Part shown: positions 1-64,000 of the stretch, piece by piece
How the letters are laid out: each line of letters starts with the position of its first letter
Position numbering within the stretch: the first letter of the stretch is position 1
Assembly (NCBI GenBank): GCA_018303405.1
Contig: JAGVYD010000014.1
Coordinates: forward strand, 73,350-137,349
Reading direction: 5' to 3'
Origin: Candidatus Woesearchaeota archaeon
GTDB lineage: Archaea > Nanobdellota > Nanobdellia > Woesearchaeales > JABMPP01
Length of the DNA: 64,000 nt
Translations under genes and position numbers: made by a program
Notes under the pieces: model-generated
What the model was told of the DNA's origin: nothing
Seen by the model: the letters and a program-made list of their open reading frames with translations, nothing else
Database searches by the model: none

Positions 1-41
1 TTCCCTCGAAATAACTATGTCTTAGTAACAAAAAGGCAAAG

Positions 42-50
42 CTTTATAAA
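42..50 (+). promoter_or_regulatory. TATA element for first PEFG-CTERM gene
   Basis: The sequence ctttataaa, preceded by purine-rich aaagg, resembles an archaeal TATA box with its BRE. Initiation about 25 bases downstream would give a leader of roughly 100 nt before the start at 173. Most other genes in this window look leaderless, so this leader is unusual. Confidence 0.6.
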
Positions 51-112
51 TGAAGCATATTTACAATCCGCATAACAGCATATTGCTGTTAAAATGGGGT
101 GTGAATGATTGA

Positions 113-143
113 ACCTGGTCTTGTCGCAAGGCTGGAACCAGGT
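113..143 (+). promoter_or_regulatory. Leader hairpin before PEFG-CTERM gene
   Basis: A perfect 7-bp inverted repeat (acctggt at 113-119, accaggt at 137-143) encloses a 17-nt loop in the predicted 5' leader. A G-rich ribosome-binding segment (gggggt, 161-166) follows, 6 nt before the ATG. The hairpin could affect RNA stability or translation; no function is proven. Confidence 0.4.
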
Positions 144-172
144 GGAAATAATAATAAAATGGGGGTAATAAA

Positions 173-652
173 ATGAAGGCTATAGCAACAATTTTGATGG
201 TCGCACTCATGCTTGTGGGTGCAGTGTCAGCAGTTGATATGACAATAACACCACAGTTGGTCCACTTGGATCACACCGATTCCAAAGATGTGGTTGTGTG
301 CGTGACAAAGGCAGATAATTCGCCATACACAAATCTGGACTTGTACATCACCTCAGAGTGCCAGGATTTGGACAATGATGAAGTCTGCAGTGTTGCAGAG
401 AATGGCAATGCAGCTGGAATCTTCAGCGCAACTGTCAAGACCTCACCAACCGATGCAGCTGGATGCGGAGAAGTTACACTCGCAACCAACGCAGCTCCAG
501 GCGGAACATTCGCATACAGCGTCTTGAGCAAGAATGGCGCAGTTGATGTCGATTCAGAAGGCGCACTTGCATATGTCCCTGAATTCGGCGTTATCGCAGC
601 CATGACAGTTCTTGGCGGCGCAGGCTACTTCATCTACAAGAGAAGGAAGTAA
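173..652 (+). CDS. Secreted protein with C-terminal PEFG-CTERM-type sorting signal
   Basis: A 159-residue exported protein. Residues 1-20 form a signal peptide ending in AVSA. The ectodomain (about 21-130) has four cysteines that could form disulfides. The C-terminus from residue 135 is a tripartite signal: VPEFG, a hydrophobic stretch, then YKRRK. This layout matches the archaeal PEF/PEFG-CTERM class, whose members are processed by archaeosortases and transferred to a membrane lipid or other anchor. The archaeosortase gene is next downstream (960), and a second protein with a nearly identical tail follows it (2106), so it is a probable substrate. The G-rich segment gggggt just before the ATG supports the start. 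Ectodomain function is unknown; its small size and strong-looking promoter suggest an abundant surface component (inference). Confidence 0.85.
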   Translation: MKAIATILMVALMLVGAVSAVDMTITPQLVHLDHTDSKDVVVCVTKADNSPYTNLDLYITSECQDLDNDEVCSVAENGNAAGIFSATVKTSPTDAAGCGEVTLATNAAPGGTFAYSVLSKNGAVDVDSEGALAYVPEFGVIAAMTVLGGAGYFIYKRRK

Positions 653-653
653 A

Positions 654-679
654 TTTTCCTTTCTTTTTTTTCTCTTTTG
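654..679 (+). terminator. T-rich transcription terminator
   Basis: A pyrimidine tract with runs of T begins two bases after the stop codon at 652. Archaeal RNA polymerase commonly terminates at such tracts without a hairpin. Confidence 0.6.
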
Positions 680-680
680 T

Positions 681-812
681 CAAGAACCACCGGTCAGAGA
701 CCAGTGAAATGTCATGCTTAGTTCCACAGACCTCGTGGTTCTTGAGCATGTTAGGAATTTTTCACTTGAAAGTTTGACATTGGCTTTCCAGCCACCAGTT
801 AGAAACTAGTGG
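681..812 (+). other. Structured intergenic region with twin hairpins
   Basis: The gap 653-959 holds no gene but much potential structure. Hairpin A (688-706) is CACCGGTC-AGA-GACCAGTG. Hairpin B (792-812) is CCACCAGTT-AGA-AACTAGTGG. Both have an AGA loop and one C-A mismatch at the same stem position, and two base pairs differ between them by compensating changes. A perfect 10-bp inverted repeat (681-690 with 735-744) overlaps hairpin A and would exclude it, and a 6-bp pair (713-718 with 745-750) interleaves with that. This could be a small RNA, the archaeosortase leader, or protein-binding DNA sites. Confidence 0.5.
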
Positions 813-959
813 AAAATTCCAAACATTTTATCTGATTTCTTCACATTATGGCATTATAATCTTGACTGGTGTTTAATGTAAAGGTTTATCAATAAGCATT
901 GATTACACCAACCACACAGTAGTGAATATTCATATAGTGGATCAGGCAGGGGACAATCC

Positions 960-1982
960 ATGAAAATAGCGCAAAAATGGAAGGAATTGAAGAAAAGAAC
1001 AGGGCTCTACCAGTTTTTAATCCGGTCTGTTGTCTTCTTTAGCATATTATTTGGCCTGTATTTTGCATTGTTCCTCTGGATTAGGCATCTGCCATTCTTT
1101 GTCAAATACCTGGCAATAGGCGACTCATATTATATTCCCTGGCTTTCCGGCCTGAGAAAGACTGATTTTTTGAATGCCATTGTGTTTGCAATCATTGCAT
1201 TTGTTGTATGGAACAGGGAATCCATTAAGGCTGTAAAGCCCACCCGCAGGAGATGGGGCGAGACAGTGTGGATGGCCTGCCTTTCCCTGCTTTCTATTGC
1301 AGCCCATTATTTCCTGAAATATTGGATAAAGGTCAATCCCGGCCAGGCAGCTGCATCAGCTGGCTTCCTTACAGGCCTGAAATACCTTTTGCTTCTGTGC
1401 TTTGTGGCTTTCCTCGGCATGGCCGTGTATACACTTGACTTCACCAGGTCTTTTGGCAAAAGGCACTGGAAGTCTATATTGACATTTTTGGCCATCGGCG
1501 CTGTGTATTTCTATATAATACAGCTCTTCCAGAAGATATGGTATCACTTGTCCTATTTTGTTGCCAAGACAATTTACCATATGCTCTCGCTGACATTCGA
1601 CAATGTTTATTTTTCACCTGGAACAGTTACCCAGGGGCCAAGGCTGGGCGTTGAAGGGTTTATGGTTGGGATTAGCGACGCCTGTTCTGGCATTGATTCA
1701 TTGCTGCTGTTCCTTTCCCTGTATACCCTTTTGCTTGTCCTCGACTGGAAGAGGCTGGACTTAAAGAGGATGTTCATCCTGTTCATCCCGGGCATTATCG
1801 GCACTGTCGCATATAATATCCTGAGAGTTTATGTTCTGCTCTTGGTCGGTGTCTATTATGACCAGCAATTCGCCATTGACACTTTCCATACCAACATAGG
1901 CTGGATACTGTTCCTTGCCTTCTTTATGCTGTTCTGGCATTATGGAAGCAAATGGGTTTACCTGCCCAGGAACAAGAGATAA
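960..1982 (+). CDS. Archaeosortase (exosortase-family transpeptidase)
   Basis: A 340-residue polytopic membrane protein with about eight hydrophobic segments. It carries the exosortase/archaeosortase catalytic triad: Cys242 in SDACSGIDSLL, Arg289 in NILRVYVLL and His310 in FHTNIGW, each at the edge of a late membrane segment as the family requires. Archaeosortases are thought to cut C-terminally signalled surface proteins at the membrane and pass them to an anchor. Genes on both sides (173, 2106) encode proteins ending in VPEFG plus a hydrophobic segment and basic tail, so this is probably a dedicated enzyme-substrate locus. A purine-rich stretch (caggggac) sits just before the ATG. The family call is secure; the subtype is inferred from the substrates. 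Confidence 0.92.
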   Translation: MKIAQKWKELKKRTGLYQFLIRSVVFFSILFGLYFALFLWIRHLPFFVKYLAIGDSYYIPWLSGLRKTDFLNAIVFAIIAFVVWNRESIKAVKPTRRRWGETVWMACLSLLSIAAHYFLKYWIKVNPGQAAASAGFLTGLKYLLLLCFVAFLGMAVYTLDFTRSFGKRHWKSILTFLAIGAVYFYIIQLFQKIWYHLSYFVAKTIYHMLSLTFDNVYFSPGTVTQGPRLGVEGFMVGISDACSGIDSLLLFLSLYTLLLVLDWKRLDLKRMFILFIPGIIGTVAYNILRVYVLLLVGVYYDQQFAIDTFHTNIGWILFLAFFMLFWHYGSKWVYLPRNKR

Positions 1983-2044
1983 GGCGTTTCTATATAGCTT
2001 ATATATGAAAATAAATAGGAGTAGCCTATATTCTGATATTGTAA

Positions 2045-2098
2045 CTATTAAATGATAGTGACAAATCGAAAGCTTTATAAATAAGTATCATTTAATAG
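2045..2098 (+). promoter_or_regulatory. Perfect 13-bp inverted repeat around a TATA box
   Basis: Arms ctattaaatgata (2045-2057) and tatcatttaatag (2086-2098) are perfect reverse complements with a 28-base spacer. The spacer contains the TATA element ctttataaa (2073-2081), about 27 bases before the ATG at 2106, so the transcript should be leaderless. The downstream arm lies between TATA and the start site. This geometry suits a dimeric repressor or activator. Confidence 0.6.
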
Positions 2099-2105
2099 TG
2101 GTAAC

Positions 2106-2786
2106 ATGAAACAATTAATCCAAATGCTATGCTTGATCGCTATTGCAATAGCTTTAAGCGGATGCAAGCCAGTTGTAGACAGAGAAGTGTTCGATATAGG
2201 ATTAGGGTTGGAGAGCATGAACTTTGGGAACATTGTAAATGAAGATTTGGCATTCAATGAAACAAATTCTTCAAATGGCAATTCTAATGTTTCAATAGAC
2301 ATTTCAGGGAATCCAGAGGAAGTGCCGGAAAATGCAAGCAATTCCAGCTGGTCTTTTTTTGGCAGCCTCCCATACGGGCAAGGCGGCTCAAAAGGGGGAT
2401 CTGGCAGTTCAGGGCCAGAAAGCAACCCGGAAGATGATGAAAATGAAGAGGATGAAGAGGAAGACTCATTTTTCACATTCAATTTGATAATGCCTTTTGA
2501 TGAGAATAACAGCTCAAATGAAACAGAAACAAACATAACAATCGAGCTTGAAATTGAAGGCCTGGAATTCGGCCCTGGAAATGAAACAAATGATACCAAT
2601 GCTTCCAATGGCGGCCAGAATGAATCAGATGATGGCGACGATGAGGAAGAAAATGAGATTGTATTTTTCCCTCAGAACAATGAAAAACCTGCTGAAGTGC
2701 CTGAGTTTGGCACACTTGCTGCGCTTGCAGTATTGGGAAGCGCTGGATATTTCATAAATAAGAACAGGAAAAGGTATAAAGTGTAA
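2106..2786 (+). CDS. Acidic Asn/Ser-rich surface protein with lipobox and PEFG-CTERM tail
   Basis: A 226-residue exported protein. The N-terminus has a hydrophobic segment ending in ALSGC, a lipobox-like site with Cys20 as acceptor. The middle is highly acidic and low in complexity (runs of Glu, Asp, Asn, Ser), with about a dozen N-X-S/T sequons that would be targets for archaeal N-glycosylation. The C-terminus from about residue 198 reads VPEFGTLAALAVLGSAGYF followed by basic residues, almost the same as the tail of the protein at 173. It is a probable substrate of the archaeosortase at 960. Having both an N-terminal lipobox and a C-terminal sorting tail is odd; the cysteine may be fortuitous. 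It could be a stalk, spacer or glycan carrier (inference). Confidence 0.8.
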   Translation: MKQLIQMLCLIAIAIALSGCKPVVDREVFDIGLGLESMNFGNIVNEDLAFNETNSSNGNSNVSIDISGNPEEVPENASNSSWSFFGSLPYGQGGSKGGSGSSGPESNPEDDENEEDEEEDSFFTFNLIMPFDENNSSNETETNITIELEIEGLEFGPGNETNDTNASNGGQNESDDGDDEEENEIVFFPQNNEKPAEVPEFGTLAALAVLGSAGYFINKNRKRYKV

Positions 2787-2806
2787 AGTATATCTGTGGT
2801 TGTACA

Positions 2807-3673
2807 ATGAGAAAATCTAAAATAAAGATGATGAATCAAAAGCTCAAAAAACACAATAACCGATTTATGAGTTTTTTGCAAATAACGATTGCCTTGGGCT
2901 TGATATTTTTAGGGTCTGTAATGACAATTAATTTTCTTGAGACAGCTATTAGTCCGGATAATCACATTAACAAAGAGAATGTTGTATTAATAATTTTTCT
3001 CAGGACCGTGATGATTCTTGGCGGGTTATCATTAATTTTTTGGACAAAATACCGCGATAGGATTATAAGGTTCATTAAATCATTTTATGTTGAGGAGATT
3101 GTATTTATACATATCATCTCGTTTATTTTATTGGCAGTTATATTCAATGTATTCACAAGGGGCACGATTTTCCAAGATTATTTTAATTTTGATACGGAAT
3201 CCAATTTTCCAGCATGGTTGTCTGGAACTTTATTGGCTGCAGCTGGGATACTGGCAATAATCATTGCATCAGCAAGTAAAGAGAAAAAGCACAATAAACA
3301 TTTCATGCTGGTCTTGGCATTAGGTTTCCTATACCTAAGTCTGGACGAAATAACACAATTGCACGAAATTCTTTCATGGTATAGCCCATGGAAATGGTAT
3401 GTTGTCATGGCTCCAATTATTATTATTTGGATTATATTGATCCTATTCTTAGCTATAAAATCATTAATAAAAACAGAGATATTGTGGATTATTTTTACAG
3501 GAATAGGAATTCTTGGCATTGGCTCTATGGGACTAGAATTCATTTCAGTAAATTTTATTGGCAACCATAATTCATTAGTTTACACAGCAGAAGTTTTATT
3601 GGAAGAAACATTTGAGATGTTTGGGACTTCGCTTGTAATTCTTGGATTGATTAGGCATCTTCGTGTCAAATAA
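2807..3673 (+). CDS. Polytopic membrane protein of unknown function
   Basis: A 288-residue protein with about seven predicted membrane segments. Two charged motifs sit in or next to membrane segments: LSLDEITQLHE near residue 180 and EVLLEETFEMFG near residue 265. I recall similar LDE-Q-HE and EE-EM-G pairs in uncharacterised bacterial and archaeal membrane proteins, but no function. A TATA-like ggtataaag (2773-2781), inside the end of the preceding gene, is spaced for a leaderless start at 2807. In-frame ATGs at 2828 and 2831 are alternatives. It is more AT-rich by eye than the neighbouring archaeosortase. The protein at 17650-18279 has vaguely similar paired motifs and may be a distant relative. 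Confidence 0.75.
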   Translation: MRKSKIKMMNQKLKKHNNRFMSFLQITIALGLIFLGSVMTINFLETAISPDNHINKENVVLIIFLRTVMILGGLSLIFWTKYRDRIIRFIKSFYVEEIVFIHIISFILLAVIFNVFTRGTIFQDYFNFDTESNFPAWLSGTLLAAAGILAIIIASASKEKKHNKHFMLVLALGFLYLSLDEITQLHEILSWYSPWKWYVVMAPIIIIWIILILFLAIKSLIKTEILWIIFTGIGILGIGSMGLEFISVNFIGNHNSLVYTAEVLLEETFEMFGTSLVILGLIRHLRVK

Positions 3674-3698
3674 TAGAAATTGCTATGATTGCATGCAC

Positions 3699-6600
3699 TC
3701 ATTGCCTTCTCTTTATTTGCTTTGCTGCTTCAGCAATTTGGGTATGTGCAGACATAACCTGGTGAATTGCCCGTTCTATAGCCTTTTTTGAATGGCCATA
3801 GCTTTGCAGTGCAACAGAAATATCATCTGAGTCAAAGCCTTCATTCATCTGCTTTTCTATGTAATCAACAAGCAGATTGGCAGTATATTGCAGGGTTGTT
3901 TCATCCATGGGCTCAGATGCTTCATCAGGATGGGTTTTCAGCGGCTCGTGCCCCTGGCTTCGCATATAGCTTATTGCCCCATCGACCACGCTTTTTGGAT
4001 ATCCTTTCTTGAGGAGTGATTTTCTCAGGCTCTCGAAGCTGTAGCCGTATTTTAGATGATGCTTAATGTATTTTACAGCATGGTGCTGTGCATTCAAGCC
4101 AAGGCTGTGCCTCAGCCTCTTTATTCTGGATGTCTCCTGGAAAAGCAGCATGCCAAAAATCGCAGTGCCTGCGAATATCAAAAGATAGGAGATGGATGTC
4201 CTGAAATTGGGCTGCGTGAATATTTGCCCTTCAGGAAGGTTGGCTGCGCTTTCATCATTTGGCGAAGCTACATCCGGCGACAATATTCGCTGGAGTAGAT
4301 TCTGGGTTGTTTTCTTCTCGCTGCCCGATCCTTTGCCTGTATTGTCCTTGCCAGGGGGCGCCGGTTTTTCAGTCTGGTCTTTTGTATTTCCTTTGCCTGG
4401 CCCGTCTAGTGAGGCTCCGCCTCCTCCGCCTCCGCCGCCGCCAGAGCTGGAGCTCGAGCTGCTGGAACTGCCTTCAGTTGTGCCTGTTGTTGTGTCATTC
4501 GATTCATTTGACGGGGTTTCTTCAATGGTGAAAGTTGTAAAGTGGGGCACTGTAAATGAATAAGTCGTGCCTGAATATGCCCTGTTTTCACAGCTGGTGC
4601 AGGCTGTTCCATCCTGCAGAATTCTCGGATTGGCCATGTTTATGTTGTAAAGCGTAAGGTTTGCCGACACATTGAGCTGGCTGTAAGTGCCATCATCAAC
4701 TGTTATGGAAGCTGTTCCGATGGTAATGGCGCTGTCAAAGTCAATTCCGGCGGCACTTGTTATGGTGCCAGTGAATACAATCATGCCTGTGGCAGTGTCT
4801 TCTATGGTCACATCTTCCAGGTTGCTGTAAGATTCCAATGAGCTGAAATCAGTAGTCCTGCCATCGAATTTTGTGTAAGTGGGAGGAGTCAAATCCTCTG
4901 AAACATTAAGATAGTGGGTTGCCGCGAATGCCTGCCCGGCCATGCTGTCGCTTGCGCTGCATGTCCATGCATAAAATCCAGGGCTGAATGCCAGGGATTT
5001 TGCAAGTGAGTGGCTGGATCCCGATGCTGCCTCAGAGTAAGATGCCAGCCATGCGCCGGTGAGATTTGTCCAAAGTTTCATGCCGGCCAGGTCAGCATCG
5101 GCATCTGTGGCTGTGCAGGAAAAGTCAACTGTGGCAATGGCTGAATTGTAATTGTCCGCCGGCCGGATTAACGTTACTGCCGGGCTGTGGTTGCCAATGT
5201 ATATTGTTCTCAGCGAAGTGTTTTTCCACTGGCTTGCATTGTCAATGGCGCTGCAGAGCCAGGAATAATACCCGTCTGAAAAAGTTCTTGAGGTCAGAAG
5301 AGTGTAAGTTTTTGCATTTGGAGTTGCTGTATAAACAGGCGCCAGCTTGCCGGATTGGTTTGTGTAAAGGCTCACTGATGAGAGAAGATAGTCATCACTA
5401 GCTGAACAATCGAACGAAATACTGCTTGAGCTTGTCGAAGAAAAAAAAAAGGACGGCTGGTTGGCCGTCGCGCTTGGAGGGTTGTCAACCAAAGGATCGC
5501 CTTCAGGTATTTCCTCGTATACGCCTCCGCCCAATATGGTGTAATAATCACTGTTCTGCCCTGATGTGACATCGAATGTGACTTTTGTTCCTGATTCCGA
5601 GACTTTATTTACAACAGCCTGTGAATTCTTGGTGATTGTGAAATCCGAGTTAAGGGCAAGCTCCTGCCCATCAATTGTCACGCGCACGGTTGTCGGGTAA
5701 TCTATATAGCCGTTCCTTTTCATTGTGTTCACAGTCAGGATTATCTTGTCTGATGACCTGGCTATGAAAACAGCTATCGGGCTGTTGGATGTGAACAGTT
5801 GTATCCCGCCTGCTGTGATTGAATTTGTGTTGAACGCACCTATTTCCTTTGCATTGTCATTGTAAACCATTGCCCAGCCAGTTGCCTGCTTGCCATTGTA
5901 GCTGGCAGTTCCATCTTCGTTTGTGTCGTAGATTATGACATTGCTTGCCTGCTGAAGGCCCTTGTCAGGCCCGCTGGTCAATGCAGTCACAGCCTGCTTG
6001 CCGCCTGTGTAGTACCAGTTGTGCGCTATTATGAAGTCAACATCATTTGCAGGGGTGTAGAGATAGGTTCGCCTGTAATGCCCCAACCCCCTGTAGCTGC
6101 CGCTGCATGATGTTTTTGAGAAGCAGTATGCCAGGCCGGTTATTCCCCCTCCCAAAGCCATGGATTGGTTTGCAAAGACCAGGTTTATGTCCATATTCTT
6201 GCCGTTCCTTGTGAAGGTAAGGTCAGCGCCGTTCCGTATTTCCGTGAATTCTTCCCCGATGTTAATGAAATTATGATAGACTCCCTGGCCCTGCTTATTC
6301 CCTGAGACAATAGTTCGTTTGGCCAGCAAATCGCCGTATTTCACAAAGTACTCTTCTACCGGGTTGGCATTCTTGTACGGCCGCCAGACATATGCGCCTG
6401 CAAATTCGCCGTCGCTTGTTCCTACGTAGTTTTCTACGTCTCCGCCGTATTCAAGCGGGAACTGCCTGTAATTTGGATAATCGTCTGGGTAAACCGGACT
6501 GGGGCAGGTTGACATGCCGTAATATTGGTTGTATGGCGCATTGCCGCATTGGTAGGACCATGCTCCCTGCGTGCCTTCAACTGTTTGTGCGCTGTTTTGG

Positions 6601-9122
6601 AGGCTGATGCCATTCTTCCACATTTCAGGCCTGACATCATCATAATATGGAACTTGTTCATAATCAAGGAACGGCTCGCCGAGCGCGTAAAGATAATAGC
6701 CTTGCGCCTGCGAATGGCCTGCACCCTTTTCCTCGCCGCCGTCAATCTGGATTACGTCATCATTTGAATAGCTGTAGTCGGACCTTAGAGTGATGATGTC
6801 ATTCGCATTGTCGAAGATGAAATGCGGGAAAGTTGTGGATGGGCTCACCGCTGCTGCGCCGGACATTGAATCAACCAATAGGCTATACAAATATGCATCA
6901 AGGTACTTGTTTTGGCTTGTTGTATCAGATGTATGCGCATAATCCCTGAGCCATCGCAGTGCTTTTTTTGTGTTTAAGTCATCGCAGAGTAGTCCATAAT
7001 ATGTGAATTGCGCATAAGACTGCAACTTGCCACTGGAGGGATCGTCATAACTTCGTGAATCACCTGCCTGTACTCCTCGGAAATATCGCGTTTGGTCATT
7101 GCGAATGATATCGCCATTGTATGTAAAATCAAGTGTATCTGTAATCATCTCCCGCGCCATGGAGCACAGGGCATTTTGATACTCGTCAATATTAGCCAGG
7201 CCATATTTCTTCTCAAATAGCCAGTTTTCAACCAGATGGAATTGGCTGTAGAATTTGTATGCCCACCTTTCCTGGTACTTTGCCCATGCATCGTCCTTGA
7301 ATGACCTGAGATAGCTGATCTCGCGGTCCATCCATTCATCAGCGATGTTTTTGCCAGAGTACATTTGCTCATTCTTTTGTATTAGAGTGGGATTTTCAGA
7401 ATAGGCGCCAAGCAAAGCGTAGCAAAATCCGCCCACTCCTGCTCCAAAGCCTTTGCCATTATCACCAACTATGGCTGTGTCGTCATCAAGGTCTGGCCTT
7501 GCATTGGGGAAATTTGTTACATGCTGGCAGATGTCATGCAACTGTTGCGTAACAAGTGAATTTTGTTCCTCGGTGAGGTAAGGGAACATAATGTCATAAG
7601 TCATCCCCACATGCGCCAATTCATGCATGGCCTGGACATTCGAGTAGCTGGTAACACTCCTGCTTGCCCATCCAAGCAGGTGCTTAAGTGCAGAATCGCA
7701 TTGCTGTTTGCTGGGATATTGCGGCTGCTGGTAATTATTGACCAGGCACCCAAGTGCGCATTCCCTAGCTTTCTTACCATAAGGGTCAACATTGTTGCCA
7801 GTATATGAATCACTGAAGCCGGAGCAGCCAAATGATTTAGCCCAATCATAAGCATCATATGCAACAGAGTTTGCAGGATTTTTGTCAAATGGCTCTATGG
7901 TATCTTTCCACTCGTTCAGGTTGAAATGGAACCAGGGCCTGTCAAGGAAGGGGATGTATACCTTCTGGGCATTATTAGTCTCGACATCTTCACCAATTTC
8001 ACCTGATGTGTCAACTGTGATTTGCCCTTTGTGGAACCCATAGCTTGTGACCCAGTCACATGTTACAATATTTTGAGTGAGGGGACTAAGAGAGACACGG
8101 CCGCTGCACACTATGTTACCGTCCAGTTCAAATTGGTAATTGAAGCTTCCAGTTGTTTGTATGCCCGCATTCGCCAGGGTGAAATTTATCTTCATTGTGC
8201 CCGGTATCAGTGGATTATTCGGTGCATTCCAGTCAATTGGCAGTGTGTATTTTATGTCCTTGACATAAATATCCTTGTCAGGAGGTGTCCCTGCTTTTTG
8301 GCTATTGAAGAAGAAAAGCACATCATCTTCTGTGAAATCGCTCCTGTTCCAGACAACAAACTCATCGATATACCCCTGCATATCAATGCCGTCAAGCCTT
8401 CCTATCCAGATCTTGTCACCCTTGGAATAATTTAGCGGGCCATATGGCTCACTGCTGTTCACCATCAATATACCATTTCTCCAGATGTAGAGCCTGCCTT
8501 GCTTAGGATTATAAGAGATGAAGAAATGGTACCATTGATTATCGTGAAAATAATTAACAGAGCCTTCACTATTACTCACAATTCCGTCGCGTGCTTCAAA
8601 GGTGGATCCCATACCGAAGCCGGAGGAGGTAAGTTTTTGAACATGGATATCCTTCCAACTTTGGTCCGGGTTATCAGACATCATAAAATAACCCTGACTT
8701 TTACCACCATCAATTTTTGAACCAACTGTATGGTAAAGCCAAAACATGATGCTTATACCATCCGAAGCTGTCCACTGCGCCGTGGAATTAAGATAATCTA
8801 TTGAATTACCCATCGCTCTGGTATTAGGTGTGAAATCCGCACACCCATACCATTTGCATTTGGTCTTATCCGCATACGAAACAGTGTTCATTGCGGAAAA
8901 GACGTGCCCGTATACGCTGTAATCTTTCCACGGGTCAGAAAGGTTATTGAATGTTAGATTTAAGACCAGTGAAGGATCCTTGCCCACAAGTTCAGGTGTT
9001 AAAACAGCAAAACCTATTATTCCACCTTGTCGTATCGAGTAAAAAAAGAAAACCATTGTGACTAGGAGTATTCCCACCACAGCAATGCGTAGAATCTTGA
9101 CTCGTTTGTCTTTATTTATCAT
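3699..9122 (-). CDS. Giant membrane-anchored polysaccharide lyase-like surface protein
   Basis: 1807 residues, modular. An N-terminal membrane segment (about 10-30) acts as signal or anchor. Then come a LamG/concanavalin-like domain (about 50-280), a CARDB-like adhesion domain (about 290-390), and a long region (about 392-1200) resembling heparinase II/III-type lyases. The last has an alpha/alpha-barrel part with HELAH near 499 and a later GHSQAQGYYLY motif typical of the second lyase domain. Two Ig-like repeats (about 1210-1400), a beta domain, a Ser/Gly-rich linker (about 1545-1570) and a membrane segment (about 1643-1660) follow. The cytosolic tail has two helical repeats of the pattern GY/GF-4x-I-3x-L-3x-GY. 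The enzyme would face outward and cut acidic glycans, either foreign or its own. The lyase assignment is by motif only. Confidence 0.75.
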   Translation of the reverse strand: MINKDKRVKILRIAVVGILLVTMVFFFYSIRQGGIIGFAVLTPELVGKDPSLVLNLTFNNLSDPWKDYSVYGHVFSAMNTVSYADKTKCKWYGCADFTPNTRAMGNSIDYLNSTAQWTASDGISIMFWLYHTVGSKIDGGKSQGYFMMSDNPDQSWKDIHVQKLTSSGFGMGSTFEARDGIVSNSEGSVNYFHDNQWYHFFISYNPKQGRLYIWRNGILMVNSSEPYGPLNYSKGDKIWIGRLDGIDMQGYIDEFVVWNRSDFTEDDVLFFFNSQKAGTPPDKDIYVKDIKYTLPIDWNAPNNPLIPGTMKINFTLANAGIQTTGSFNYQFELDGNIVCSGRVSLSPLTQNIVTCDWVTSYGFHKGQITVDTSGEIGEDVETNNAQKVYIPFLDRPWFHFNLNEWKDTIEPFDKNPANSVAYDAYDWAKSFGCSGFSDSYTGNNVDPYGKKARECALGCLVNNYQQPQYPSKQQCDSALKHLLGWASRSVTSYSNVQAMHELAHVGMTYDIMFPYLTEEQNSLVTQQLHDICQHVTNFPNARPDLDDDTAIVGDNGKGFGAGVGGFCYALLGAYSENPTLIQKNEQMYSGKNIADEWMDREISYLRSFKDDAWAKYQERWAYKFYSQFHLVENWLFEKKYGLANIDEYQNALCSMAREMITDTLDFTYNGDIIRNDQTRYFRGVQAGDSRSYDDPSSGKLQSYAQFTYYGLLCDDLNTKKALRWLRDYAHTSDTTSQNKYLDAYLYSLLVDSMSGAAAVSPSTTFPHFIFDNANDIITLRSDYSYSNDDVIQIDGGEEKGAGHSQAQGYYLYALGEPFLDYEQVPYYDDVRPEMWKNGISLQNSAQTVEGTQGAWSYQCGNAPYNQYYGMSTCPSPVYPDDYPNYRQFPLEYGGDVENYVGTSDGEFAGAYVWRPYKNANPVEEYFVKYGDLLAKRTIVSGNKQGQGVYHNFINIGEEFTEIRNGADLTFTRNGKNMDINLVFANQSMALGGGITGLAYCFSKTSCSGSYRGLGHYRRTYLYTPANDVDFIIAHNWYYTGGKQAVTALTSGPDKGLQQASNVIIYDTNEDGTASYNGKQATGWAMVYNDNAKEIGAFNTNSITAGGIQLFTSNSPIAVFIARSSDKIILTVNTMKRNGYIDYPTTVRVTIDGQELALNSDFTITKNSQAVVNKVSESGTKVTFDVTSGQNSDYYTILGGGVYEEIPEGDPLVDNPPSATANQPSFFFSSTSSSSISFDCSASDDYLLSSVSLYTNQSGKLAPVYTATPNAKTYTLLTSRTFSDGYYSWLCSAIDNASQWKNTSLRTIYIGNHSPAVTLIRPADNYNSAIATVDFSCTATDADADLAGMKLWTNLTGAWLASYSEAASGSSHSLAKSLAFSPGFYAWTCSASDSMAGQAFAATHYLNVSEDLTPPTYTKFDGRTTDFSSLESYSNLEDVTIEDTATGMIVFTGTITSAAGIDFDSAITIGTASITVDDGTYSQLNVSANLTLYNINMANPRILQDGTACTSCENRAYSGTTYSFTVPHFTTFTIEETPSNESNDTTTGTTEGSSSSSSSSSGGGGGGGGGASLDGPGKGNTKDQTEKPAPPGKDNTGKGSGSEKKTTQNLLQRILSPDVASPNDESAANLPEGQIFTQPNFRTSISYLLIFAGTAIFGMLLFQETSRIKRLRHSLGLNAQHHAVKYIKHHLKYGYSFESLRKSLLKKGYPKSVVDGAISYMRSQGHEPLKTHPDEASEPMDETTLQYTANLLVDYIEKQMNEGFDSDDISVALQSYGHSKKAIERAIHQVMSAHTQIAEAAKQIKRRQ

Positions 9123-9154
9123 TGTTGTATAATATGGTCAGATAAATACTTAAT

Positions 9155-9177
9155 CCTAAGATTAATATATTCTTAGG
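9155..9177. promoter_or_regulatory. Palindrome upstream of the lyase gene
   Basis: A 7-bp inverted repeat (cctaaga 9155-9161, tcttagg 9171-9177) with an AT-rich centre lies 33 bases before the minus-strand start at 9122. A TATA-like gtatttat nearer the gene would give a leaderless transcript, so the palindrome sits just upstream of the core promoter. It is an operator candidate. Confidence 0.4.
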
Positions 9178-9229
9178 GGTTTATATATATTTTGTTTATA
9201 GAATGATAAAAATAGCGAAAATTAACCTA

Positions 9230-9320
9230 TAGGAAATAACCTTAATTTTCGTATGTTTTGAAATGAGTGCAAGGTTATTTCCTAATAAGCAAATCACTTA
9301 TTCGTTAGGAACAAAGTTCC
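9230..9320. promoter_or_regulatory. 14-bp inverted repeat and nested hairpins in a divergent promoter region
   Basis: Arms taggaaataacctt (9230-9243) and aaggttatttccta (9271-9284) are perfect complements with a 27-base spacer. They are followed by aataag/cttatt (9284-9289 with 9297-9302) and ggaac/gttcc (9308-9312 with 9316-9320). All lie upstream of the TATA-like atatttaaatac (about 9330-9341) of the plus-strand gene at 9364, so they probably act as DNA sites rather than as leader RNA. Confidence 0.45.
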
Positions 9321-9363
9321 GGACAGTAATATTTAAATACAAACATGGAAGCTGATAATGTAG

Positions 9364-10728
9364 ATGGAAGAATTTGAATATCGGTTCAAAAGGTTTTTAA
9401 TTAATAACAAAATAGAGATTCTTATCGCGTGCCTCACTTTCCTATTTTTTTCCTTAACTCCGATTCGAGATTTTGGAGGTGACACGGTACCTGTTAAATA
9501 TGTGACACTGAGTATTATAAATGAAGGCAATTTTGATCTAGATGAATATATAAGTTTTCTCAAAGTGAATTATCCCTATGATCCAGATAAGAATGGATTG
9601 CCTTATTATGTTGTCCGGGGTACTAATGATCATTATTTGTCTACTTATGGTGTAGGGGCACCAATGATATACTATCCATTTGTGGCTTTTGCTAATTATT
9701 TTTTGAAGTTTAGTACAGACAGCTGGTATAAATTAATGTTGACATTCAAAATTGCGTCTGCTATACTTATGTCTTTAGCTAGCATAGTTATATATAAAAT
9801 TTTAAGATATAAAACATCCGACCGTGGTGCAGTGATTTTAACAGGAGCCTTTGCGTTGTGCACAAATGTGTGGACAATAAGTAGCCAAGCACCATGGCAA
9901 CATGGACCCAATCAACTGATGCTATTGTTTGCGACATATTTTGTCATACGTGGAGAAAATGAATCAGAATATATAAAATATGCTGCCATTCCATTGGCCT
10001 TTTCTGTGCTGATTAGGCCTACGAGCGCATTGTTCGCCATTATTTTTAGCTTATATATAGTGTGGAAGCATCGAGATCAATTTGTCTACTATATGTTGAT
10101 GGCATTGCCATTTTTTGCAGTTTACGCAGCTTACAATTATGCCTATTTTCAGAACATATTTGCAAGCGGACAATTGATTGCGAGTCAAAACATCGCATTG
10201 ATTCAAACCAGTGATCAATATTTATGGTCGGGTGATATGATTCAAGGAATGATTGGTATCCTATTCAGTCCCAGCAGAGGTATATTCATTTATTCACCTT
10301 TTTTTGTGTTGTTATTTTTGAATGCCATGCCCTGGAAAAGAGAACCCATTGGGATATTGCTTTTAGTATGCTCAATAAGTTTGTTAATCACAGCGTCGCT
10401 ATGGTTTAACTGGTGGGGAGGATACACTTATGGATATAGAACAATTTCGGATATTATACCATTTATTATCATATTATTATCGTTATCATTTAATGAAATG
10501 TATGGCACAAAATGGAAAAGGTCGATATTTTGGTTTTTGTTGGTGTTAGCATTTAGTATTCAAATGATTGGTGCCTATCTATATGATAATAGTTGGAACA
10601 TTGAAAATAATGTTGATAAGAATCATGATGTCTTGTGGGATTGGAATAATACTCAAATTGGGTATTATATCAATAAAATGTTGTCCAGAGCTCCGGTTTA
10701 CACTAATTCCCAGAGATACGGAGATTAG
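9364..10728 (+). CDS. GT-C-type membrane glycosyltransferase-like protein
   Basis: 454 residues with about ten membrane segments. The first external loop carries the acidic motif RDFGGDTVPVKY, followed by NFDLDEY and a later STYGVGAPM segment. This pattern matches uncharacterised GT-C fold proteins related to ArnT/PMT enzymes, which move a sugar from a polyprenyl-phosphate carrier to an acceptor on the outer membrane face. A TATA-like element sits about 25 bases before the ATG, with no Shine-Dalgarno sequence, so the transcript is probably leaderless. It is visibly more AT-rich than the DPM1-like gene that follows. Donor and acceptor are unknown. It begins the plus-strand half of the glycan cluster but is separated from the next operon by 272 bases. 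Confidence 0.7.
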   Translation: MEEFEYRFKRFLINNKIEILIACLTFLFFSLTPIRDFGGDTVPVKYVTLSIINEGNFDLDEYISFLKVNYPYDPDKNGLPYYVVRGTNDHYLSTYGVGAPMIYYPFVAFANYFLKFSTDSWYKLMLTFKIASAILMSLASIVIYKILRYKTSDRGAVILTGAFALCTNVWTISSQAPWQHGPNQLMLLFATYFVIRGENESEYIKYAAIPLAFSVLIRPTSALFAIIFSLYIVWKHRDQFVYYMLMALPFFAVYAAYNYAYFQNIFASGQLIASQNIALIQTSDQYLWSGDMIQGMIGILFSPSRGIFIYSPFFVLLFLNAMPWKREPIGILLLVCSISLLITASLWFNWWGGYTYGYRTISDIIPFIIILLSLSFNEMYGTKWKRSIFWFLLVLAFSIQMIGAYLYDNSWNIENNVDKNHDVLWDWNNTQIGYYINKMLSRAPVYTNSQRYGD

Positions 10729-10967
10729 TAAGTGTGTTACATAACTAGGATATATCTGATTTAGAACTAATTTGTTAATAGATGTATCAATTAATCATGA
10801 GCATTGATTGGATTGTTTTTATAAGATGTCCGGATCTTAATCATGTTTTGCTAAAACAAATATTTGCCTTTTATTCTTGGAAAGTCAGCCAAAAAGGGAG
10901 TATAAACAACCATCAATTGCGATCATTTATGCCAATTTTCGCCACTACTTCATAGTAAAAAAAGACA

Positions 10968-10979
10968 ACATTTATAAAG
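10968..10979 (+). promoter_or_regulatory. Promoter of the DPM1-GT-C-flippase operon
   Basis: The TATA-like segment catttataaagg lies about 27 bases before the ATG at 11001, predicting a leaderless transcript. The rest of the 272-base gap (10729-11000) is AT-rich and shows no gene. Confidence 0.6.
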
Positions 10980-11000
10980 GCTATTTGCATTAGTCCGACC

Positions 11001-12104
11001 ATGGGGAAAGTATGCATAATCCTGCCCACCTACAACGAAGCGGGCAATATAGAGGCCCTAATCCAGGCAATTTTCAAGGTAGCCAAAGGCATGAAAAAGT
11101 GGGACCTGCACATCCTTGTTGTTGATGACAACAGCCCGGATGGGACTGGCCAGATCGTGCAAAGGCTCCAAAAAAGATATAATAAACTGTTAATGCTGAA
11201 AGGCTCAAAGCAAGGCCTTGGAGTGGCTTACATAAGGGGCTTCAAGCACAGCTTCTCCAGGCTAAATCCGGACGTTGTCTTTGAAATGGACGCTGATTTC
11301 TCGCATCCTCCAGAATTAATCCCAAAAATGCTCAGGCAAATTGATGAAGGCGCTGATTTTGTGATTGGCTGCAGGTACATAAAAGGAGGCGCAACTCCTG
11401 ACTGGGACTTCAAAAGGAAGCTCATCAGCAGGGGGGGCAATTTCTTTGCACGAATTGTGGCTGGGCTGCATAAAGTCCATGACTGCACATCGGGCTTCAG
11501 GGCGATCAGGACAAGCCTGCTGAAAAAAATTGACCTAAATAACCTCGGGGCCAAGGGCTACAGCTTCCAGATGAACCTGCTTTACGAGGCCGTGCTCAAG
11601 AAAGCTGACATAAGGGAAGAGCCCTTGGTTTTTTATGACAGGAAAAAAGGCAAATCCAAGATGAAAACAAAGGATATGGTTGAATTCTTTGTAAATTCAT
11701 TCCATCTCAGGCTGAGAACATGGAAAAGGTTCATTAAATTCGCAATTGTGGGAGGCACTGGCGTTATTGTCAACACAGGAATCCTTGCATTGCTTACTGA
11801 ATATTTTGGGGTCTACTACAGGATTTCAAGCATTGCTGCAATTGAGGCAGCAATTCTCTGGAATTTCTTTCTCAACAATGCCTGGACCTTTAAATCAAGC
11901 ACAAACAAAGCATCGCTTTGGCATAAGGCATTAAAATTCCAGGTCATAAGCATAGGAGGGGCATTGATTAACTGGGCTGTTCTTGTACTGCTTACTGAAT
12001 ACACTGGAATATTTTATATTGTGAGCAATCTTATCGGCATCGCTGTGGCAACTGCTTGGAACTATTTGTTAAATGTGAGTTATACGTGGAGAGAAGATGA
12101 ATGA
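11001..12104 (+). CDS. Polyprenyl-phosphate glycosyltransferase (DPM1-like) fused to GtrA domain
   Basis: 367 residues. Residues 1 to about 240 are a GT2 catalytic domain of the dolichol-phosphate mannosyltransferase type. It has IILPTYNEAGNIE, VVDDNSPDGTG and the metal-binding EMDADFSHPPE. Residues about 245-367 are a four-helix GtrA-like membrane domain (KFAIVGGTGVIVNTG, then WNFFLNNAWTF). Such enzymes make polyprenyl-phosphate mannose or glucose, the donor for GT-C transferases, and GtrA-type domains are linked to flipping or localising it. Two GT-C-like genes follow with 4-bp overlaps, which fits a donor-plus-acceptor-enzyme unit. The fused layout is common in archaea. Confidence 0.9.
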   Translation: MGKVCIILPTYNEAGNIEALIQAIFKVAKGMKKWDLHILVVDDNSPDGTGQIVQRLQKRYNKLLMLKGSKQGLGVAYIRGFKHSFSRLNPDVVFEMDADFSHPPELIPKMLRQIDEGADFVIGCRYIKGGATPDWDFKRKLISRGGNFFARIVAGLHKVHDCTSGFRAIRTSLLKKIDLNNLGAKGYSFQMNLLYEAVLKKADIREEPLVFYDRKKGKSKMKTKDMVEFFVNSFHLRLRTWKRFIKFAIVGGTGVIVNTGILALLTEYFGVYYRISSIAAIEAAILWNFFLNNAWTFKSSTNKASLWHKALKFQVISIGGALINWAVLVLLTEYTGIFYIVSNLIGIAVATAWNYLLNVSYTWREDE

Positions 12105-13468
12105 GACAGACTACAAAGCATCAGATGATCCTTTTTATTTGTTTCGTTGTTTTGTTCGGAATATTTACCAAACCTTATGTAACTAGTGGGAATTCTGCAT
12201 CCAGATTTGCAACTATGCAAGCATTGATTGAAGAAAATACTTTATCAATTGACAATACTATGTTTATCGGGAATGCACAGAGTTTTATAATTAATCAGAC
12301 TTCGCCCTTAATGAGAAGGGACAGTGTAGAAGGAATAAATGGCACAAATGATAAAGCATTTATTGATGGAAAGTACTATTCAGATAAACCAATAACTCTG
12401 TCTCTTATTGGCGCCGGATTATATTCTGTTTTATATCATTTTTTTGGATTAAGTTTTAACAATAATGGTCCTCTTGTAGTTTATATATTAACGTTTCTCC
12501 TTGCTGCTATACCAGGAGCCCTAATAATTATTGTGTTTTATAGATTGTTATATTACTGTCAGATGGATAATAACTTGCGTTTTTTCATGAGTGCATTGTT
12601 GGGTGTTTCAACTTTAATTCTTCCATATTCAACCGTGTTAAATAATCATATTCCTGCTACGCTTCTGATCGGCATTGCAATTCTTCAGATTTTTAATATT
12701 CGTTTCTTAGAAAACAATAAAGATGTGCGCTCACAGTTTATTTATTTGGGGATATGTTTGTCCTTGACAACTGTGATTGATATGGTAATAGGTGGAATTT
12801 TCATGGTATTCACATTAATATATTTACTTTGTTTGAAATCTACTCGGAATCTTGTTCCCTATTTTGTTGTGGCACTACTCCCAGCTTTCATTTTACATGC
12901 GATGTTTACTATCCCGTTAACCGGGGATTTAAAGCCTGCCTCAATGCATCCGGAATTTTGGGATTATCCCGGGTCTGGCTTCAATGTTGATACATTAACT
13001 GGTGTTAAAATACATCACGCCAGTTTTATGGATTGGCTAATGTATAGTTTTCATTCTCTCCTTGGTTATAGGGGCTTGATGTCATATACACCTCTACTTG
13101 TGATTGGATCATTTTTCCTTATAGCGGAAATATTTCACCGGAAAAAATACTTTGCGGAAGCAATGTTAATAGGGACTTCAAGTATTTTTGTAATTTTGTA
13201 TTATTTGTTAACAAGTGACAATTATGGAGGGTGGGCATATGGTATGCGATGGTTCGTTCCTCTGGTGCCGGGAATATTCTTTTTTACTGCATTTGCATTC
13301 AAAAAAACCGGATATGAAGGATGGAAAAAGATTGGATTATATGCAACTGTTGCATGGTCAATACTCTTTGCACTTGTTGGCACCTATGAACCATGGACAA
13401 ACATGTGGCGGACACCAATTAGTTTTGTAAATAATCTATATTTGTTGCTTAAAGAGTTGATAAGATGA
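12101..13468 (+). CDS. GT-C-type membrane glycosyltransferase-like protein
   Basis: 455 residues with about ten membrane segments. The first loop has SRFATMQALIEENTLSID, followed by KAFIDGKYYSDKP. The YSDKP-type loop is typical of ArnT/PMT-related GT-C proteins. It overlaps the DPM1-GtrA gene by 4 bp and the next gene by 4 bp, so translation is coupled. It probably uses the polyprenyl-phosphate sugar made by its upstream neighbour (inference). Codon use is AT-rich compared with the flanking genes, suggesting separate acquisition. Acceptor unknown. Confidence 0.72.
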   Translation: MRQTTKHQMILFICFVVLFGIFTKPYVTSGNSASRFATMQALIEENTLSIDNTMFIGNAQSFIINQTSPLMRRDSVEGINGTNDKAFIDGKYYSDKPITLSLIGAGLYSVLYHFFGLSFNNNGPLVVYILTFLLAAIPGALIIIVFYRLLYYCQMDNNLRFFMSALLGVSTLILPYSTVLNNHIPATLLIGIAILQIFNIRFLENNKDVRSQFIYLGICLSLTTVIDMVIGGIFMVFTLIYLLCLKSTRNLVPYFVVALLPAFILHAMFTIPLTGDLKPASMHPEFWDYPGSGFNVDTLTGVKIHHASFMDWLMYSFHSLLGYRGLMSYTPLLVIGSFFLIAEIFHRKKYFAEAMLIGTSSIFVILYYLLTSDNYGGWAYGMRWFVPLVPGIFFFTAFAFKKTGYEGWKKIGLYATVAWSILFALVGTYEPWTNMWRTPISFVNNLYLLLKELIR

Positions 13469-15078
13469 GTAAAGCCAAAGAAATATTTGTACCCGGGAAT
13501 GAATGGAAAACAGCTGGCATTCTCACATTATTGATAGTCTTATTTTCTGTTTTGCCCTTAATAATGGGCTATGCTCAAGAACAGCCTGGCGAAGTATTTA
13601 TGGGCGTTCCTGTCTATGTAACTGATGCCAACAACCACCTCCATCTTGCATTACAAGCCAAGGAAGGCGACATTCTCCTAACCAATAAGTTTACATCCGA
13701 AAACGTTCCAAACCTTTTCTTTAATCCTTACCATTTGCTTTTGGGCAATACTGCAAGGCTGTTTGGAATGCAGGTTATAACTGTTTACAACATTTATTGG
13801 GTGGTTCTTGCATTCGCCTTCCTGATTGTTTTGTATTATTTTATCAGTTATTTTGTCCAAGATAAAGCAACGCGATTGGTAGCTTTTATCCTGGCAGGCA
13901 TTTCAAATGGATTGGGTTTTTGGTGGTTCCTGGTAAGGAAAGCAACGGGTTATTCCTTTGGCTCTGCTGATTTATGGCTCACAGACATGAATAATTTCCA
14001 GTCAATGCAAAATCCCCACTTTTCCCTATCACTTGCCTTGCTGATGCTGGTTTTGCTTTATGGCATCAAGTCTTTTGAGCAGAATAGCGCGAAACATGCT
14101 ATAACAGCCGGCTTGCTCGGCCTTGCCTTGTCACTTATCCATCTTTTCGATGTCATTACCTTTGCCATTGTGCTGGCTGTATGGTTTGCCTACAGGCAAT
14201 TGAGACTTGGCAAGTGGTCCTGGCCTGATTTCTGGAAATTATCGCTCATAGGCGCCATAACTGCGCCAGGCGTCATTTACTATGCATGGGTCTTTATTTT
14301 CAATCCGGCGTATGCTGCATGGAACAGCGCGAATGATACATTGACCCCTCCAATAGTTAGGGTAATTAGTGGCTTTGGCCTTGTTTTTTTCCTTGCAGTG
14401 GTTTATTACTTCCTGAATGGCCAAAATTTGCTGAAGAGAGAGAAGGCAATTGCACCCGAAGCATTTTTGGCAGTCTGGTCAATTGTTGGATTTATCCTGA
14501 TTTATGCGCCTATCAATGTCCAAAGAAGGTTTATTTTAGGGCTGCAGATACCATTGGCAATTTTGGCAGCAATTGCTTTGGCCAGGCATTTGCCAAATTA
14601 TCTGCCAAAAGCTAAGCATGTGGCAATAAGTGTGATTATAGTAATCATTGCCATTTCAATTTCCACCAACATTTACCTGACTTACAATCAAGTCAAGAAC
14701 CTCCACAGCCAGACCGTTGGAGAGTTCCAGAACGTCAAATACCTTTCATCAGAAGAAGTGGACGCTTTGAAATGGATTGATGAAAATGTGGACAATTCAG
14801 CTGTGATCCTTGCCCCTCACAAAATCAGCAATTTCATCCCGGCTGCCACAGGAAACAAGATTTACTCAGGGCATTGGGCGCAGACAATTGATTTTGCTGA
14901 AAAATACAAAGATGTCCAGAAAGTTTATAATGAGGGCATGGACCCAGGATTGCTGCCAATAGACTATGTATGGTGGCCTGATTCAGGGGAATGGCTGGAA
15001 GGCAACGACAGGGCAGAAATATTCCATAAGCAGTACGGCAACGGCAAAATAGCAGTTTATGCCAAGGGTGAAGGATAA
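13465..15078 (+). CDS. Large polytopic membrane protein, probable GT-C glycosyltransferase
   Basis: 537 residues with about eleven membrane segments and a soluble C-terminal domain from roughly residue 425. The first external loop contains VYVTDANNHLHLALQAKEGD, an acidic loop in the GT-C position, followed by NPYHLLLG. It sits between an ArnT-like gene and a flippase gene (4-bp overlap upstream, no gap downstream), so a role in the same glycan pathway is likely. Assignment to GT-C is by topology and loop position, not by a diagnostic motif. A polymerase-like (Wzy) role is an alternative. Confidence 0.65.
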   Translation: MSKAKEIFVPGNEWKTAGILTLLIVLFSVLPLIMGYAQEQPGEVFMGVPVYVTDANNHLHLALQAKEGDILLTNKFTSENVPNLFFNPYHLLLGNTARLFGMQVITVYNIYWVVLAFAFLIVLYYFISYFVQDKATRLVAFILAGISNGLGFWWFLVRKATGYSFGSADLWLTDMNNFQSMQNPHFSLSLALLMLVLLYGIKSFEQNSAKHAITAGLLGLALSLIHLFDVITFAIVLAVWFAYRQLRLGKWSWPDFWKLSLIGAITAPGVIYYAWVFIFNPAYAAWNSANDTLTPPIVRVISGFGLVFFLAVVYYFLNGQNLLKREKAIAPEAFLAVWSIVGFILIYAPINVQRRFILGLQIPLAILAAIALARHLPNYLPKAKHVAISVIIVIIAISISTNIYLTYNQVKNLHSQTVGEFQNVKYLSSEEVDALKWIDENVDNSAVILAPHKISNFIPAATGNKIYSGHWAQTIDFAEKYKDVQKVYNEGMDPGLLPIDYVWWPDSGEWLEGNDRAEIFHKQYGNGKIAVYAKGEG

Positions 15079-16551
15079 ATGGGAACAGCAAGAAGGATTG
15101 CTAAGAACGCGGCAGTCACATTTTTTGGCGACAATCTCTTAAAAGTACTTAGCACAGTGCTTGTAATCCTTATAGCTCGTTACCTTGGCGATGTTGACTA
15201 CGGAAAATTCACTTTTGCATTGTCATTTACCGGCCTGTTCCTTGTCCTCATGGACCTTGGAACAAGGATCCTGATTGTGAGGGACATTATCCAAAACAAG
15301 GATAAGGCGCCCAAGATAGTGGCAAATGTTTTGCTGCTGAAAGTTGTGAGCACCACGGTTGTTTATTTTCTGATGCTGGCAATAGCTTATTTCCTGTCAT
15401 ACGACCATAACACCATGGTGGCATTGGCCATTGCAGGCGCAGGCCTGATTTTTGACAGCCTGGCCGCGACTGTCGGCTCCATATTCCAGGCATATGAAAG
15501 ACTTGAGTTCGGTGTAATGGCAAGGATAACAAGGATACTGCTGAGATTCGCAGTCACTGTCCCTTTGCTGCTAATGGGCGTTAGTTTTATTTGGATCCTT
15601 GTGATTTATGCTGTTGTCCACTTCATCAACTTCGTCATGGTTCTGGCAATTTGTTATAAGAAATTCGTAGCCCTGAATTTTGATTTTGACAAGAATATGA
15701 TTGTCTCCATATTAAAACGCTCATTTCCGTTTTGGCTGTCAGGGATATTTGTGACTGTCTATTTCAGGATTGATATAACCCTGATGTCCAAGCTTGCGCC
15801 AACAGCCCTGGCTGGCGTTTACTCGGCAGTCTCAAGGGACGCAGTTATAGGCTGGTACAGCAGCGCTTACAATCTTCTTGATGCCGCAGCTGCCATCGCA
15901 GGCGCGGTCTCTGCGGCCATACTGCCGGTTGCGGTGGCCTATTTCAGGGATTCCAGGGAAAAGCTGATGAAGCTGTATTCCCTCGCCGCAAGGTACCTGG
16001 TTTTTATTGCAGTTCCTACTGCTGTCGGAACAACTTTGCTGGCAGACAAAATAATTGTCTTGCTGTATAAGGCGGAGTATGCCAACGCCAGCCTCGCCCT
16101 TCAAATCCTTATCTGGACAATGGTTCCATTGTGCATAAATTATATGATGGGGGCAATGATGATCGCCTCGCACCAAGAAAAGAAGGGAGTTTATGTTCTC
16201 ATGCTGAATGCTGTTGTCAATATACTCCTGAATTTGTACCTTATCCCGAGATACAGCCTGTATGGCGCAGCAGTTGCAACAGTGTTGACAGAAATTTTCT
16301 ATTTCGCAGGATATTACTTCATAATCAGCAGGAGCGTTGGCCACCTTGATTTTGTTAAGATGTTTGTAAAGCCTGTTGTTGCGAGTGCTGTTATGGGATT
16401 AGTAATCTTCAAGTTTATGGGCGGATTGCCTGTTGTGGTTGCAATAATAGCCAGCATGATCATATACGGTGCAGCCATGTTCTTGATGAAGGCATTGGAA
16501 GAGGAAGATATCGCCCTCATCAGGAAAATTTTCATCAGGAAAGAGATTTAA
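15079..16551 (+). CDS. Polysaccharide/oligosaccharide flippase (Wzx/RfbX-like)
   Basis: 490 residues with 12-14 membrane segments. The N-terminus, NAAVTFFGDNLLKVLSTVLV then GDVDYGKFTFALSFTGLF, is characteristic of the MOP superfamily polysaccharide transporters. Wzx-type proteins flip lipid-linked glycans across the membrane. The gene starts immediately after the stop of the preceding gene, ends the plus-strand operon, and converges with the long minus-strand glycan operon (18-base gap). The assembled lipid-linked product made by the minus-strand genes is its likely cargo (inference). Confidence 0.88.
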   Translation: MGTARRIAKNAAVTFFGDNLLKVLSTVLVILIARYLGDVDYGKFTFALSFTGLFLVLMDLGTRILIVRDIIQNKDKAPKIVANVLLLKVVSTTVVYFLMLAIAYFLSYDHNTMVALAIAGAGLIFDSLAATVGSIFQAYERLEFGVMARITRILLRFAVTVPLLLMGVSFIWILVIYAVVHFINFVMVLAICYKKFVALNFDFDKNMIVSILKRSFPFWLSGIFVTVYFRIDITLMSKLAPTALAGVYSAVSRDAVIGWYSSAYNLLDAAAAIAGAVSAAILPVAVAYFRDSREKLMKLYSLAARYLVFIAVPTAVGTTLLADKIIVLLYKAEYANASLALQILIWTMVPLCINYMMGAMMIASHQEKKGVYVLMLNAVVNILLNLYLIPRYSLYGAAVATVLTEIFYFAGYYFIISRSVGHLDFVKMFVKPVVASAVMGLVIFKFMGGLPVVVAIIASMIIYGAAMFLMKALEEEDIALIRKIFIRKEI

Positions 16552-16568
16552 GGATAGAAAGCGGCGCT

Positions 16569-17684
16569 TTAATTGAATAGGACGGCAATAAGTACATTTA
16601 TGGCGTCGGCGAATTTTTTTGCTCCGTGATTTTTGGCAGAGGAAATTGCGCCTTTCTGGAGCCTCAAACATGATTTCCGGTCTGCAATCAAATGATTTGT
16701 AAGCGCAATAAGCTCGTCTGTGCCATTCCATACAAACCCATTTATTCCATGTTTCACAATCTCAGGCTGTGCCCCGAGGTTTATGACAATCGGCACACAT
16801 CCAGCGGCCATTGCCTCCACAGTTGTAATTCCGAAGTTTTCAAATTCAGTAGGATTGGTTTCCCCGTACCCTCTTGCATGCCAATAGATTCTTGACCGGC
16901 CAAGAAATTCAAGGACTTTGTTATGCGGCATATTGGTATGGAAATAAATTTTGGCCCCACTGGCCATTTGTTTTAATTTCTCAAAGTATTTAGCATCATA
17001 TGCAGAATTATTTTCCTGGAATGAACCAATAAGGTGGAATTCCCAGTTGCTGAGCTTCATTTTCTTGAATGCGTCAATCATGATTTCATGCTTCTTCTCC
17101 CGTGAGAATCTTCCAACAGTGACAATGATATTTTTCTTTTTGCCTGGCCTGATTTTTTCAACATCGACAGGCGGAGAAATAACCGTTATTTCCTTATCTG
17201 TGAATTTCTTGGTATATCTCTTGGTGAATTCGCTGTTGCAGACAATGGAATCATACTGGAAAGCATTTTTGGGATTGACCAAAAAGGGCGATGTCAGCTT
17301 TTTCCAGCCCTTCTTCTCAGGAAAATAGGGAAAATGGATGTAGCAGATGGTCTTTGCCTTCAATTTGCTTGAAAACCATCCATTGGTGCCCGTATCTATG
17401 ACCAGGTCATAATGGTTCAGGTCAGAAAGGTATTTGACATTCAGGCTCGATTTATAGGAAGGCAGGGAAGGCAGTTTGGAAATCATCATCGAATGCCTTC
17501 TGACCTTGAATTGCACTTTTGCCAGGTCCAGCCCAAAAAATTCAGACAGTTTAACAGGATCGGGCTTGGCGGCGCAGAGGACTTCCACATCATGCTTTTT
17601 GGACAGAAAGCTAGCTACTGTAAGTGCGACTGTCTCACCACCGCCGTAGTTATTGATTTGGGGATGGAATATTGCGATTTTCAT
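16569..17684 (-). CDS. Glycosyltransferase family 4
   Basis: 371 residues with a GT-B fold. The N-terminus is IAIFHPQINNYGGGETVAL. The C-terminal half has VTVGRFSREKKHEIMIDAF and the nucleotide-sugar motif ENFGITTVEAMAAGCVPIV, which includes the conserved E-7x-E pattern of GT4. It transfers a sugar from a nucleotide donor to a cytosolic glycan or lipid acceptor. It is the last gene of the minus-strand operon. The start is supported by aaaggtga seven bases upstream, inside the end of the preceding gene (35-bp overlap). GGGE near the N-terminus resembles the ALG11/ALG2-type subgroup. Confidence 0.88.
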   Translation of the reverse strand: MKIAIFHPQINNYGGGETVALTVASFLSKKHDVEVLCAAKPDPVKLSEFFGLDLAKVQFKVRRHSMMISKLPSLPSYKSSLNVKYLSDLNHYDLVIDTGTNGWFSSKLKAKTICYIHFPYFPEKKGWKKLTSPFLVNPKNAFQYDSIVCNSEFTKRYTKKFTDKEITVISPPVDVEKIRPGKKKNIIVTVGRFSREKKHEIMIDAFKKMKLSNWEFHLIGSFQENNSAYDAKYFEKLKQMASGAKIYFHTNMPHNKVLEFLGRSRIYWHARGYGETNPTEFENFGITTVEAMAAGCVPIVINLGAQPEIVKHGINGFVWNGTDELIALTNHLIADRKSCLRLQKGAISSAKNHGAKKFADAINVLIAVLFN

Positions 17685-18279
17685 GATTCACCTTTGGGTT
17701 TTTCTCGTTATGATTCTTAAACGCCGCTATGATTGCCGCTGAAGTGAAAAAGAACAGTGAAAAAGACTCCATGTAATCCTCGGCAAGGCCGTGATGGAAT
17801 ACGATGTCATTGATTATTGAGCCGGCCTTGACCGCAAATGCCAGGACAAAAAGGTAAAGCCAGTCACTTTCTGCTTTGTACTCAGAGTAAATAAAGCTTG
17901 CGAAGAACAGCATGACAAATGCAAATCCCGTGACATAGATGATATTTACAAGTATTTTCGCGTCGCCCAGTGATATTCCGTCTATCATCGGCATGATGCC
18001 AAAAGCCAGGATCATGTGCAATTTATTGTATTTGTCAGCCAGCGCATAAATCAAGGCCGCGGAGACTATTGCCCAAAATGCCCTGCCCCTTGCTGTTTTC
18101 CATGTAAAGGCATTATAAACTGAAGTAAGGCCAGCCAGAATAAAAAAGGTGTATGTTGCAATCTTGAGGTATCCGAGCTTATGCAAATAGCTGTAATAAA
18201 GGATGCCCATTAGGATTATGAAGGCAATTGCAACAATTTGCACATGTTGGGTAATTTGTTGTTTTGGCTTCATTGACAT
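17650..18279 (-). CDS. Six-span membrane protein of unknown function
   Basis: About 209 residues with roughly six hydrophobic segments and a charged C-terminal tail. Notable in-membrane charged motifs are LADKYNKLHMIL and LAEDYMESFSLF. They loosely mirror the LDE-Q-HE and EE-EM-G motifs of the protein at 2807, so the two may be distant relatives. It lies inside the glycan operon between a CapK-like gene and a GT4 gene, overlapping the latter by 35 bp. I chose the ATG at 18279; a GTG at 18282 and an ATG at 18273 are alternatives. No enzymatic motif recognised. Confidence 0.65.
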   Translation of the reverse strand: MSMKPKQQITQHVQIVAIAFIILMGILYYSYLHKLGYLKIATYTFFILAGLTSVYNAFTWKTARGRAFWAIVSAALIYALADKYNKLHMILAFGIMPMIDGISLGDAKILVNIIYVTGFAFVMLFFASFIYSEYKAESDWLYLFVLAFAVKAGSIINDIVFHHGLAEDYMESFSLFFFTSAAIIAAFKNHNEKNPKVNHENRNIPSPNQ

Positions 18280-18287
18280 CACTCTCT

Positions 18288-19643
18288 TTACTTGTTGTTG
18301 GAGGTAATAACTGGAAGCAGCTTGCCGGACTTGGTTCGCTTTATGCTTTTCACGCGCCTGATTTCAATTTTCTTAAAATGCCCCAGGGAGGCAAATTTTT
18401 TCTGGATCATTAGGTCATTCTTGCTGTTGTAATGGGTATCCGCGACAAGGTTAATTATCAATTCTCCTTCGCGCTTTTGCTGAATCTGGTACTCCATGAT
18501 GTGTTCACTTTCCAGGATGTGCTGTGCCAGCCCAGTGAGGCTTATTGTTTGGCCCGAATCCAATTTGATGTAAGAGCTTGCCCTGCCGGACAATCCAGTT
18601 AGCAGCGGGAAATTGATTCCACAGCTACAGCGGTGCTTGGCAATGGATGCAGTATCCCCCATATTATACCTGATTAGCGGCATGGCGAAGTTGTTTAGCC
18701 CTGATACGACAACGGTCCCCACTTTTCCAGGAGGCACTGGCTTGCCATTGTCCAATATTTCAACAATTATGGAATCTGAATTAATGTGCATGCCATTATG
18801 TTCTGGACATTCCCAGGCGATCCTGCCAAATTCCCAGCAGTCATATACATTTGTTGGCTCTACTCCAAAAGCTTTTTTGATATTCTTTCGCATTTGCGGG
18901 AACATCATTTCTGAATTAGTGAAAATTGCTTTTGGCCTGTACATTTTTATATGGTGTTCAATTGCATACAATGCAATAAGATTTAGCCTGCTTGGGTAGC
19001 CGTCAAGAACTTCAGGCTTTTCCTTCTGAAGTATTCTGACGCACTCTTGCATAGTGGCTGTAAATGGGATGCCGACCTTTCTGAGCATTCCTAATGCATT
19101 TGCCTTGTCTTTCCTCGGTGGGTGATAACCTGCGGTGCCGATTTTGTCAAAGATATTATAGCCATGCAATGCAAAAATCCTGTAGCCTTCCGCAATCCTG
19201 ACTTTATTTTCCGCCTTGGATAGGTATACGCGGAAAGGCTTGCCCGTGGAGCCACCTGTATTGACAGATATAAGCGTGCTTTTAGCAAATTTTGAAGAGA
19301 GTATCTGCTGAGGCGGCATTGCCCTTAACTCTTCCTTGCTGATAATGGACAGTTTGTAAATGTCAGCCACGCCCTTGACGCTCTGCGGCGACACGCCCTC
19401 CTTATCAAGGGCTTTCCGGTAAAAAGGGACTGTTAAATAGGCATGCAAAATTATTTTCCGAAATTTTTCATCTTGATACTTTTCCAATTCCCCGGAAGTG
19501 AGCCCCAGATTTTTTTTTATTTTGCGATAGTGTCTAAGAATGTCGAATTCCCACAATTTGCTCCCCAAAAAATCCAGGATTCCATTATTGCCAGAAGGCA
19601 ACAGGTTAATTCCGGCATCGGGCCTGTCATCAGTGTTTTTCAT
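18288..19643 (-). CDS. CapK/PaaK-like adenylate-forming enzyme
   Basis: 451 residues of the phenylacetate-CoA ligase-like branch of the AMP-forming superfamily, which includes capsule protein CapK and F390 synthetase. The phosphate-binding motif NTGGSTGKPF lies near residue 130. YDCWEFGRIAWECPEHNGMH is the adenine/acyl-site region, and PLIRYNMGDTASI is the conserved RY-x-GD motif. These enzymes activate a carboxylate as acyl-AMP. In glycan clusters the acid and acceptor are seldom known. This is one of three such genes in this operon (also 20781 and 23330). It follows the FemAB-like transferase gene by 17 bases, so the activated acyl group could be handed to that protein or to the acyltransferase at 30142 (inference). 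Confidence 0.82.
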   Translation of the reverse strand: MKNTDDRPDAGINLLPSGNNGILDFLGSKLWEFDILRHYRKIKKNLGLTSGELEKYQDEKFRKIILHAYLTVPFYRKALDKEGVSPQSVKGVADIYKLSIISKEELRAMPPQQILSSKFAKSTLISVNTGGSTGKPFRVYLSKAENKVRIAEGYRIFALHGYNIFDKIGTAGYHPPRKDKANALGMLRKVGIPFTATMQECVRILQKEKPEVLDGYPSRLNLIALYAIEHHIKMYRPKAIFTNSEMMFPQMRKNIKKAFGVEPTNVYDCWEFGRIAWECPEHNGMHINSDSIIVEILDNGKPVPPGKVGTVVVSGLNNFAMPLIRYNMGDTASIAKHRCSCGINFPLLTGLSGRASSYIKLDSGQTISLTGLAQHILESEHIMEYQIQQKREGELIINLVADTHYNSKNDLMIQKKFASLGHFKKIEIRRVKSIKRTKSGKLLPVITSNNK

Positions 19644-19660
19644 GTTGCGCCCCTGGCATG

Positions 19661-20791
19661 TCAGCCATGCGGATGGCCTGGATTGGACCTGATTTCATCC
19701 AGGTGAGTGTTGTAATACCCCTTCCCAAGCCTCCTGATTTTTACCCCCATGATATTGTGTGTCACAGGATTGAAAAATTTGGCATAGAGATGCATTCTCT
19801 CGAATTTGGCGCCCCTCATTATCTTGGCCCTTGCCATTGATTGCCCAAAATCAATTCTTTTGCACTTCAGGCTGATGGCTTTTTTAATTGATTCCGCATA
19901 GACCAGGTTGAAGTATACTCCCTTGCTCTCCGCTCTTTCATGGAATTGCCCGCATCTTAATCCATGGAAGCAGTTCTTATCATAAATTCCAATTGTGAAT
20001 CCCAAGATTGCATCATCCTCTTTGGCAACCAAAGAACTTGTATTCTGGATATGCTGATACATGGCCCTGAATGAAGCCTCGCTCAATTCCACCTTGTCAT
20101 GCCCATATTTCTTCATAAGTGCCGCATGCAATAAGGCATACTCATTTGCAAATCTGTCGATGTCAGTTATTTCCTCGATTTTGATGTGATTCCTGGCCAA
20201 TACTGTTGCATCATATTTCAGGTTGTCGCGCCGGATTTTCTTCAGTGATTTGAGAAAGGCCTCATAAGTTGGATAGCCAATATCCATGTAAAAATAGGCG
20301 TCGTAATATGCTTTTATGTATCCGTTTTTTTTGAGCAGATTGTTCAGAGCATAGTTGCTTTCAGGCACCGCAGGGAAAAAAACTGCATGGCACCCTTCAT
20401 TTTGCGCTTCTTTCTCAATTGCATTCAGCATTTCAAGCATAAGCGATGATTTTGTTGAAGTGTCGAGAATTTTTATGTCAGATCGTGGACGCAAAGGAGT
20501 ATATGCACATAAAAGTCTATCAGTTTTGAGGCCCAGTTTGCCCATCCTGATCCTGAGATTGCCTTTAAGGTACGCAAAAGGGTCAAATGTATATGGACCT
20601 TCCTGAATGAAAGCTGGAGCAAAGGCTGCAATTTTACCATCATGATAACCCAGAAAGTATTTGGGATACACCTTGTCTATATTTTCAGATTCAGCAAACT
20701 CATAGACTCCTTTGCTGTACAATACATTATTAAAAATATCCAAATCAGTAGCATCTATAACATTAATCGCATTATATATCTTAATATTCAT
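19661..20791 (-). CDS. FemAB/GNAT-like acyl or aminoacyl transferase
   Basis: 376 residues resembling the FemAB-like (peptidogalycan biosynthesis) and GNAT_6 acyltransferase groups. It appears to have two GNAT-type halves, the second with SSLVAKEDDAILGFTIGIYD, then GLRCGQ and CKRIDFGQSMARAKIMRGAKF. Family members add amino acids or acyl groups to cell-wall or surface polymers. Here it is flanked by CapK-like adenylating proteins on both sides, overlapping the upstream fusion gene by 11 bp, which suggests amide or ester decoration of the glycan with an activated acid (inference). Substrate unknown. Confidence 0.75.
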   Translation of the reverse strand: MNIKIYNAINVIDATDLDIFNNVLYSKGVYEFAESENIDKVYPKYFLGYHDGKIAAFAPAFIQEGPYTFDPFAYLKGNLRIRMGKLGLKTDRLLCAYTPLRPRSDIKILDTSTKSSLMLEMLNAIEKEAQNEGCHAVFFPAVPESNYALNNLLKKNGYIKAYYDAYFYMDIGYPTYEAFLKSLKKIRRDNLKYDATVLARNHIKIEEITDIDRFANEYALLHAALMKKYGHDKVELSEASFRAMYQHIQNTSSLVAKEDDAILGFTIGIYDKNCFHGLRCGQFHERAESKGVYFNLVYAESIKKAISLKCKRIDFGQSMARAKIMRGAKFERMHLYAKFFNPVTHNIMGVKIRRLGKGYYNTHLDEIRSNPGHPHG

Positions 20792-23333
20792 TTCCAGAAA
20801 CCCGTTTAATTTGTTTAAAATTTAAAAGTATTTTCTCTATTTTCTTTGCCGATTTTTCCCAAGAATATGCAGATATAACATATTCTCTCCCAAGTTTTCC
20901 TCTTTTTTGTCTATACCGTTTATTCTGCAGCAAAAATTCAATTTTGTGTGCCAAGGATTCGACATTATTTTCCTGAAAATACTCCACTTTATTTCCATAT
21001 ACTTCATTAAGAATTGGTATATTTGCGCAAATACATGGTATTCCACAATAGAGCGCTTCCATTGGAGGCATTCCAAATCCCTCAAATGAAGATGGAAAAA
21101 CCATGAATAAGGATTTTTTGATTTCCGGCCACTTTTGCTCGTCAGTTATTGAACCCTTAAACTCACATTTAATATTCAGTCTTGCGGCCAATTCAGTGAG
21201 TTTACTCTTTTCTTCACCCGTACCACATATCACAAGTTTGGGTGCATTTTTAATTTTAGACAATGCCTTGATTAATATGTCAATATTCTTATAGGTGTTA
21301 AGCCTCCCTATATAGATTATCTGGTTTTCCTTTTTGGGTGTCGATATTTTGTCAACTTTGTCAAAATCCATGCCGGGATATACTACTCCATCAATTTTTC
21401 TCCCCAGCCATCTCTGATTTTCAGATGCAGTGAGTTTCGAATTGGCTATGATAATATCAGTTTTTTTTAGTGCATCTCTAGCTTGCAGCCACAATTTTTT
21501 GAACCTGCCCTTAAAAGCGTGTACCCATCGTTGCCCTAACTGTTCTTTCATCCAAATAGGAGTTTCAAAAACAAATGCGACCGAAGGTATGTCAAATTTT
21601 TCACCTAAATCCTGGGCTTTTATTGCGCTGTACCGGTGATAACCAAGGACAAAGTCTATCTTTTTCTCATTCCTAAAAAATGACTCAATTTTCAGTTTCC
21701 CATGAAGTTTGTCCCATGTGCGGTTTAGGAAACCCACTCCTTTGACTATGCGAGGCAGCTGACCTGTGTAATAAATCTGGAGATTTTCAGTCATTTCGGC
21801 CTCATCGGTATATGTGTTATTTGTACTTGCAAACACTGTGACTTTGTGACCCTTTTTGGCAAGATACTCTGCAAATTTAAAAATTGAGTAATCGCCGCCG
21901 CCAACAAGCTTAGAGTTGTTAAGAGTAAAAACCAGATTCATTTTTCGCACAATCCTATTTTCTGCCGCATGTACGGTAGTTTGGTTGGCTTGTGTTCGTT
22001 TATTCTGATCGAGTCTTGATTCGATAAACACCCTTTTCCCTGTCCTGCCCAAGGGGATTTTATCGACTTTTTTAATCACTATCTTCATGTCATGACCGCA
22101 ATAACTCTGCAAATTTTTCCGAAGGCGTTCAATGCCTTCATGGTAATTATGCCCCTTTGGAACAAGATGAACTTCTATCATGTCGGGTTTCACATGAATA
22201 ATTTTATAGTGTTTCACATGCTTTGCTTCCCATTCAAAAACAGTCTGAAAGTAGATTCCATCGAGAATTTTGCCGGAAACCGAACGCATTTGATCTACAA
22301 TTCGTCCTTCGATATTACCGATTTTCGGCAAGGTGCTTCCACACATGCAAGATTCTTTACCCATAATAATCCTATCCCCTATTTTGTATCGAATAAATGG
22401 CATAACATAATTATTCAAATTGGTTATAACCATATCCCCTGATTTCCCCTTCACCACAGGATTTCCTTTACTACCAACTGCTTCTACAACAAATCGAGTT
22501 GGATCATAGTGAAGTCCTTGTTGGTACTTACATTCTTGCGCAAGATACATACCTTCAGCGGCCCCAAACGAATCATAAATCTTGCAATCCAATCTGTCTT
22601 CAATTAGTTCTCGGGTGTCCTTAGTCAGGATTTCTCCAACTGTTATGACAATTGGAACGTGCACCTTAAGATTTTTATCTCGCAACCAATCTGCAAATGT
22701 CTTAAGAGGAGAGGGATAACTTTCGATTGTTTTTGGCTTGAATTTCTTGATGTACATAACCCACTTGTTAAACAGTTTATGACTCATGTCAAAAGAACTC
22801 AAGAAACCCACATTACTTAGTATGCTACCCACATTAGTTCCTTTGGGCCTTTCACCACGAATTAGTAATCTACGATCGCCCAATTTGACTCCCACATTTA
22901 AAAGCCATTTTATCCGGGCACACGATTCACCCATAGCATCGTTTGCATCCTTGTAAAACTCAAATGGTTGCTTAGTGGATCCAGAAGTTTTATCCAGAAT
23001 TTTTCGGTTTTTGTCAACATTCCTAGAGACAATTCTTTCGGGAAAATTAGCGCGAAGCTCATCTTTTGTGGTTATCGGAATTTTTTCAATATCTTTTAAT
23101 GAGGTTATATCTACCGGTCTAATACCTGCCTCTTGAAATTTTTTATGATAGAAATCAACATTGTTGTATGAGTATTCAAGTAATTTCCGAAGTTTTATAA
23201 GTTGCAATTTTTTTAATTTAGTCAAAGGCACTTCCTGCATTCTTAATTGTCCTTCCAATGTAGACCAAAATTTGCCTTTGGCTTTCAGCAAGTATTTTAT
23301 TCTATGCATTGGTGTCTTGCTTGCTATTTTCAT
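20781..23333 (-). CDS. Fusion of CapK-like adenylate-forming domain and GT4 glycosyltransferase
   Basis: 850 residues with two complete enzyme domains. Residues 1 to about 445 are CapK/PaaK-like: KTSGSTKQPFEFY, SFGAAEGMYLAQEC and FIRYKIGDRIIMG. From about residue 465 to the end is a GT4 glycosyltransferase (MNLVFTLNNSKLVGGGDY, IIYIGRLNTYKNIDILIKAL, SSFEGFGMPPMEALYCGIP). The GT half begins at a methionine (nt 21941), as if a formerly separate gene had lost its boundary; no clear ribosome-binding site precedes it. The fusion would couple activation of a carboxylate with sugar transfer, perhaps an acylated sugar step (inference). It overlaps the upstream CapK-like gene by 4 bp. A sequencing error joining two genes is possible but not needed. 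Confidence 0.82.
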   Translation of the reverse strand: MKIASKTPMHRIKYLLKAKGKFWSTLEGQLRMQEVPLTKLKKLQLIKLRKLLEYSYNNVDFYHKKFQEAGIRPVDITSLKDIEKIPITTKDELRANFPERIVSRNVDKNRKILDKTSGSTKQPFEFYKDANDAMGESCARIKWLLNVGVKLGDRRLLIRGERPKGTNVGSILSNVGFLSSFDMSHKLFNKWVMYIKKFKPKTIESYPSPLKTFADWLRDKNLKVHVPIVITVGEILTKDTRELIEDRLDCKIYDSFGAAEGMYLAQECKYQQGLHYDPTRFVVEAVGSKGNPVVKGKSGDMVITNLNNYVMPFIRYKIGDRIIMGKESCMCGSTLPKIGNIEGRIVDQMRSVSGKILDGIYFQTVFEWEAKHVKHYKIIHVKPDMIEVHLVPKGHNYHEGIERLRKNLQSYCGHDMKIVIKKVDKIPLGRTGKRVFIESRLDQNKRTQANQTTVHAAENRIVRKMNLVFTLNNSKLVGGGDYSIFKFAEYLAKKGHKVTVFASTNNTYTDEAEMTENLQIYYTGQLPRIVKGVGFLNRTWDKLHGKLKIESFFRNEKKIDFVLGYHRYSAIKAQDLGEKFDIPSVAFVFETPIWMKEQLGQRWVHAFKGRFKKLWLQARDALKKTDIIIANSKLTASENQRWLGRKIDGVVYPGMDFDKVDKISTPKKENQIIYIGRLNTYKNIDILIKALSKIKNAPKLVICGTGEEKSKLTELAARLNIKCEFKGSITDEQKWPEIKKSLFMVFPSSFEGFGMPPMEALYCGIPCICANIPILNEVYGNKVEYFQENNVESLAHKIEFLLQNKRYRQKRGKLGREYVISAYSWEKSAKKIEKILLNFKQIKRVSGNEY

Positions 23334-24694
23334 GTCCTTCTACCTCTCATTTCATTTATGATAATCCTCATTTTTCCAGATTTCAATTTGGGGATTTTCC
23401 TACAAAATTCCAATTTAATATGCATTCTATCACCGAGGAATTTTTTAAGAAATTTGTTGATACTTGGACTTATCGTCGGATCAACTGTCTTTGACCTCAC
23501 CAACATGACCCTAACAACATCTTTATGTTCTTGTACAATCCTAAATTCGTTTATTCCTCTCAGTTTAGCAAAAAATGGTGTTACAGCAGCACCGGATACC
23601 CTATTTCCATTCGTACCAATAAGGAAATCAGTTATTCTACCGGTGATATAGCTAATTTTATCCAATTTTCTTCCACATCGACAATCGTTCTGCATTAGAC
23701 TCGCCATATCTTCATTTTTATACCTAATAAATGGCATTGCATAGTTTTCCAAATCGGTTAGAATAATTGACCCAATCCTTGGAGATGTTTTATGATTTCC
23801 ATCGTACATGAATTCTAAAATATATTTCTCATTGGCAACATGCATTCCGTCATGTGACTCGCATTCATGCGCAATTAAATCCATTTCCCTACATCCATAC
23901 TCCTCAAAGACCTTGCATCCGAAAACCCTTTCAATGAGTTTACGTTGATAAGGGTATAATTTTTCTGAGGTTGTAATTACTGACTTAGGCTTGTTAAATG
24001 CAAGTTTATTTTTGTCAATGTACTGAGCAAAAAGGTAAACAGCATTCGCATAACCATGCACAATTTTTGGGCGGAATTCCTGGAATTTTTCGGCATATTC
24101 GCCAAGCTGAGTTTCACCCATTTCGAACGAATTTAGAATCATGCTGTTGGTAAGTTTAAAGTGTAATCTAGTCCGTATGTTGTCATATTTATTGATGTCG
24201 GAAGGTGAGCCCCATATTCGCAATATTTTAGTTCCAATATCATACCCGGCCCATCGCCAAAATCTACGGTTAATCGCAAGGGCATATTCCCGACTCTTTA
24301 AATCACGGTAAAAATCCAATACTTTGCCTGTCGAGCCGCCCGTATGATCCAATTGATAACTATTTGGCTTTCTGTTTCTTGCCAACAAATCCTGAAAATT
24401 CTCACGGATGAGTTCCTTTGTTAAAATAGGTAATTTCTGTAAATCTTCTTTCTTCTTAATATTTTGCGGCTTAATGCCCAGCTTATCAAAAAGATGAGTG
24501 TAATACGGGACATTTTTGTATGCATGTTTTAATAGATTAAACAATTTAACTTCCTGCACTTTTTCTAATTCCTTCTTATCCAGCCATTGAGTTTTTTCTA
24601 GATTTCTTAATGTAGTATAAAACTTAACGGTGCTCCGGCTGGATATGAGTTCCCAGATGGGATAGAATAAAAAGCGCGATATTTTCTCGTTCAT
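23330..24694 (-). CDS. CapK/PaaK-like adenylate-forming enzyme
   Basis: 454 residues, the third member of this family in the operon. It has HTGGSTGKVLDFYRD near residue 115, FEEYGCREMDLIAHECESHD, and FIRYKNEDMASLM, where the usual GD after RY-x is replaced by ED. It also has CRCGRKL, a short cysteine motif like those in other CapK proteins. It should form an acyl-adenylate. The ED change may lower activity or reflect a divergent substrate. It is AT-rich by eye and couples to both neighbours by 4-bp overlaps. The acid it activates is not predictable from sequence. Confidence 0.82.
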   Translation of the reverse strand: MNEKISRFLFYPIWELISSRSTVKFYTTLRNLEKTQWLDKKELEKVQEVKLFNLLKHAYKNVPYYTHLFDKLGIKPQNIKKKEDLQKLPILTKELIRENFQDLLARNRKPNSYQLDHTGGSTGKVLDFYRDLKSREYALAINRRFWRWAGYDIGTKILRIWGSPSDINKYDNIRTRLHFKLTNSMILNSFEMGETQLGEYAEKFQEFRPKIVHGYANAVYLFAQYIDKNKLAFNKPKSVITTSEKLYPYQRKLIERVFGCKVFEEYGCREMDLIAHECESHDGMHVANEKYILEFMYDGNHKTSPRIGSIILTDLENYAMPFIRYKNEDMASLMQNDCRCGRKLDKISYITGRITDFLIGTNGNRVSGAAVTPFFAKLRGINEFRIVQEHKDVVRVMLVRSKTVDPTISPSINKFLKKFLGDRMHIKLEFCRKIPKLKSGKMRIIINEMRGRRT

Positions 24695-26835
24695 TCAATT
24701 CGCCCCCCTTTAAGATTATAGATAGTTAGTAAATCAGAGGAATAAATTTTATTTTTAATCACAGAAATTGAATTGAAGAATCTCGTCTTTTCTTGAATTG
24801 ATGGACCATCCATCAAATATTGTATATTGTATAAATCAATCACTTCCCTGACATTTCCTTCTCCAAGAGTGCGACCATTCAAAAATGAGATATGTCTACC
24901 AGTGTAGTAATAACTCCCAAAAATTAGGTCCTTGAGATGATAAGCATCGCGAACTTTTTCTCCTCTCATAAAACTATCCCAGATATTCTGAAATGTTCTT
25001 TTTTCTATTTCATAATTCTTATCTGCGACAAATATACTTTCTGCAGCAACGGACATTATCTTTTGCGAATAGTATGCTGTATTCCTGTCAAAATCGATAG
25101 AAGATGAAGTGTGAATTGAAGTATTAGGTTCACTGTATTGCATCAGATATTCTCCAGCCGCAATGTAATATTGTTCAGGAATTGATTCTTGATTCTCAAC
25201 GAATCCCCACTGATTTAAAATTTGTTCCCTCTGTATAAAAATATTTGTTATGACCAGGTGAATAGAAAATATAACCATGAAACCAATAAATATTTGCCTG
25301 CGACCAAAGTTTTTGGTTAAGTAATTTAAACTGAATGATATTCCTAATCCAATGAGAATAGCATAAATTGGTAAAATGTATAGTCGGATATATTCCCAAT
25401 CCAATATGAATTGGGAGAATCCTATAATCACAAATATGAAAAAATAATCATAAAATGTTTTGTCCGTTTTCCATAATAAGAATAAAATACCGATTGTCAC
25501 AAAATAGATAAAAATTGAAACATTGTTGTTTAAATTAAAAATAAAGTTAATCATAATGATCCATGGAGAATTTCCTGATATCAAGAAACTTTCAGAGTAA
25601 TGATCTAATCCAAACCGATAGAAATTGTCACCAGTAAAATTTCGAGATACAAGAAAAAACAGGAGGAATAGCAGACCCAATGAGATAAGTCTTTGTTGCT
25701 TCAATATCAAAATATCTATATATTGTTTCTTAAAGCTATATATCCACAATTTAAGAGATGCAAGAATGTTTCCATAATCTCTTATCAGGTACCATATACC
25801 AACTAGAATGAATGTTATTAGTATACCCCCGATCAGAATAGCCTGGAATGCATATTTTTGAGATAACCTGGTTATGTTCGGTAAAAGTCTTCCTCGAAAT
25901 AGAAGGTCTGCAATCTTCGCTAAGATGAGATAGCCAATTAACATGCACATATCAAAAAATATAAGATGTTGTGAACGATTTCTTTTCCTGATTATATAGA
26001 AATCAAACCAAAAGTATTGCCCTACAATTACGATTGTGAAAATAAACCAAATTAATTTCACCTTCAGAAATATTAAGGCAAATAATATTAGTGGTAATAT
26101 TGCTAAATCAATATACAAAAGTAAAATAGATTTGTTGTATAATGTATTTCTCCAACTGAATGGTTTTTTAGAACGTAACCAACCAATTATTGCTCCAAAA
26201 TTCATAAAAATTATGGCGCCTATGAAAGCAAGGATAAATATAAAGAGTAGTTGGGCTAAGCGGTGGATGATATGCATCATAATAAACATGAGCATCCCAG
26301 TTACAACATAGTTCCAGGGAACTTTCTTGGTCTCCATAAAATGTGAGTAGATCCTGAAGAGGACTAAGATAAAGAGCGGATAAAAAATTATATTGAACAT
26401 TCTCGAAGATGCTGTATTGCTTACATTCTTAGCAAAAAGAACCATTGTTGAGAAAATAAGGGCTGTAATGTAACTTGTTTCGAAGGCGTTAAATTCCCTC
26501 ATTAAAAGAAAAACTCCTAAAACAGCTATTACAGCAGATAATGATGAGAAGATGTAGAAAATAACCGGAAGTTCGAGACCAGTCAAAGCATTTAAAACAG
26601 CCATAAAAAACTCAAATCCAGATGCTATGGAAAGGGGGTAATACCCAAAAATTGAGCTCCAATGGAGCACCCAAGGGGCATAGCCAAATTGTATTAGTGC
26701 GTAGGTAAATTGACCAAGTGTGTAATGGTCTGGATGTGTAGGGTATTCAAAATAGAGTGTATGTAAAATTGTGGTTACAACTAATAAAATAACCAATATT
26801 GTTTTTACCCATTTATTTTGTATCATTTTGCTCAA
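24691..26835 (-). CDS. Large GT-C-like membrane protein
   Basis: 714 residues, about 13 membrane segments followed by a soluble C-terminal region from roughly residue 540. The first loop reads FEYPTHPDHYTLGQFTYALI and is followed by WVLHWSSIFGYYPLSIASGF. This is similar to uncharacterised archaeal and bacterial GT-C fold proteins related to STT3 and PMT. It would act on lipid-linked sugars outside the cell. No STT3-type WWDYG motif is visible, so I do not call it an oligosaccharyltransferase. It is strongly AT-rich, unlike the genes at 29024-31628, hinting at separate origin. It abuts the GT4-GT2 fusion gene with no gap. Confidence 0.68.
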   Translation of the reverse strand: MSKMIQNKWVKTILVILLVVTTILHTLYFEYPTHPDHYTLGQFTYALIQFGYAPWVLHWSSIFGYYPLSIASGFEFFMAVLNALTGLELPVIFYIFSSLSAVIAVLGVFLLMREFNAFETSYITALIFSTMVLFAKNVSNTASSRMFNIIFYPLFILVLFRIYSHFMETKKVPWNYVVTGMLMFIMMHIIHRLAQLLFIFILAFIGAIIFMNFGAIIGWLRSKKPFSWRNTLYNKSILLLYIDLAILPLILFALIFLKVKLIWFIFTIVIVGQYFWFDFYIIRKRNRSQHLIFFDMCMLIGYLILAKIADLLFRGRLLPNITRLSQKYAFQAILIGGILITFILVGIWYLIRDYGNILASLKLWIYSFKKQYIDILILKQQRLISLGLLFLLFFLVSRNFTGDNFYRFGLDHYSESFLISGNSPWIIMINFIFNLNNNVSIFIYFVTIGILFLLWKTDKTFYDYFFIFVIIGFSQFILDWEYIRLYILPIYAILIGLGISFSLNYLTKNFGRRQIFIGFMVIFSIHLVITNIFIQREQILNQWGFVENQESIPEQYYIAAGEYLMQYSEPNTSIHTSSSIDFDRNTAYYSQKIMSVAAESIFVADKNYEIEKRTFQNIWDSFMRGEKVRDAYHLKDLIFGSYYYTGRHISFLNGRTLGEGNVREVIDLYNIQYLMDGPSIQEKTRFFNSISVIKNKIYSSDLLTIYNLKGGRIE

Positions 26836-28974
26836 CTATTTCAAAATCGCTACATTAGGTTTGTAATTTAAGGGGGACACCACTCCAAGACTGAGACCAA
26901 TGATCATGCCCAAAGTTTGCAAGTTCCAACTAACAATGCTAAATAACAGTTTTGTAATACTCCTCTTATGAACTAAGAGAATGAAAATAAAGATTAATGT
27001 GGTCCATAAATAGACAACCATAAATATTCTAAACCAATGATAAACAACAACCGAGATTATTCCGGCGAGCTGCCAAATCATTGTAAAAATATAAATTCTG
27101 AGTTCATAAAGAGATTTAAGGAGATGAGAGTGTATAATGGACCTGTGCAAATATTGACCTGAACCATAAAGATAATTACTTTTCCATTTGGACATCAATG
27201 TTTCATAAGGAGATGTCTGATCACCATGGTGATAAACCATGGTTTCAGGAATGCGTAGCATAGTATATCCTTTATTGCACAATTGTGCTCCAATTTCAGC
27301 TTCTTCGTATGCGTATAAGGATGGATCCGAGAAATATCCTACATTCTCAATTGCTTCCCGTTTGTATAAACCACCCATACCGAGATGACTGATTAGAGTT
27401 AATTTTTTCACTTGATGGTCTTTGCTACGCAGTTGAAATACTAGATTTTCTTGTGATTTTTCTAGAATGTTGCCTCCCACGCCAGCAACCTCTGGATAAT
27501 TAAGATAAGGCAATGCTTTTTTTAGAAAATTCTTGTCTAACCTCATATCTCCATCCAGCATGTAAATAAAATCACCCTTACTAAAAAGATAGCCTGTTTG
27601 CGGTCCAACACCACATCTCCTATCAGCCATGTTTTTCAATTGAATAATCCTGATGGGATATTTTTTGGCAATTTCAATAGTCCTGTCCATAGATTTTGAA
27701 TCTACGAGAATTACTTCACCTGTAAGTCCATTTAATGCTGCCAGTGCAGATTCGATGCATTCTGCTATGTGTTCCTCTTCATTAAGCGTTTTAATTATTA
27801 TTGAAATCTTTCCCAAGGGCACAGACATTTTGGGATTTAATGTGTATGGATTAAACAATCTAATAAACGGGCTCCGGGATATAACCTGGTCCCATCCATG
27901 ATTTAAGCTGGCTATTTTGTTGTTACTGGAAATCTTTGCCATAAGGGTTTTATTAGCAAGCAAATAATGTATTTTCTTCGCCAAGTCCTTAGCGTCTTCA
28001 CAATTATATGACAAAATGTTTATATGCTCTTTCAGAAATGTCCATTCCTTAATTTCACCACTACTCGCAATAATTGGTTTTCCGGCCGCTAAATATTCGG
28101 CCGTTTTCCTGATTGAAAGATATTTTACCACATCAGTCTTTTTGTATGCCAGGACACTAATTGCCATCGATTTAACAATATTAATTGCATCATAATGTGG
28201 AATTCTGCCAGTAAATAAGACAGATGGAAATTTTTCGCGCAATTCCATGTATTCTTTAGTGTCATATCCTTCTCCTATCACAACAAAGGTAGCATTTCTA
28301 ACATATTTGGATGCATTCAAAAATGTGGGTACATCCGCCCATTCCATCCAGTTTCCCAGAAAACCAATCAGTGGTTTATCAATAGGGATTTTGTACTTTT
28401 TTAGAATTTTCAAGAGCTGAGCCTTGGATTTTCGCTTCTGAAATGGCTCGTTGTCTACCCCATTTGGCAACATTATTGTCTTTTTGTGGAGGCCAACGGG
28501 AAATGACTCAATAATGGAATCATTAATTACCAATATCCTATCAGCCAGCCAGTGCGCCAATTTTTCAAATGGTTGGGAGATTATGCCTTTTACAATTTTT
28601 CCAGCATATTTCAATTCTTTGTATCTAAAGCAGTGCATGTCATAAAGTAATTTGGTTCCTGTGATTTTTGCAAATGGATAGAGCATGATTACAAAATAAT
28701 ATTGCCTGATTATTATGAAGCGCACTTTTTTTATGAATATTAAGTGAAGTAGGATAAAGAATTGGATCAGCTTGAAAACTTGATGGGCGATGAAACCATT
28801 GCCAATTTTGGGAACAGAGCAGATATTTTCAGAGATTTCTTTATCTGATTTTTGGCATACGATAAAAATTTTGTGCTCGCCGTTTGATTCCAGGAATTTT
28901 TTTAGATTAAGCACCCTGGATGGCGCTGCCTCATCAAAGCTCAACCGTTCCTTTATAATGAAAGCTATGTTCAT
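26836..28974 (-). CDS. Fusion of GT4 and GT2 glycosyltransferases with C-terminal membrane segments
   Basis: 712 residues. Residues 1 to about 345 are GT4-like: FIIKERLSFDEAAPSRVL, IGFLGNWMEWADVPTFL, and an EYLAAGKPIIAS donor-site motif. Residues about 355-580 are GT2: ISIIIKTLNEEEHIAECI, VILVDSKSMDRTIEIA and the metal-binding YMLDGDMRLD. Two to four hydrophobic segments end the protein, placing it at the membrane. It could add two different sugars in succession. The gene sits in the middle of the operon, with a 49-base gap upstream that holds a weak T-rich stretch. Confidence 0.85.
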   Translation of the reverse strand: MNIAFIIKERLSFDEAAPSRVLNLKKFLESNGEHKIFIVCQKSDKEISENICSVPKIGNGFIAHQVFKLIQFFILLHLIFIKKVRFIIIRQYYFVIMLYPFAKITGTKLLYDMHCFRYKELKYAGKIVKGIISQPFEKLAHWLADRILVINDSIIESFPVGLHKKTIMLPNGVDNEPFQKRKSKAQLLKILKKYKIPIDKPLIGFLGNWMEWADVPTFLNASKYVRNATFVVIGEGYDTKEYMELREKFPSVLFTGRIPHYDAINIVKSMAISVLAYKKTDVVKYLSIRKTAEYLAAGKPIIASSGEIKEWTFLKEHINILSYNCEDAKDLAKKIHYLLANKTLMAKISSNNKIASLNHGWDQVISRSPFIRLFNPYTLNPKMSVPLGKISIIIKTLNEEEHIAECIESALAALNGLTGEVILVDSKSMDRTIEIAKKYPIRIIQLKNMADRRCGVGPQTGYLFSKGDFIYMLDGDMRLDKNFLKKALPYLNYPEVAGVGGNILEKSQENLVFQLRSKDHQVKKLTLISHLGMGGLYKREAIENVGYFSDPSLYAYEEAEIGAQLCNKGYTMLRIPETMVYHHGDQTSPYETLMSKWKSNYLYGSGQYLHRSIIHSHLLKSLYELRIYIFTMIWQLAGIISVVVYHWFRIFMVVYLWTTLIFIFILLVHKRSITKLLFSIVSWNLQTLGMIIGLSLGVVSPLNYKPNVAILK

Positions 28975-29023
28975 TTTAATCTCCGTGGCTTAAGCGCGCC
29001 TTATGTGGCCCAATAGTGTTGAT

Positions 29024-30145
29024 TTATTCCCTGAAAATGCGGGCCAGGTTCTTGAGGTTTTTTGGAGCATATTTTGCCAATATTATTTTCCTGTTATTCT
29101 TGCCAATCCTGCCCCAATCTTTTTTCTTCCTGATCAATTGCTCAATTGCCTTTGCTAATTCTGATGCATTCTTTTCCTTGACCAATGTTTCCTCAACAAG
29201 CTCTGGAATGCCCGTATGATAAGTTGATATTACCGGAAGCCCATATGCCATGGCTTCCATCAGGGATACGGGTATGCCCTCCCGGTCTCCCTTGTCTGTT
29301 GTGTAGGATGGCAGCACAAAAATGTCTGCTGCATTATAAACGGATTTTAGTGCAGATCCCTTAAGCTCGCCGAAAAATGAGCAGATATCAAAGACCCCGA
29401 TGTCCTTGGCCAGCTTCTCAACATCCAGCTCTGCATAGCCAGGCACCATGCCTCCTACAATCCATAGCTCAATGTCTTGCCTATTCAATTTCTTGACTGC
29501 TTCAAAAAGGAAGCGATGCCCTTTTTTCTCATGCCATTGCGCCACAATTAGTATCCTGGTTTTTTCAGTCCTCCTGAATTTCTCAGTGTCAACAAACAGC
29601 CTGTTGACAGTGATTTTTCCCGAGTCCACATTATGCTCCTTGATAAGGTAATTTTTATTGTAATCGGAAATTGTGATGATGTTATCGCAGTAAGCCAGCG
29701 ATTTCCTGAACATGCTTTCCTGTGCCTGGTATAATTCATGTGCGTGGATAGTTACGGAGAGCTTTTTTCCGGTCAGCTTTTTGCAGTAGTACCCGATAAA
29801 TAGCTTGGCATCGCCAAAATGGCAGTGGATCCTGTCAATGTTCCGCATTTTGAGGGAATAGCTGCCTGCAATGAGAAAATGCATGAGCGTTCCTGAAAAC
29901 AAGGACTCAAAAAACAGATTGAGATAGGTTCCTGGCTGCTTGGCAAATACAAGGGGCTGTGTCAACAGGATCATTAAGGGATTCAGCCTGAAGACTTCCC
30001 AGTCCTTCTTCGGCATGGCCAGGCCTTTCCGGTATTTGGTTGGGAAAATGGCAAATTTTATCTTATTTTTCTCCAATTCAAGGAGCTCTGAGTAAATAAA
30101 AGGTGCTATCCCATTTTTCATCGAAAAAATGTAGGCTATTTTCAT
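29024..30145 (-). CDS. Glycosyltransferase family 4
   Basis: 373 residues with a GT-B fold. Key segments are HCHFGDAKLFIGYYCKK, ILIVAQWHEKKGHRFLFEAV and GIPVSLMEAMAYGLPVIST, which contains the EAM-GLPV donor site of GT4 enzymes. It is similar to colanic-acid or exopolysaccharide transferases (WcaL/AmsK-like). It overlaps the acyltransferase gene upstream by 4 bp (ATGA). Donor and acceptor unknown. Codon use is closer to the housekeeping genes of the window than is that of the AT-rich genes at 23330-28974. Confidence 0.88.
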   Translation of the reverse strand: MKIAYIFSMKNGIAPFIYSELLELEKNKIKFAIFPTKYRKGLAMPKKDWEVFRLNPLMILLTQPLVFAKQPGTYLNLFFESLFSGTLMHFLIAGSYSLKMRNIDRIHCHFGDAKLFIGYYCKKLTGKKLSVTIHAHELYQAQESMFRKSLAYCDNIITISDYNKNYLIKEHNVDSGKITVNRLFVDTEKFRRTEKTRILIVAQWHEKKGHRFLFEAVKKLNRQDIELWIVGGMVPGYAELDVEKLAKDIGVFDICSFFGELKGSALKSVYNAADIFVLPSYTTDKGDREGIPVSLMEAMAYGLPVISTYHTGIPELVEETLVKEKNASELAKAIEQLIRKKKDWGRIGKNNRKIILAKYAPKNLKNLARIFRE

Positions 30146-30600
30146 TTCTTCAGGACCTCCTTAAGCGGCTTGACTTTCTTGGCAGGTATGCCATATGCCA
30201 AGCAGTTGGCAGGAATATCCTTTGTGACCAGCGACATTGCGCCGATGATTACATTGTCACCGATAGTTACTCCTGGCATGACCACGGAATTTACACCCAG
30301 GAAAACATTGTTTCCTATCCTTACCTTGCCATATTCACGCTCCCCCCATAATTTCATTTTGCCGCCTTGCTTGGCGTCAGAATGGCACAGGATTGTGACG
30401 CCCCTGGTGATCATGCAGTTATTGCCTATGGCAATCATGCCAGGCTTGGATCGGTCAATATAGGCTTTTGGGGAGATAAACACTTTCTTGCCGATAGCAA
30501 CTCCGCTGTACTTGTAGAATCTTACCCTGCAGAAGCTGCCAATGCTGTTCCATAGTGCTTTAAGTGCATAGATGGGTGATAGGATTATGCGCGTAATCAT
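30142..30600 (-). CDS. Hexapeptide-repeat acyltransferase
   Basis: 152 residues with left-handed beta-helix repeats such as VFISPKAYIDRSKPGMIAIG, VRIGNNVFLGVNSVVMPGV and TIGDNVIIGAMSLVTKDIPA. The catalytic-type histidine is in ITILCHSD-like VTILCHSDA. The family O- or N-acetylates sugars with acetyl-CoA (WbbJ/maltose acetyltransferase type). It overlaps both neighbouring operon genes by 4 bp. It probably acetylates a sugar residue of the glycan built by this operon (inference). Confidence 0.88.
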   Translation of the reverse strand: MITRIILSPIYALKALWNSIGSFCRVRFYKYSGVAIGKKVFISPKAYIDRSKPGMIAIGNNCMITRGVTILCHSDAKQGGKMKLWGEREYGKVRIGNNVFLGVNSVVMPGVTIGDNVIIGAMSLVTKDIPANCLAYGIPAKKVKPLKEVLKK

Positions 30601-31628
30601 TTGCCTGACCTCCTTTTTGCCATTTCCTTAATTGTTTTAATATAAAATTTTGTCGTATCTACCTTGTCCTGGACCAATTTGTCCCTTTTTTTCTTCCAGG
30701 ACTCCCTAAGCCCCTGGTTTTTCATGATGGACTCTGCCCGCTTAAGAATTTTGCCCTGTTCTGTTATTTGCTCAAGCAGGCCATATTTCCCAATCAATTC
30801 ATTGGTATAGCCCATCTTAAGGGGATTGACATAAATGGTAGGGGTGCCCAGGATTGCCGCTTCAGCAGCTGTTGTTCCGCCTTCGCTTATGACAAGCCTG
30901 GCAGAGTGCAGCACAGAATGTATTTGGCCTTTTGCACGGCCAAGCTGGTATTTTCTGATTGCCTCGGGCAATTCAGATTCAGAGGAAATGAATACCCTGA
31001 ATTTTGAGGCTAATTTGCTGACAAAGGCAATCTTGTCTGATATGCCATTCTTGCCAATATCATGGCTGGCATCCCAGGAGACAAATCTTAATAGGATGAA
31101 TGGCTCATTTGGCTTCACCCTCAGCAGCCTGTGAATTTTTGGATTTGGCTTGAAATAACCTGGATGCAGGTATGCCAATTCTTTGAACCCGTCATATCTT
31201 ATCTGCTTCTTTCCCAAATCCAGGGTGTATGATTTTGGCGTCACGACTTTAGTGGCAAATGGAAAAGTGAGCCAGTTCTGGATTGTTGAATGCTCAGTGT
31301 CATCAAATATAATTGACGGCTTGCCGAGCAATTGCGAGGCCTGGGCAATATAAAGGTCCCCGCTGCTGCCAACAAGGACATCCGGCTGGAATTTCTTTGC
31401 CTCCCTGACAATGATTTGGCTTATCCTGGCCATGCCATAAAGCTTCATCATGCCTTTGTAGCCTGGCCTGGCCACGAATTTTATCTTGTTTTGCCTAAGC
31501 AGTTCATGCGTGCATTCCTTATCCCTTGCAATGACCCGGAATTTATGGCCTTGCCTGCTCATTTCCTTGATGACATTCTTGAACTGGTGCACATCAGCAG
31601 GGTGGTTAATATCTATCAGGATTCGCAT
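30597..31628 (-). CDS. DUF354 family protein, GT-B/UDP-GlcNAc 2-epimerase-like fold
   Basis: 343 residues from the ATG at 31628. This start is chosen because gggggtgg lies just before it and the family begins MRILIDINHPADVHQFK; an upstream ATG at 31673 would add 15 residues inside the neighbouring gene. DUF354 proteins have a GT-B-like fold related to UDP-GlcNAc 2-epimerase and MurG. The segment SEGGTTAAEAAILGTPTIYV is the nucleotide-sugar site. They are common in archaeal glycan clusters, but the exact reaction is not established. It overlaps the ATP-grasp gene by 13 bp. Confidence 0.85.
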   Translation of the reverse strand: MRILIDINHPADVHQFKNVIKEMSRQGHKFRVIARDKECTHELLRQNKIKFVARPGYKGMMKLYGMARISQIIVREAKKFQPDVLVGSSGDLYIAQASQLLGKPSIIFDDTEHSTIQNWLTFPFATKVVTPKSYTLDLGKKQIRYDGFKELAYLHPGYFKPNPKIHRLLRVKPNEPFILLRFVSWDASHDIGKNGISDKIAFVSKLASKFRVFISSESELPEAIRKYQLGRAKGQIHSVLHSARLVISEGGTTAAEAAILGTPTIYVNPLKMGYTNELIGKYGLLEQITEQGKILKRAESIMKNQGLRESWKKKRDKLVQDKVDTTKFYIKTIKEMAKRRSGK

Positions 31629-32851
31629 AGTGCCACCCCCCTTGATTTTCCTACTAATTTTTTCCACAGCCATTTACTTATTGCAACCACTTTTGATATC
31701 CAATAAACTAAAGTTGGTTTCAGGTCGCTCCAACTTTCGATAGCAAATACTTTTCTGTTTAGATAAGGTTGGATATATTGCCAGAATGAATACTGCTCCG
31801 TTTTGCGGCCCTTGGAAAAAATAGTGAATAAGTCCTTGTGTAAGTGAATCCAATAGAAATTATCAGGATATTCAGGCATTTGTATTTCTTTATTTTCTAC
31901 AAAGTCCTGATACATTGCAAAGGCGATGTTAAATCCAAACTTACATTCTAACTTAACAAAAAGGGTGTTTCTGCAATTAATTTCTATGAGTTTATATTTA
32001 TCATCCCGTGAATCATATTTAAATTCAGTTTGTGCCACCCCTACAAAGCCAGGCATTTGCTTTAGGATTTTTTGGGTTAATTTCTTTGTTATTGTATTGT
32101 GGATGGTTTTCATCACTCTGCCCACACCGTATAATGGAGGACTCTGGCGCAGTTTCTGCATCTGAAATGTACCAGTTAGTTTACCAGTCCTATCAACGTA
32201 AAATTTGCAAAGCTGAAGATGTGTGTCATCACCTGGAACCTTTTCTGTTATCATTGCCTTAATTCCATGTTTGCGACAACTTATCCATTTTTCGAGCAAC
32301 TCATCAAAACTGTTGACCTCAAATAGTTTCGTTTTAAAAATCGCCGCAAAATGGTGTCTTTCATAGGGTTTGACAAGGGATGGAAAAGTTATTTTGCTTC
32401 GGACTTTTTTAATTTCATATACTGAATTACAGTAAAAGGTTTTAGGAACTGGAATCCCTGCCTTTGTGGCTATGGAATAGGTCAGTTTTTTATTCAAGAG
32501 TTTTTGGATATATTTGTAATCCGCAACAGGCAGAATATAAAATTTTGTCAATTGTTTCTTATAATAGGATAAGGCATCAACTGACTCATCATTACAGGGG
32601 ATTATCAACAATTTGTTCCATTTTTTCTTGTTTTTCATGAGAATATTTCTTATTTGTTTTTTGTCAAGAAAATTTTCAATCCTGTGACTTTCCATGACAT
32701 ATTTAGAATGTATGGCAAATTCATCATCCGATTGATAAATAACAATTGATTTTATCCCTTTTTTTCCAAGCTCGCGAACTACCTGCAACCCGATATCTCC
32801 CCCGTAAAGAATTATTACTCTTTTCTGATTATTATTATAGGTTAGTTGCAT
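31616..32851 (-). CDS. ATP-grasp family ligase
   Basis: About 411 residues. The N-terminal pre-ATP-grasp part contains VIILYGGDIGLQVVRELGKK. The central ATP-binding region has TFPSLVKPYERHHFAAIF and MITEKVPGDDTHLQL. The metal-binding end is FKYDSRDDKYKLIEINCRN, with the Glu and Asn expected of ATP-grasp enzymes. This subgroup resembles carbamoyl-phosphate-synthase-like proteins of capsule clusters that join a carboxylate to an amine through an acyl-phosphate. With three adenylating proteins and a FemAB-like protein in the same operon it supports amino-acid or acyl decoration of a sugar (inference). I chose the ATG at 32851, preceded by ggtg; a GTG at 32860 is possible. Confidence 0.82.
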   Translation of the reverse strand: MQLTYNNNQKRVIILYGGDIGLQVVRELGKKGIKSIVIYQSDDEFAIHSKYVMESHRIENFLDKKQIRNILMKNKKKWNKLLIIPCNDESVDALSYYKKQLTKFYILPVADYKYIQKLLNKKLTYSIATKAGIPVPKTFYCNSVYEIKKVRSKITFPSLVKPYERHHFAAIFKTKLFEVNSFDELLEKWISCRKHGIKAMITEKVPGDDTHLQLCKFYVDRTGKLTGTFQMQKLRQSPPLYGVGRVMKTIHNTITKKLTQKILKQMPGFVGVAQTEFKYDSRDDKYKLIEINCRNTLFVKLECKFGFNIAFAMYQDFVENKEIQMPEYPDNFYWIHLHKDLFTIFSKGRKTEQYSFWQYIQPYLNRKVFAIESWSDLKPTLVYWISKVVAISKWLWKKLVGKSRGVALCES

Positions 32852-32872
32852 GGATGACACCGTGTATTATTA

Positions 32873-33853
32873 CTAAAAAACCAGCAGCCCAATCACGCAA
32901 AACATTGCTGTGAACGCATACAGCCACAGTGTGGCCTGCTTCTCCGTGAGTTTGAACCAGCTGACAATCAGGAATTTGAGTGACTTGAATTTCATGCTTG
33001 GCGGGGCAACGATGTGGTTGTCCTTGTCAACCCCCCCGAATTTCACATCCGGAATCCTTCTCAGCAGGATTGTGTATGAGTCCATCAGGAAATTGATGAT
33101 GTGGGGAATCAGGATAAACGCCCCAAACCAAGTCATGTTCTGTGTTACCATCAATGCCCCAATCGCGCTGCCAACAAGGAAATCCCCGACATTGCCAGGC
33201 AGTGCCCTGGCAGGATAAAATGTTGAAGGATAAAACGCCAGAACTGCTCCAAGGACAGGCAAGAACACGAGCAGTGATTCTATGCCATTGACCATGTAGC
33301 TCCGTATGGCAATGGTGATAAGCAAAATCAGTTCCAATCCAGTGCTCAAGCCATTATATCCTGCATGCAGATTTATTGAGTTCGCGACAAACATTATGAA
33401 TATTGGCACGAAAAGCAGCGAATAAGCCGCGCCCAGCCCAATTGAAAAATCAAAGAGATGGATTGTTGTGTCCGGTATCAGTGACGCAATGGGCAATGTA
33501 AGTATCATTGTGACAATGATTTTGTCATAGCGTGTCCTGAAATTGAACAGGTCATCAAGGATGCCGTACAGCCCATACACAACTATCACAAAGTAGAATA
33601 TGAAAAGGTCCCCCATTTCCAGCCTGTCAAGCAAAATAACAGACAGGCTGAGCGAGATGAGTATGCCAATAAGCATGGTAATGCCGCCCATCACAGGGAT
33701 TTTTTCCTTCCCTTTCTTGTAGTAGTCCTTTACCATGTAGCCATATTTTTTCAGCTTGGCCATGACATAAGGAAGGGCCCAATAAGTACAAAAGAAGCTG
33801 TAAATCAGGATGACTGCATACTTGTATATGATTTGAAGTGTTTCAGTGCCCAT
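32873..33853 (-). CDS. Polyprenyl-phosphate GlcNAc-1-phosphate transferase (MraY/GPT family)
   Basis: 326 residues from the ATG at 33853, chosen because ggggga lies just before it; an ATG nine codons upstream is less likely. About ten membrane segments. It has the family marks KKGKEKIPVMGGITML in the first cytosolic loop, then LDDLFNFRTRYDK, and FVANSINLHAGYNGLSTGLE. It transfers a sugar-1-phosphate (GlcNAc or a relative) to a polyprenyl phosphate, the first membrane step of lipid-linked glycan assembly. It is the first gene of the minus-strand operon and so sets its substrate supply. It resembles the archaeal AglH/ALG7 type. Confidence 0.9.
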   Translation of the reverse strand: MGTETLQIIYKYAVILIYSFFCTYWALPYVMAKLKKYGYMVKDYYKKGKEKIPVMGGITMLIGILISLSLSVILLDRLEMGDLFIFYFVIVVYGLYGILDDLFNFRTRYDKIIVTMILTLPIASLIPDTTIHLFDFSIGLGAAYSLLFVPIFIMFVANSINLHAGYNGLSTGLELILLITIAIRSYMVNGIESLLVFLPVLGAVLAFYPSTFYPARALPGNVGDFLVGSAIGALMVTQNMTWFGAFILIPHIINFLMDSYTILLRRIPDVKFGGVDKDNHIVAPPSMKFKSLKFLIVSWFKLTEKQATLWLYAFTAMFCVIGLLVF

Positions 33854-33894
33854 GATTCCCCCGAAATGCCAATCATTCATATATACTTGTTACT

Positions 33895-33925
33895 ACTAAA
33901 AGGTGGTTTTAGTCATATATAAAGC
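33895..33925 (-). promoter_or_regulatory. Promoter and leader hairpin of the glycan operon
   Basis: On the minus strand a TATA-like ctttatatatg (about 33914-33924) is followed by a perfect 7-bp inverted repeat (actaaaa 33895-33901, ttttagt 33907-33913) with a 5-base loop. The TATA lies about 66 bases before the ATG at 33853, so the transcript should have a short leader, unlike most genes here. The hairpin adjoins the expected start site and may be an operator. Confidence 0.5.
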
Positions 33926-33989
33926 TTTGCTTTTTATATATGGGTTATATATGAGAAAATGCACATAAAAAGTTACCTATAAATTGGAT

Positions 33990-34355
33990 TCATTTGGCCT
34001 TTTTTGGCTTAGCTTCATTTAAAACTTCGGCTTCTTCTGAGCCAGAGAGCAATTCCTTAAGTTTATGGTAGTTCAGGTTCTTTCGGTAGACAATAAGGTT
34101 AATGGCAATCAGTGCACCTGTGACAATCAGCTCCCATTTCCAGACGTTGTAAGGATTGATGCCGCCTGTTGCAATTTTCGTTGCCTCATTATAGCCAAGG
34201 GACAATCCAATTGCAAGGGCGACCATTACGCTGAAGGTAATGCTAAGTGCTATTCTTTCCAGCCATTTCGCATTCCTGAAAAAAAGTGTTGTGACAAAAA
34301 ATCCAGGCAGGAAAAGGGCAAAAAGGAATCCTGCAATTGCAATCGCATCAATCAT
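33990..34355 (-). CDS. DUF1616-like membrane domain protein
   Basis: 121 residues with four hydrophobic segments. The segment FLFALFLPGFFVTTLFFRNAK followed by LERIALSITFSVMVALAIGL matches the start of DUF1616 membrane proteins, where a soluble domain normally follows in the same chain. Here the soluble part appears to be encoded by the gene just upstream (34348), overlapping by 8 bp, so the family seems split into two polypeptides. The C-terminal 30 residues are charged and cytosolic. DUF1616 proteins often occur near surface-glycan or sorting genes; their biochemical role is unknown. Confidence 0.65.
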   Translation of the reverse strand: MIDAIAIAGFLFALFLPGFFVTTLFFRNAKWLERIALSITFSVMVALAIGLSLGYNEATKIATGGINPYNVWKWELIVTGALIAINLIVYRKNLNYHKLKELLSGSEEAEVLNEAKPKKAK

Positions 34356-36780
34356 GCCTTATCACCCAAAAGTGTATTTCAGTCTGGTTGCCCTGCTCGT
34401 TTGTTGTGGTGAATGTGGCCTTTCCGTAGTCAAAATCACCTTCTGGCCGGAATGTTGAATGGTAGGACTGCGCCTCCCCTCCGCCCAGGTACAGGGAGTC
34501 TTTTGTCATTTGCACTTCACCAACTTTCTTTAGGCTGCATGGGTCTTTGTCTATGTTGAACTGGATTCTTCTCTGCCTTTCCTTGTTAAAAAGGTTTATG
34601 CCCGTCAGCTCAACATAGGTGTTGTAGGAGGAGATTCCGAAGTATCCCTTAGACACATTGGGTTCAGAGAATGCAAACAAAGGGATTCTGTTGATATATA
34701 TTGTTGTTTCATTCATCTCCTTGACGAAGTCAAAATTATTCCTGTCATTCCAGGTTAAATTCAGCGATGCAGTGTCTTTGGTCAGTGTGCCGTAAAGGTT
34801 TCTGAACAGGTAAGCCTCCTTGGCCTGTTTGCTTATTATCACTGAAAGCAGAAGCCTGTCATCCTGGAAAAATGAGGTGTCAAGCAGCCCAAGGCCCTCA
34901 AGAAGGTAAAACGAATAGCTGAAACTGTAATTTTCAAAATTGGACACCTGGGCAGTCGGGCCCGCAAACACGAATTTTTCAGAGGGAATATTCTCATTTA
35001 TCAATGAAGCGTCTATGTCAATTTCGTAATCCAGCAAATCGGCAATTGTAAGGCCGGGCTGCTGGTAGGGCAATGTGCCCACAATTCCTGTTTCATTGCC
35101 GCCCCCGGCATATTCGCGGCTCGTGGCAGCTTCATCCTGGAAAAACTCGCCTACGGCAAGGAATGGCGCCATTGTGAGCTCTGCAGAAATTTCCACAGGA
35201 GTTGTCACAGCGCGGATAGGCCTTGCCTGGACAAGCTGCCGGCCAGTGGACTGGCGGTACACAATCCTGCATGCCTGGTCAATGCTTATCCTTTTGCATC
35301 CGGGCTGGTCATTGAAGACAACAATGTCCGAGAATATGACAAAAGAGTTGCTGACTTTCATTTCAAAATCCCCGACGCTGAGTTTCCAATTGATGCGGTG
35401 GAACGGCCTTTTGTTCATGTAGAAAACAAGCTTGCCGCCCCATGATTCAATCATAAGCTCATTTGGCGCTGATTCTTCCAGCTCATTTGAGACTTTGTAT
35501 GCCACAGATTCAGTTTCATTATTTGTGATCACGTATATGTCGGTGCCCCTGATTAATATGCTCAGGTTATTCTTTAGGCTGAGTAGGAAGGTTTTTTGGC
35601 GGCTAAAGGTCTGCCAGCTCAGCCTTAAGGTAAAATTTTCCCAGTCCAGCTCCTTGGCAGTCCCGTTGCTGGATAAATAGTAGCTCTGGTACACTTGCTC
35701 CTCAAGCGGAGTGAGCATGCCTAAAATGTTCTCCTCGCTTGCATTGCCAAAATGATTATTGAATTTGTAGACGTCATAATTCCCGTCAAGATATGCCTTC
35801 AAGCTGTCGCATTCATCATTCGGGCATTCAAAGTAATAGTATTGTTCCTGCCTGAAAAGTGGGACATCTGTATTGACTTCCTGTGACAAATTCTCAATTA
35901 TCCCAAGGATGATTTTGTTGTTGATGCTGTACTCCCTGATGTCCCCCGCTTCAGTTATTTCCACTGGGGTTTCCTTGTACATGAGCAAAGAGCCAAGCAC
36001 AACAATATTGTCCTCGGCCTTGAAATCAGGGCGGCCAATTGTGGCGTTATCCGGTGTGAAGTTGAAAACAATTTCCCCGTTCAGGTAATATGACATGGTC
36101 TCATTATAGCGGATTTCCACTGAATTGTCAGCCTTTAGTGGTGTTAAGTTAAGGCTTTTCCACTCTGATACAATGCTGCCATTTGACTTATACACAGCCT
36201 CGATTGAAGGATCGCCAGGATAGATCACAAATGCATATTTCAGGGTGCCATTATCATGGAAATAAGTTGAAAAATTTCCAGACTGGAGGACCTCCTTGAA
36301 CCTGTAGGTGATTGTATAGTAAGGCCAGTCTATGTCTGCATAATCAGATGATTCCGTGATAAATGCTTTTGGGATTTGCGCCTGTTCCGGCTCAATATCA
36401 TAAGGCCCTGCAAATAGGTACTCGAATGTCGACTTGTTTCCCTGCACCCACTGCAGCATTGCCTTTTGCCTTTGCCGTGCCACGCACTTATAGATGCCTT
36501 CTGTCACATCATAAAGCTTGTAAAATTCAATTTTGGCGTCCACATCCAATGTTGTGGGATTTTGGCCGGCATTCCTCACCACAAAGGTTACATTGTAGTC
36601 CTGCCCAAGATAAACATCTCCCGGCAGGCTGTCAGGCTCCGGAAAATATATTTCAGTAAAATCCACGGCTATATTTTTCACAAAGAAAAAATGGAATACA
36701 AGGGAGACTAGGATCGCTATTATGGCTAATGTTAGCAAAAGCCTGAAATTCAATATGTCGCTGAGGTCATTGTCCGGCAT
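34348..36780 (-). CDS. Membrane-anchored surface protein: DUF1616-like domain plus concanavalin-like modules
   Basis: 810 residues from the ATG at 36780. A minus-strand TATA (attttttataca, 36801-36812) about 26 bases upstream supports this start over an ATG 13 codons earlier. One membrane segment (about 15-35) is followed by FTEIYFPEPDSLPGDVYLG, like the soluble domain of DUF1616. After that come at least three beta-rich modules of roughly 115 residues resembling concanavalin/LamG domains (for example LNGEIVFNFTPD, FYMNKRPFHRINW, IYINRIPLFAF, each the internal 'hand-held' strand before a closing strand). Many N-X-S/T sequons imply glycosylation. It is probably outside the cell and sugar-binding (inference). 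It overlaps the small membrane gene downstream by 8 bp, implying partnership. Confidence 0.68.
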   Translation of the reverse strand: MPDNDLSDILNFRLLLTLAIIAILVSLVFHFFFVKNIAVDFTEIYFPEPDSLPGDVYLGQDYNVTFVVRNAGQNPTTLDVDAKIEFYKLYDVTEGIYKCVARQRQKAMLQWVQGNKSTFEYLFAGPYDIEPEQAQIPKAFITESSDYADIDWPYYTITYRFKEVLQSGNFSTYFHDNGTLKYAFVIYPGDPSIEAVYKSNGSIVSEWKSLNLTPLKADNSVEIRYNETMSYYLNGEIVFNFTPDNATIGRPDFKAEDNIVVLGSLLMYKETPVEITEAGDIREYSINNKIILGIIENLSQEVNTDVPLFRQEQYYYFECPNDECDSLKAYLDGNYDVYKFNNHFGNASEENILGMLTPLEEQVYQSYYLSSNGTAKELDWENFTLRLSWQTFSRQKTFLLSLKNNLSILIRGTDIYVITNNETESVAYKVSNELEESAPNELMIESWGGKLVFYMNKRPFHRINWKLSVGDFEMKVSNSFVIFSDIVVFNDQPGCKRISIDQACRIVYRQSTGRQLVQARPIRAVTTPVEISAELTMAPFLAVGEFFQDEAATSREYAGGGNETGIVGTLPYQQPGLTIADLLDYEIDIDASLINENIPSEKFVFAGPTAQVSNFENYSFSYSFYLLEGLGLLDTSFFQDDRLLLSVIISKQAKEAYLFRNLYGTLTKDTASLNLTWNDRNNFDFVKEMNETTIYINRIPLFAFSEPNVSKGYFGISSYNTYVELTGINLFNKERQRRIQFNIDKDPCSLKKVGEVQMTKDSLYLGGGEAQSYHSTFRPEGDFDYGKATFTTTNEQGNQTEIHFWVIRHD

Positions 36781-36868
36781 GGTCGATTGAAAGCATAGGG
36801 TGTATAAAAAATCTCGCAAATCGCCCGCATAATGCTTGAATGTTTCTTAGCAGGGCGGCCATGCCTGC

Positions 36869-37495
36869 TCACCAGAAATGCCACAGCCCAAAATATATTA
36901 CCATGGCTCCAAGAATCAAATTCGCGACTGCATGAGCAACTACAACTGAGTTCATGTCCTTTTTGCGGTACCAGAGCCAGTTTAATAGCAGGCCGGTAAT
37001 CAGCCCTGCCAGCCACTCTGTGTGTGACAATCCAAAAAACAAGGTTGTGATTATGAATGGCCAAAGGGTATAAGTGCCCTGCGGCACAGCAAGCCAGTTT
37101 TGCGAGGCAAGGTACCTGTGAAGGAAAAATCTCGTAAAGAATTCTTCAACAAGCGGTGCGATAAGAAGCCCGATAATAAGCTTCAGGATGGATTCCGCCA
37201 TGGAATATGGAGAAATATCCGCTGTGCTAAATGAAGGGTAAAAGGAATCGAGGCCAACCCATAACAATCCAATAACAACCCCGATTGCGACTGACAGTGA
37301 GTCCCACTTTAATTTGAAGCTAAACCATTCCCGCTTCCACCAGATAAGGCAGCCTACCACTAGCAATTTTGCAAGCAATTGTACCATCCTGGATTCCGTA
37401 AATAGCACAGCCAGTGGGCTGATCAGGAGGTATGCCATCAATATCATGAAGAATACAAGTGCGCCCTCTTTGTCACGTTTGGTCAGAGAGTCCAT
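36869..37495 (-). CDS. CPBP-family intramembrane metalloprotease
   Basis: 208 residues with about six membrane segments. All three CPBP (Abi/CAAX protease) motifs are present: APLVEEFFTRFFLH (EE-3x-R), LFFGLSHTEW (F-3x-H) and VVVAHAVANLILG (H-3x-N). The family cleaves peptides inside the membrane; members occur in CAAX processing, bacteriocin immunity and exosortase systems. Next to a DUF1616-type protein, and in a genome with an archaeosortase, a role in surface-protein maturation is plausible but unproven. ggaggc six bases before the ATG supports the start. Confidence 0.85.
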   Translation of the reverse strand: MDSLTKRDKEGALVFFMILMAYLLISPLAVLFTESRMVQLLAKLLVVGCLIWWKREWFSFKLKWDSLSVAIGVVIGLLWVGLDSFYPSFSTADISPYSMAESILKLIIGLLIAPLVEEFFTRFFLHRYLASQNWLAVPQGTYTLWPFIITTLFFGLSHTEWLAGLITGLLLNWLWYRKKDMNSVVVAHAVANLILGAMVIYFGLWHFW

Positions 37496-37549
37496 TCAAG
37501 CCTCCAGAGGCCCATGATTTAATAAGTTTATGAATTTTCAGTTGATGGT

Positions 37550-37766
37550 GCTTAGCAGAAAAGTTTACGTTTTGCCATCAATTCTGCGAGCATCTGGAAA
37601 TAAGGCAGGCAGCAGTTTTCGGAGTGCGGTCACTCGCTCTGCTCGTTCGGCACTTAAGCGATTCCAAAAATCGTTAAGTTCCATAGAGAAAACTGCCATT
37701 ATGAATAAAATGCTTATGCGAGCCGATGGCAAAACCTGAGCCTTCAGGCGAAGTTTTCTGCTAAGC
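37550..37766. mobile_element. Palindromic element 1 (divergent relative of element 2)
   Basis: A 217-base nested palindrome filling most of the gap 37496-37801. The termini gcttagcagaaaa (37550-37562) and ttttctgctaagc (37754-37766) pair perfectly over 13 bp. Inside, gttttgccatc (37569-37579) pairs with 37725-37735 and gcagttttc (37612-37620) pairs with 37688-37696. Local hairpins lie at 37622-37635 and 37652-37679. The right arm alone holds a further small hairpin (cctgagccttcagg). No target duplication is seen. The order of arms and the extra right-arm hairpin match the element at 38786. No coding capacity. Confidence 0.6.
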
Positions 37767-37801
37767 TTTAAGGGAGGAATTGTCCTTGTCGGCAGTAAAG
37801 C

Positions 37802-38740
37802 CTATTTGTATTCTTTATAGAAATATTCCACGGTTTTCTTCAATCCCTGCCTGAAAGTAACCATTGGTTTCCAGCCAAGCTGTTTTTTGGCACGCGCATT
37901 GCTTAAGTAAATTTGCCTGACCTCGCCTTTCCTGCCCGGAATGTGCTTTGCCATGATCTTTGACCCCATAATGTCCTTTAGCGTCAGGAATAATTCATTG
38001 ATTGAGATTTCCTTCTGCGTGCCGATATTGAATATCCTGTCTTTTGCCTTTCTTTCAATGGCCAAGAGTGACGCCCTTGCAACATCCTCAACAAAGATAA
38101 AATCCCGCCCCTGCCTTCCATCGCCAGTAATGAATGGCCTGCTTCCCTTCATAATGCTGAGGATGAAATTCGGCACTGCCCTTTTGCATTTTGGGTCATC
38201 CCTCGGGCCATAGACATTCGAGAATCTTAGGACGGTATAATCCAGCTTGTAATTCTGGTGGTATAGATAAAGATAATATTCCAGCGCCCTTTTGCTTGCG
38301 CCATACCCGCAGATTGGATTCACCGGATGATTTTCGTCAGCAGGCAGATATTCCGGCTCCCCATAAAGCGCCCCGCCTGTCGACAGGTACACAAATTTCT
38401 TAACGCGGTATTTCCTGCTGAGGTCTATGGCATTTATCCCGCCGATGATGTTGGTTTTTGCATCCTCCTGGGGATTCATCATGGAATAAATAACCTGCAC
38501 CTGGGCAGCCGCATGCACCACGACATTGGGCCTTTCCTTCCTGAAAACCTTTTCCAATTGCACAAGATTTGTTATATCGGCTTTGTAGAATTTTGCCCTC
38601 TTGTCGACATTTTTCAATTGCCCTGCCGAGAGATTGTCTACTACAGCAACGCCAAATCCTTTTTTAACCAGCAGGTCCACAACATGGCTCGCAATAAAGC
38701 CTGCTCCGCCGGTCACCAGCACTTTCTTCTTTCCTGCCAT
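37802..38740 (-). CDS. NAD-dependent nucleotide-sugar epimerase/dehydratase (GalE-like)
   Basis: 312 residues of the extended short-chain dehydrogenase family. The NAD motif VTGGAGFIASHVVDLL is at the N-terminus, NVVVHAAAQ follows, and the catalytic YGASK (Tyr-3x-Lys) lies near residue 147, with a substrate-side RFSNVYGPRDDP. It most resembles UDP-glucose or UDP-GlcNAc 4-epimerases and would supply a sugar donor to the glycan cluster. A minus-strand TATA (about 38762-38772) about 27 bases before the ATG predicts a leaderless mRNA. Palindromic elements lie on both sides, the nearer ends 35 bases past the stop and 45 bases before the start, so expression could be affected by them. Confidence 0.9.
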   Translation of the reverse strand: MAGKKKVLVTGGAGFIASHVVDLLVKKGFGVAVVDNLSAGQLKNVDKRAKFYKADITNLVQLEKVFRKERPNVVVHAAAQVQVIYSMMNPQEDAKTNIIGGINAIDLSRKYRVKKFVYLSTGGALYGEPEYLPADENHPVNPICGYGASKRALEYYLYLYHQNYKLDYTVLRFSNVYGPRDDPKCKRAVPNFILSIMKGSRPFITGDGRQGRDFIFVEDVARASLLAIERKAKDRIFNIGTQKEISINELFLTLKDIMGSKIMAKHIPGRKGEVRQIYLSNARAKKQLGWKPMVTFRQGLKKTVEYFYKEYK

Positions 38741-38785
38741 GCTGCCTTAGGGAGTTAGGGATTATATAAATTTTCTGAAATTGCT

Positions 38786-39093
38786 GGTTCTGCAGAAAAT
38801 GTTGTCAGCATCAATATGCGTAGGCCTGTCAAGATTTTGAAGCACAACTGGCAGGGGGATGTCCCTGAGCTGGCCTCAGCTCGCACGGAAGCTAGGGAGA
38901 CATTCCTTCGGAAGTCTCCCGAACTGCATTTTAATAAGCATGGAGTTTAGGGGATTGAGTGAAGCGAAAATCCCCTCAAGACTAATTTCGTTGTCAAGGG
39001 GCGAAACCATTGCGGGGACGTCAGTTTATTCCTAACTCATAAACGGCCGAAGCCGATGCTGACCGAGGCAAAGCCGAGATTTTCTACAGAGCC
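38786..39093. mobile_element. MITE-like palindromic element 2 with 9-bp direct repeats
   Basis: A 308-base non-coding element. The termini ggttctgcagaaaat (38786-38800) and attttctacagagcc (39079-39093) are inverted repeats matching at 13 of 15 positions. The identical 9-mer gaaattgct flanks both ends exactly (38777-38785 and 39094-39102), as a target-site duplication would. Subterminal gtcagcatc (38804-38812) pairs perfectly with 39055-39063. Internal hairpins include gagctg/cagctc (38867-38872 with 38877-38882) and a near-perfect 11-bp stem at 38895-38920. No transposase gene is inside, so it would be non-autonomous. Confidence 0.68.
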
Positions 39094-39102
39094 GAAATTG
39101 CT

Positions 39103-39308
39103 ATCTGAGCTCACGGCAATATCGATTTAATACTTATAAAAATACTTATTTTATTATTAATAAAAATAATAATAAAAATATATAGAAAAGTTTATATATA
39201 AATTAATAAATTAATATACAAAAATATAAGTATTATATATTAATGTCCAAATTATGCAGCAAGGCATAGCAGCCCTTGCCTGTAACGCAGAAGCGATGTG
39301 GACTGACA
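39103..39308 (+). promoter_or_regulatory. AT-rich promoter region and leader of the AbrB-like operon
   Basis: This stretch between element 2 and the gene at 39309 is almost pure A/T from about 39127 to 39240 and offers several TATA-like sites (for example gtttatatataaatt near 39192). A short hairpin, gcaagg/ccttgc (39259-39264 with 39274-39279), lies in the probable leader. No gene seen. Confidence 0.4.
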
Positions 39309-39506
39309 ATGGTTGAGTTTAGGCGCAAAATCTATCGCAGAGGGTCCAGTTACGAGACTACGATCCCAATGCCACTTCTTTTCACTCTTGATTCGCGGAA
39401 AAAATACAATGTGATTTTCAGGCACGATAACGAGACAGGAAGATGGTACCTGGAATTTGAGGAGCGGCCCGGGAATGAGCGGTCAAATAAGAAGAGGAAG
39501 AAGTGA
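39309..39506 (+). CDS. Small SpoVT/AbrB-like DNA-binding protein
   Basis: 65 residues from ATG 39309 (VEFRRKIYRRGSSYETTIP follows). An ATG 11 codons upstream is in frame but is not needed by the fold. The N-terminus RKIYRRGSSYETTIPMPLL resembles the swapped-hairpin AbrB DNA-binding fold (K-x-x-x-R-G-S-x-x-x-T-I-P), then NETGRWYLEF. The C-terminus is Lys/Arg-rich. Such proteins are typically transcription regulators or antitoxin-like DNA binders, but in archaea many stand alone. It starts a run of three plus-strand genes (next start 39516). Confidence 0.7.
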   Translation: MVEFRRKIYRRGSSYETTIPMPLLFTLDSRKKYNVIFRHDNETGRWYLEFEERPGNERSNKKRKK

Positions 39507-39515
39507 GGTGACAAG

Positions 39516-39866
39516 ATGGCCATAAGTCTGAAGGAAGCAGTTGAGGCAATGGATTACGACGAGCTGATGAAGATTAAGATGGATTTGGAAAGCGGCGGCT
39601 TCAATGTTAAGCGCATGGTAATCCAGAAAGCCAGGGAAAAGGAAAGAAGGCATGAAGCCAAGTGCGCAGTCTGCTCAAACGAAATCAATGCCTACAGCAG
39701 CAATAATTACACCCTTATTTTCGGCCCCGAGGATTTCAGGAGAAAGGCATCTTTCTGCGGCATTGACTGCACGGAATACTTCATGGCCGACCTTAGGGAC
39801 CTGAAAGGAATGAAAAAAAAGGAGGCTCCTGCCAGCAAGGCCGAGAATTTTGACCATAAGGTGTAA
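39516..39866 (+). CDS. Small zinc-binding-type protein of unknown function
   Basis: 116 residues. A helical N-terminus (SLKEAVEAMDYDELMKIKMD) precedes a four-cysteine motif: CAVC near residue 51, then CGIDC near residue 89, spaced like a treble-clef or zinc-ribbon site. The tail is basic and low in complexity. gaggtgac just before the ATG supports the start. It is co-oriented and close to the AbrB-like gene (9-base gap), which suggests shared expression. I recall no function; a nucleic-acid-binding role is possible given the zinc motif and basic tail. Confidence 0.65.
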   Translation: MAISLKEAVEAMDYDELMKIKMDLESGGFNVKRMVIQKAREKERRHEAKCAVCSNEINAYSSNNYTLIFGPEDFRRKASFCGIDCTEYFMADLRDLKGMKKKEAPASKAENFDHKV

Positions 39867-39902
39867 AGGTGGATATAGCAGCTGTGATTGCGAGGAAAAG
39901 AG

Positions 39903-40781
39903 ATGCTTGACAAAAAATCCCTGAAATATATCGTAACTGCGCTTCGTGAAGGCTATACAAAAGACCAGATTGAGCAGGCACTGATAAACAGGGCATTTGA
40001 CAAAGAGGAGATAGATGCGGCGCTCGATGCTGCAATCCAGAAGGTGAGGGGCAGGGAAAAAATGCAAAAAAAATTCCAGAGCTTTATCCCGCCCAATTTC
40101 CGTGAGAATGAGTCGAGGATAATAGAAAAATTTTCTTCAAGGATGCTGAAAAAAGGGTTCCATGCTGACCAGATAAGGGGGGTCCTCCTCGCAAGGGGCT
40201 ATGACAAGGCCAAAGTCGACCAAATCATTCCCATTGTGGAAGAAAAAGCCAAAAAAGATGAGCATATTCATGAGTTCCTAAAGGAAGTCAAGGTACTGAC
40301 AAGGTTCAGGACCACGGACCAGGAAATCAGGCATATCCATTGGATTAAGATCAGCTTTGTGGTTGCGGCATTGCTTCTTGGCTTGCTGTCTGCCTTGACA
40401 TCTGCGCCATCGGATCTGGTTTCCCTGGCTGCTGTTGCAATTGGCGTGTGCATAGCCCTGCCTGTTGGAAGCTATGTCATGCACCATATGTCCTTGGCAA
40501 TGCACACGACAGAGATACATTTCCACGATGCATTCAGGTACCTCGCAATAATGGGATTGCTCCTTTTTGCAATTAAGGCCTTTTTCCCAATTGAGGCCAT
40601 GCTTGCATTCTTGATAGTTGTGATTTTTTTCCTTTCGAACATGGCAATAAAGCATTACAGCGTTCCTGTGGGCAAAGCTTACATAATGTCATCATCCACA
40701 ATAATAATAGCAATGACTGTGATGTACGCGACAAGCGCATTGGTTGGTATGCTTTTCGCATTTTACCGGATTAAATTTTGA
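39903..40781 (+). CDS. Membrane protein with two N-terminal UBA-like helical repeats
   Basis: 292 residues from ATG 39903, chosen because aggaaaag precedes it. The cytosolic N-terminus has two repeats of about 40 residues: YIVTALREGYTKDQIEQAL with its partner ending AFDKEEIDAAL, and SRMLKKGFHADQIRGVLL with GYDKAKVDQII. From about residue 130 there are about five membrane segments and a His-rich loop (MHHMSLAMHTTEIHFHDAF). The same repeat pattern occurs in the cytosolic tail of the giant lyase protein (3699-9122). The repeats resemble UBA-type three-helix bundles and may bind a shared cytosolic partner (inference). Membrane function unknown. Confidence 0.7.
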   Translation: MLDKKSLKYIVTALREGYTKDQIEQALINRAFDKEEIDAALDAAIQKVRGREKMQKKFQSFIPPNFRENESRIIEKFSSRMLKKGFHADQIRGVLLARGYDKAKVDQIIPIVEEKAKKDEHIHEFLKEVKVLTRFRTTDQEIRHIHWIKISFVVAALLLGLLSALTSAPSDLVSLAAVAIGVCIALPVGSYVMHHMSLAMHTTEIHFHDAFRYLAIMGLLLFAIKAFFPIEAMLAFLIVVIFFLSNMAIKHYSVPVGKAYIMSSSTIIIAMTVMYATSALVGMLFAFYRIKF

Positions 40782-40841
40782 AAATTTGGATTCATAAGCA
40801 GGCGCATGGCTGGACAACGAGAAATAAAAAGAGGTGCATAG

Positions 40842-43445
40842 ATGTATTATCGCAGGAAGGCAGAGGAGGCATTCACAGAGCTCGGTTCAGGCGCATCCGG
40901 CCTTGCATCGCAGGAAGCAAAGGCCAGGATTCAAAAATTCGGGTATAACGCGCTGGATGAGGAAAAAAAATTAAGCCCCTGGAAAATATTCCTGAGCCAG
41001 TTCACCAGCTTTATTGTCTGGATTCTTTTTGGCGCCACTATTGTCTCGGTCATTGTCGAGGAGTATATAGACGCGGGAGTCATACTTGTCATAATTCTCC
41101 TCAATGGCATCCTCGGGTTTATACAGGAATTCAAGGCTGAAAAATCCCTTGAGGCCCTGAAAAAATTGGCGAGCCTTAAGGCAAAGGTATTGAGGGATGG
41201 GAAGGAAGTGTCAGTTGATGCAAAGGAACTTGTGCCCGGTGATGTCATTATTCTCAGGGAAGGGGACAAGGTGCCTGCTGACGCAAGGGTTTTCTTTGTT
41301 GAAAGGCTGGAATCCCAGGAAGCGAGCCTTACCGGGGAATCCACAAATGTCCATAAAGTGACGGATGCCATTGACAAGGACTGTGAAATTGCAGACCAGC
41401 ACAACATGGTGTTCTCTGGCACAGTCATAGTCAGGGGGACCGGAAAAGCAGTGGTTGTTGCAACTGGAATGCATACCCAGATTGGCAAGATTGCCAAATT
41501 GCTTGAAGAAAGCCAGGAAGAGCTGACCCCCCTCCAGGTCAAGCTCAAAAACCTTGGCAAATGGCTTGGCATTGCCACGATTGCCATCACGATAATTGTG
41601 TTTATAACAGGAATTCTGAGGGGGAAAGACTTTGCAGAAATGCTTCTGACATCGATAAGCCTTGCCGTGGCGGCCATCCCAGAGGGCCTGCCCGCAGTAG
41701 TGACAATCTCCCTTGCATTGGGAGTGCAGCGCATGATAAAGCGGCATTCCCTTATCAGAAAGCTGCCAAGCGTCGAAACATTGGGCTCCACAATGGTGAT
41801 ATGCACGGACAAAACAGGCACGCTCACCCATAACCAGATGACAGTGAGAAAGCTTTTTGTCAATGGAAAAGTTGTGGATGTCAGCGGCGAAGGCTACTCT
41901 GCCAAGGGGCAGTTTTCACAGAATCCCAGGGATTTCGAGCTGCTCCTGAGAATTGGCGCTGTTTGCAATGACGCGACATTGAATGGGGAGGAAGTGATGG
42001 GCGACCCCACTGAGGGCGCCTTGATAATAAGCGCAGCGAAGGCCGGCCTGAAGCACGAAGCCCTTCTGGCTTCAATGCCCAGGATTGAGGCAATTCCCTT
42101 TGATTCCGGAAGAAAGATGATGAGCACTGTCAATATGGCCGGCAGGAAGAGATTCATGTTTGTCAAGGGCGCGCCGGACATAATGGCAGACATTTGCGAC
42201 AGGATTATTATTGACGGTAAAATAAAGAGATTTGACAGCAGGGCCAAAAAGCAGGTCCTGGCGGAGAATGAGGAATTCGCCAAAAATGCGCTGAGGGTCC
42301 TTGGATTTGCGTACAAGGAACTGCCAGGCAAGGCCAAGATAACTGAAAAGGACGAAAACAGGCTGATTTTTGTTGGACTGCAGGCAATGATTGACCCGCC
42401 GAGGGAGGAAGTCAAGGAGGCAATTGCCCGGTGCAAAACAGCAGGTATAAGGGTTGTCATGATAACGGGCGACCATAAGACTACAGCCCAGGCAATCGCA
42501 GCAGAGCTGGGCATCATTGGAAAAAGCGTTGAGGGAAAAGAGCTTGACAGGATTGATCTTGATTCAGCAGTAGAGCAGATTTCTATTTATGCGAGGGTCA
42601 ATCCTGAGCACAAAATGAGGATTGTCGAAGCCTGGAAGCGCAGGGGTTTCATTGTGGCAGTCGGAGGGGATGGGGTCAATGATGCGCCCGCGCTAAAAAA
42701 AGCTGACATTGGCGTTGCAATGGGCATCACAGGTACGGATGTTGCCAAGGAAGCAAGTGACATGATTCTGACAGATGATAATTTTGCCTCAATTGTCAAT
42801 GCTGTGGAAGAAGGAAGGGGGATTTATGATAATATCAAGAAATTTGTCAATTTCCTTCTTGCCTGCAACATTGGCGAGGTATTGATTATATTCATAGCGG
42901 GTTTTCTTTTTGACAGCCTTCCATTGGCTGCAATCCAGCTGCTTTGGCTCAATCTGATTACAGATGGCCTGCCTGCCCTTGCCTTGGGAGTTGACCCCGC
43001 GGCCAGGAATATAATGCTTAGGAAGCCGCGCCATAAAAGTGAGGAAATACTCTCAAGGAATGTGCTGGTCAACATTGCCGGCACGAGCATCATTATTGCG
43101 GCAGTTGTCCTGTTCCTTTACTGGCTAAACCTTGATTTAGGCGTGGATGAGGCCAGGACAGTTGCCTTTACTGCCACAGTTGTTGTTGAAATGGCGATTG
43201 TGCTGATGATACGCAGCGTTTATGACACCAAGTTCTTTTCAAATAAATTTGTCTGGTTCGCCATTGCGAGCAGCATTGCCCTGCAGGTCCTGGTTGTGTA
43301 TTACCGGCCGCTGAATTCCATTTTCAAGACAGTGCCCTTGAATTTTATTGAATGGGTTGAGATCGTATTTGTGTCGCTCATAGCTTTTGGGTTCGGGCTT
43401 GTTGTCAGCAGGACAATCAGGAAAATGACCCATGAAGAGTTCTGA
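40842..43445 (+). CDS. P-type cation-transporting ATPase (Ca2+-type, IIA)
   Basis: 867 residues, typical of SERCA/PMR1-like pumps. The N-terminal cation-ATPase domain (EEAFTELGSGASGLASQEA) is followed by actuator motif SLTGES, membrane motif AIPEGLPAVVTISLALG, the phosphorylation site CTDKTGTLT with Asp323, the nucleotide domain, the hinge GDGVNDAPALKKADIGVAMG, and TM6 LNLITDGLPALALGVDP. PEGLPA and NL-x-TDG are the Ca2+-site segments of type IIA pumps. It likely exports Ca2+ (or Mn2+/Na+) with ATP. gaggtgc precedes the start. It is a complete, ordinary family member. Confidence 0.93.
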   Translation: MYYRRKAEEAFTELGSGASGLASQEAKARIQKFGYNALDEEKKLSPWKIFLSQFTSFIVWILFGATIVSVIVEEYIDAGVILVIILLNGILGFIQEFKAEKSLEALKKLASLKAKVLRDGKEVSVDAKELVPGDVIILREGDKVPADARVFFVERLESQEASLTGESTNVHKVTDAIDKDCEIADQHNMVFSGTVIVRGTGKAVVVATGMHTQIGKIAKLLEESQEELTPLQVKLKNLGKWLGIATIAITIIVFITGILRGKDFAEMLLTSISLAVAAIPEGLPAVVTISLALGVQRMIKRHSLIRKLPSVETLGSTMVICTDKTGTLTHNQMTVRKLFVNGKVVDVSGEGYSAKGQFSQNPRDFELLLRIGAVCNDATLNGEEVMGDPTEGALIISAAKAGLKHEALLASMPRIEAIPFDSGRKMMSTVNMAGRKRFMFVKGAPDIMADICDRIIIDGKIKRFDSRAKKQVLAENEEFAKNALRVLGFAYKELPGKAKITEKDENRLIFVGLQAMIDPPREEVKEAIARCKTAGIRVVMITGDHKTTAQAIAAELGIIGKSVEGKELDRIDLDSAVEQISIYARVNPEHKMRIVEAWKRRGFIVAVGGDGVNDAPALKKADIGVAMGITGTDVAKEASDMILTDDNFASIVNAVEEGRGIYDNIKKFVNFLLACNIGEVLIIFIAGFLFDSLPLAAIQLLWLNLITDGLPALALGVDPAARNIMLRKPRHKSEEILSRNVLVNIAGTSIIIAAVVLFLYWLNLDLGVDEARTVAFTATVVVEMAIVLMIRSVYDTKFFSNKFVWFAIASSIALQVLVVYYRPLNSIFKTVPLNFIEWVEIVFVSLIAFGFGLVVSRTIRKMTHEEF

Positions 43446-43650
43446 GTGTTTTGGCTTTTTCTTTAACGCGCCATATATGAAAATAATGATGAAAAAAGGC
43501 AATTCGCCAATATGAAGCATATATGAAATAGAAAGATTTATATACTAGATACTATAATAATATACATATTTGTATACTAATTTCCTTTTTAATAGCGTCA
43601 CCCAAAGAACCACCCTATCGTTGGGGAGGTATGTGCAGGAAGTTGTTAGA
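43446..43650 (+). promoter_or_regulatory. Promoter and long leader of the antiporter gene
   Basis: A TATA-like gatttatatac (about 43531-43541) would start a transcript with a leader near 190 nt. An imperfect stem, accaccc with gggaggt, flanks a loop near 43610-43630. The leader is long for this genome, so regulation through the RNA is possible. No known riboswitch class is recognised. Confidence 0.4.
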
Positions 43651-43749
43651 ATGAAAGCCGCGAGAAAAAAAGGCTTTCGCACACCCATGAATAACAAAGC
43701 CCAGAGAGGCAGCCATCTTGTTTGCCCCGGTATGCCAGGAGGCGAGTAG
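43651..43749 (+). CDS. Candidate 32-codon upstream ORF
   Basis: ATG at 43651 opens a frame of 32 codons (MKAARKKGFRTPMNN and onward, basic) whose TAG stop ends one base before the antiporter ATG at 43751. Its last codons contain that gene's ribosome-binding site (ccaggaggcgag). A perfect 7-bp hairpin (gaaagcc 43653-43659, ggctttc 43672-43678) covers its first codons. It could be a leader peptide that couples translation, or a chance ORF in the leader. Confidence 0.3.
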   Translation: MKAARKKGFRTPMNNKAQRGSHLVCPGMPGGE

Positions 43750-43750
43750 G

Positions 43751-45688
43751 ATGCAGCTGCTGATTAGTGATATTGCCGTAATTATAATAGCCGCGGCTTT
43801 ATTCGGATTCCTGTTCCGCCTGTTCAGGCAGCCAATTATAATAGCCTACATTGTTGCAGGATTCATAATCGGGCCATTCGGCCTGAATTATATCGGCAAT
43901 GAAAACACAATACTCGCCATCTCAGAGCTCGGCATCACTTTCCTTCTGTTTCTTGTAGGCATTGAACTGAACATAAACCACATTAGGGAAGTTGGAAAAG
44001 TTGTGCTGTTCGGCGGCATGATGCAGGTTGCATTGACTGCATTTTTCGGTGGAATCCTGAGCTTTTTTATTGGTTTCAGCCCAATAGAATCCTTTTACCT
44101 TGGCCTGGTGCTGGCCTTCAGCAGCACGCTTGTTGTAATCAAGCACCTGTCAGACAACAAGGAAATCAGCACCATACACGGCCGGATCATGATTGGGATA
44201 CTTGTCCTGCAGGATATTGTCGCTATAATGATTGTGACAATGCTCCCATCCCTGACTGACTTATCATTTGGGTCAGTAGGAAAAAGCGTGCTGAGCGGCC
44301 TCTCCTTGCTTGTGCTTGCTTATGTCACAAACAGGATAATGCTCAGGAAGATATTTGATTTTGCAGCAAAGACCCCTGAACTGCTCTTCCTTGCAAGCCT
44401 TGCTGTCTGCTTTATCTTTTCCTATCTGGCAACTATAATGGGCCTTTCTGCATCGATAGGGGCATTCCTGGCGGGAGTCATTATTGCCAACCTCCCCTAC
44501 TCGACAAACATTGTCGGCAAGATAAAGCCCCTTACAACTTTTTTCAGCGCATTGTTTTTTGTTGGCCTGGGAATGCAGATTGTGCCAGGTTCAATCCCAA
44601 ACATCATATTCCCGCTGGCAATCCTTGTAGGCATGGCTCTTTTCCTTAAGCCATTGCTTATGTTCCCGATAGTCTATTATTTTGGATACGACAGGAAGAC
44701 AGCCTTCCTTATCTCGGCGACAATGGCGCAAGTCAGTGAGTTTTCACTGATTGTTGTTGCGCAGGGAGTGATTTTGGCGCATCTGACGCCTGACATATTG
44801 TCCCTTGTAATTTTCCTCACTGCCATAACAATGGGCCTGTCCAGCTACCTGTCAAATAACGGCCTTGATTTGTTCCACAAATATTCGCACAACCTGGATT
44901 TTATTGACAGGATTTTCCAGCGGAGAAAGAGCTTTGCGCAGGAAAGCATGGATGCTGTGCAGGAAGCCCAGGTCATAATTAATGGCTATGAAAACATGTC
45001 TGGTAGCATCCTGGAAAGCTTCATGAATAAAGGGAAAAAGGTGCTGATAGTGGACAATGACCCGCAAATAATAAGGCAGTTAAGGGACCTGAAAGTGAAC
45101 TGCATGTATGGAGACCTTGCCCAGAGCGATGTGCTGGAAAATATAGACCTGTCAAAAGTTGAGGTTGTCATGTCAACTGTGCCGGCTTATGCGGACAGCC
45201 TGATTATTGTGCAGAAATTCAGGCAGGTTGGCAGGAAATCCGTATTGATCATGACGGCCAACAAGGTCAGCGAGTCATTTGCCCTGTATAACGCTGGCGC
45301 TGATTATGTTGTTATCCCCCATATTGAGGGAGAAAAGCAAATGGCCTACCTCCTGGAAGACTTTAATACTGATGTTTCCAAGGTCTTGTCAAAAAAGCTT
45401 GAGCATATTGCACAGCTGAAAAAAAGGCAGATACTCAAAGAGCAGTTCAATGGCGGCCATGAGAATTTCATGCAGGACATAGATGCAATGGTCAAGAACA
45501 TTGCTGACATAATTATTGAGAGCAGGAACAAGTTGAAAAGGCCGGAGCATGGCAAAGTCAATGCTTCTGTTGCCGCCAAAAAGAAGGCTCTGCACATGAC
45601 AAAGGCAGCCATGGATGCCCAGCAGCCATTGCAAAATGAAGATGCTGTTGCAGGGAAGGAAAAAGAGAAGGCAGGGGCAGAAGTATGA
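43751..45688 (+). CDS. CPA2-family cation/proton antiporter with C-terminal TrkA-N-like domain
   Basis: 645 residues from ATG 43751, chosen for the strong aggaggcgagtagg upstream; an in-frame start 11 codons earlier is less likely. About 12 membrane segments in the N-terminal 390 residues show KefB/NapA features: FLFRLFRQPIIIAYIVAGFI, LGITFLLFLVGIELN, LAFSSTLVVIKHLSD. A RCK/TrkA-N-like domain (about 415-550) follows; its Rossmann glycine motif is degenerate (INGYENMSGSILES rather than G-x-G-x-x-G), although the acidic end of strand 2 (VLIVDNDPQII) remains. A variable charged tail of about 100 residues ends it. It exports Na+ or K+ in exchange for protons. Nucleotide control may be altered by the motif change. 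Confidence 0.9.
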   Translation: MQLLISDIAVIIIAAALFGFLFRLFRQPIIIAYIVAGFIIGPFGLNYIGNENTILAISELGITFLLFLVGIELNINHIREVGKVVLFGGMMQVALTAFFGGILSFFIGFSPIESFYLGLVLAFSSTLVVIKHLSDNKEISTIHGRIMIGILVLQDIVAIMIVTMLPSLTDLSFGSVGKSVLSGLSLLVLAYVTNRIMLRKIFDFAAKTPELLFLASLAVCFIFSYLATIMGLSASIGAFLAGVIIANLPYSTNIVGKIKPLTTFFSALFFVGLGMQIVPGSIPNIIFPLAILVGMALFLKPLLMFPIVYYFGYDRKTAFLISATMAQVSEFSLIVVAQGVILAHLTPDILSLVIFLTAITMGLSSYLSNNGLDLFHKYSHNLDFIDRIFQRRKSFAQESMDAVQEAQVIINGYENMSGSILESFMNKGKKVLIVDNDPQIIRQLRDLKVNCMYGDLAQSDVLENIDLSKVEVVMSTVPAYADSLIIVQKFRQVGRKSVLIMTANKVSESFALYNAGADYVVIPHIEGEKQMAYLLEDFNTDVSKVLSKKLEHIAQLKKRQILKEQFNGGHENFMQDIDAMVKNIADIIIESRNKLKRPEHGKVNASVAAKKKALHMTKAAMDAQQPLQNEDAVAGKEKEKAGAEV

Positions 45689-45757
45689 GAGTATTTTTCA
45701 GAAACGTTTTTAAAGCATGGGCATCGACAAAATAGACAGGTTGTCATTCAATAACCC

Positions 45758-45851
45758 GGGCCCGTGGTCTAGTGGTCATGACGTCTCGTTGACGTGATTC
45801 CACTTAATCTCAAAATCGAGAAGGTCCCCAGTTCGAATCTGGGCGGGCCCA
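45758..45851 (+). tRNA. tRNA-Val(GAC) with 21-nt canonical intron
   Basis: 94 nt: a 73-nt mature tRNA plus a 21-nt intron at 45795-45815, between nucleotides 37 and 38. The acceptor GGGCCCG pairs with CGGGCCC, discriminator A. The T arm is CCCAG-TTCGAAT-CTGGG, the anticodon stem TCTCG/CGAGA, and the loop TTGAC-G-T has anticodon GAC. The junction folds into a complete bulge-helix-bulge motif. Its central helix is TTGA with TCAA, its bulges CGT and AAT, and its inner helix GATT with AATC. That is the substrate of archaeal splicing endonuclease. CCA is not encoded. Confidence 0.93.
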
Positions 45852-45967
45852 TTCATATTTCTTTAAATATCCTGCAAGATATATCACAACCAAAGAAAAT
45901 TTTATATAATCAACAAGAATAGATCCATCAGGCGTGCTTCATGGTGGCATGCCTAAAAGAGGCAAGC

Positions 45968-46441
45968 ATGGAACAGCAAGGGAACCAGCAGTCTTATTCG
46001 CAGCCTTATCCGATCTATACCCTGAGGCCGAGCGTCATGGGCGTAATGCTCCCAAAATTCATTCTTATGCTCTTATTGGGCGGATTGTTGTATTATGGGG
46101 GCTACCTCAACCTCAAATTCCTCAACATCAGGCTGACAACATTGTTCAAGCTGAGCATAATAGTCTGCACTTTCCTGGTTGTCGCATTCGCCCTTCTGAT
46201 GGAATACAAAAAAGCGATACGGATTGACTTTTACTTTTACAGCGACCGGCTCTATGCAAACGGAAAATGGGTTATGTACAGCTCAATAGGCCATATAGAC
46301 GCAAAAAGAGGGCCGATGGACCACCTGGCAAAGACTTGCAGCATCCACCTGGGCGACCAGGCTGTCCTAAAAAAAGTTCCTGACTCATTTAATATTTATC
46401 AGTACATCCAAAACCTGGTAAGCAGGGCAAAACAGCAATAG
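45968..46441 (+). CDS. Small membrane protein with PH-like C-terminal domain
   Basis: 157 residues from ATG 45968, chosen for gaggcaag just upstream; an earlier start at 45941 adds nine residues. Two membrane segments (about 35-85) are followed by FYFYSDRLYANGKWVMYSSIGHIDAKRGPMD. This beta-rich part resembles bacterial PH-type (bPH2/DUF304) domains, which also follow two membrane helices. The family's role is not defined; some members are involved in membrane-protein quality or secretion. It lies alone between tRNA-Val and the AI-2E family gene. Confidence 0.6.
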   Translation: MEQQGNQQSYSQPYPIYTLRPSVMGVMLPKFILMLLLGGLLYYGGYLNLKFLNIRLTTLFKLSIIVCTFLVVAFALLMEYKKAIRIDFYFYSDRLYANGKWVMYSSIGHIDAKRGPMDHLAKTCSIHLGDQAVLKKVPDSFNIYQYIQNLVSRAKQQ

Positions 46442-46507
46442 CAAACAGCTGTGCCTATGCTATGTTCTCCCAAAAAATTTATATATTGTCAAGAAAGGAA
46501 TTGAATT

Positions 46508-47563
46508 ATGCCAGCTGACGACACCAAGAAGTATATCCTGATTGCACTGCTTTTGCTGTCTGTATACTTGTCATTCCTTGTCATAAAGCCGATTTTCTAT
46601 GCGCTTCTCTGGGCGCTGGTGCTTGCCTACTTATTCACGCCGATCTACAGGATTGTTAACAAAAAAATCAGGAATGAAAGAGCATCTTCCCTGCTAATAA
46701 CATCCGCAATTGTTATCCTGACTGTTGTCCTTGCAACGGCAATCGTGAGCACCTTGAGCAATGAGATACTCATAACCTACTCTTCTGTTAAGGAAAGCTT
46801 CGATCCCGCAAATCTGGAGGTCAGGTGCCAAAATCCAGACCTTGTTTGCAAAGTGGCTGATATCCTAAGCCACGAGCAGATAAACCCGACGCCATACATC
46901 AACCAGGCGTTTAGCAAGCTCATGGACAAGATCGTTGAGCAGACTTCCAACTTGGCATTTTCCATTCCAGGCAAAGTGGTTGAATTGTTTATAGTATTTT
47001 TTGTCATGTACTATCTTTTCATCAACGGCGAGTCTTTTTTGAAATCCATCGCCAGCATACTCCCGATGGACAAAAAGCACAAGGAGCAGATTGTCAACAG
47101 GGTTTCCGATGTTGTCGGGGGAGTTGTCTACGGCCACATTCTCACTGCATTGATTGTCGGCGTGGTGGGCACAATTGGATTCTCAATGTTCAACATGTCA
47201 TCCCCGGTTTTATTGGGATTCCTTGTTGGCCTGGCCGCTTTTGTCCCTGGAATTTCAACCACGGTTATCTGGCTTCCGGTGGCAGTGTACCAATTTCTAA
47301 ATGGCTTTTACAGCCACGATAAGATACTGATGGCCAAGGGTGTTGGCATATTGCTTTTTGGCATTTTTGCGCTGGCATATATTGACAACATTATCCGCGC
47401 GAAATTGATAGGGGACAGGGCAAGAGTCCATCCTGCAATTGTCCTTATTGGCGCATTTGGAGGGCTGCTTTCCTTTGGATTTATTGGAATCTTCATAGGC
47501 CCATTGATTATCACGGTTTTCATCACACTTGTGGAGATTTATGGCGAAAGCCAGGACTGGTAA
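46508..47563 (+). CDS. AI-2E/PerM family membrane transporter
   Basis: 351 residues with about eight membrane segments: two pairs before a soluble central stretch (about 95-155), the rest after it. Typical motifs are KPIFYALLWALVLAYLFTPIY at the start, GHILTALIVGVVGTIGF, and FLVGLAAFVPGISTTVIWLP (PxxG-type segment), then RVHPAIVLIGAFGGLLSFGF and GIFIGPLII. Family members include TqsA and putative Na+/H+ antiporters; the physiological substrate in archaea is unknown. A 15-base gap to AMP phosphorylase suggests one transcript. Confidence 0.88.
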   Translation: MPADDTKKYILIALLLLSVYLSFLVIKPIFYALLWALVLAYLFTPIYRIVNKKIRNERASSLLITSAIVILTVVLATAIVSTLSNEILITYSSVKESFDPANLEVRCQNPDLVCKVADILSHEQINPTPYINQAFSKLMDKIVEQTSNLAFSIPGKVVELFIVFFVMYYLFINGESFLKSIASILPMDKKHKEQIVNRVSDVVGGVVYGHILTALIVGVVGTIGFSMFNMSSPVLLGFLVGLAAFVPGISTTVIWLPVAVYQFLNGFYSHDKILMAKGVGILLFGIFALAYIDNIIRAKLIGDRARVHPAIVLIGAFGGLLSFGFIGIFIGPLIITVFITLVEIYGESQDW

Positions 47564-47578
47564 AAGGAATAAGGCAAT

Positions 47579-49072
47579 ATGAAGCTAAAAATCAAGGACA
47601 TGGATGTTGAAACAGGCGGCCCGCTGGTGGCAGTCATGCATGTCGATGATGCGAAGATGCTGGACTTCCATCACGGAGACAGGGTAAGGCTGACTTACAA
47701 GGACAGGAAAGCAGTATCAATCCTCAATCTTGCCGAAAGCAAGAGAAGCGTGCCAATTGGCAGCATCGGATGCTATGAGGAAGTCCTGAGAAAGCTTGGG
47801 GCAAAGGGTGGGCAAAAAGTGGGCATTGCCCTGGAAGAAAAGCCGGCAAGTGTGCAGTATATCAAGAAGAAATTGAATGGAGGCACCCTGACCTACAAGG
47901 AGTTTTATCAGATTGTCAGCGATATTTCCCAGAACAAGCTCAATGATATCGAATTGACTTATTTTGTGTCTGCATGCCACACAAATGTCATGACCTTGAG
48001 GGAAACCATAGACCTGACAAAAGCAATGATTGCGACAGGGGATGTGTTGAAGCTCAAGAAAAAGCCAGTCATTGACAAGCACTGTGTTGGAGGTGTTGCC
48101 GGCAACAGGACAACAATGATAATTGTCCCAATTCTGGCTGCAGCTGGCCTGACCGTGCCAAAAACATCATCCAGGTCGATTACCAGCCCTGCCGGGACTG
48201 CTGACACTGTGGAAGTGCTTACAAAAGTTTCCTTTAATGTTGATAGGATGAAAAAGATTGTAAACAAGATTGGCGCCTGCATGGTTTGGGGCGGCTCAAT
48301 CAATCTTGCTCCGGCTGATGACAGGATAATCAGGGTTGAGCACCCGTTGAGCATTGACAGCCGAAGCCAGCTGCTGGCAAGCATAATCGCAAAAAAAGCC
48401 AGTGTTTCGGCCACTCATGTCCTGGTTGACATACCCGTCGGCAGGGGCGCAAAGATTGAGACAATGGATAAGGCAAGGGACTTGAAGCGCCAATTTGAAG
48501 TGATCGGAAGGAGCGTGGGCATCAGCATCAAAGTGATAATAACCGACGGCAGCCAGCCCATTGGAAACGGGCTCGGCCCTGCCCTGGAAGCGAGGGATGT
48601 GATGTGGATATTGAGGAATGATGAGAAAGGCCCCCGGGACCTTAGGAAAAAATCTGTAATGATGGCTGGACTGATTTTGGAAATGGCGGGCAAGGCAAGG
48701 AAAGGGCAAGGCAAGGAAAAAGCGCTGGATTTGCTCGAATCCGGAAAGGCCTATAAAAAAATGCAGGAAATCATTAGGGCGCAGGGCGGAAAAGTGAAAA
48801 GGCCTGAAGACCTTCCGATAGCCAAGTTTGCCCAGGATGTTTTTGCGGCCAAATCAGGCAGGATAACCCATATAGACAATACTTATATCAGCAAGATTGC
48901 AAGGGCAGCCGGGGCGCCCAGGGACAGCACCGCGGGTGTTTACCTATACCTTCACAAAAATGACCTTGTCAAAAAAGGCGAGATTTTGTTCACCATTTAT
49001 TCCAACAGCAGGCAAAGGCTGGATTTCGCCAGGGAACAAACGAGATTAAATGTTGGATTTGAGATTAAATAA
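47579..49072 (+). CDS. deoA: AMP phosphorylase
   Basis: 497 residues. The N-terminal 80 or so residues form the AMPpase-specific beta domain that thymidine phosphorylases lack. The catalytic core has KKPVIDKHCVGGVAGNRTTM, KTSSRSITSPAGTADTVEVL and GGSINLAPADDRI, family hallmarks. The enzyme converts AMP plus phosphate to adenine and ribose 1,5-bisphosphate, the entry to the archaeal nucleotide pathway that continues through R15P isomerase and type III RuBisCO. Those two genes are not in the window. It lies between the AI-2E family gene and GMP synthase. Confidence 0.93.
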   Translation: MKLKIKDMDVETGGPLVAVMHVDDAKMLDFHHGDRVRLTYKDRKAVSILNLAESKRSVPIGSIGCYEEVLRKLGAKGGQKVGIALEEKPASVQYIKKKLNGGTLTYKEFYQIVSDISQNKLNDIELTYFVSACHTNVMTLRETIDLTKAMIATGDVLKLKKKPVIDKHCVGGVAGNRTTMIIVPILAAAGLTVPKTSSRSITSPAGTADTVEVLTKVSFNVDRMKKIVNKIGACMVWGGSINLAPADDRIIRVEHPLSIDSRSQLLASIIAKKASVSATHVLVDIPVGRGAKIETMDKARDLKRQFEVIGRSVGISIKVIITDGSQPIGNGLGPALEARDVMWILRNDEKGPRDLRKKSVMMAGLILEMAGKARKGQGKEKALDLLESGKAYKKMQEIIRAQGGKVKRPEDLPIAKFAQDVFAAKSGRITHIDNTYISKIARAAGAPRDSTAGVYLYLHKNDLVKKGEILFTIYSNSRQRLDFAREQTRLNVGFEIK

Positions 49073-49105
49073 TTTCCTGCATTCCGCGCCGCGACAATCC
49101 CATAG

Positions 49106-49114
49106 TTTTTTAAA
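49106..49114 (+). promoter_or_regulatory. TATA element deciding the GMP synthase start
   Basis: The sequence tttttaaac is centred about 27 bases before the ATG at 49137. It predicts a leaderless mRNA and rules against the longer in-frame start at 49050, which would overlap the preceding gene. Confidence 0.65.
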
Positions 49115-49136
49115 CTTGCGCCGCCTTTTCAGAGTT

Positions 49137-50936
49137 ATGGATAAAATAATAATTCTTGACATGGGAGGTCAATATGCCCACCTGCTTGCGCGCAGGGTCA
49201 GGCAGCTTGGTGTTTACTCAGAGATTTTGCCAAGCGACACACCTGTTTCAATCCTTAAAAAGGCAAAAGGCATCATCATTTCAGGCGGCCCGGATTCAGT
49301 TTATGAAAAAGGCTCGCCGCAATGCGACCCCAGACTTTTCACCCTGAAAATTCCCATCCTTGGGTTGTGTTACGGGCACCAGATAATGGCTCATTATATG
49401 GGTGGTAAGGTCTTGCCCGGAAAAACAAAGGAATACGGCCTGGCCTCGCTTGACGTCAGGAAAAAAGCCGGATTGTTTGCCGGCCTTTCCGCGCAGGAAA
49501 CCATCTGGATGAGCCATGGTGACTCTGTTGCAAATGCTCCGCCGGGTTTTTCGGTGACAGGCTCTACATCTGACTGCCCAATCGCTGCAATGGCTGACAG
49601 TTCCAGGAACTATTACGGCGTGCAATTCCATCCGGAAGTGACGCACACAAGGCACGGCATGAAAATACTTTCAAACTTTGTAGTAAATATTTGCAAAGCC
49701 AGGAAATCATGGAGCATGAAAAATTTTATCGAAAATAAGGTTAAAGAGATACAAAAAGAGGTTGGCAACCGCAACGTTCTCCTGCTCATAAGCGGAGGGG
49801 TGGACTCCACTGTATGCTTCGCGCTGCTCAACAAAGCTTTGGGCACAAAGCGTGTCTATGGCCTGCACATTGACAATGGCTTTGTCAGGACAGACGAAAG
49901 CAAGAATGTTGAAAAGGCATTCAGGAAGCTTGGCTGGAACAATTTCCATGCCGTTGATTCTTCAAAGGATTTCCTGAATGCTGTCAAAGGTGTCGCAGAC
50001 CCGGAAAAGAAGAGAAAAATAATCGGCGAGACATTTATCAGGGTGCAGCAGCAGGAAGTTGCAAAGCTGAAGCTTGACACTAAAAAGTGGATGCTTGGCC
50101 AGGGCACAATTTATCCTGACACTATTGAAACAAAAGGGACAAGGCATGCTGACCTCATTAAAACCCATCACAACAGGGTCGACCTTGTCCAGGACATGAT
50201 AAAAAAAGGGCTGGTAACAGAGCCAATCAAGGAATTATACAAAGATGAGGTGAGGGAATTGGGAGAACGGCTCGGCCTTCCAAAGCACCTTGTCTGGCGC
50301 CACCCATTCCCCGGGCCCGGCCTTGCTGTGCGATGCCTTTGCGTCGGCAGGCCTGAATTGCTTGAAAATGAAGATGACATAGACCGCAGGGCGGGGCTGA
50401 TCTGCGCAAAATACGGTGCAACAGCAAAAGTAATGCCGGTCAAGAGCGTCGGTGTACAGGGCGATGCGAGGACATACAGGCATCCGTTGATCGTGAGCAA
50501 AATAAATGATTATCGGCAACTCGAAAAAATGTCAACAGAATTGACAAACAAAATCAAGGAGATAAATCGGGTTATTTTGTCAGTTGGCGCCAAAGGCAGC
50601 CTGAATAATGCAAGTGTTTTGCAGAATTCCTTCCTGACAAAGGAAAGGCTGGACTTGTTGAGAAAAGCTGATGATGTTGTTAACAGCCATCTTGACAGGA
50701 AGATGTACACAAGAATCTGGCAATTCCCGGTGGTTCTGGCGCCCCTTTCATTTTCCGGCGGGGAAAGCATAATATTGAGGCCTGTTGAATCGAAAGAGGC
50801 AATGACGGCCAACTGGGCGCATTTGCCTGAGGATGTCTTGAAAAGCATAAGCAAAGAACTCCTGGCAATCAAAGGGATTGATGCAGTTTTCTACGATGTC
50901 ACGAACAAGCCGCCAGGGACAATTGAGTGGGAATGA
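49137..50936 (+). CDS. guaA: GMP synthase (glutamine-hydrolysing), single-chain
   Basis: 599 residues with all domains in one chain. The glutamine amidotransferase (about 1-190) has GLCYGHQ with Cys78 and FHPEVTHT. The ATP pyrophosphatase domain follows (LISGGVDSTVCFALL, the SGGVDS loop). The dimerisation domain ends DVTNKPPGTIEWE. The enzyme makes GMP from XMP, glutamine and ATP. Many archaea encode the amidotransferase and synthetase as separate GuaAa and GuaAb subunits; the fused form is the bacterial/eukaryotic arrangement and is also found in some archaea. An insertion near residues 305-345 (QQQEVAKLKLDTKKWMLGQG) lengthens the synthetase compared with the common 525-residue bacterial form. 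Confidence 0.95.
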   Translation: MDKIIILDMGGQYAHLLARRVRQLGVYSEILPSDTPVSILKKAKGIIISGGPDSVYEKGSPQCDPRLFTLKIPILGLCYGHQIMAHYMGGKVLPGKTKEYGLASLDVRKKAGLFAGLSAQETIWMSHGDSVANAPPGFSVTGSTSDCPIAAMADSSRNYYGVQFHPEVTHTRHGMKILSNFVVNICKARKSWSMKNFIENKVKEIQKEVGNRNVLLLISGGVDSTVCFALLNKALGTKRVYGLHIDNGFVRTDESKNVEKAFRKLGWNNFHAVDSSKDFLNAVKGVADPEKKRKIIGETFIRVQQQEVAKLKLDTKKWMLGQGTIYPDTIETKGTRHADLIKTHHNRVDLVQDMIKKGLVTEPIKELYKDEVRELGERLGLPKHLVWRHPFPGPGLAVRCLCVGRPELLENEDDIDRRAGLICAKYGATAKVMPVKSVGVQGDARTYRHPLIVSKINDYRQLEKMSTELTNKIKEINRVILSVGAKGSLNNASVLQNSFLTKERLDLLRKADDVVNSHLDRKMYTRIWQFPVVLAPLSFSGGESIILRPVESKEAMTANWAHLPEDVLKSISKELLAIKGIDAVFYDVTNKPPGTIEWE

Positions 50937-51046
50937 AAATCTGGTACTTTGAACTCATCCTGGTTGTTGCAACGTTAATGCCCATGTCTATCACCTCGGT
51001 AAGATTTATCTTACTATACATTTTAACCTTTCTGTTTTTATCAATT

Positions 51047-51134
51047 TCTCTGTTCTGAACTGTCTCTTTATTAGAAATATAACAGAAAAGATTGTTTTTT
51101 AACTAATTTGGCAGCCTCGGGAGAGAGGTGGAAA
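51047..51134 (+). repeat. Island repeat, copy 1 (partial)
   Basis: Shares with copies 2 and 3 the blocks tgttctgaactg, agaaatataacagaa and aactaatttggcagcctcg, then a short hairpin gcctc/gaggt with loop gggaga. The upstream half found in the other copies is not recognisable. It ends 15 bases before the TATA box of the gene at 51180. Confidence 0.7.
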
Positions 51135-51148
51135 CAATCTAAGAAAGC

Positions 51149-51157
51149 TATATAAAG
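51149..51157 (+). promoter_or_regulatory. TATA element of the DUF4258/DUF2283 pair
   Basis: The sequence tatataaag is centred about 27 bases before the ATG at 51180, predicting a leaderless mRNA for the two-gene unit. Confidence 0.65.
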
Positions 51158-51179
51158 CAACTTTGATGCATCCTATTAT

Positions 51180-51509
51180 ATGAACTATAAACACATTGTT
51201 ACAGAGAAGCTCAAAAAGTATAAGAAAGAGGATATTATCATAACAGAACATGCCTACGAACAGGCTATCTTTAGGAGTATCAACATTGATGAAATAAAGG
51301 AAAATATTATAAACCCTAAAAGATTGTTCTATGCTATAAAGCAGACAGCGCAAAAAGAGGGAGAAGAAAAATACGACTGCTACTTTGGTTATAGCAAAAC
51401 GCAGTGCCACAGATATGCAATTGTCATCAATGGCAAATGCATTGTATGCACAGCCATTAAAATAAACAGGAGGTGGCAGCATATAGCTGAGAAAAATGCC
51501 AAATTTTAA
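51180..51509 (+). CDS. DUF4258-like protein, putative toxin of a toxin-antitoxin pair
   Basis: 109 residues, basic. The segment IITEHAYEQAIFRSINIDEI followed by CYFGYSKTQCHRYAIVING and CTAIKINRRWQH resembles DUF4258, small proteins related to RelE/BrnT-type folds and often paired with a DUF2283 partner. The next gene overlaps by 14 bp and is DUF2283-like, which matches that pairing. The role would be growth control or plasmid/island stabilisation (inference from family context). It lies between two copies of a repeat in an accessory island. Confidence 0.7.
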   Translation: MNYKHIVTEKLKKYKKEDIIITEHAYEQAIFRSINIDEIKENIINPKRLFYAIKQTAQKEGEEKYDCYFGYSKTQCHRYAIVINGKCIVCTAIKINRRWQHIAEKNAKF

Positions 51510-51855
51510 CTTTAGTTATGACAAAGAGAATGATGACTTGTTCTTATTCAAGCCTAAAGCAAGTTCCAAGGGAAGCATTGAATTAGGCAACATAATACTG
51601 GACTTTAACACTAAAAAAGAGTTTGTTGGCATGCAGGTTATGGATGCTTCGAAATTCCTTTGTGATTTGGTAAAAGGGAGTGCTAGTGAAATAAGGAATA
51701 TTCTAAATAACTTGACAAGTTGTAAGATTGATACTAAGGTAAGGGGAAACTTATTGATAATTCAATTTTTGCTTATAGCCAATAAAAAAGAAATTGCACC
51801 GATAATTACAATGCCGCATATAATAGAAAGCAGTCCTGCATTAGCATATGCCTGA
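51496..51855 (+). CDS. DUF2283-like protein, putative antitoxin
   Basis: 119 residues. The start NFSYDKENDDLFLF, then GSIELGNIILDFNTKKEFVG, is the DUF2283 pattern (Y-D-x-E-x-D-x-L plus a later I-x-L-D-F segment). DUF2283 proteins are small, usually 60-80 residues, and commonly accompany DUF4258. This one has a longer C-terminal part (about 70-119) of unknown role. It overlaps the DUF4258 gene by 14 bp, so translation is probably coupled. Repeat copy 2 begins five bases after its stop. Confidence 0.7.
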   Translation: MPNFNFSYDKENDDLFLFKPKASSKGSIELGNIILDFNTKKEFVGMQVMDASKFLCDLVKGSASEIRNILNNLTSCKIDTKVRGNLLIIQFLLIANKKEIAPIITMPHIIESSPALAYA

Positions 51856-51860
51856 TAATT

Positions 51861-52000
51861 CTGCACTTCCTTCACCATTTACCTCATCCAGAACATCTTG
51901 AAACTAAACAGTCTTCTTTGTTCTGAACTGCTGCTGTAAGAGAAATATAACAGAATTAACTTAGTTTAACTAATTTGGCAGCCTCGATAAAGTGGAGGCA
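51861..52000 (+). repeat. Island repeat, copy 2
   Basis: About 140 bases closely matching copy 3 along most of the length: ctgcacttccttcac, catccagaacat, cagtcttctttgttctgaac, atataacagaattaactta, taactaatttggcagcctcg. It ends in a hairpin, gcctc/gaggc, whose 9-base loop (gataaagtg) differs from the other copies. It starts five bases after the stop of the DUF2283 gene. Confidence 0.85.
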
Positions 52001-52007
52001 CTAATGA

Positions 52008-52313
52008 TTACAACATTAAGAGAATTGGTACTATTGAACGGTTGCCTTTTTCCCTGACTATCTCCTTGATTTTGTCATATCTGTCCATATTAAGATAATA
52101 CTTCCAGCCATGCTCTTTCTTCTTTTTATGGCAGATTTTTTGTTTTACTAATGCCTCAAGAACAGTTTCAACCTTGTCCAAATCCTCTTTTGATATCCCA
52201 GATTTCAGGACATGGATATAAACAGAGCCCTTGCCAAAACAGTTTTGGTCAAAAAGTTTCTTAACTATTGTCCTGCTTATCCTTATATATTCGCTTCTTT
52301 TTACCTTAGGCAT
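52008..52313 (-). CDS. Small winged-helix-like protein
   Basis: 101 residues from ATG 52313. A minus-strand TATA (gtttatatatt, about 52333-52343) about 25 bases before it supports this start over the ATG at 52346. It is basic and mostly helical: KVKRSEYIRISRTIVKKLF, then KEDLDKVETVLEALVKQKIC and a possible beta wing, KKKKEHGWKYYLNMDRYDKI. This looks like a winged-helix DNA-binding fold, but no family is recognised. It diverges from the regulator-like gene at 52420; both lie between repeats 2 and 3. Confidence 0.55.
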   Translation of the reverse strand: MPKVKRSEYIRISRTIVKKLFDQNCFGKGSVYIHVLKSGISKEDLDKVETVLEALVKQKICHKKKKEHGWKYYLNMDRYDKIKEIVREKGNRSIVPILLML

Positions 52314-52419
52314 GGATACAATAGCAATTATGGAATATATAAACATGTGGTCTAAATTTAGTCCCTTATGAGCCTAATTAGAAACCTTTAAATAGAAGCA
52401 AGTGTTTATTGCATTCATT

Positions 52420-52788
52420 ATGGAAAAATCTGTATTTTTAAAGGAAGAGGGCAACACGCCCAAAAACAGGATATGGAGCTTTTTAATAGTCCATTCAGAA
52501 TATGACTATTCTATGAAAGATATTGCAAGATTTTCAAAAGTTGGCTACACTACACTAAAAGAAATTTGGAAAGAGCTCAGACTGAAAAATATAGTAGTCC
52601 AGACAAGAACTGTTGGAAAAGCAAAGATGTTCAGATTGAATCTTAAGAACCCTGTTGTGAATAAATTTACAGATTATTATTGGACAGTTGTAGATTCAGT
52701 TGTCAGAAGAGAAAACAATGTTGAAGAACAAAATCAGCATGGTTCGCCATCAATTGGCGCAATTCCTGTTTCTGCAAGGCATTTTTAG
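52420..52788 (+). CDS. Small winged-helix transcription regulator-like protein
   Basis: 122 residues from ATG 52420. A TATA-like cctttaaatag (about 52385-52395) about 28 bases upstream favours it over a GTG at 52402. The segment YSMKDIARFSKVGYTTLKEI followed by WKELRLKNIVVQTRTVGKAK is a MarR/ArsR-like winged helix: recognition helix then wing. The C-terminal 35 residues are polar and probably disordered. It could control its own module or the divergent gene at 52313. Repeat copy 3 follows ten bases after its stop. Confidence 0.68.
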   Translation: MEKSVFLKEEGNTPKNRIWSFLIVHSEYDYSMKDIARFSKVGYTTLKEIWKELRLKNIVVQTRTVGKAKMFRLNLKNPVVNKFTDYYWTVVDSVVRRENNVEEQNQHGSPSIGAIPVSARHF

Positions 52789-52797
52789 CTTCACATC

Positions 52798-52935
52798 CTG
52801 CACTTCCTTCACTAGCCTGCCCCATCCAGAACATTTTGAAACTAATCAGTCTTCTTTGTTCTGAACTGTTGCTGTAAAAGAGATATAACAGAATTAACTT
52901 AACTAATTTGGCAGCCTCGAAGTAGAGGCGGAACA
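52798..52935 (+). repeat. Island repeat, copy 3
   Basis: About 138 bases closely matching copy 2. The terminal hairpin gcctc/gaggc has the same stem but a different 6-base loop (gaagta). Inside are ctgcacttccttcac, catccagaacat, cagtcttctttgttctgaac and aactaatttggcagcctcg. It starts ten bases after the stop of the gene at 52788 and lies beside the integrase remnant. Confidence 0.85.
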
Positions 52936-52973
52936 GTCAAAATCAATTACAGAAACATGTCTTTATTTTGCTT

Positions 52974-53189
52974 CTAGGACGACACCTGGCTGGGTTTGGT
53001 GACATTAGGCGAGACTTTCAAGCTTAAGACTGCTTCTGTCCAGGGGGTGCCAATGCCTTCAACACTGCAAAAATCACGGAAATCCGGGATTAACTGCCTG
53101 TTTCTTTCTGGAATATCAGCTTTCCTGACCTGTGCTATTGCCCCTGCCAGCCTTTTGGGTAGATATGTATGTCTATTTCCTTCTTCATT
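52974..53189 (-). pseudogene. N-terminal remnant of a tyrosine recombinase/integrase
   Basis: The minus-strand frame between stops at 53190-53192 and 52974-52976 reads YLPKRLAGAIAQVRKADIPE then RNRQLIPDFRDFCSVEGIG. This resembles the SAM-like N-terminal (core-binding) domain of archaeal XerA/phage integrases. No ATG begins this frame; the nearest ATG (53188) is one frame off and soon stops. The catalytic Arg-His-Tyr domain is absent. So the gene is broken by truncation and perhaps a frameshift. It lies 85 bases from the 3' end of the tRNA-Ser gene, a usual integration target, and next to repeat copy 3. Confidence 0.6.
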
Positions 53190-53274
53190 TTAGCCCTCCA
53201 AAGAAACAGTGGCTATGAGTGTATTTAAGCCGAACGGCCATTTTTGGCTATCCGGCGTTTAAACTGAAGAAGGA

Positions 53275-53421
53275 CGCCGTGGCCCAGATTTGAACTGGGA
53301 AATCCTTTCGGAAACAAGCTTAATGGTACTGTCCGTGAAAACAGTGTTTCCAGGCTTACGCTCAATATACCCGTGCTCATGAGAATATGATTTGCGCAGT
53401 ACCAGGTTGTGCCACCACGGC
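53275..53421 (-). tRNA. tRNA-Ser(GGA), apparently with two introns
   Basis: 147 nt on the minus strand. Exons are 53421-53395, 53358-53348 and 53320-53275; joined they give an 84-nt class II tRNA. The acceptor is GCCGTGG/CCACGGC with discriminator G, typical of Ser. The T arm is CCCAG-TTCAAAT-CTGGG, the variable arm has TCC-GAAA-GGA, and the anticodon stem TAAGC/GCTTG carries loop CTGGAAA (anticodon GGA). Intron B (53347-53321, 27 nt) is at the canonical 37/38 site with a fair bulge-helix-bulge fold. Intron A (53394-53359, 36 nt) is near 26/27; its ends are ambiguous by up to three bases (GCG at both boundaries) and I could not confirm a full motif. Confidence 0.75.
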
Positions 53422-53479
53422 AATCCAGTATGAAGTTGATGCAATCATTTTATAAATTTAATGACTTCTTGAGTTCCCG

Positions 53480-53683
53480 CTATTTCTGGCCTGTCGGCAT
53501 CATTACAGGTATGCCTTTCTTGATTGCGTATTTTCTTTTGCATTTAGCGCAGACCAGGGCTGTCCTGCCGGAATTGTACTTAACATCTGATTTGCACATT
53601 GGGCAGGCTAGAATCCTGTAAAGCTCGACGGGAATCGGATCCTTTTTCGATGCTTTTCCTGCAACCTTCTTCTTTGCTGCCAT
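53480..53683 (-). CDS. Trm112-like small zinc-binding protein
   Basis: 67 residues from ATG 53683. A minus-strand TATA (tttttatatttt, about 53703-53714) is 26 bases before it, which excludes a longer ATG at 53749. A basic N-terminus precedes ELYRILACPMCKSDVKYN, LVCAKCKRKYAIKKGIPVMM. This is the Trm112/UPF0434 fold with C-x-x-C at both ends. Trm112 activates several SAM methyltransferases by binding them, including the translation-release-factor methylase Mtq2. An Mtq2-like gene lies 2.6 kb away (56257). The divergent neighbour is TFB. Confidence 0.82.
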   Translation of the reverse strand: MAAKKKVAGKASKKDPIPVELYRILACPMCKSDVKYNSGRTALVCAKCKRKYAIKKGIPVMMPTGQK

Positions 53684-53702
53684 TATCACGGCACAATGGC
53701 GA

Positions 53703-53744
53703 AAAATATAAAAATCTTTCCAAAAAAAGGAAAGTTTAAATATG
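53703..53744. promoter_or_regulatory. Back-to-back BRE-TATA promoters for Trm112-like and TFB genes
   Basis: The inverted pair ctttcc/ggaaag (53716-53721 and 53729-53734) forms two BRE-like elements facing away from each other. Each is followed by a TATA: tttttatatttt on the minus strand and tttaaatat on the plus strand. The 7-base A-run between them separates the two core promoters. A further TATA-like gatatataaaat (53757-53768) could also serve TFB. Confidence 0.55.
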
Positions 53745-53829
53745 AGCACTTGAATTGATATATAAAATTTGTGTGGGTTTTCGTCAGGTAAATAAATCCT
53801 TTAAAAAAGAGTGGTGGGGGACTGGTTGA

Positions 53830-54759
53830 ATGCAAGCGTACGTGAAAAAATGCCCAGAGTGCAGCGGTATAAACTTGTTCTGGAATAAAGACCGCGGTGA
53901 GATCATCTGCCGTGACTGCGGCCTTGTTGTTGAGGAAAAAATGGTCGACTTTGACCAGGAATGGCGTGACTTTGATTCTGATCAGGGTGAGTCCAGGAGG
54001 CGCAGCGGCGCACCAATGACTTACACCCAATACGACCAGGGCCTGGGGACTGAGGTTGGTCGCAAAACAGACCTTTATGCCCTGGCCGGGAAGGATAGGA
54101 ACAAGTTCTTCAGGCTCAGGAAATGGCAGTACAGGATATCAACTGCCATTGAAAGGAATCTCAAGCTCGCATTGTCTGAGCTGAAGAGGGTTTCATCTTA
54201 TTTGAAACTGCCAAAATCAGTTGAAGAAGAATCTGCAAGGATTTACACAATGGCGGTGCAAAGGGGGCTTGTCCGCGGACGAAGCATGGAAAGCGTCGTT
54301 GCCGGGGCATTGTATGCTGCCTGCAGGCGCCATGACGTTCCAAGGACGCTTGATGAATTGTCAGAGGCATCCGGCATTGAAAAAAAGGAAATCGGCCGGA
54401 CTTACCGCTTTGTGACAAGGGAGCTGGGAATCAACATCCTGCCGAGCAACCCGTCGGATTACATTGCAAGGTTCTCAAGCGCGCTTAAGCTCAGCGCTGA
54501 AACTCAGAGCAAGAGCATAGAAATCCTTGAAAGCGCGCAAAAGGCTGAGCTGACTTCAGGGAGAGGGCCGACAGGGATTGCTGCGGCTGCGCTTTATGTG
54601 AGCGCCTTGATCCATGGCGAGAAAAGGACCCAGAGGGAAGTTGCTGATGTCGCCGGCGTTACAGAGGTAACAATCAGGAACAGGTACAAGGAGCTTCTCG
54701 AAGAGCTCGACCTTGACAAGGAGATAAGGAGAGTCAGGAAGAGGAGGAGAGTGAGCTAG
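53830..54759 (+). CDS. tfb: Transcription initiation factor IIB (TFB)
   Basis: 309 residues, complete. The N-terminal zinc ribbon has CPECSGINLFWNKDRGEIIC and CRDCG. The B-reader/linker follows (DFDQEWRDFDSDQG, MTYTQYDQGLGTEVG), then two cyclin repeats (about 110-205 and 210-305; AGALYAACRRHDVPRTLDEL, AAALYVSALIHGEKRTQREV). It recruits RNA polymerase to BRE/TATA promoters with TBP. A G-rich site (ggtgggggac) precedes the ATG, so the mRNA has a leader of 45-65 nt, unlike most genes here. A T-rich terminator lies at about 54771-54791. Confidence 0.97.
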   Translation: MQAYVKKCPECSGINLFWNKDRGEIICRDCGLVVEEKMVDFDQEWRDFDSDQGESRRRSGAPMTYTQYDQGLGTEVGRKTDLYALAGKDRNKFFRLRKWQYRISTAIERNLKLALSELKRVSSYLKLPKSVEEESARIYTMAVQRGLVRGRSMESVVAGALYAACRRHDVPRTLDELSEASGIEKKEIGRTYRFVTRELGINILPSNPSDYIARFSSALKLSAETQSKSIEILESAQKAELTSGRGPTGIAAAALYVSALIHGEKRTQREVADVAGVTEVTIRNRYKELLEELDLDKEIRRVRKRRRVS

Positions 54760-54817
54760 GCAGATCATTGAAATTTTTTTATTATTTTTTTCACAAAAAT
54801 TATTTCATCGGCATAAA

Positions 54818-55303
54818 TTGAAGACAGGCGAAGAGGCCAATTGCGTGGACAACCCAATGCCAGGAAACAACAGCAGGGAAACAGCCAGAGTTCTTGAAGG
54901 CTTGGTAAAGCAGGCTTACCGCGGCGCGCTTACGAATCCAAGAAGCCTTGCCATGAATATTACTGCCAGGCACCCATTGCTTGAAAAGCAGGTCGAAGGA
55001 TATTATGGGCAGATGGTTGCCGAGATTGACAGGAAAGTTTCTGGTTATGAGTCAATTGATGCATGGAATAGCCTTGCCCCGTCTGATTTTTATGCTGCGG
55101 CATTGCTTAGCCAGGTTTCAAAAGTCCGCGCCATAAGGGATTTCAGCGCAAGCGGCACCAGCAGCAATTATGCCAAGGATTTGCTGACGTATGCCCTGGT
55201 TGATTATGCTGCAGATAGGATTGCCGCAAAAGCATTGCTTCAGGCTGCAGCCTTGCCCAGGGAAGAAAACAAAAAAGTCGGTGAATTGGCCCAGGTAGTC
55301 TAG
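54818..55303 (+). CDS. Conserved-looking helical protein of unknown function
   Basis: 161 residues if it begins at TTG 54818; GTG 54845 or ATG 54857 (148 residues) are alternatives and the ATG seems likeliest. It is mainly helical, with no membrane segment or signal peptide: SRETARVLEGLVKQAYRGAL, YYGQMVAEIDRKVSGYESID, LTYALVDYAADRIAAKALLQ. No cysteine or metal motif, no catalytic motif recognised. It stands between TFB and the convergent MGMT gene. Its codon use matches the neighbours, so it is probably a real gene. Confidence 0.55.
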   Translation: MKTGEEANCVDNPMPGNNSRETARVLEGLVKQAYRGALTNPRSLAMNITARHPLLEKQVEGYYGQMVAEIDRKVSGYESIDAWNSLAPSDFYAAALLSQVSKVRAIRDFSASGTSSNYAKDLLTYALVDYAADRIAAKALLQAAALPREENKKVGELAQVV

Positions 55304-55310
55304 GAATGGT

Positions 55311-55613
55311 TCAGAATCTGTGCATTTTTTTCTGGAAATCAGCTATCGTTCCTTGTTTTACCCGAATCCCTTCTTTTTTCAGCATCATGATTTTCTTCCT
55401 GGAATTCATCCTGCCTGCAAATCCGCCAAGGCTCCCGTCGCTGGCAACAACCCTGTGGCATGGAACTTCAGGGGCATAGGGATTGCATCGCAGTGCCTGG
55501 CCAACTGCCCGATATGCTTTGGTTTTCATTGCTTTTGCAATTGCCTTGTAGGTCGAAACTTTTCCTTTTGGGATTTTCCTGCAAAGCTTGTAGACTTTGT
55601 CTGCAAATTTCAT
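55311..55613 (-). CDS. O6-alkylguanine-DNA alkyltransferase, short form
   Basis: 100 residues covering only the DNA-binding/active-site domain of MGMT: KLCRKIPKGKVSTYKAIAKA, RAVGQALRCNPYAPEV, and PCHRVVASDG with acceptor Cys52, then GGFAGRMNSRKKIMML. It removes alkyl groups from guanine by transferring them to the cysteine, a suicide reaction. Canonical enzymes have an extra N-terminal domain of 60-80 residues; this compact form is known in archaea. It overlaps the kinase gene upstream by 4 bp. Confidence 0.92.
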   Translation of the reverse strand: MKFADKVYKLCRKIPKGKVSTYKAIAKAMKTKAYRAVGQALRCNPYAPEVPCHRVVASDGSLGGFAGRMNSRKKIMMLKKEGIRVKQGTIADFQKKMHRF

Positions 55614-56260
55614 TCCAACAGCCCCATTATCCTGGCAAAATTTTGCCCTGATTGATTTTTCTTGTAGCCCTGGGCTAATTTAATGATATCATCCTTATTT
55701 ATTATAATCCTTTTTTCCCTTAAGATGTCGGTCGCATGCCCGAGTGTAAAAAATTGGCAAAACTGGGTGACATTTTTTGGCTTGTCTGTCCTCCTGCACC
55801 GCTCAAAATCAATCATGACCGCCTGCAGCCGCCTGTTTTTCCTGGATACTATGACATGCTTTGTCGGCCGTGTCATCTCGAGCTTGTTGATTCCCAGCCT
55901 GTCAAGTGTCCTGCACTGCTGCATGACATTGCGCAGCACAGCCAGTGTGTCTTTTTTGGACGCGGTTTCAAGGAAATCAATTATGTATTCGCCTTCCACA
56001 AACTTGTAGGCAAGCTGGCCATCTTCATATGCTACAAATTCTGGGCCAATTGAATGGGCATTGAGCAGCCTGAGCCATTCTGCCTCGCGGCCAATGGCAT
56101 TTTCAGCTTTGCTGCCAAACCTCTTTTCCTTTATTGCGATTTTCACCCGGCCGAGCATTGCCGTGCTTACAACTCCGCGCTTTCCGCGTGCAAATAATCT
56201 CCTGTTTTTTGCTTTCCTTATTATTCCCGGCATTGGCTCATCCCCGGCCCGGCAGGTCAT
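55610..56260 (-). CDS. Archaeal Ser/Thr protein kinase-like protein (COG2112 type)
   Basis: 216 residues (207 if it begins at ATG 56233, which has ggggatga upstream). The kinase fold is compact: glycine-rich GKRGVVSTAM, lysine in VKIAIKEKR, glutamate in AENAIGREAEWLRLL, hinge YKFVEGEYIIDFLE and the metal-binding VMIDFERCRR in place of DFG. It is similar to the small archaeal predicted Ser/Thr kinases related to RIO and Bud32. Substrate unknown. It overlaps its neighbours by 4 bp each, between an Mtq2-like methyltransferase and MGMT. Confidence 0.75.
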   Translation of the reverse strand: MTCRAGDEPMPGIIRKAKNRRLFARGKRGVVSTAMLGRVKIAIKEKRFGSKAENAIGREAEWLRLLNAHSIGPEFVAYEDGQLAYKFVEGEYIIDFLETASKKDTLAVLRNVMQQCRTLDRLGINKLEMTRPTKHVIVSRKNRRLQAVMIDFERCRRTDKPKNVTQFCQFFTLGHATDILREKRIIINKDDIIKLAQGYKKNQSGQNFARIMGLLE

Positions 56261-56781
56261 GCCTCTATCAAATAGACAAACAGCTTTTCAAAATCCATCT
56301 TTTTCTCTTTTATGATTTTAAACTTGAACTTTTGCCCTGCCAGCGCCCTTTCAATGTGCTTGCGGTTGGTGAGGGTGCTTATCAGCAGCAATATTTTTCC
56401 ATTCTGTTTCAGATAATGCCTGGCTTGCCCAAGAAACCTTTCAACAATTTCGTATCCTTTTTCTCCTCCGTCCAAAGCAATGTCCTTTGCTTTCGGATGA
56501 TTGGGCAAGTAAGGCGGATTGAAAATGATCAGGTCAAATTTGCCAAGCACTTTTGAAAAAAGGTCAGATTGCATGGCCTTAATTTTTGGGCCTGCGTTCT
56601 TCTTGAGAAGCTCCTTCACAGCCTCTGGGTCGATGTCGGCTGCAACGACCTCATCGCAGTATCTCCCGGCTTCCATGGCCTGTATGCCGGATCCAGTGCC
56701 CATGTCCAGCACCCGCCCCCTTGCAAAATCCCGTACAACTTCCTTAAGCAGAAGACTGTCTTCCCTTGGCCAGTATACCAT
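56257..56781 (-). CDS. HemK/Mtq2-like SAM-dependent methyltransferase
   Basis: 174 residues from ATG 56781, about 25 bases from a minus-strand TATA (56801-56812). VYWPREDSLLL at the start is the PrmC/Mtq2 hallmark, then the SAM-binding VLDMGTGSGIQAMEAG and catalytic IIFNPPYLP. The archaeal/eukaryotic Mtq2 methylates the glutamine of the GGQ motif in the translation release factor and needs Trm112. A Trm112-like gene is nearby (53480). The substrate is inferred. It overlaps the kinase gene by 4 bp. Confidence 0.9.
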   Translation of the reverse strand: MVYWPREDSLLLKEVVRDFARGRVLDMGTGSGIQAMEAGRYCDEVVAADIDPEAVKELLKKNAGPKIKAMQSDLFSKVLGKFDLIIFNPPYLPNHPKAKDIALDGGEKGYEIVERFLGQARHYLKQNGKILLLISTLTNRKHIERALAGQKFKFKIIKEKKMDFEKLFVYLIEA

Positions 56782-56800
56782 TCCCCTCATTACTGTGGCA

Positions 56801-56812
56801 AAATATATAAAC
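56801..56812. promoter_or_regulatory. Shared bidirectional TATA element
   Basis: The near-palindromic aaatatataaac lies between divergent starts at 56781 (minus) and 56827 (plus), 21-25 bases from each. It may serve both genes in alternation. Confidence 0.5.
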
Positions 56813-56826
56813 TTATCCTGCGTATA

Positions 56827-57099
56827 ATGCCCTTAGATATATTCACTGTCATAATTATGGATAATCCGCTTTTGCTTGACGTGAAGATTCAGCAAGACTT
56901 TGACGAGTACATAAACTATCTTCCGCACAGGATACCCTGCAAATACATGATTTCTACAGTCGTTGACCTATGCTCGCATGATGAATTCAAGTGCCCGTTC
57001 AGGGGAGAGGAGGTTTATTCTTTTGCGCACGGCCCCAAGAGCGAATGCAAAAGGCCCAAAATCATGCACATGAAGGAAATTCTGGGATTGAAGAAATAG
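56827..57099 (+). CDS. Small cysteine-containing protein of unknown function
   Basis: 90 residues from ATG 56827, or 80 from ATG 56857. The longer in-frame region upstream is excluded by the TATA at 56801-56812. The core reads INYLPHRIPCKYMISTVVDL, then CSHDEFKCPFRGEEVYSFAH and SECKRPK. Four cysteines and two histidines suggest metal binding, although the spacing fits no ribbon I know. It is soluble, with no signal. Divergent from the Mtq2-like gene. Confidence 0.55.
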   Translation: MPLDIFTVIIMDNPLLLDVKIQQDFDEYINYLPHRIPCKYMISTVVDLCSHDEFKCPFRGEEVYSFAHGPKSECKRPKIMHMKEILGLKK

Positions 57100-57231
57100 C
57101 TTGCTTTTTCTCCCACATGGCTGGAAAATTCTGACAGTTTAAGATTGGATTGGCGCCCTTCATGCCAAAAAGTCCAAAAATCACCCAAAAAAGAAAAAAT
57201 AATATATATTCAAATCAAACATTAGCCCATT

Positions 57232-59133
57232 ATGGGAAAAAAGGGTCAAATTACAGCCTTTATAATAATAGGCCTAGTGATATTGTTCTCAGTTGGCCTG
57301 TTTTTCTTCATAAGGTCGCAGACTTCTGTGTTCACCCCCCCTGAAGTGGTGCCAAAGGAGCTGGCTCCGATAAAGGAGCTGGCAGAGCAGTGCCTGGGAA
57401 ATTCTGCAAGGGATGCGGTATTTCTTGCAAACAGCCAGGGAGGGTATGTCAAAATACCTGCTGAAATCTCAACTGACCCAAAAAAAACCGTCGGATATGG
57501 CATGAAAATCCCGCTGTGGTATTCCCAGGGGGAATACAGGATGCCTGAGCTGGCAGATATCAGCCAGGGCATTGCAAGGCACGTCCAGGATAATTTAGTC
57601 GCCTGCCTGGATAATTTCAGGGTTTTTGGCCAGCAATATGACATAACGCCTTTATCGGCTCCGATAGTTGAGGTTGCCATTGCTGAACGGCAGATAAACA
57701 TCAATGTCGATTACCCATTGGAAATCAAAAACAAGCAAAGCACAGAAATAAGCAAGATTTCAAAATTCACAGCGACAATAGATGACAGCCTTGGCAGGAA
57801 ATACAGGCTGGCCAAGGAAATTTTCGATTATGAAAATGACCATTACTTCCTGGAGAATATCACCTTCTGGATGATAAGCTCTGGCCTGCCAACCGAGGGC
57901 ATGGAAATAACCTGTGACAGCAGGGAATGGAACATAGACAGCGACCTTGTCCCGCAACTGAAAATGATGATTTCTGCGAATTTGAGGTATCTGACTTTTG
58001 CAAATACCGACAGCATGCAGCCAGCATCGCCTTTTCCTGATTACTATGCCAATCTCTACATGGTAAGGCCAAGCAATGAGAATTACAATGGCTTGACTGT
58101 TGCCCCTGTCTTCAACACAAATTGGAACATAAATATGGATGTCATACCAAGCAAGGACAGGATTGTGAAGCCAGCAGTTTCGCCATTGCCTGTCATTGGC
58201 AGCTGCTTCAAGATTTACAATCACAAGTACAACGTTGTATACCCCCTGGTTTTCCAGATAACGGACAATACGGGCCAGGAGCCAAGCTTTTTCTTCTTTG
58301 CGACAGATGTTGTGCTGCTTTACAGCCTGCCCAACCGTGAGGCAAGGGTCACTGAGCCGCCGCTCATTGAAACGTCGGTAAATGAGGAATTCTGCAATGA
58401 CAAAAGGTATGCAACAGATATTTTTGCGTATGATTCTTTCAGCGGGGACAGGCTTGAAGGCGTCAAGCTAAGGCACCAGTGCATTGGCCTTGCATGCGAT
58501 ATTGGCGAGACAAAATTGAGGATGGCAGATGACGGCTATGTTGGCACATTCCTTGACGCTATGCTGCCGGGATGCATGGGCGGAATCCTGATAGGAGAAA
58601 AAGAGGGGTATGTTAGGGGAGTGACTACAGATGTGATGACCGGCAGCATAACAGAGAATGGGGTTACGGCAGTCCATCAGGGAAACCAGGAAAATGTCGA
58701 GCTTATCCCATTGAAAAAATTGGAAATAGGGATGAACCCAATGGAAGTTAACCCCATCACCAACGTTGCCTATCCAAGAAGCATGGATCCGACTTACAAG
58801 TACATCATAACTCTGCGAAACCAGGACAAGGGGCATGAACAGACAATATTTTATCCTGATGAGGAAAGTGATGAAACGCCGACTATCAGCCTGATGATAA
58901 GCGATGATGTTTATTATCTTGACCTGAAAGTTTTGGATGAATTTGACAACTGGGTGGCCGGCACAACAATTTCAGTCTGGGGGCCTGGCGCCTCGAATGT
59001 TTACCAGAACAGCAAAGTTATTTTCAGGCCCGTGATGCTCGGTACAAACCCGGCTACTGATGATGAGTTCACGGTGCTTTACAATCTCGTGAAAGACAAG
59101 TCATTGGAATACACACCACAGTTTGCCCCATAA
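57232..59133 (+). CDS. Large surface protein with class III signal peptide
   Basis: 633 residues. The N-terminus GKKGQITAFIIIGLVILFSV is an archaeal class III (pilin-type) signal: a basic head, G-Q-I-T-A-F and a hydrophobic helix. It is probably cut by the archaeal prepilin peptidase or kept as an anchor. The ectodomain has cysteine pairs (AEQCLGNSARD, DNLVACLDN, MEITCDSREW, GSCFKIYNHK, NEEFCNDKRY, RHQCIGLACDIGE) and a C-terminal carboxypeptidase-regulatory or Ig-like segment (KVLDEFDNWVAGTTISVWG). A TATA (aatatatatt, 57201-57210) gives a leaderless mRNA. It leads an operon with the giant gene at 59136. Confidence 0.72.
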   Translation: MGKKGQITAFIIIGLVILFSVGLFFFIRSQTSVFTPPEVVPKELAPIKELAEQCLGNSARDAVFLANSQGGYVKIPAEISTDPKKTVGYGMKIPLWYSQGEYRMPELADISQGIARHVQDNLVACLDNFRVFGQQYDITPLSAPIVEVAIAERQININVDYPLEIKNKQSTEISKISKFTATIDDSLGRKYRLAKEIFDYENDHYFLENITFWMISSGLPTEGMEITCDSREWNIDSDLVPQLKMMISANLRYLTFANTDSMQPASPFPDYYANLYMVRPSNENYNGLTVAPVFNTNWNINMDVIPSKDRIVKPAVSPLPVIGSCFKIYNHKYNVVYPLVFQITDNTGQEPSFFFFATDVVLLYSLPNREARVTEPPLIETSVNEEFCNDKRYATDIFAYDSFSGDRLEGVKLRHQCIGLACDIGETKLRMADDGYVGTFLDAMLPGCMGGILIGEKEGYVRGVTTDVMTGSITENGVTAVHQGNQENVELIPLKKLEIGMNPMEVNPITNVAYPRSMDPTYKYIITLRNQDKGHEQTIFYPDEESDETPTISLMISDDVYYLDLKVLDEFDNWVAGTTISVWGPGASNVYQNSKVIFRPVMLGTNPATDDEFTVLYNLVKDKSLEYTPQFAP

Positions 59134-59135
59134 AA

Positions 59136-62100
59136 ATGCCAAGCAACAGAAAAAACGGACAAGGGAATGACTCAGCGGGAATTGCTATGAGTCGGACAGA
59201 AGCAAGCGCAGTCCTGAGATTGGCGTGCATTTATGGAGTGATTGGGCTCATTATCACGCTGCCGGTTGCATCAGTGACAATCCTTAATATTGATGTAATT
59301 GCCCTTGAGCAAGGCGCTACAATAGAGTGGCAGACTGATGCCCTTGCAAATTCAACAGTAAATTACGGGATAACATCAGCAATGTCATCGCACACTGGCA
59401 GCCAGGACATGGTTACATCCCATTCAGTCGATATTTCCTCGTTGGTTGCCAACACTGATTATAGCTACCAGGTTCAATCCTGTGCAGGGCCTGGCGACTG
59501 CGACATCAGCGGCATTCTGCAGTTTTCAACATTGGCTGAAGGCACAACATCCAGCGACACGCTTTTCATGGAGCTTGGTGGCCAGTTGGGCAACAGCACG
59601 AATAATTCAGTTTACACTATTTATGGCAGGACGGAATCAGACGCGGTTGTGCGGTTTTACATCAATGGAAATCCTGACCAGGGTGCCGGCCCTGTTCTTG
59701 TGACAGCAACCGACAATACCGAGGCATTTTACCTTGGCGCGGGGCCAGATGGCCAGTTTATCGGCGACCTGCACCTTTTCCCCGGGACAAACAACATTCT
59801 TGCTGTTGCGAGAAAAGGGATAGAGGAAGGCAGGGCAAACATTACTGTGATGCTTGACAGCATCAGGCCATCGGCGCTTCTGGCTGATGTCCCTGCGGGC
59901 TCAAAGGAAGGAACTATGAGCCTAAGCGGCTCGGTTACAGAGCCGGGCACTGTTGAGATTTTAGTTGATGGCTCAGTGCAGGATTCAATGGAAACAGAGA
60001 ACCAATTTGTTTTCAATAATGTCCAGCTTGGAAATGTGGGCCAGGGAGAGGAAAAAACTGTCAGGATTCAGTTAAGGGTCACGGACAGGGCGGGAAATGT
60101 GGGGATGAGCCCGGAGTATTCCATAAAAGTTGACAGGAAGATTCCAACTATTGTCCATGAGACAGATTATCACCCATTGATGCACAGCATTTTGCTGAAT
60201 GTCAAGGGAAAAACAGAGCCTGGCGCCATTGTGCATGTGCAAAACCTGAGAAACCTCAGCAATGTGCAGGAATATACGGATAGGATGGCAAGAAATGATT
60301 TGACATTCATTGACCCAGTGGACCCATTGGGCGAATGGTTCAAGGAAAAAACCACAACAGCTGATGAGCACGGGGATTTTTCTGTTTATCTTAATTTATA
60401 CAGAGGCAGAAACCATATTTATTTTAACGCGGCTGATGCTGCGGGAAACTCGTATGTTGATTACCAGGACGCTACAGTTGAGCTGGCGACCACCAAATGG
60501 AGGATCGCAAGGGTTGATACCTACCCGAGCAGCCTGTATTTCGAGGACATCGCGAACGGGGAAGTTGAGGCTACTGCATTCCTGGTTTTGGATTGGGTTG
60601 GTGGCGACCCACGGCCGGCAAAGGCTGAGCTGAAAGTTGTTGAAAAGGATGGCCCAAACACTGACAATAATGACCTGATTGGCAGGCCAAGCAGGCTCAA
60701 GGGTGGGGGCTATTATGACAAGGACAATGGAAGGCTCTTTGCATTGGTCGGAATAAAAGTCAATCGCTGGGCCGGGACTTCTGATGCTCTCTTTGACAAG
60801 CTTTATGGCAATTGTGTTGGTGACCTGTGCCTGCCTGACCTGAAAATCCACGGGGAAATTGTGCAGAAGCAGATGATAATCAGCATCAAGGGGGAGGTAG
60901 TTGAGACATTTGTTTCACCAACAGGCGAGCAGGCTGTTACGCCATCAATCATTTACGAAAAATTCGGCTATGCCGTGCAAAAGCCCAATGACCTTTCAAA
61001 ATGGCTTTCCCCCCAGTTGATTAATGACTCAATCCAGTTCCTGACAAAAACCGAGGAATTCCTGGACAAGGCCCAGGACCTTCTTGTGAAGCTCACAGGC
61101 ATTGGATTGCTTGCCTGCGGTGTTGCAGTTTTCAGCAATCTGATTGGAGGATTCATAATATCGCCCAGCAGGGAGCAGATGTATTGGGTCTGCGACAGGG
61201 TTTTGTGCCCGAGCATACCTCCTGATTGCGGGTCCATTTCAGATAGGAATGCTGTTTACTCTGGAGGGGCCAGCTCCGGCCCATTGGAAACCGTGACCCT
61301 CAAGGATGCGGAGAACAGGTACACCAAGCACAGGTTTGTTCAGGTTACGGAGACAAATAAGAACAGCTACCCATGCTCTCCCGGGCAATATGCCATGCTT
61401 TCCAGCAGTGGAGAAAGCACGCAGTTGAAAAGCGGAGTAATCGGGGAAAGGGTGACTGAAAAAGAGTTTACAAGCTATTGTTTCTCCCAGGACGATTATC
61501 AAAAATTGACCCTGGATGACGCTTTTTTCACTAATTTCAATGCAGGCAGGTGCTACCAGGAGAATGAGCCGTACTATGACAACACAAGGTGCTTCGGCCA
61601 AAAGTTTGACGACTGGACAAGCCCAAGGGATGACATAATCAAATCAATGCAGTGCGGCTGCATAACAGGGATATACGGCTACACCCGAAGCCTTTTGACT
61701 GTTGTGCGCGGCATGAAGCAGTGCCTGCAGCAGGCCCAGATTGGCGAAGTCAAGGGCGGATTTTGCGAAAGGTTGTTCCTGCAATTTGCATGCGACCAGG
61801 CCGCGAACCTGTTTACCAAGATATTGCCCCAGGAATTTACAGGAGAATACCAGCAGGAAGTGCCAGATGATGATTACCATGGCACCAATCCAGGAGGATA
61901 TGTCCAGACTGCCAGGAATTTGCAGGCAAGCCTGAAAGACAGGTATGGAGGCGTGATTGATTCTGCAAAAGGGCTGTCATCGGAAAAGCTTGTGAACAAT
62001 TTCTGCCTTGCCGCGACTTTGGGGGACATTTCAATTCTCGAAGGCGCGATTGAAACATTTGCAGCTGCATCGCCTGTGGCGCCATGGGGCATGGTAAAGG

Positions 62101-64000
62101 GCAGCTCAAGGCAGGCTGGCTATGACCCGTTTGTCGGCCAGATGAAAATAAATTATAACATTTATGTCGGCGTTGTCCCTGGCGGCGACAATACTGAAAT
62201 GGAAGTAAAGCTTGTGTGCGACAGAAGCTATGAGGGCGGTGAATTTTGCCCGGCCACCCGGGAAGAAACAGTGCTTTCAAATGTTCCGCGAAGCCTGAAC
62301 AAGAATGACTTTTACAACCAAAATGTGATATTCCAGTCAGCGCCTGCAAGGCATTGGTATAACAAGGTTGTCCTGACATTGAAATACAGGCTTGCTACTG
62401 ACGAGCCATGGGAGACAAGATCATATGACTCCGTAATCTCCAGGCAGAGCGACCTTGCATATGGCTGTGAATATTCCCTGACGGGCGGCATTGCATGCGA
62501 GCCAATTACCATAGATGAAAACGGCATTTTGCAGATTGTGAAGTCAAGCACTGAGACAAGGGACAATGAGTACACAGACATCTCGCCGGACAACGGAATT
62601 TTCTACTATCCTGACAACAAGATTGGATTGAGAACAAGGATTTTCAATGATTACAATGAGGATTTTTTCTTGAGGATGATTATAACGCCGCCGGGCACTG
62701 CAGCCACGCCTGCTGCCTATGAATTCAAGATTCCGGCCACCACAAATGAAGCAGGAGAAGCACAAAACTACAACCTGTTTATTGCACGGATGGGGCAGCA
62801 GACAAGCCAGTCAGCATTCATTGGCGGCCCAATGCCCCTGCCGAACATAAATTCAAACAAGGTATACCTGACAACAACATCAGCAACCCCAGGAAGCGTG
62901 GCCGTGCAGGTAGGGGATGCGACAGGGATCAAGAATTGCGAACCCCTTAACCAGGGTGCGGGCGCCCTTATAGCTGTGAATACATTGTTAACTGCGCTGC
63001 AGCCGAGGATTGATAGTGGCGAATTGTCCACAAAGGATTACGAGCCTACTGGCACGAGTAATGCTATGAAACTGATGATTGACCATGGCACAGGATATGT
63101 CTATGAAATAAAGCAGGGAAAAGTTGACAGGCTGCTGGCAGTGCGCAACAGCCAGGACAAGAATTTGATAGATGACATGTGGAGGATATTCAACTATGTT
63201 CCTGCGAGCAGCGCGTTTAGTGAGTGCACTTTTGAAAGGACAATTTCAAAGATAACAGGCATGGCGCAGGAGCCCACTGCAGTTGACATTTGGGTTGATG
63301 AAAGCGGGACCAAGAAATGGAAAGAAAGGTTATGGATTTCAAACCAAAATACCCAGAATATCCCGCAGGGGATGTACAAGGTCAAGCTGAATGTCTATAA
63401 GGACACAAATAGTGACGGCCAGGGCGACACTGAAATTCCGTACGATGCGGCTTCGCAGGAATTTGAAGTGACGTTTAGAGGGGAAAACACGCAATCTGGC
63501 TGCACAAGGATGCCGTCAATTGATGTGCTGGAGCCAGTTGGCAATTATATGCCAAGGTCAGTGCCGGCAGAAGGGATTTTGGTTGGCGCAAACATAGTTG
63601 ATGACTGCAATAAGATCTCGACAATGAGGATAGCGCTCGTGAAAAAATCCAACAGGAACAATGAAATCTGCGCGACCCAGTATGCTGCGGCTGACAATGA
63701 TGCATATGGCTATATAGGGCTTTCCCCGACAATCACAACAGGAAACTGCGATTTTGAATTGGTGTCTGCGCCAACATTGAATGAGCTGGCTCCGCCTTAT
63801 TACCAGTTTAAGTTTACAAATTCGGCAAGCGCTCCAGCCTTTGCCAACGAAGACCACGAGATTATTTTCAGGGTCACGGACCAGCTCGGCCAGGCCGGGG
63901 AAAAAGCCAAAACAATTGCATTTACGGATAATATTGACCCCTTGATTTTGAAGCTCAGGCCATCTCCGGCCCGAACGCCATATTCAATATTGGGAACTCC
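59136..64000 (+). CDS. Giant secreted/membrane surface protein, partial (runs off the window)
   Basis: At least 1621 residues; the frame from ATG 59136 is open to the window end. It starts two bases after the stop of the preceding gene, so the two are co-translated. An N-terminal membrane segment (ACIYGVIGLIITLPVAS) is followed by a fibronectin/Ig-like domain (TIEWQTDALANSTVNYG). Several further Ig-like modules follow (LVTATDNTEAFYLGA, SGSVTEPGTVEILVDGS). A hydrophobic, Cys-rich middle section (about 610-930) contains KLTGIGLLACGVAVFSNLIG and WVCDRVLCPSIPPDCG, then RLFLQFACDQAANLFTK. More beta domains continue to the edge (LDVLEPVGN-like IDVLEPVGNYMPRS). It may be an S-layer, adhesin or host-contact protein (inference). 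Confidence 0.8.
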   Translation, partial: MPSNRKNGQGNDSAGIAMSRTEASAVLRLACIYGVIGLIITLPVASVTILNIDVIALEQGATIEWQTDALANSTVNYGITSAMSSHTGSQDMVTSHSVDISSLVANTDYSYQVQSCAGPGDCDISGILQFSTLAEGTTSSDTLFMELGGQLGNSTNNSVYTIYGRTESDAVVRFYINGNPDQGAGPVLVTATDNTEAFYLGAGPDGQFIGDLHLFPGTNNILAVARKGIEEGRANITVMLDSIRPSALLADVPAGSKEGTMSLSGSVTEPGTVEILVDGSVQDSMETENQFVFNNVQLGNVGQGEEKTVRIQLRVTDRAGNVGMSPEYSIKVDRKIPTIVHETDYHPLMHSILLNVKGKTEPGAIVHVQNLRNLSNVQEYTDRMARNDLTFIDPVDPLGEWFKEKTTTADEHGDFSVYLNLYRGRNHIYFNAADAAGNSYVDYQDATVELATTKWRIARVDTYPSSLYFEDIANGEVEATAFLVLDWVGGDPRPAKAELKVVEKDGPNTDNNDLIGRPSRLKGGGYYDKDNGRLFALVGIKVNRWAGTSDALFDKLYGNCVGDLCLPDLKIHGEIVQKQMIISIKGEVVETFVSPTGEQAVTPSIIYEKFGYAVQKPNDLSKWLSPQLINDSIQFLTKTEEFLDKAQDLLVKLTGIGLLACGVAVFSNLIGGFIISPSREQMYWVCDRVLCPSIPPDCGSISDRNAVYSGGASSGPLETVTLKDAENRYTKHRFVQVTETNKNSYPCSPGQYAMLSSSGESTQLKSGVIGERVTEKEFTSYCFSQDDYQKLTLDDAFFTNFNAGRCYQENEPYYDNTRCFGQKFDDWTSPRDDIIKSMQCGCITGIYGYTRSLLTVVRGMKQCLQQAQIGEVKGGFCERLFLQFACDQAANLFTKILPQEFTGEYQQEVPDDDYHGTNPGGYVQTARNLQASLKDRYGGVIDSAKGLSSEKLVNNFCLAATLGDISILEGAIETFAAASPVAPWGMVKGSSRQAGYDPFVGQMKINYNIYVGVVPGGDNTEMEVKLVCDRSYEGGEFCPATREETVLSNVPRSLNKNDFYNQNVIFQSAPARHWYNKVVLTLKYRLATDEPWETRSYDSVISRQSDLAYGCEYSLTGGIACEPITIDENGILQIVKSSTETRDNEYTDISPDNGIFYYPDNKIGLRTRIFNDYNEDFFLRMIITPPGTAATPAAYEFKIPATTNEAGEAQNYNLFIARMGQQTSQSAFIGGPMPLPNINSNKVYLTTTSATPGSVAVQVGDATGIKNCEPLNQGAGALIAVNTLLTALQPRIDSGELSTKDYEPTGTSNAMKLMIDHGTGYVYEIKQGKVDRLLAVRNSQDKNLIDDMWRIFNYVPASSAFSECTFERTISKITGMAQEPTAVDIWVDESGTKKWKERLWISNQNTQNIPQGMYKVKLNVYKDTNSDGQGDTEIPYDAASQEFEVTFRGENTQSGCTRMPSIDVLEPVGNYMPRSVPAEGILVGANIVDDCNKISTMRIALVKKSNRNNEICATQYAAADNDAYGYIGLSPTITTGNCDFELVSAPTLNELAPPYYQFKFTNSASAPAFANEDHEIIFRVTDQLGQAGEKAKTIAFTDNIDPLILKLRPSPARTPYSILGT

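Follow-up and report, generated by a model that had tools for sequence, protein, structure and literature searches.

A possible array of recombinase-less gene modules bounded by attachment-like direct repeats in a Woesearchaeota archaeon

The dif (pdif) modules of Acinetobacter plasmids are moved by a recombinase that is encoded elsewhere (PMC6449649). Among archaeal tyrosine-recombinase elements, the 3′ ends of protein-coding genes serve as sites, and a single site is used repeatedly in arrays (PMC6563490). Integrons with toxin-antitoxin cassettes have been reported in archaea, including Nanoarchaeota (PMC9668308). The route by which toxin-antitoxin modules lacking a transposase or integrase pass from one genome to another is an open question. 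Here we analysed a locus of small accessory genes and repeats in a Candidatus Woesearchaeota archaeon. We put the probability at roughly one half that its 51.0–53.2 kb region is an array of two recombinase-less modules, bounded by attachment-like direct repeats and served by a recombinase that acts in trans.

The window, which is the whole stretch of 64,000 nucleotides analysed, corresponds to C14:73350-137349 of a 1.6-Mb genome (23 contigs, 95% complete). Transcription factor B and the small genome suggest a DPANN-type archaeon. Within it, an island of ∼2.3 kb extends from the stop codon of guaA (50936) to an interrupted tRNA-Ser gene (53272–53422, minus strand). The island consists, in this order, of repeat copy c1, module A, copy c2, module B, copy c3 and the 5′ remnant of an integrase gene on the minus strand. 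The GC content of its left 1.8 kb is 33–37% and that of the neighbourhood is 44–55%. The left border gene guaA (49050–50936, plus strand) encodes GMP synthase, with the Pfam domains GATase and GMP_synt_C. A putative 43-codon open frame (50927–51058, plus strand) overlaps the guaA stop and ends within c1.

The original prediction placed three copies of a repeat after guaA, after the DUF4258/DUF2283 pair and after the pair with a helix-turn-helix (HTH) gene. All three are present as direct copies on the plus strand: c1 at about 51046–51138, c2 at about 51858–52005 and c3 at about 52795–52938. The gaps between stop codon and repeat are 109 bp after guaA, 5 bp after the DUF2283 gene and 9 bp after the plus-strand HTH gene. 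The predicted spacing of five bases was thus right for c2, but c3, which begins 9–10 bp past the HTH stop, measured 9 bp and not the predicted ten. Copies c2 and c3 share 90% identity over 103 bp (E 1.8e-31), and their matching unit is ∼140 bp long, counted from ∼10 bp past the preceding stop codon. Copy c1 is the most diverged of the three. It matches the others over 42 bp at 83% and over a 41-bp block, and it shares an identical core of 21–22 bp with them. The 21-bp core TTAACTAATTTGGCAGCCTCG is identical in c1 (51099–51119), c2 (51966–51986) and c3 (52899–52919), all on the plus strand, and it holds the only 20-mers that occur three times in the window. The core is invariant while its flanks diverge among the copies, and indels of 5–6 bases are found inside the repeat.

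A sequence model built from c1–c3 and a further copy on contig C17 was used to search the 1.6-Mb genome. Four places scored strongly (E 1e-18 to 7e-17). A doubtful fifth copy at C9:284810 (E 0.14) lies beside a ribbon-helix-helix gene, and a candidate at C9:285820 was dropped as it is inside an open reading frame. The C17 copy is located between an EamA transporter gene and ftsZ (identified by sequence). It precedes a ribbon-helix-helix gene, with broken PIN-domain frames on the opposite strand. The original prediction had set its cassette idea against ordinary repeats dispersed through the genome. With four clear copies and one doubtful copy in 1.6 Mb the copies are few, and an ordinary genome-wide dispersed repeat was therefore rejected. 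Outside this genome, the repeat was not found in related genomes, GTDB genomes, viral contigs, plasmids or phages; one match in a bacterial genome was judged to be chance.

Module A has two genes on the plus strand. The first (51180–51509) encodes a DUF4258-like protein of 109 aa, the toxin-type partner, with a weak Pfam match (18.6 bits against a cut-off of 25). The second (51496–51855) encodes a DUF2283 protein of 119 aa (Pfam 29.6 bits, above cut-off). Module A is putatively of the toxin-antitoxin type, a function read solely from these family names. Module B is a divergent pair. Its minus-strand gene (52008–52346) encodes a putative DNA-binding protein of 112 aa with no family above cut-off. 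The plus-strand gene (52420–52788) encodes an HTH-type protein of 122 aa with weak matches to PHROG 2030 (transcriptional regulator) and PADLOC PDC-M05A.

Both modules have relatives elsewhere in the order. Relatives of the DUF4258-like protein, 54–80% identical, adjoin DUF2283 genes in other families; several other families have it at 75–80% identity, and the closer relatives are always accompanied by DUF2283. The 112-aa protein has relatives of 64–87% identity in other families, where the gene pair is likewise divergent, and the 122-aa HTH protein has relatives in 156 of 353 genomes. Many families have relatives of module B at 72–80%, and the homology at the DNA level spans exactly 52008–52788, from stop to stop. 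The flanks of the modules vary between genomes. From these comparisons, modules A and B are horizontally mobile across families. The window repeat was not found accompanying module A or B in other genomes, and neither module was found in viral contigs.

In three other genomes the same modules lie between other repeats, all unrelated to the window repeat. In G007, two copies of a 34-bp repeat flank module A. Module B is flanked by copies of a 62-bp repeat in G049 and, in G185, by 43-bp copies of a repeat that is present four times and alternates with three nucleotidyltransferase/HEPN pairs. To quantify this, 250 bp on each side of a module were compared, with placements in the same loci as controls. 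Outside the window, 3 of the 23 modules had a direct repeat on both sides; among the 805 control placements, 2 did (Fisher p 1.8e-4, which is indicative since the threshold and flank length were set after the first cases had been seen). The other 20 of the 23 module copies had no repeat on both sides. Modules are shared across families, and the sites between them are lineage-specific.

Several of these loci have further features. The G007 island (C35:50500-66500) holds HicBA, ParE-type, Fic, nucleotidyltransferase/HEPN and DUF4258 modules, and its repeats are mosaic. A 101-codon gene of no known family is present there twice (93%); TTGGT seems to be the point at which it entered a repeat, and the island has this repeat in uninterrupted form elsewhere. 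The 62-bp repeats of G049 (C2, 5907–5967 and 6941–7002) are palindromic: CCAAAAATCGG...CCGATTTTTGG.

The G185 repeats encode the last 20–45 residues of a ∼90-residue protein, whose gene we call gene G. In related genomes with gene G, the repeat duplicates the 3′-terminal part of a protein-coding gene. The gene G product matched no Pfam family above cut-off. A search with the gene-G tail gave matches in 12 genomes, and in seven genomes copies stand around toxin-antitoxin-type modules, 0.8–2.6 kb apart. The 3′-end copies are 0.8–1.4 kb apart in G052, G066, G177, G178, G181 and G185, and G179 has a second near-full copy 2.6 kb on. Between the tails we found a PIN-domain pair (G178), a nucleotidyltransferase/HEPN pair (G177), Fic (G052), an antitoxin-like gene (G066) and other small genes elsewhere. 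The two tails have 26 identical bases in common in G181 and match over 53 bp at 92% in G052. Within one genus (G177, G179, G181 and G193), the same small membrane-protein gene follows the array and the modules differ. One nucleotidyltransferase/HEPN pair (89–90% identical) is first in the array of G177 and last in that of G185. The variable gene content between repeats that the original prediction proposed to look for is thus seen at the gene-G site, which is distinct from the window site and has a different repeat, and where several related genomes have different modules at one place. Gene G itself may move with the modules, and near-full second copies are present in G179 and G066.

An integrase remnant had also been noticed in the window, and it is real. 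The remnant, at 53013–53206 on the minus strand outside c3, derives from a tyrosine integrase gene, of which it preserves the 5′ end. It matches the 5′ part of an intact gene for a 407-aa integrase at C20 (C20:1697–2922) with 83% identity over 114 bp, or 66% over 53 aa at the protein level. The window tRNA-Ser, interrupted in its anticodon region, was found by ARAGORN with introns. It is homologous to the tRNA-Ser(UGA) by the C20 integrase and 96% identical to both ends of that gene. The default scan missed it, and ARAGORN with introns labels it Cys. Removal of two insertions gives a possible anticodon GGA, and the mature sequence has no clean cloverleaf fold; the gene may have two introns or be decayed. 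At C20 (1697–3091) the 407-aa integrase is intact, with a zinc-ribbon-like C-terminal part (four cysteines). It lies ∼90 bp inside the 3′ end of tRNA-Ser(UGA), and the element runs off the contig.

We propose three steps for the origin of the array. First, a tyrosine-recombinase element would have entered beside tRNA-Ser and degenerated until what remained of its integrase gene was the 5′ end; the remnant and the tRNA homology are observed, and the course of events is our reconstruction. Second, a site of ∼75–140 bp with the 21-bp invariant core would have been used repeatedly by small modules, each probably carrying one copy of the site at one end. The order now found is site-module-site-module-site. 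Third, a recombinase would work in trans, either from another element or as a host XerA-type enzyme. Since the modules are without a recombinase, one would have to act in trans. The repeats with their invariant core, the module ends near the repeats, the decayed integrase with its tRNA and the use of gene 3′ ends in relatives together point to traces of repeated site-specific integration (PMC6563490).

The repeats can also be read as protein-coding. On the minus strand, c1–c3 align without gaps as PPLxRGCQIS-stop, and their differences fall at third codon positions. On the plus strand, c2 and c3 read LPHPEH(L/F)ET(K/N)QSSLF-stop. Within this genome the two tails are suggestive of coding. Together with the broken integrase gene in the region and with the inter-module repeats of G185, which read as fragments of protein-gene 3′ ends, they favour a different explanation. 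The repeats may be decayed 3′ ends and downstream DNA of one duplicated, broken-up gene or element in a hot spot for accessory genes, with the modules inserted by unrelated events and no cassette mechanism. We regard this as rather unlikely. The period-3 variation in the window repeats is not significant (p 0.09), neither peptide tail has relatives in the 353 genomes of the order, and the repeat contains the 5–6 base indels. Moreover, the copies end at similar points and alternate regularly with the modules, and gene-G tails are found around different modules in seven genomes.

A MITE-like element, small, non-autonomous and dispersed, might instead have inserted several times beside accessory genes. 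By eye, there are no clear terminal inverted repeats or target-site duplications, and the genome has no parent transposon with such ends. Copies c1–c3 have the same orientation and stand at module ends within 1.9 kb, which does not fit this explanation either. What does fit is the defined unit of ∼140 bp in c2 and c3, its AT-rich composition, the low copy number and one copy elsewhere that adjoins another accessory pair. A comparable palindromic repeat of 109 bp exists in G282. There, in C9:105500-121500, it is present in three copies (5126, 10803 and 14799) in both orientations and is MITE-like. On balance we consider a MITE-like origin of the window repeats improbable.

The original prediction described a hairpin at the end of every copy, with a conserved stem and different loops. 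The arms gcctc/gaggc(t) with differing loops are present as letters in c1–c3, but a conserved hairpin was not supported. Compared with shuffles, the hairpin folds are weakly better (z −2.2, −1.6 and −1.6), and in the full repeats z ranges from −1.1 to −2.2 in c1 and from −0.7 to −1.1 in c3, and lies close to 0 in c2 (about −0.2). In a gapless alignment the right arm of c2 is displaced by 3 bases, and the C17 copy is without the left arm. An Rfam search of the repeats gave no match. Promoter, terminator or small-RNA elements duplicated along with the modules would account for the archaeal TATA-like ATATAAC and the short hairpin in each copy. This explanation is very unlikely: no T run follows the hairpin, Rfam has no match, the C17 copy has no hairpin, and no plus-strand gene comes directly after c2 or c3.

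We compared the window repeat with the sites of known systems. No pair of attC boxes (RYYYAAC ... GTTRRRY) was found within 40–140 bp on either strand of c1–c3. The folding z of these copies is −2.2 to −0.2. For dif arms (28-bp site with inverted 11-bp arms), the best match was 7/11, the same as in random windows, and inverted arms of the recombinase type are absent from the core. The core matches neither the adjacent tRNA nor a known gene; no tRNA or protein-gene 3′ end was found as its target, and no empty site was seen. The genome encodes five tyrosine recombinases, each below the NCBIfam cut-off for integron integrase (best 195 vs 265 bits), and the best-scoring one fits archaeal XerA about equally well. 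None of the five is tied to the window core. There is no integrase within the modules, which have two genes each. A tblastn search with the integrases of this genome found none in the module arrays examined, and gave one match in L157, unlinked to repeats. Integron gene cassettes with attC sites are the least credible explanation: archaeal integrons with toxin-antitoxin cassettes have been reported, as noted above, and lineage-specific sites with shuffled modules are similar, but no R''/R' box pair occurs on either strand of any copy, no strong attC-like fold was seen, and all five integrases fall below the curated cut-off.

The idea of a cassette system therefore holds in part. The few copies, the mobile modules, the repeats on both sides elsewhere and the differing gene-G arrays agree with it, but the conserved hairpin is not supported, and neither an attC or dif architecture nor a link to a recombinase was found. 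It is a tentative extension of the array reading that an undescribed cassette system is spread across the order, in which two-gene modules, mostly of toxin-antitoxin type, are taken up and shuffled at attachment-like repeats. In that extension, which we hold possible as a whole, the sites would often be 3′ ends of small genes and lineage-specific, and the recombinase would act in trans. The same module between differing lineage-specific repeats across archaeal families offers a concrete and testable route by which toxin-antitoxin modules could move.

Among known systems, tandem tyrosine-recombinase elements share with the window the direct repeats around insertions and the integrase remnant with an adjacent tRNA-Ser (PMC6563490), and with the gene-G tails in related genomes the use of 3′ ends as sites. 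In contrast to them, the window modules are ∼0.7–1 kb long and have no integrase of their own. Integron arrays resemble the window in having one or two genes per module, a site just past the stop codon and toxin-antitoxin cargo, and in sites that resemble each other within one genome and differ from those of other genomes (PMC9668308). Unlike integrons, the window has no attC boxes or attC structure and no integron integrase. Dif modules are similar in being small, recombinase-less, bounded by short sites and equipped with toxin-antitoxin genes (PMC6449649). However, dif sites are 28-bp Xer sites with two 11-bp arms that contain inverted repeats, whereas the repeat in the window exceeds this length and lacks arms of that kind. 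In the window, direct repeats with an invariant 21-bp core bound each module (c1-A-c2-B-c3). Our best reading is that this array works like integron cassettes or dif modules, at a site that is of neither kind.
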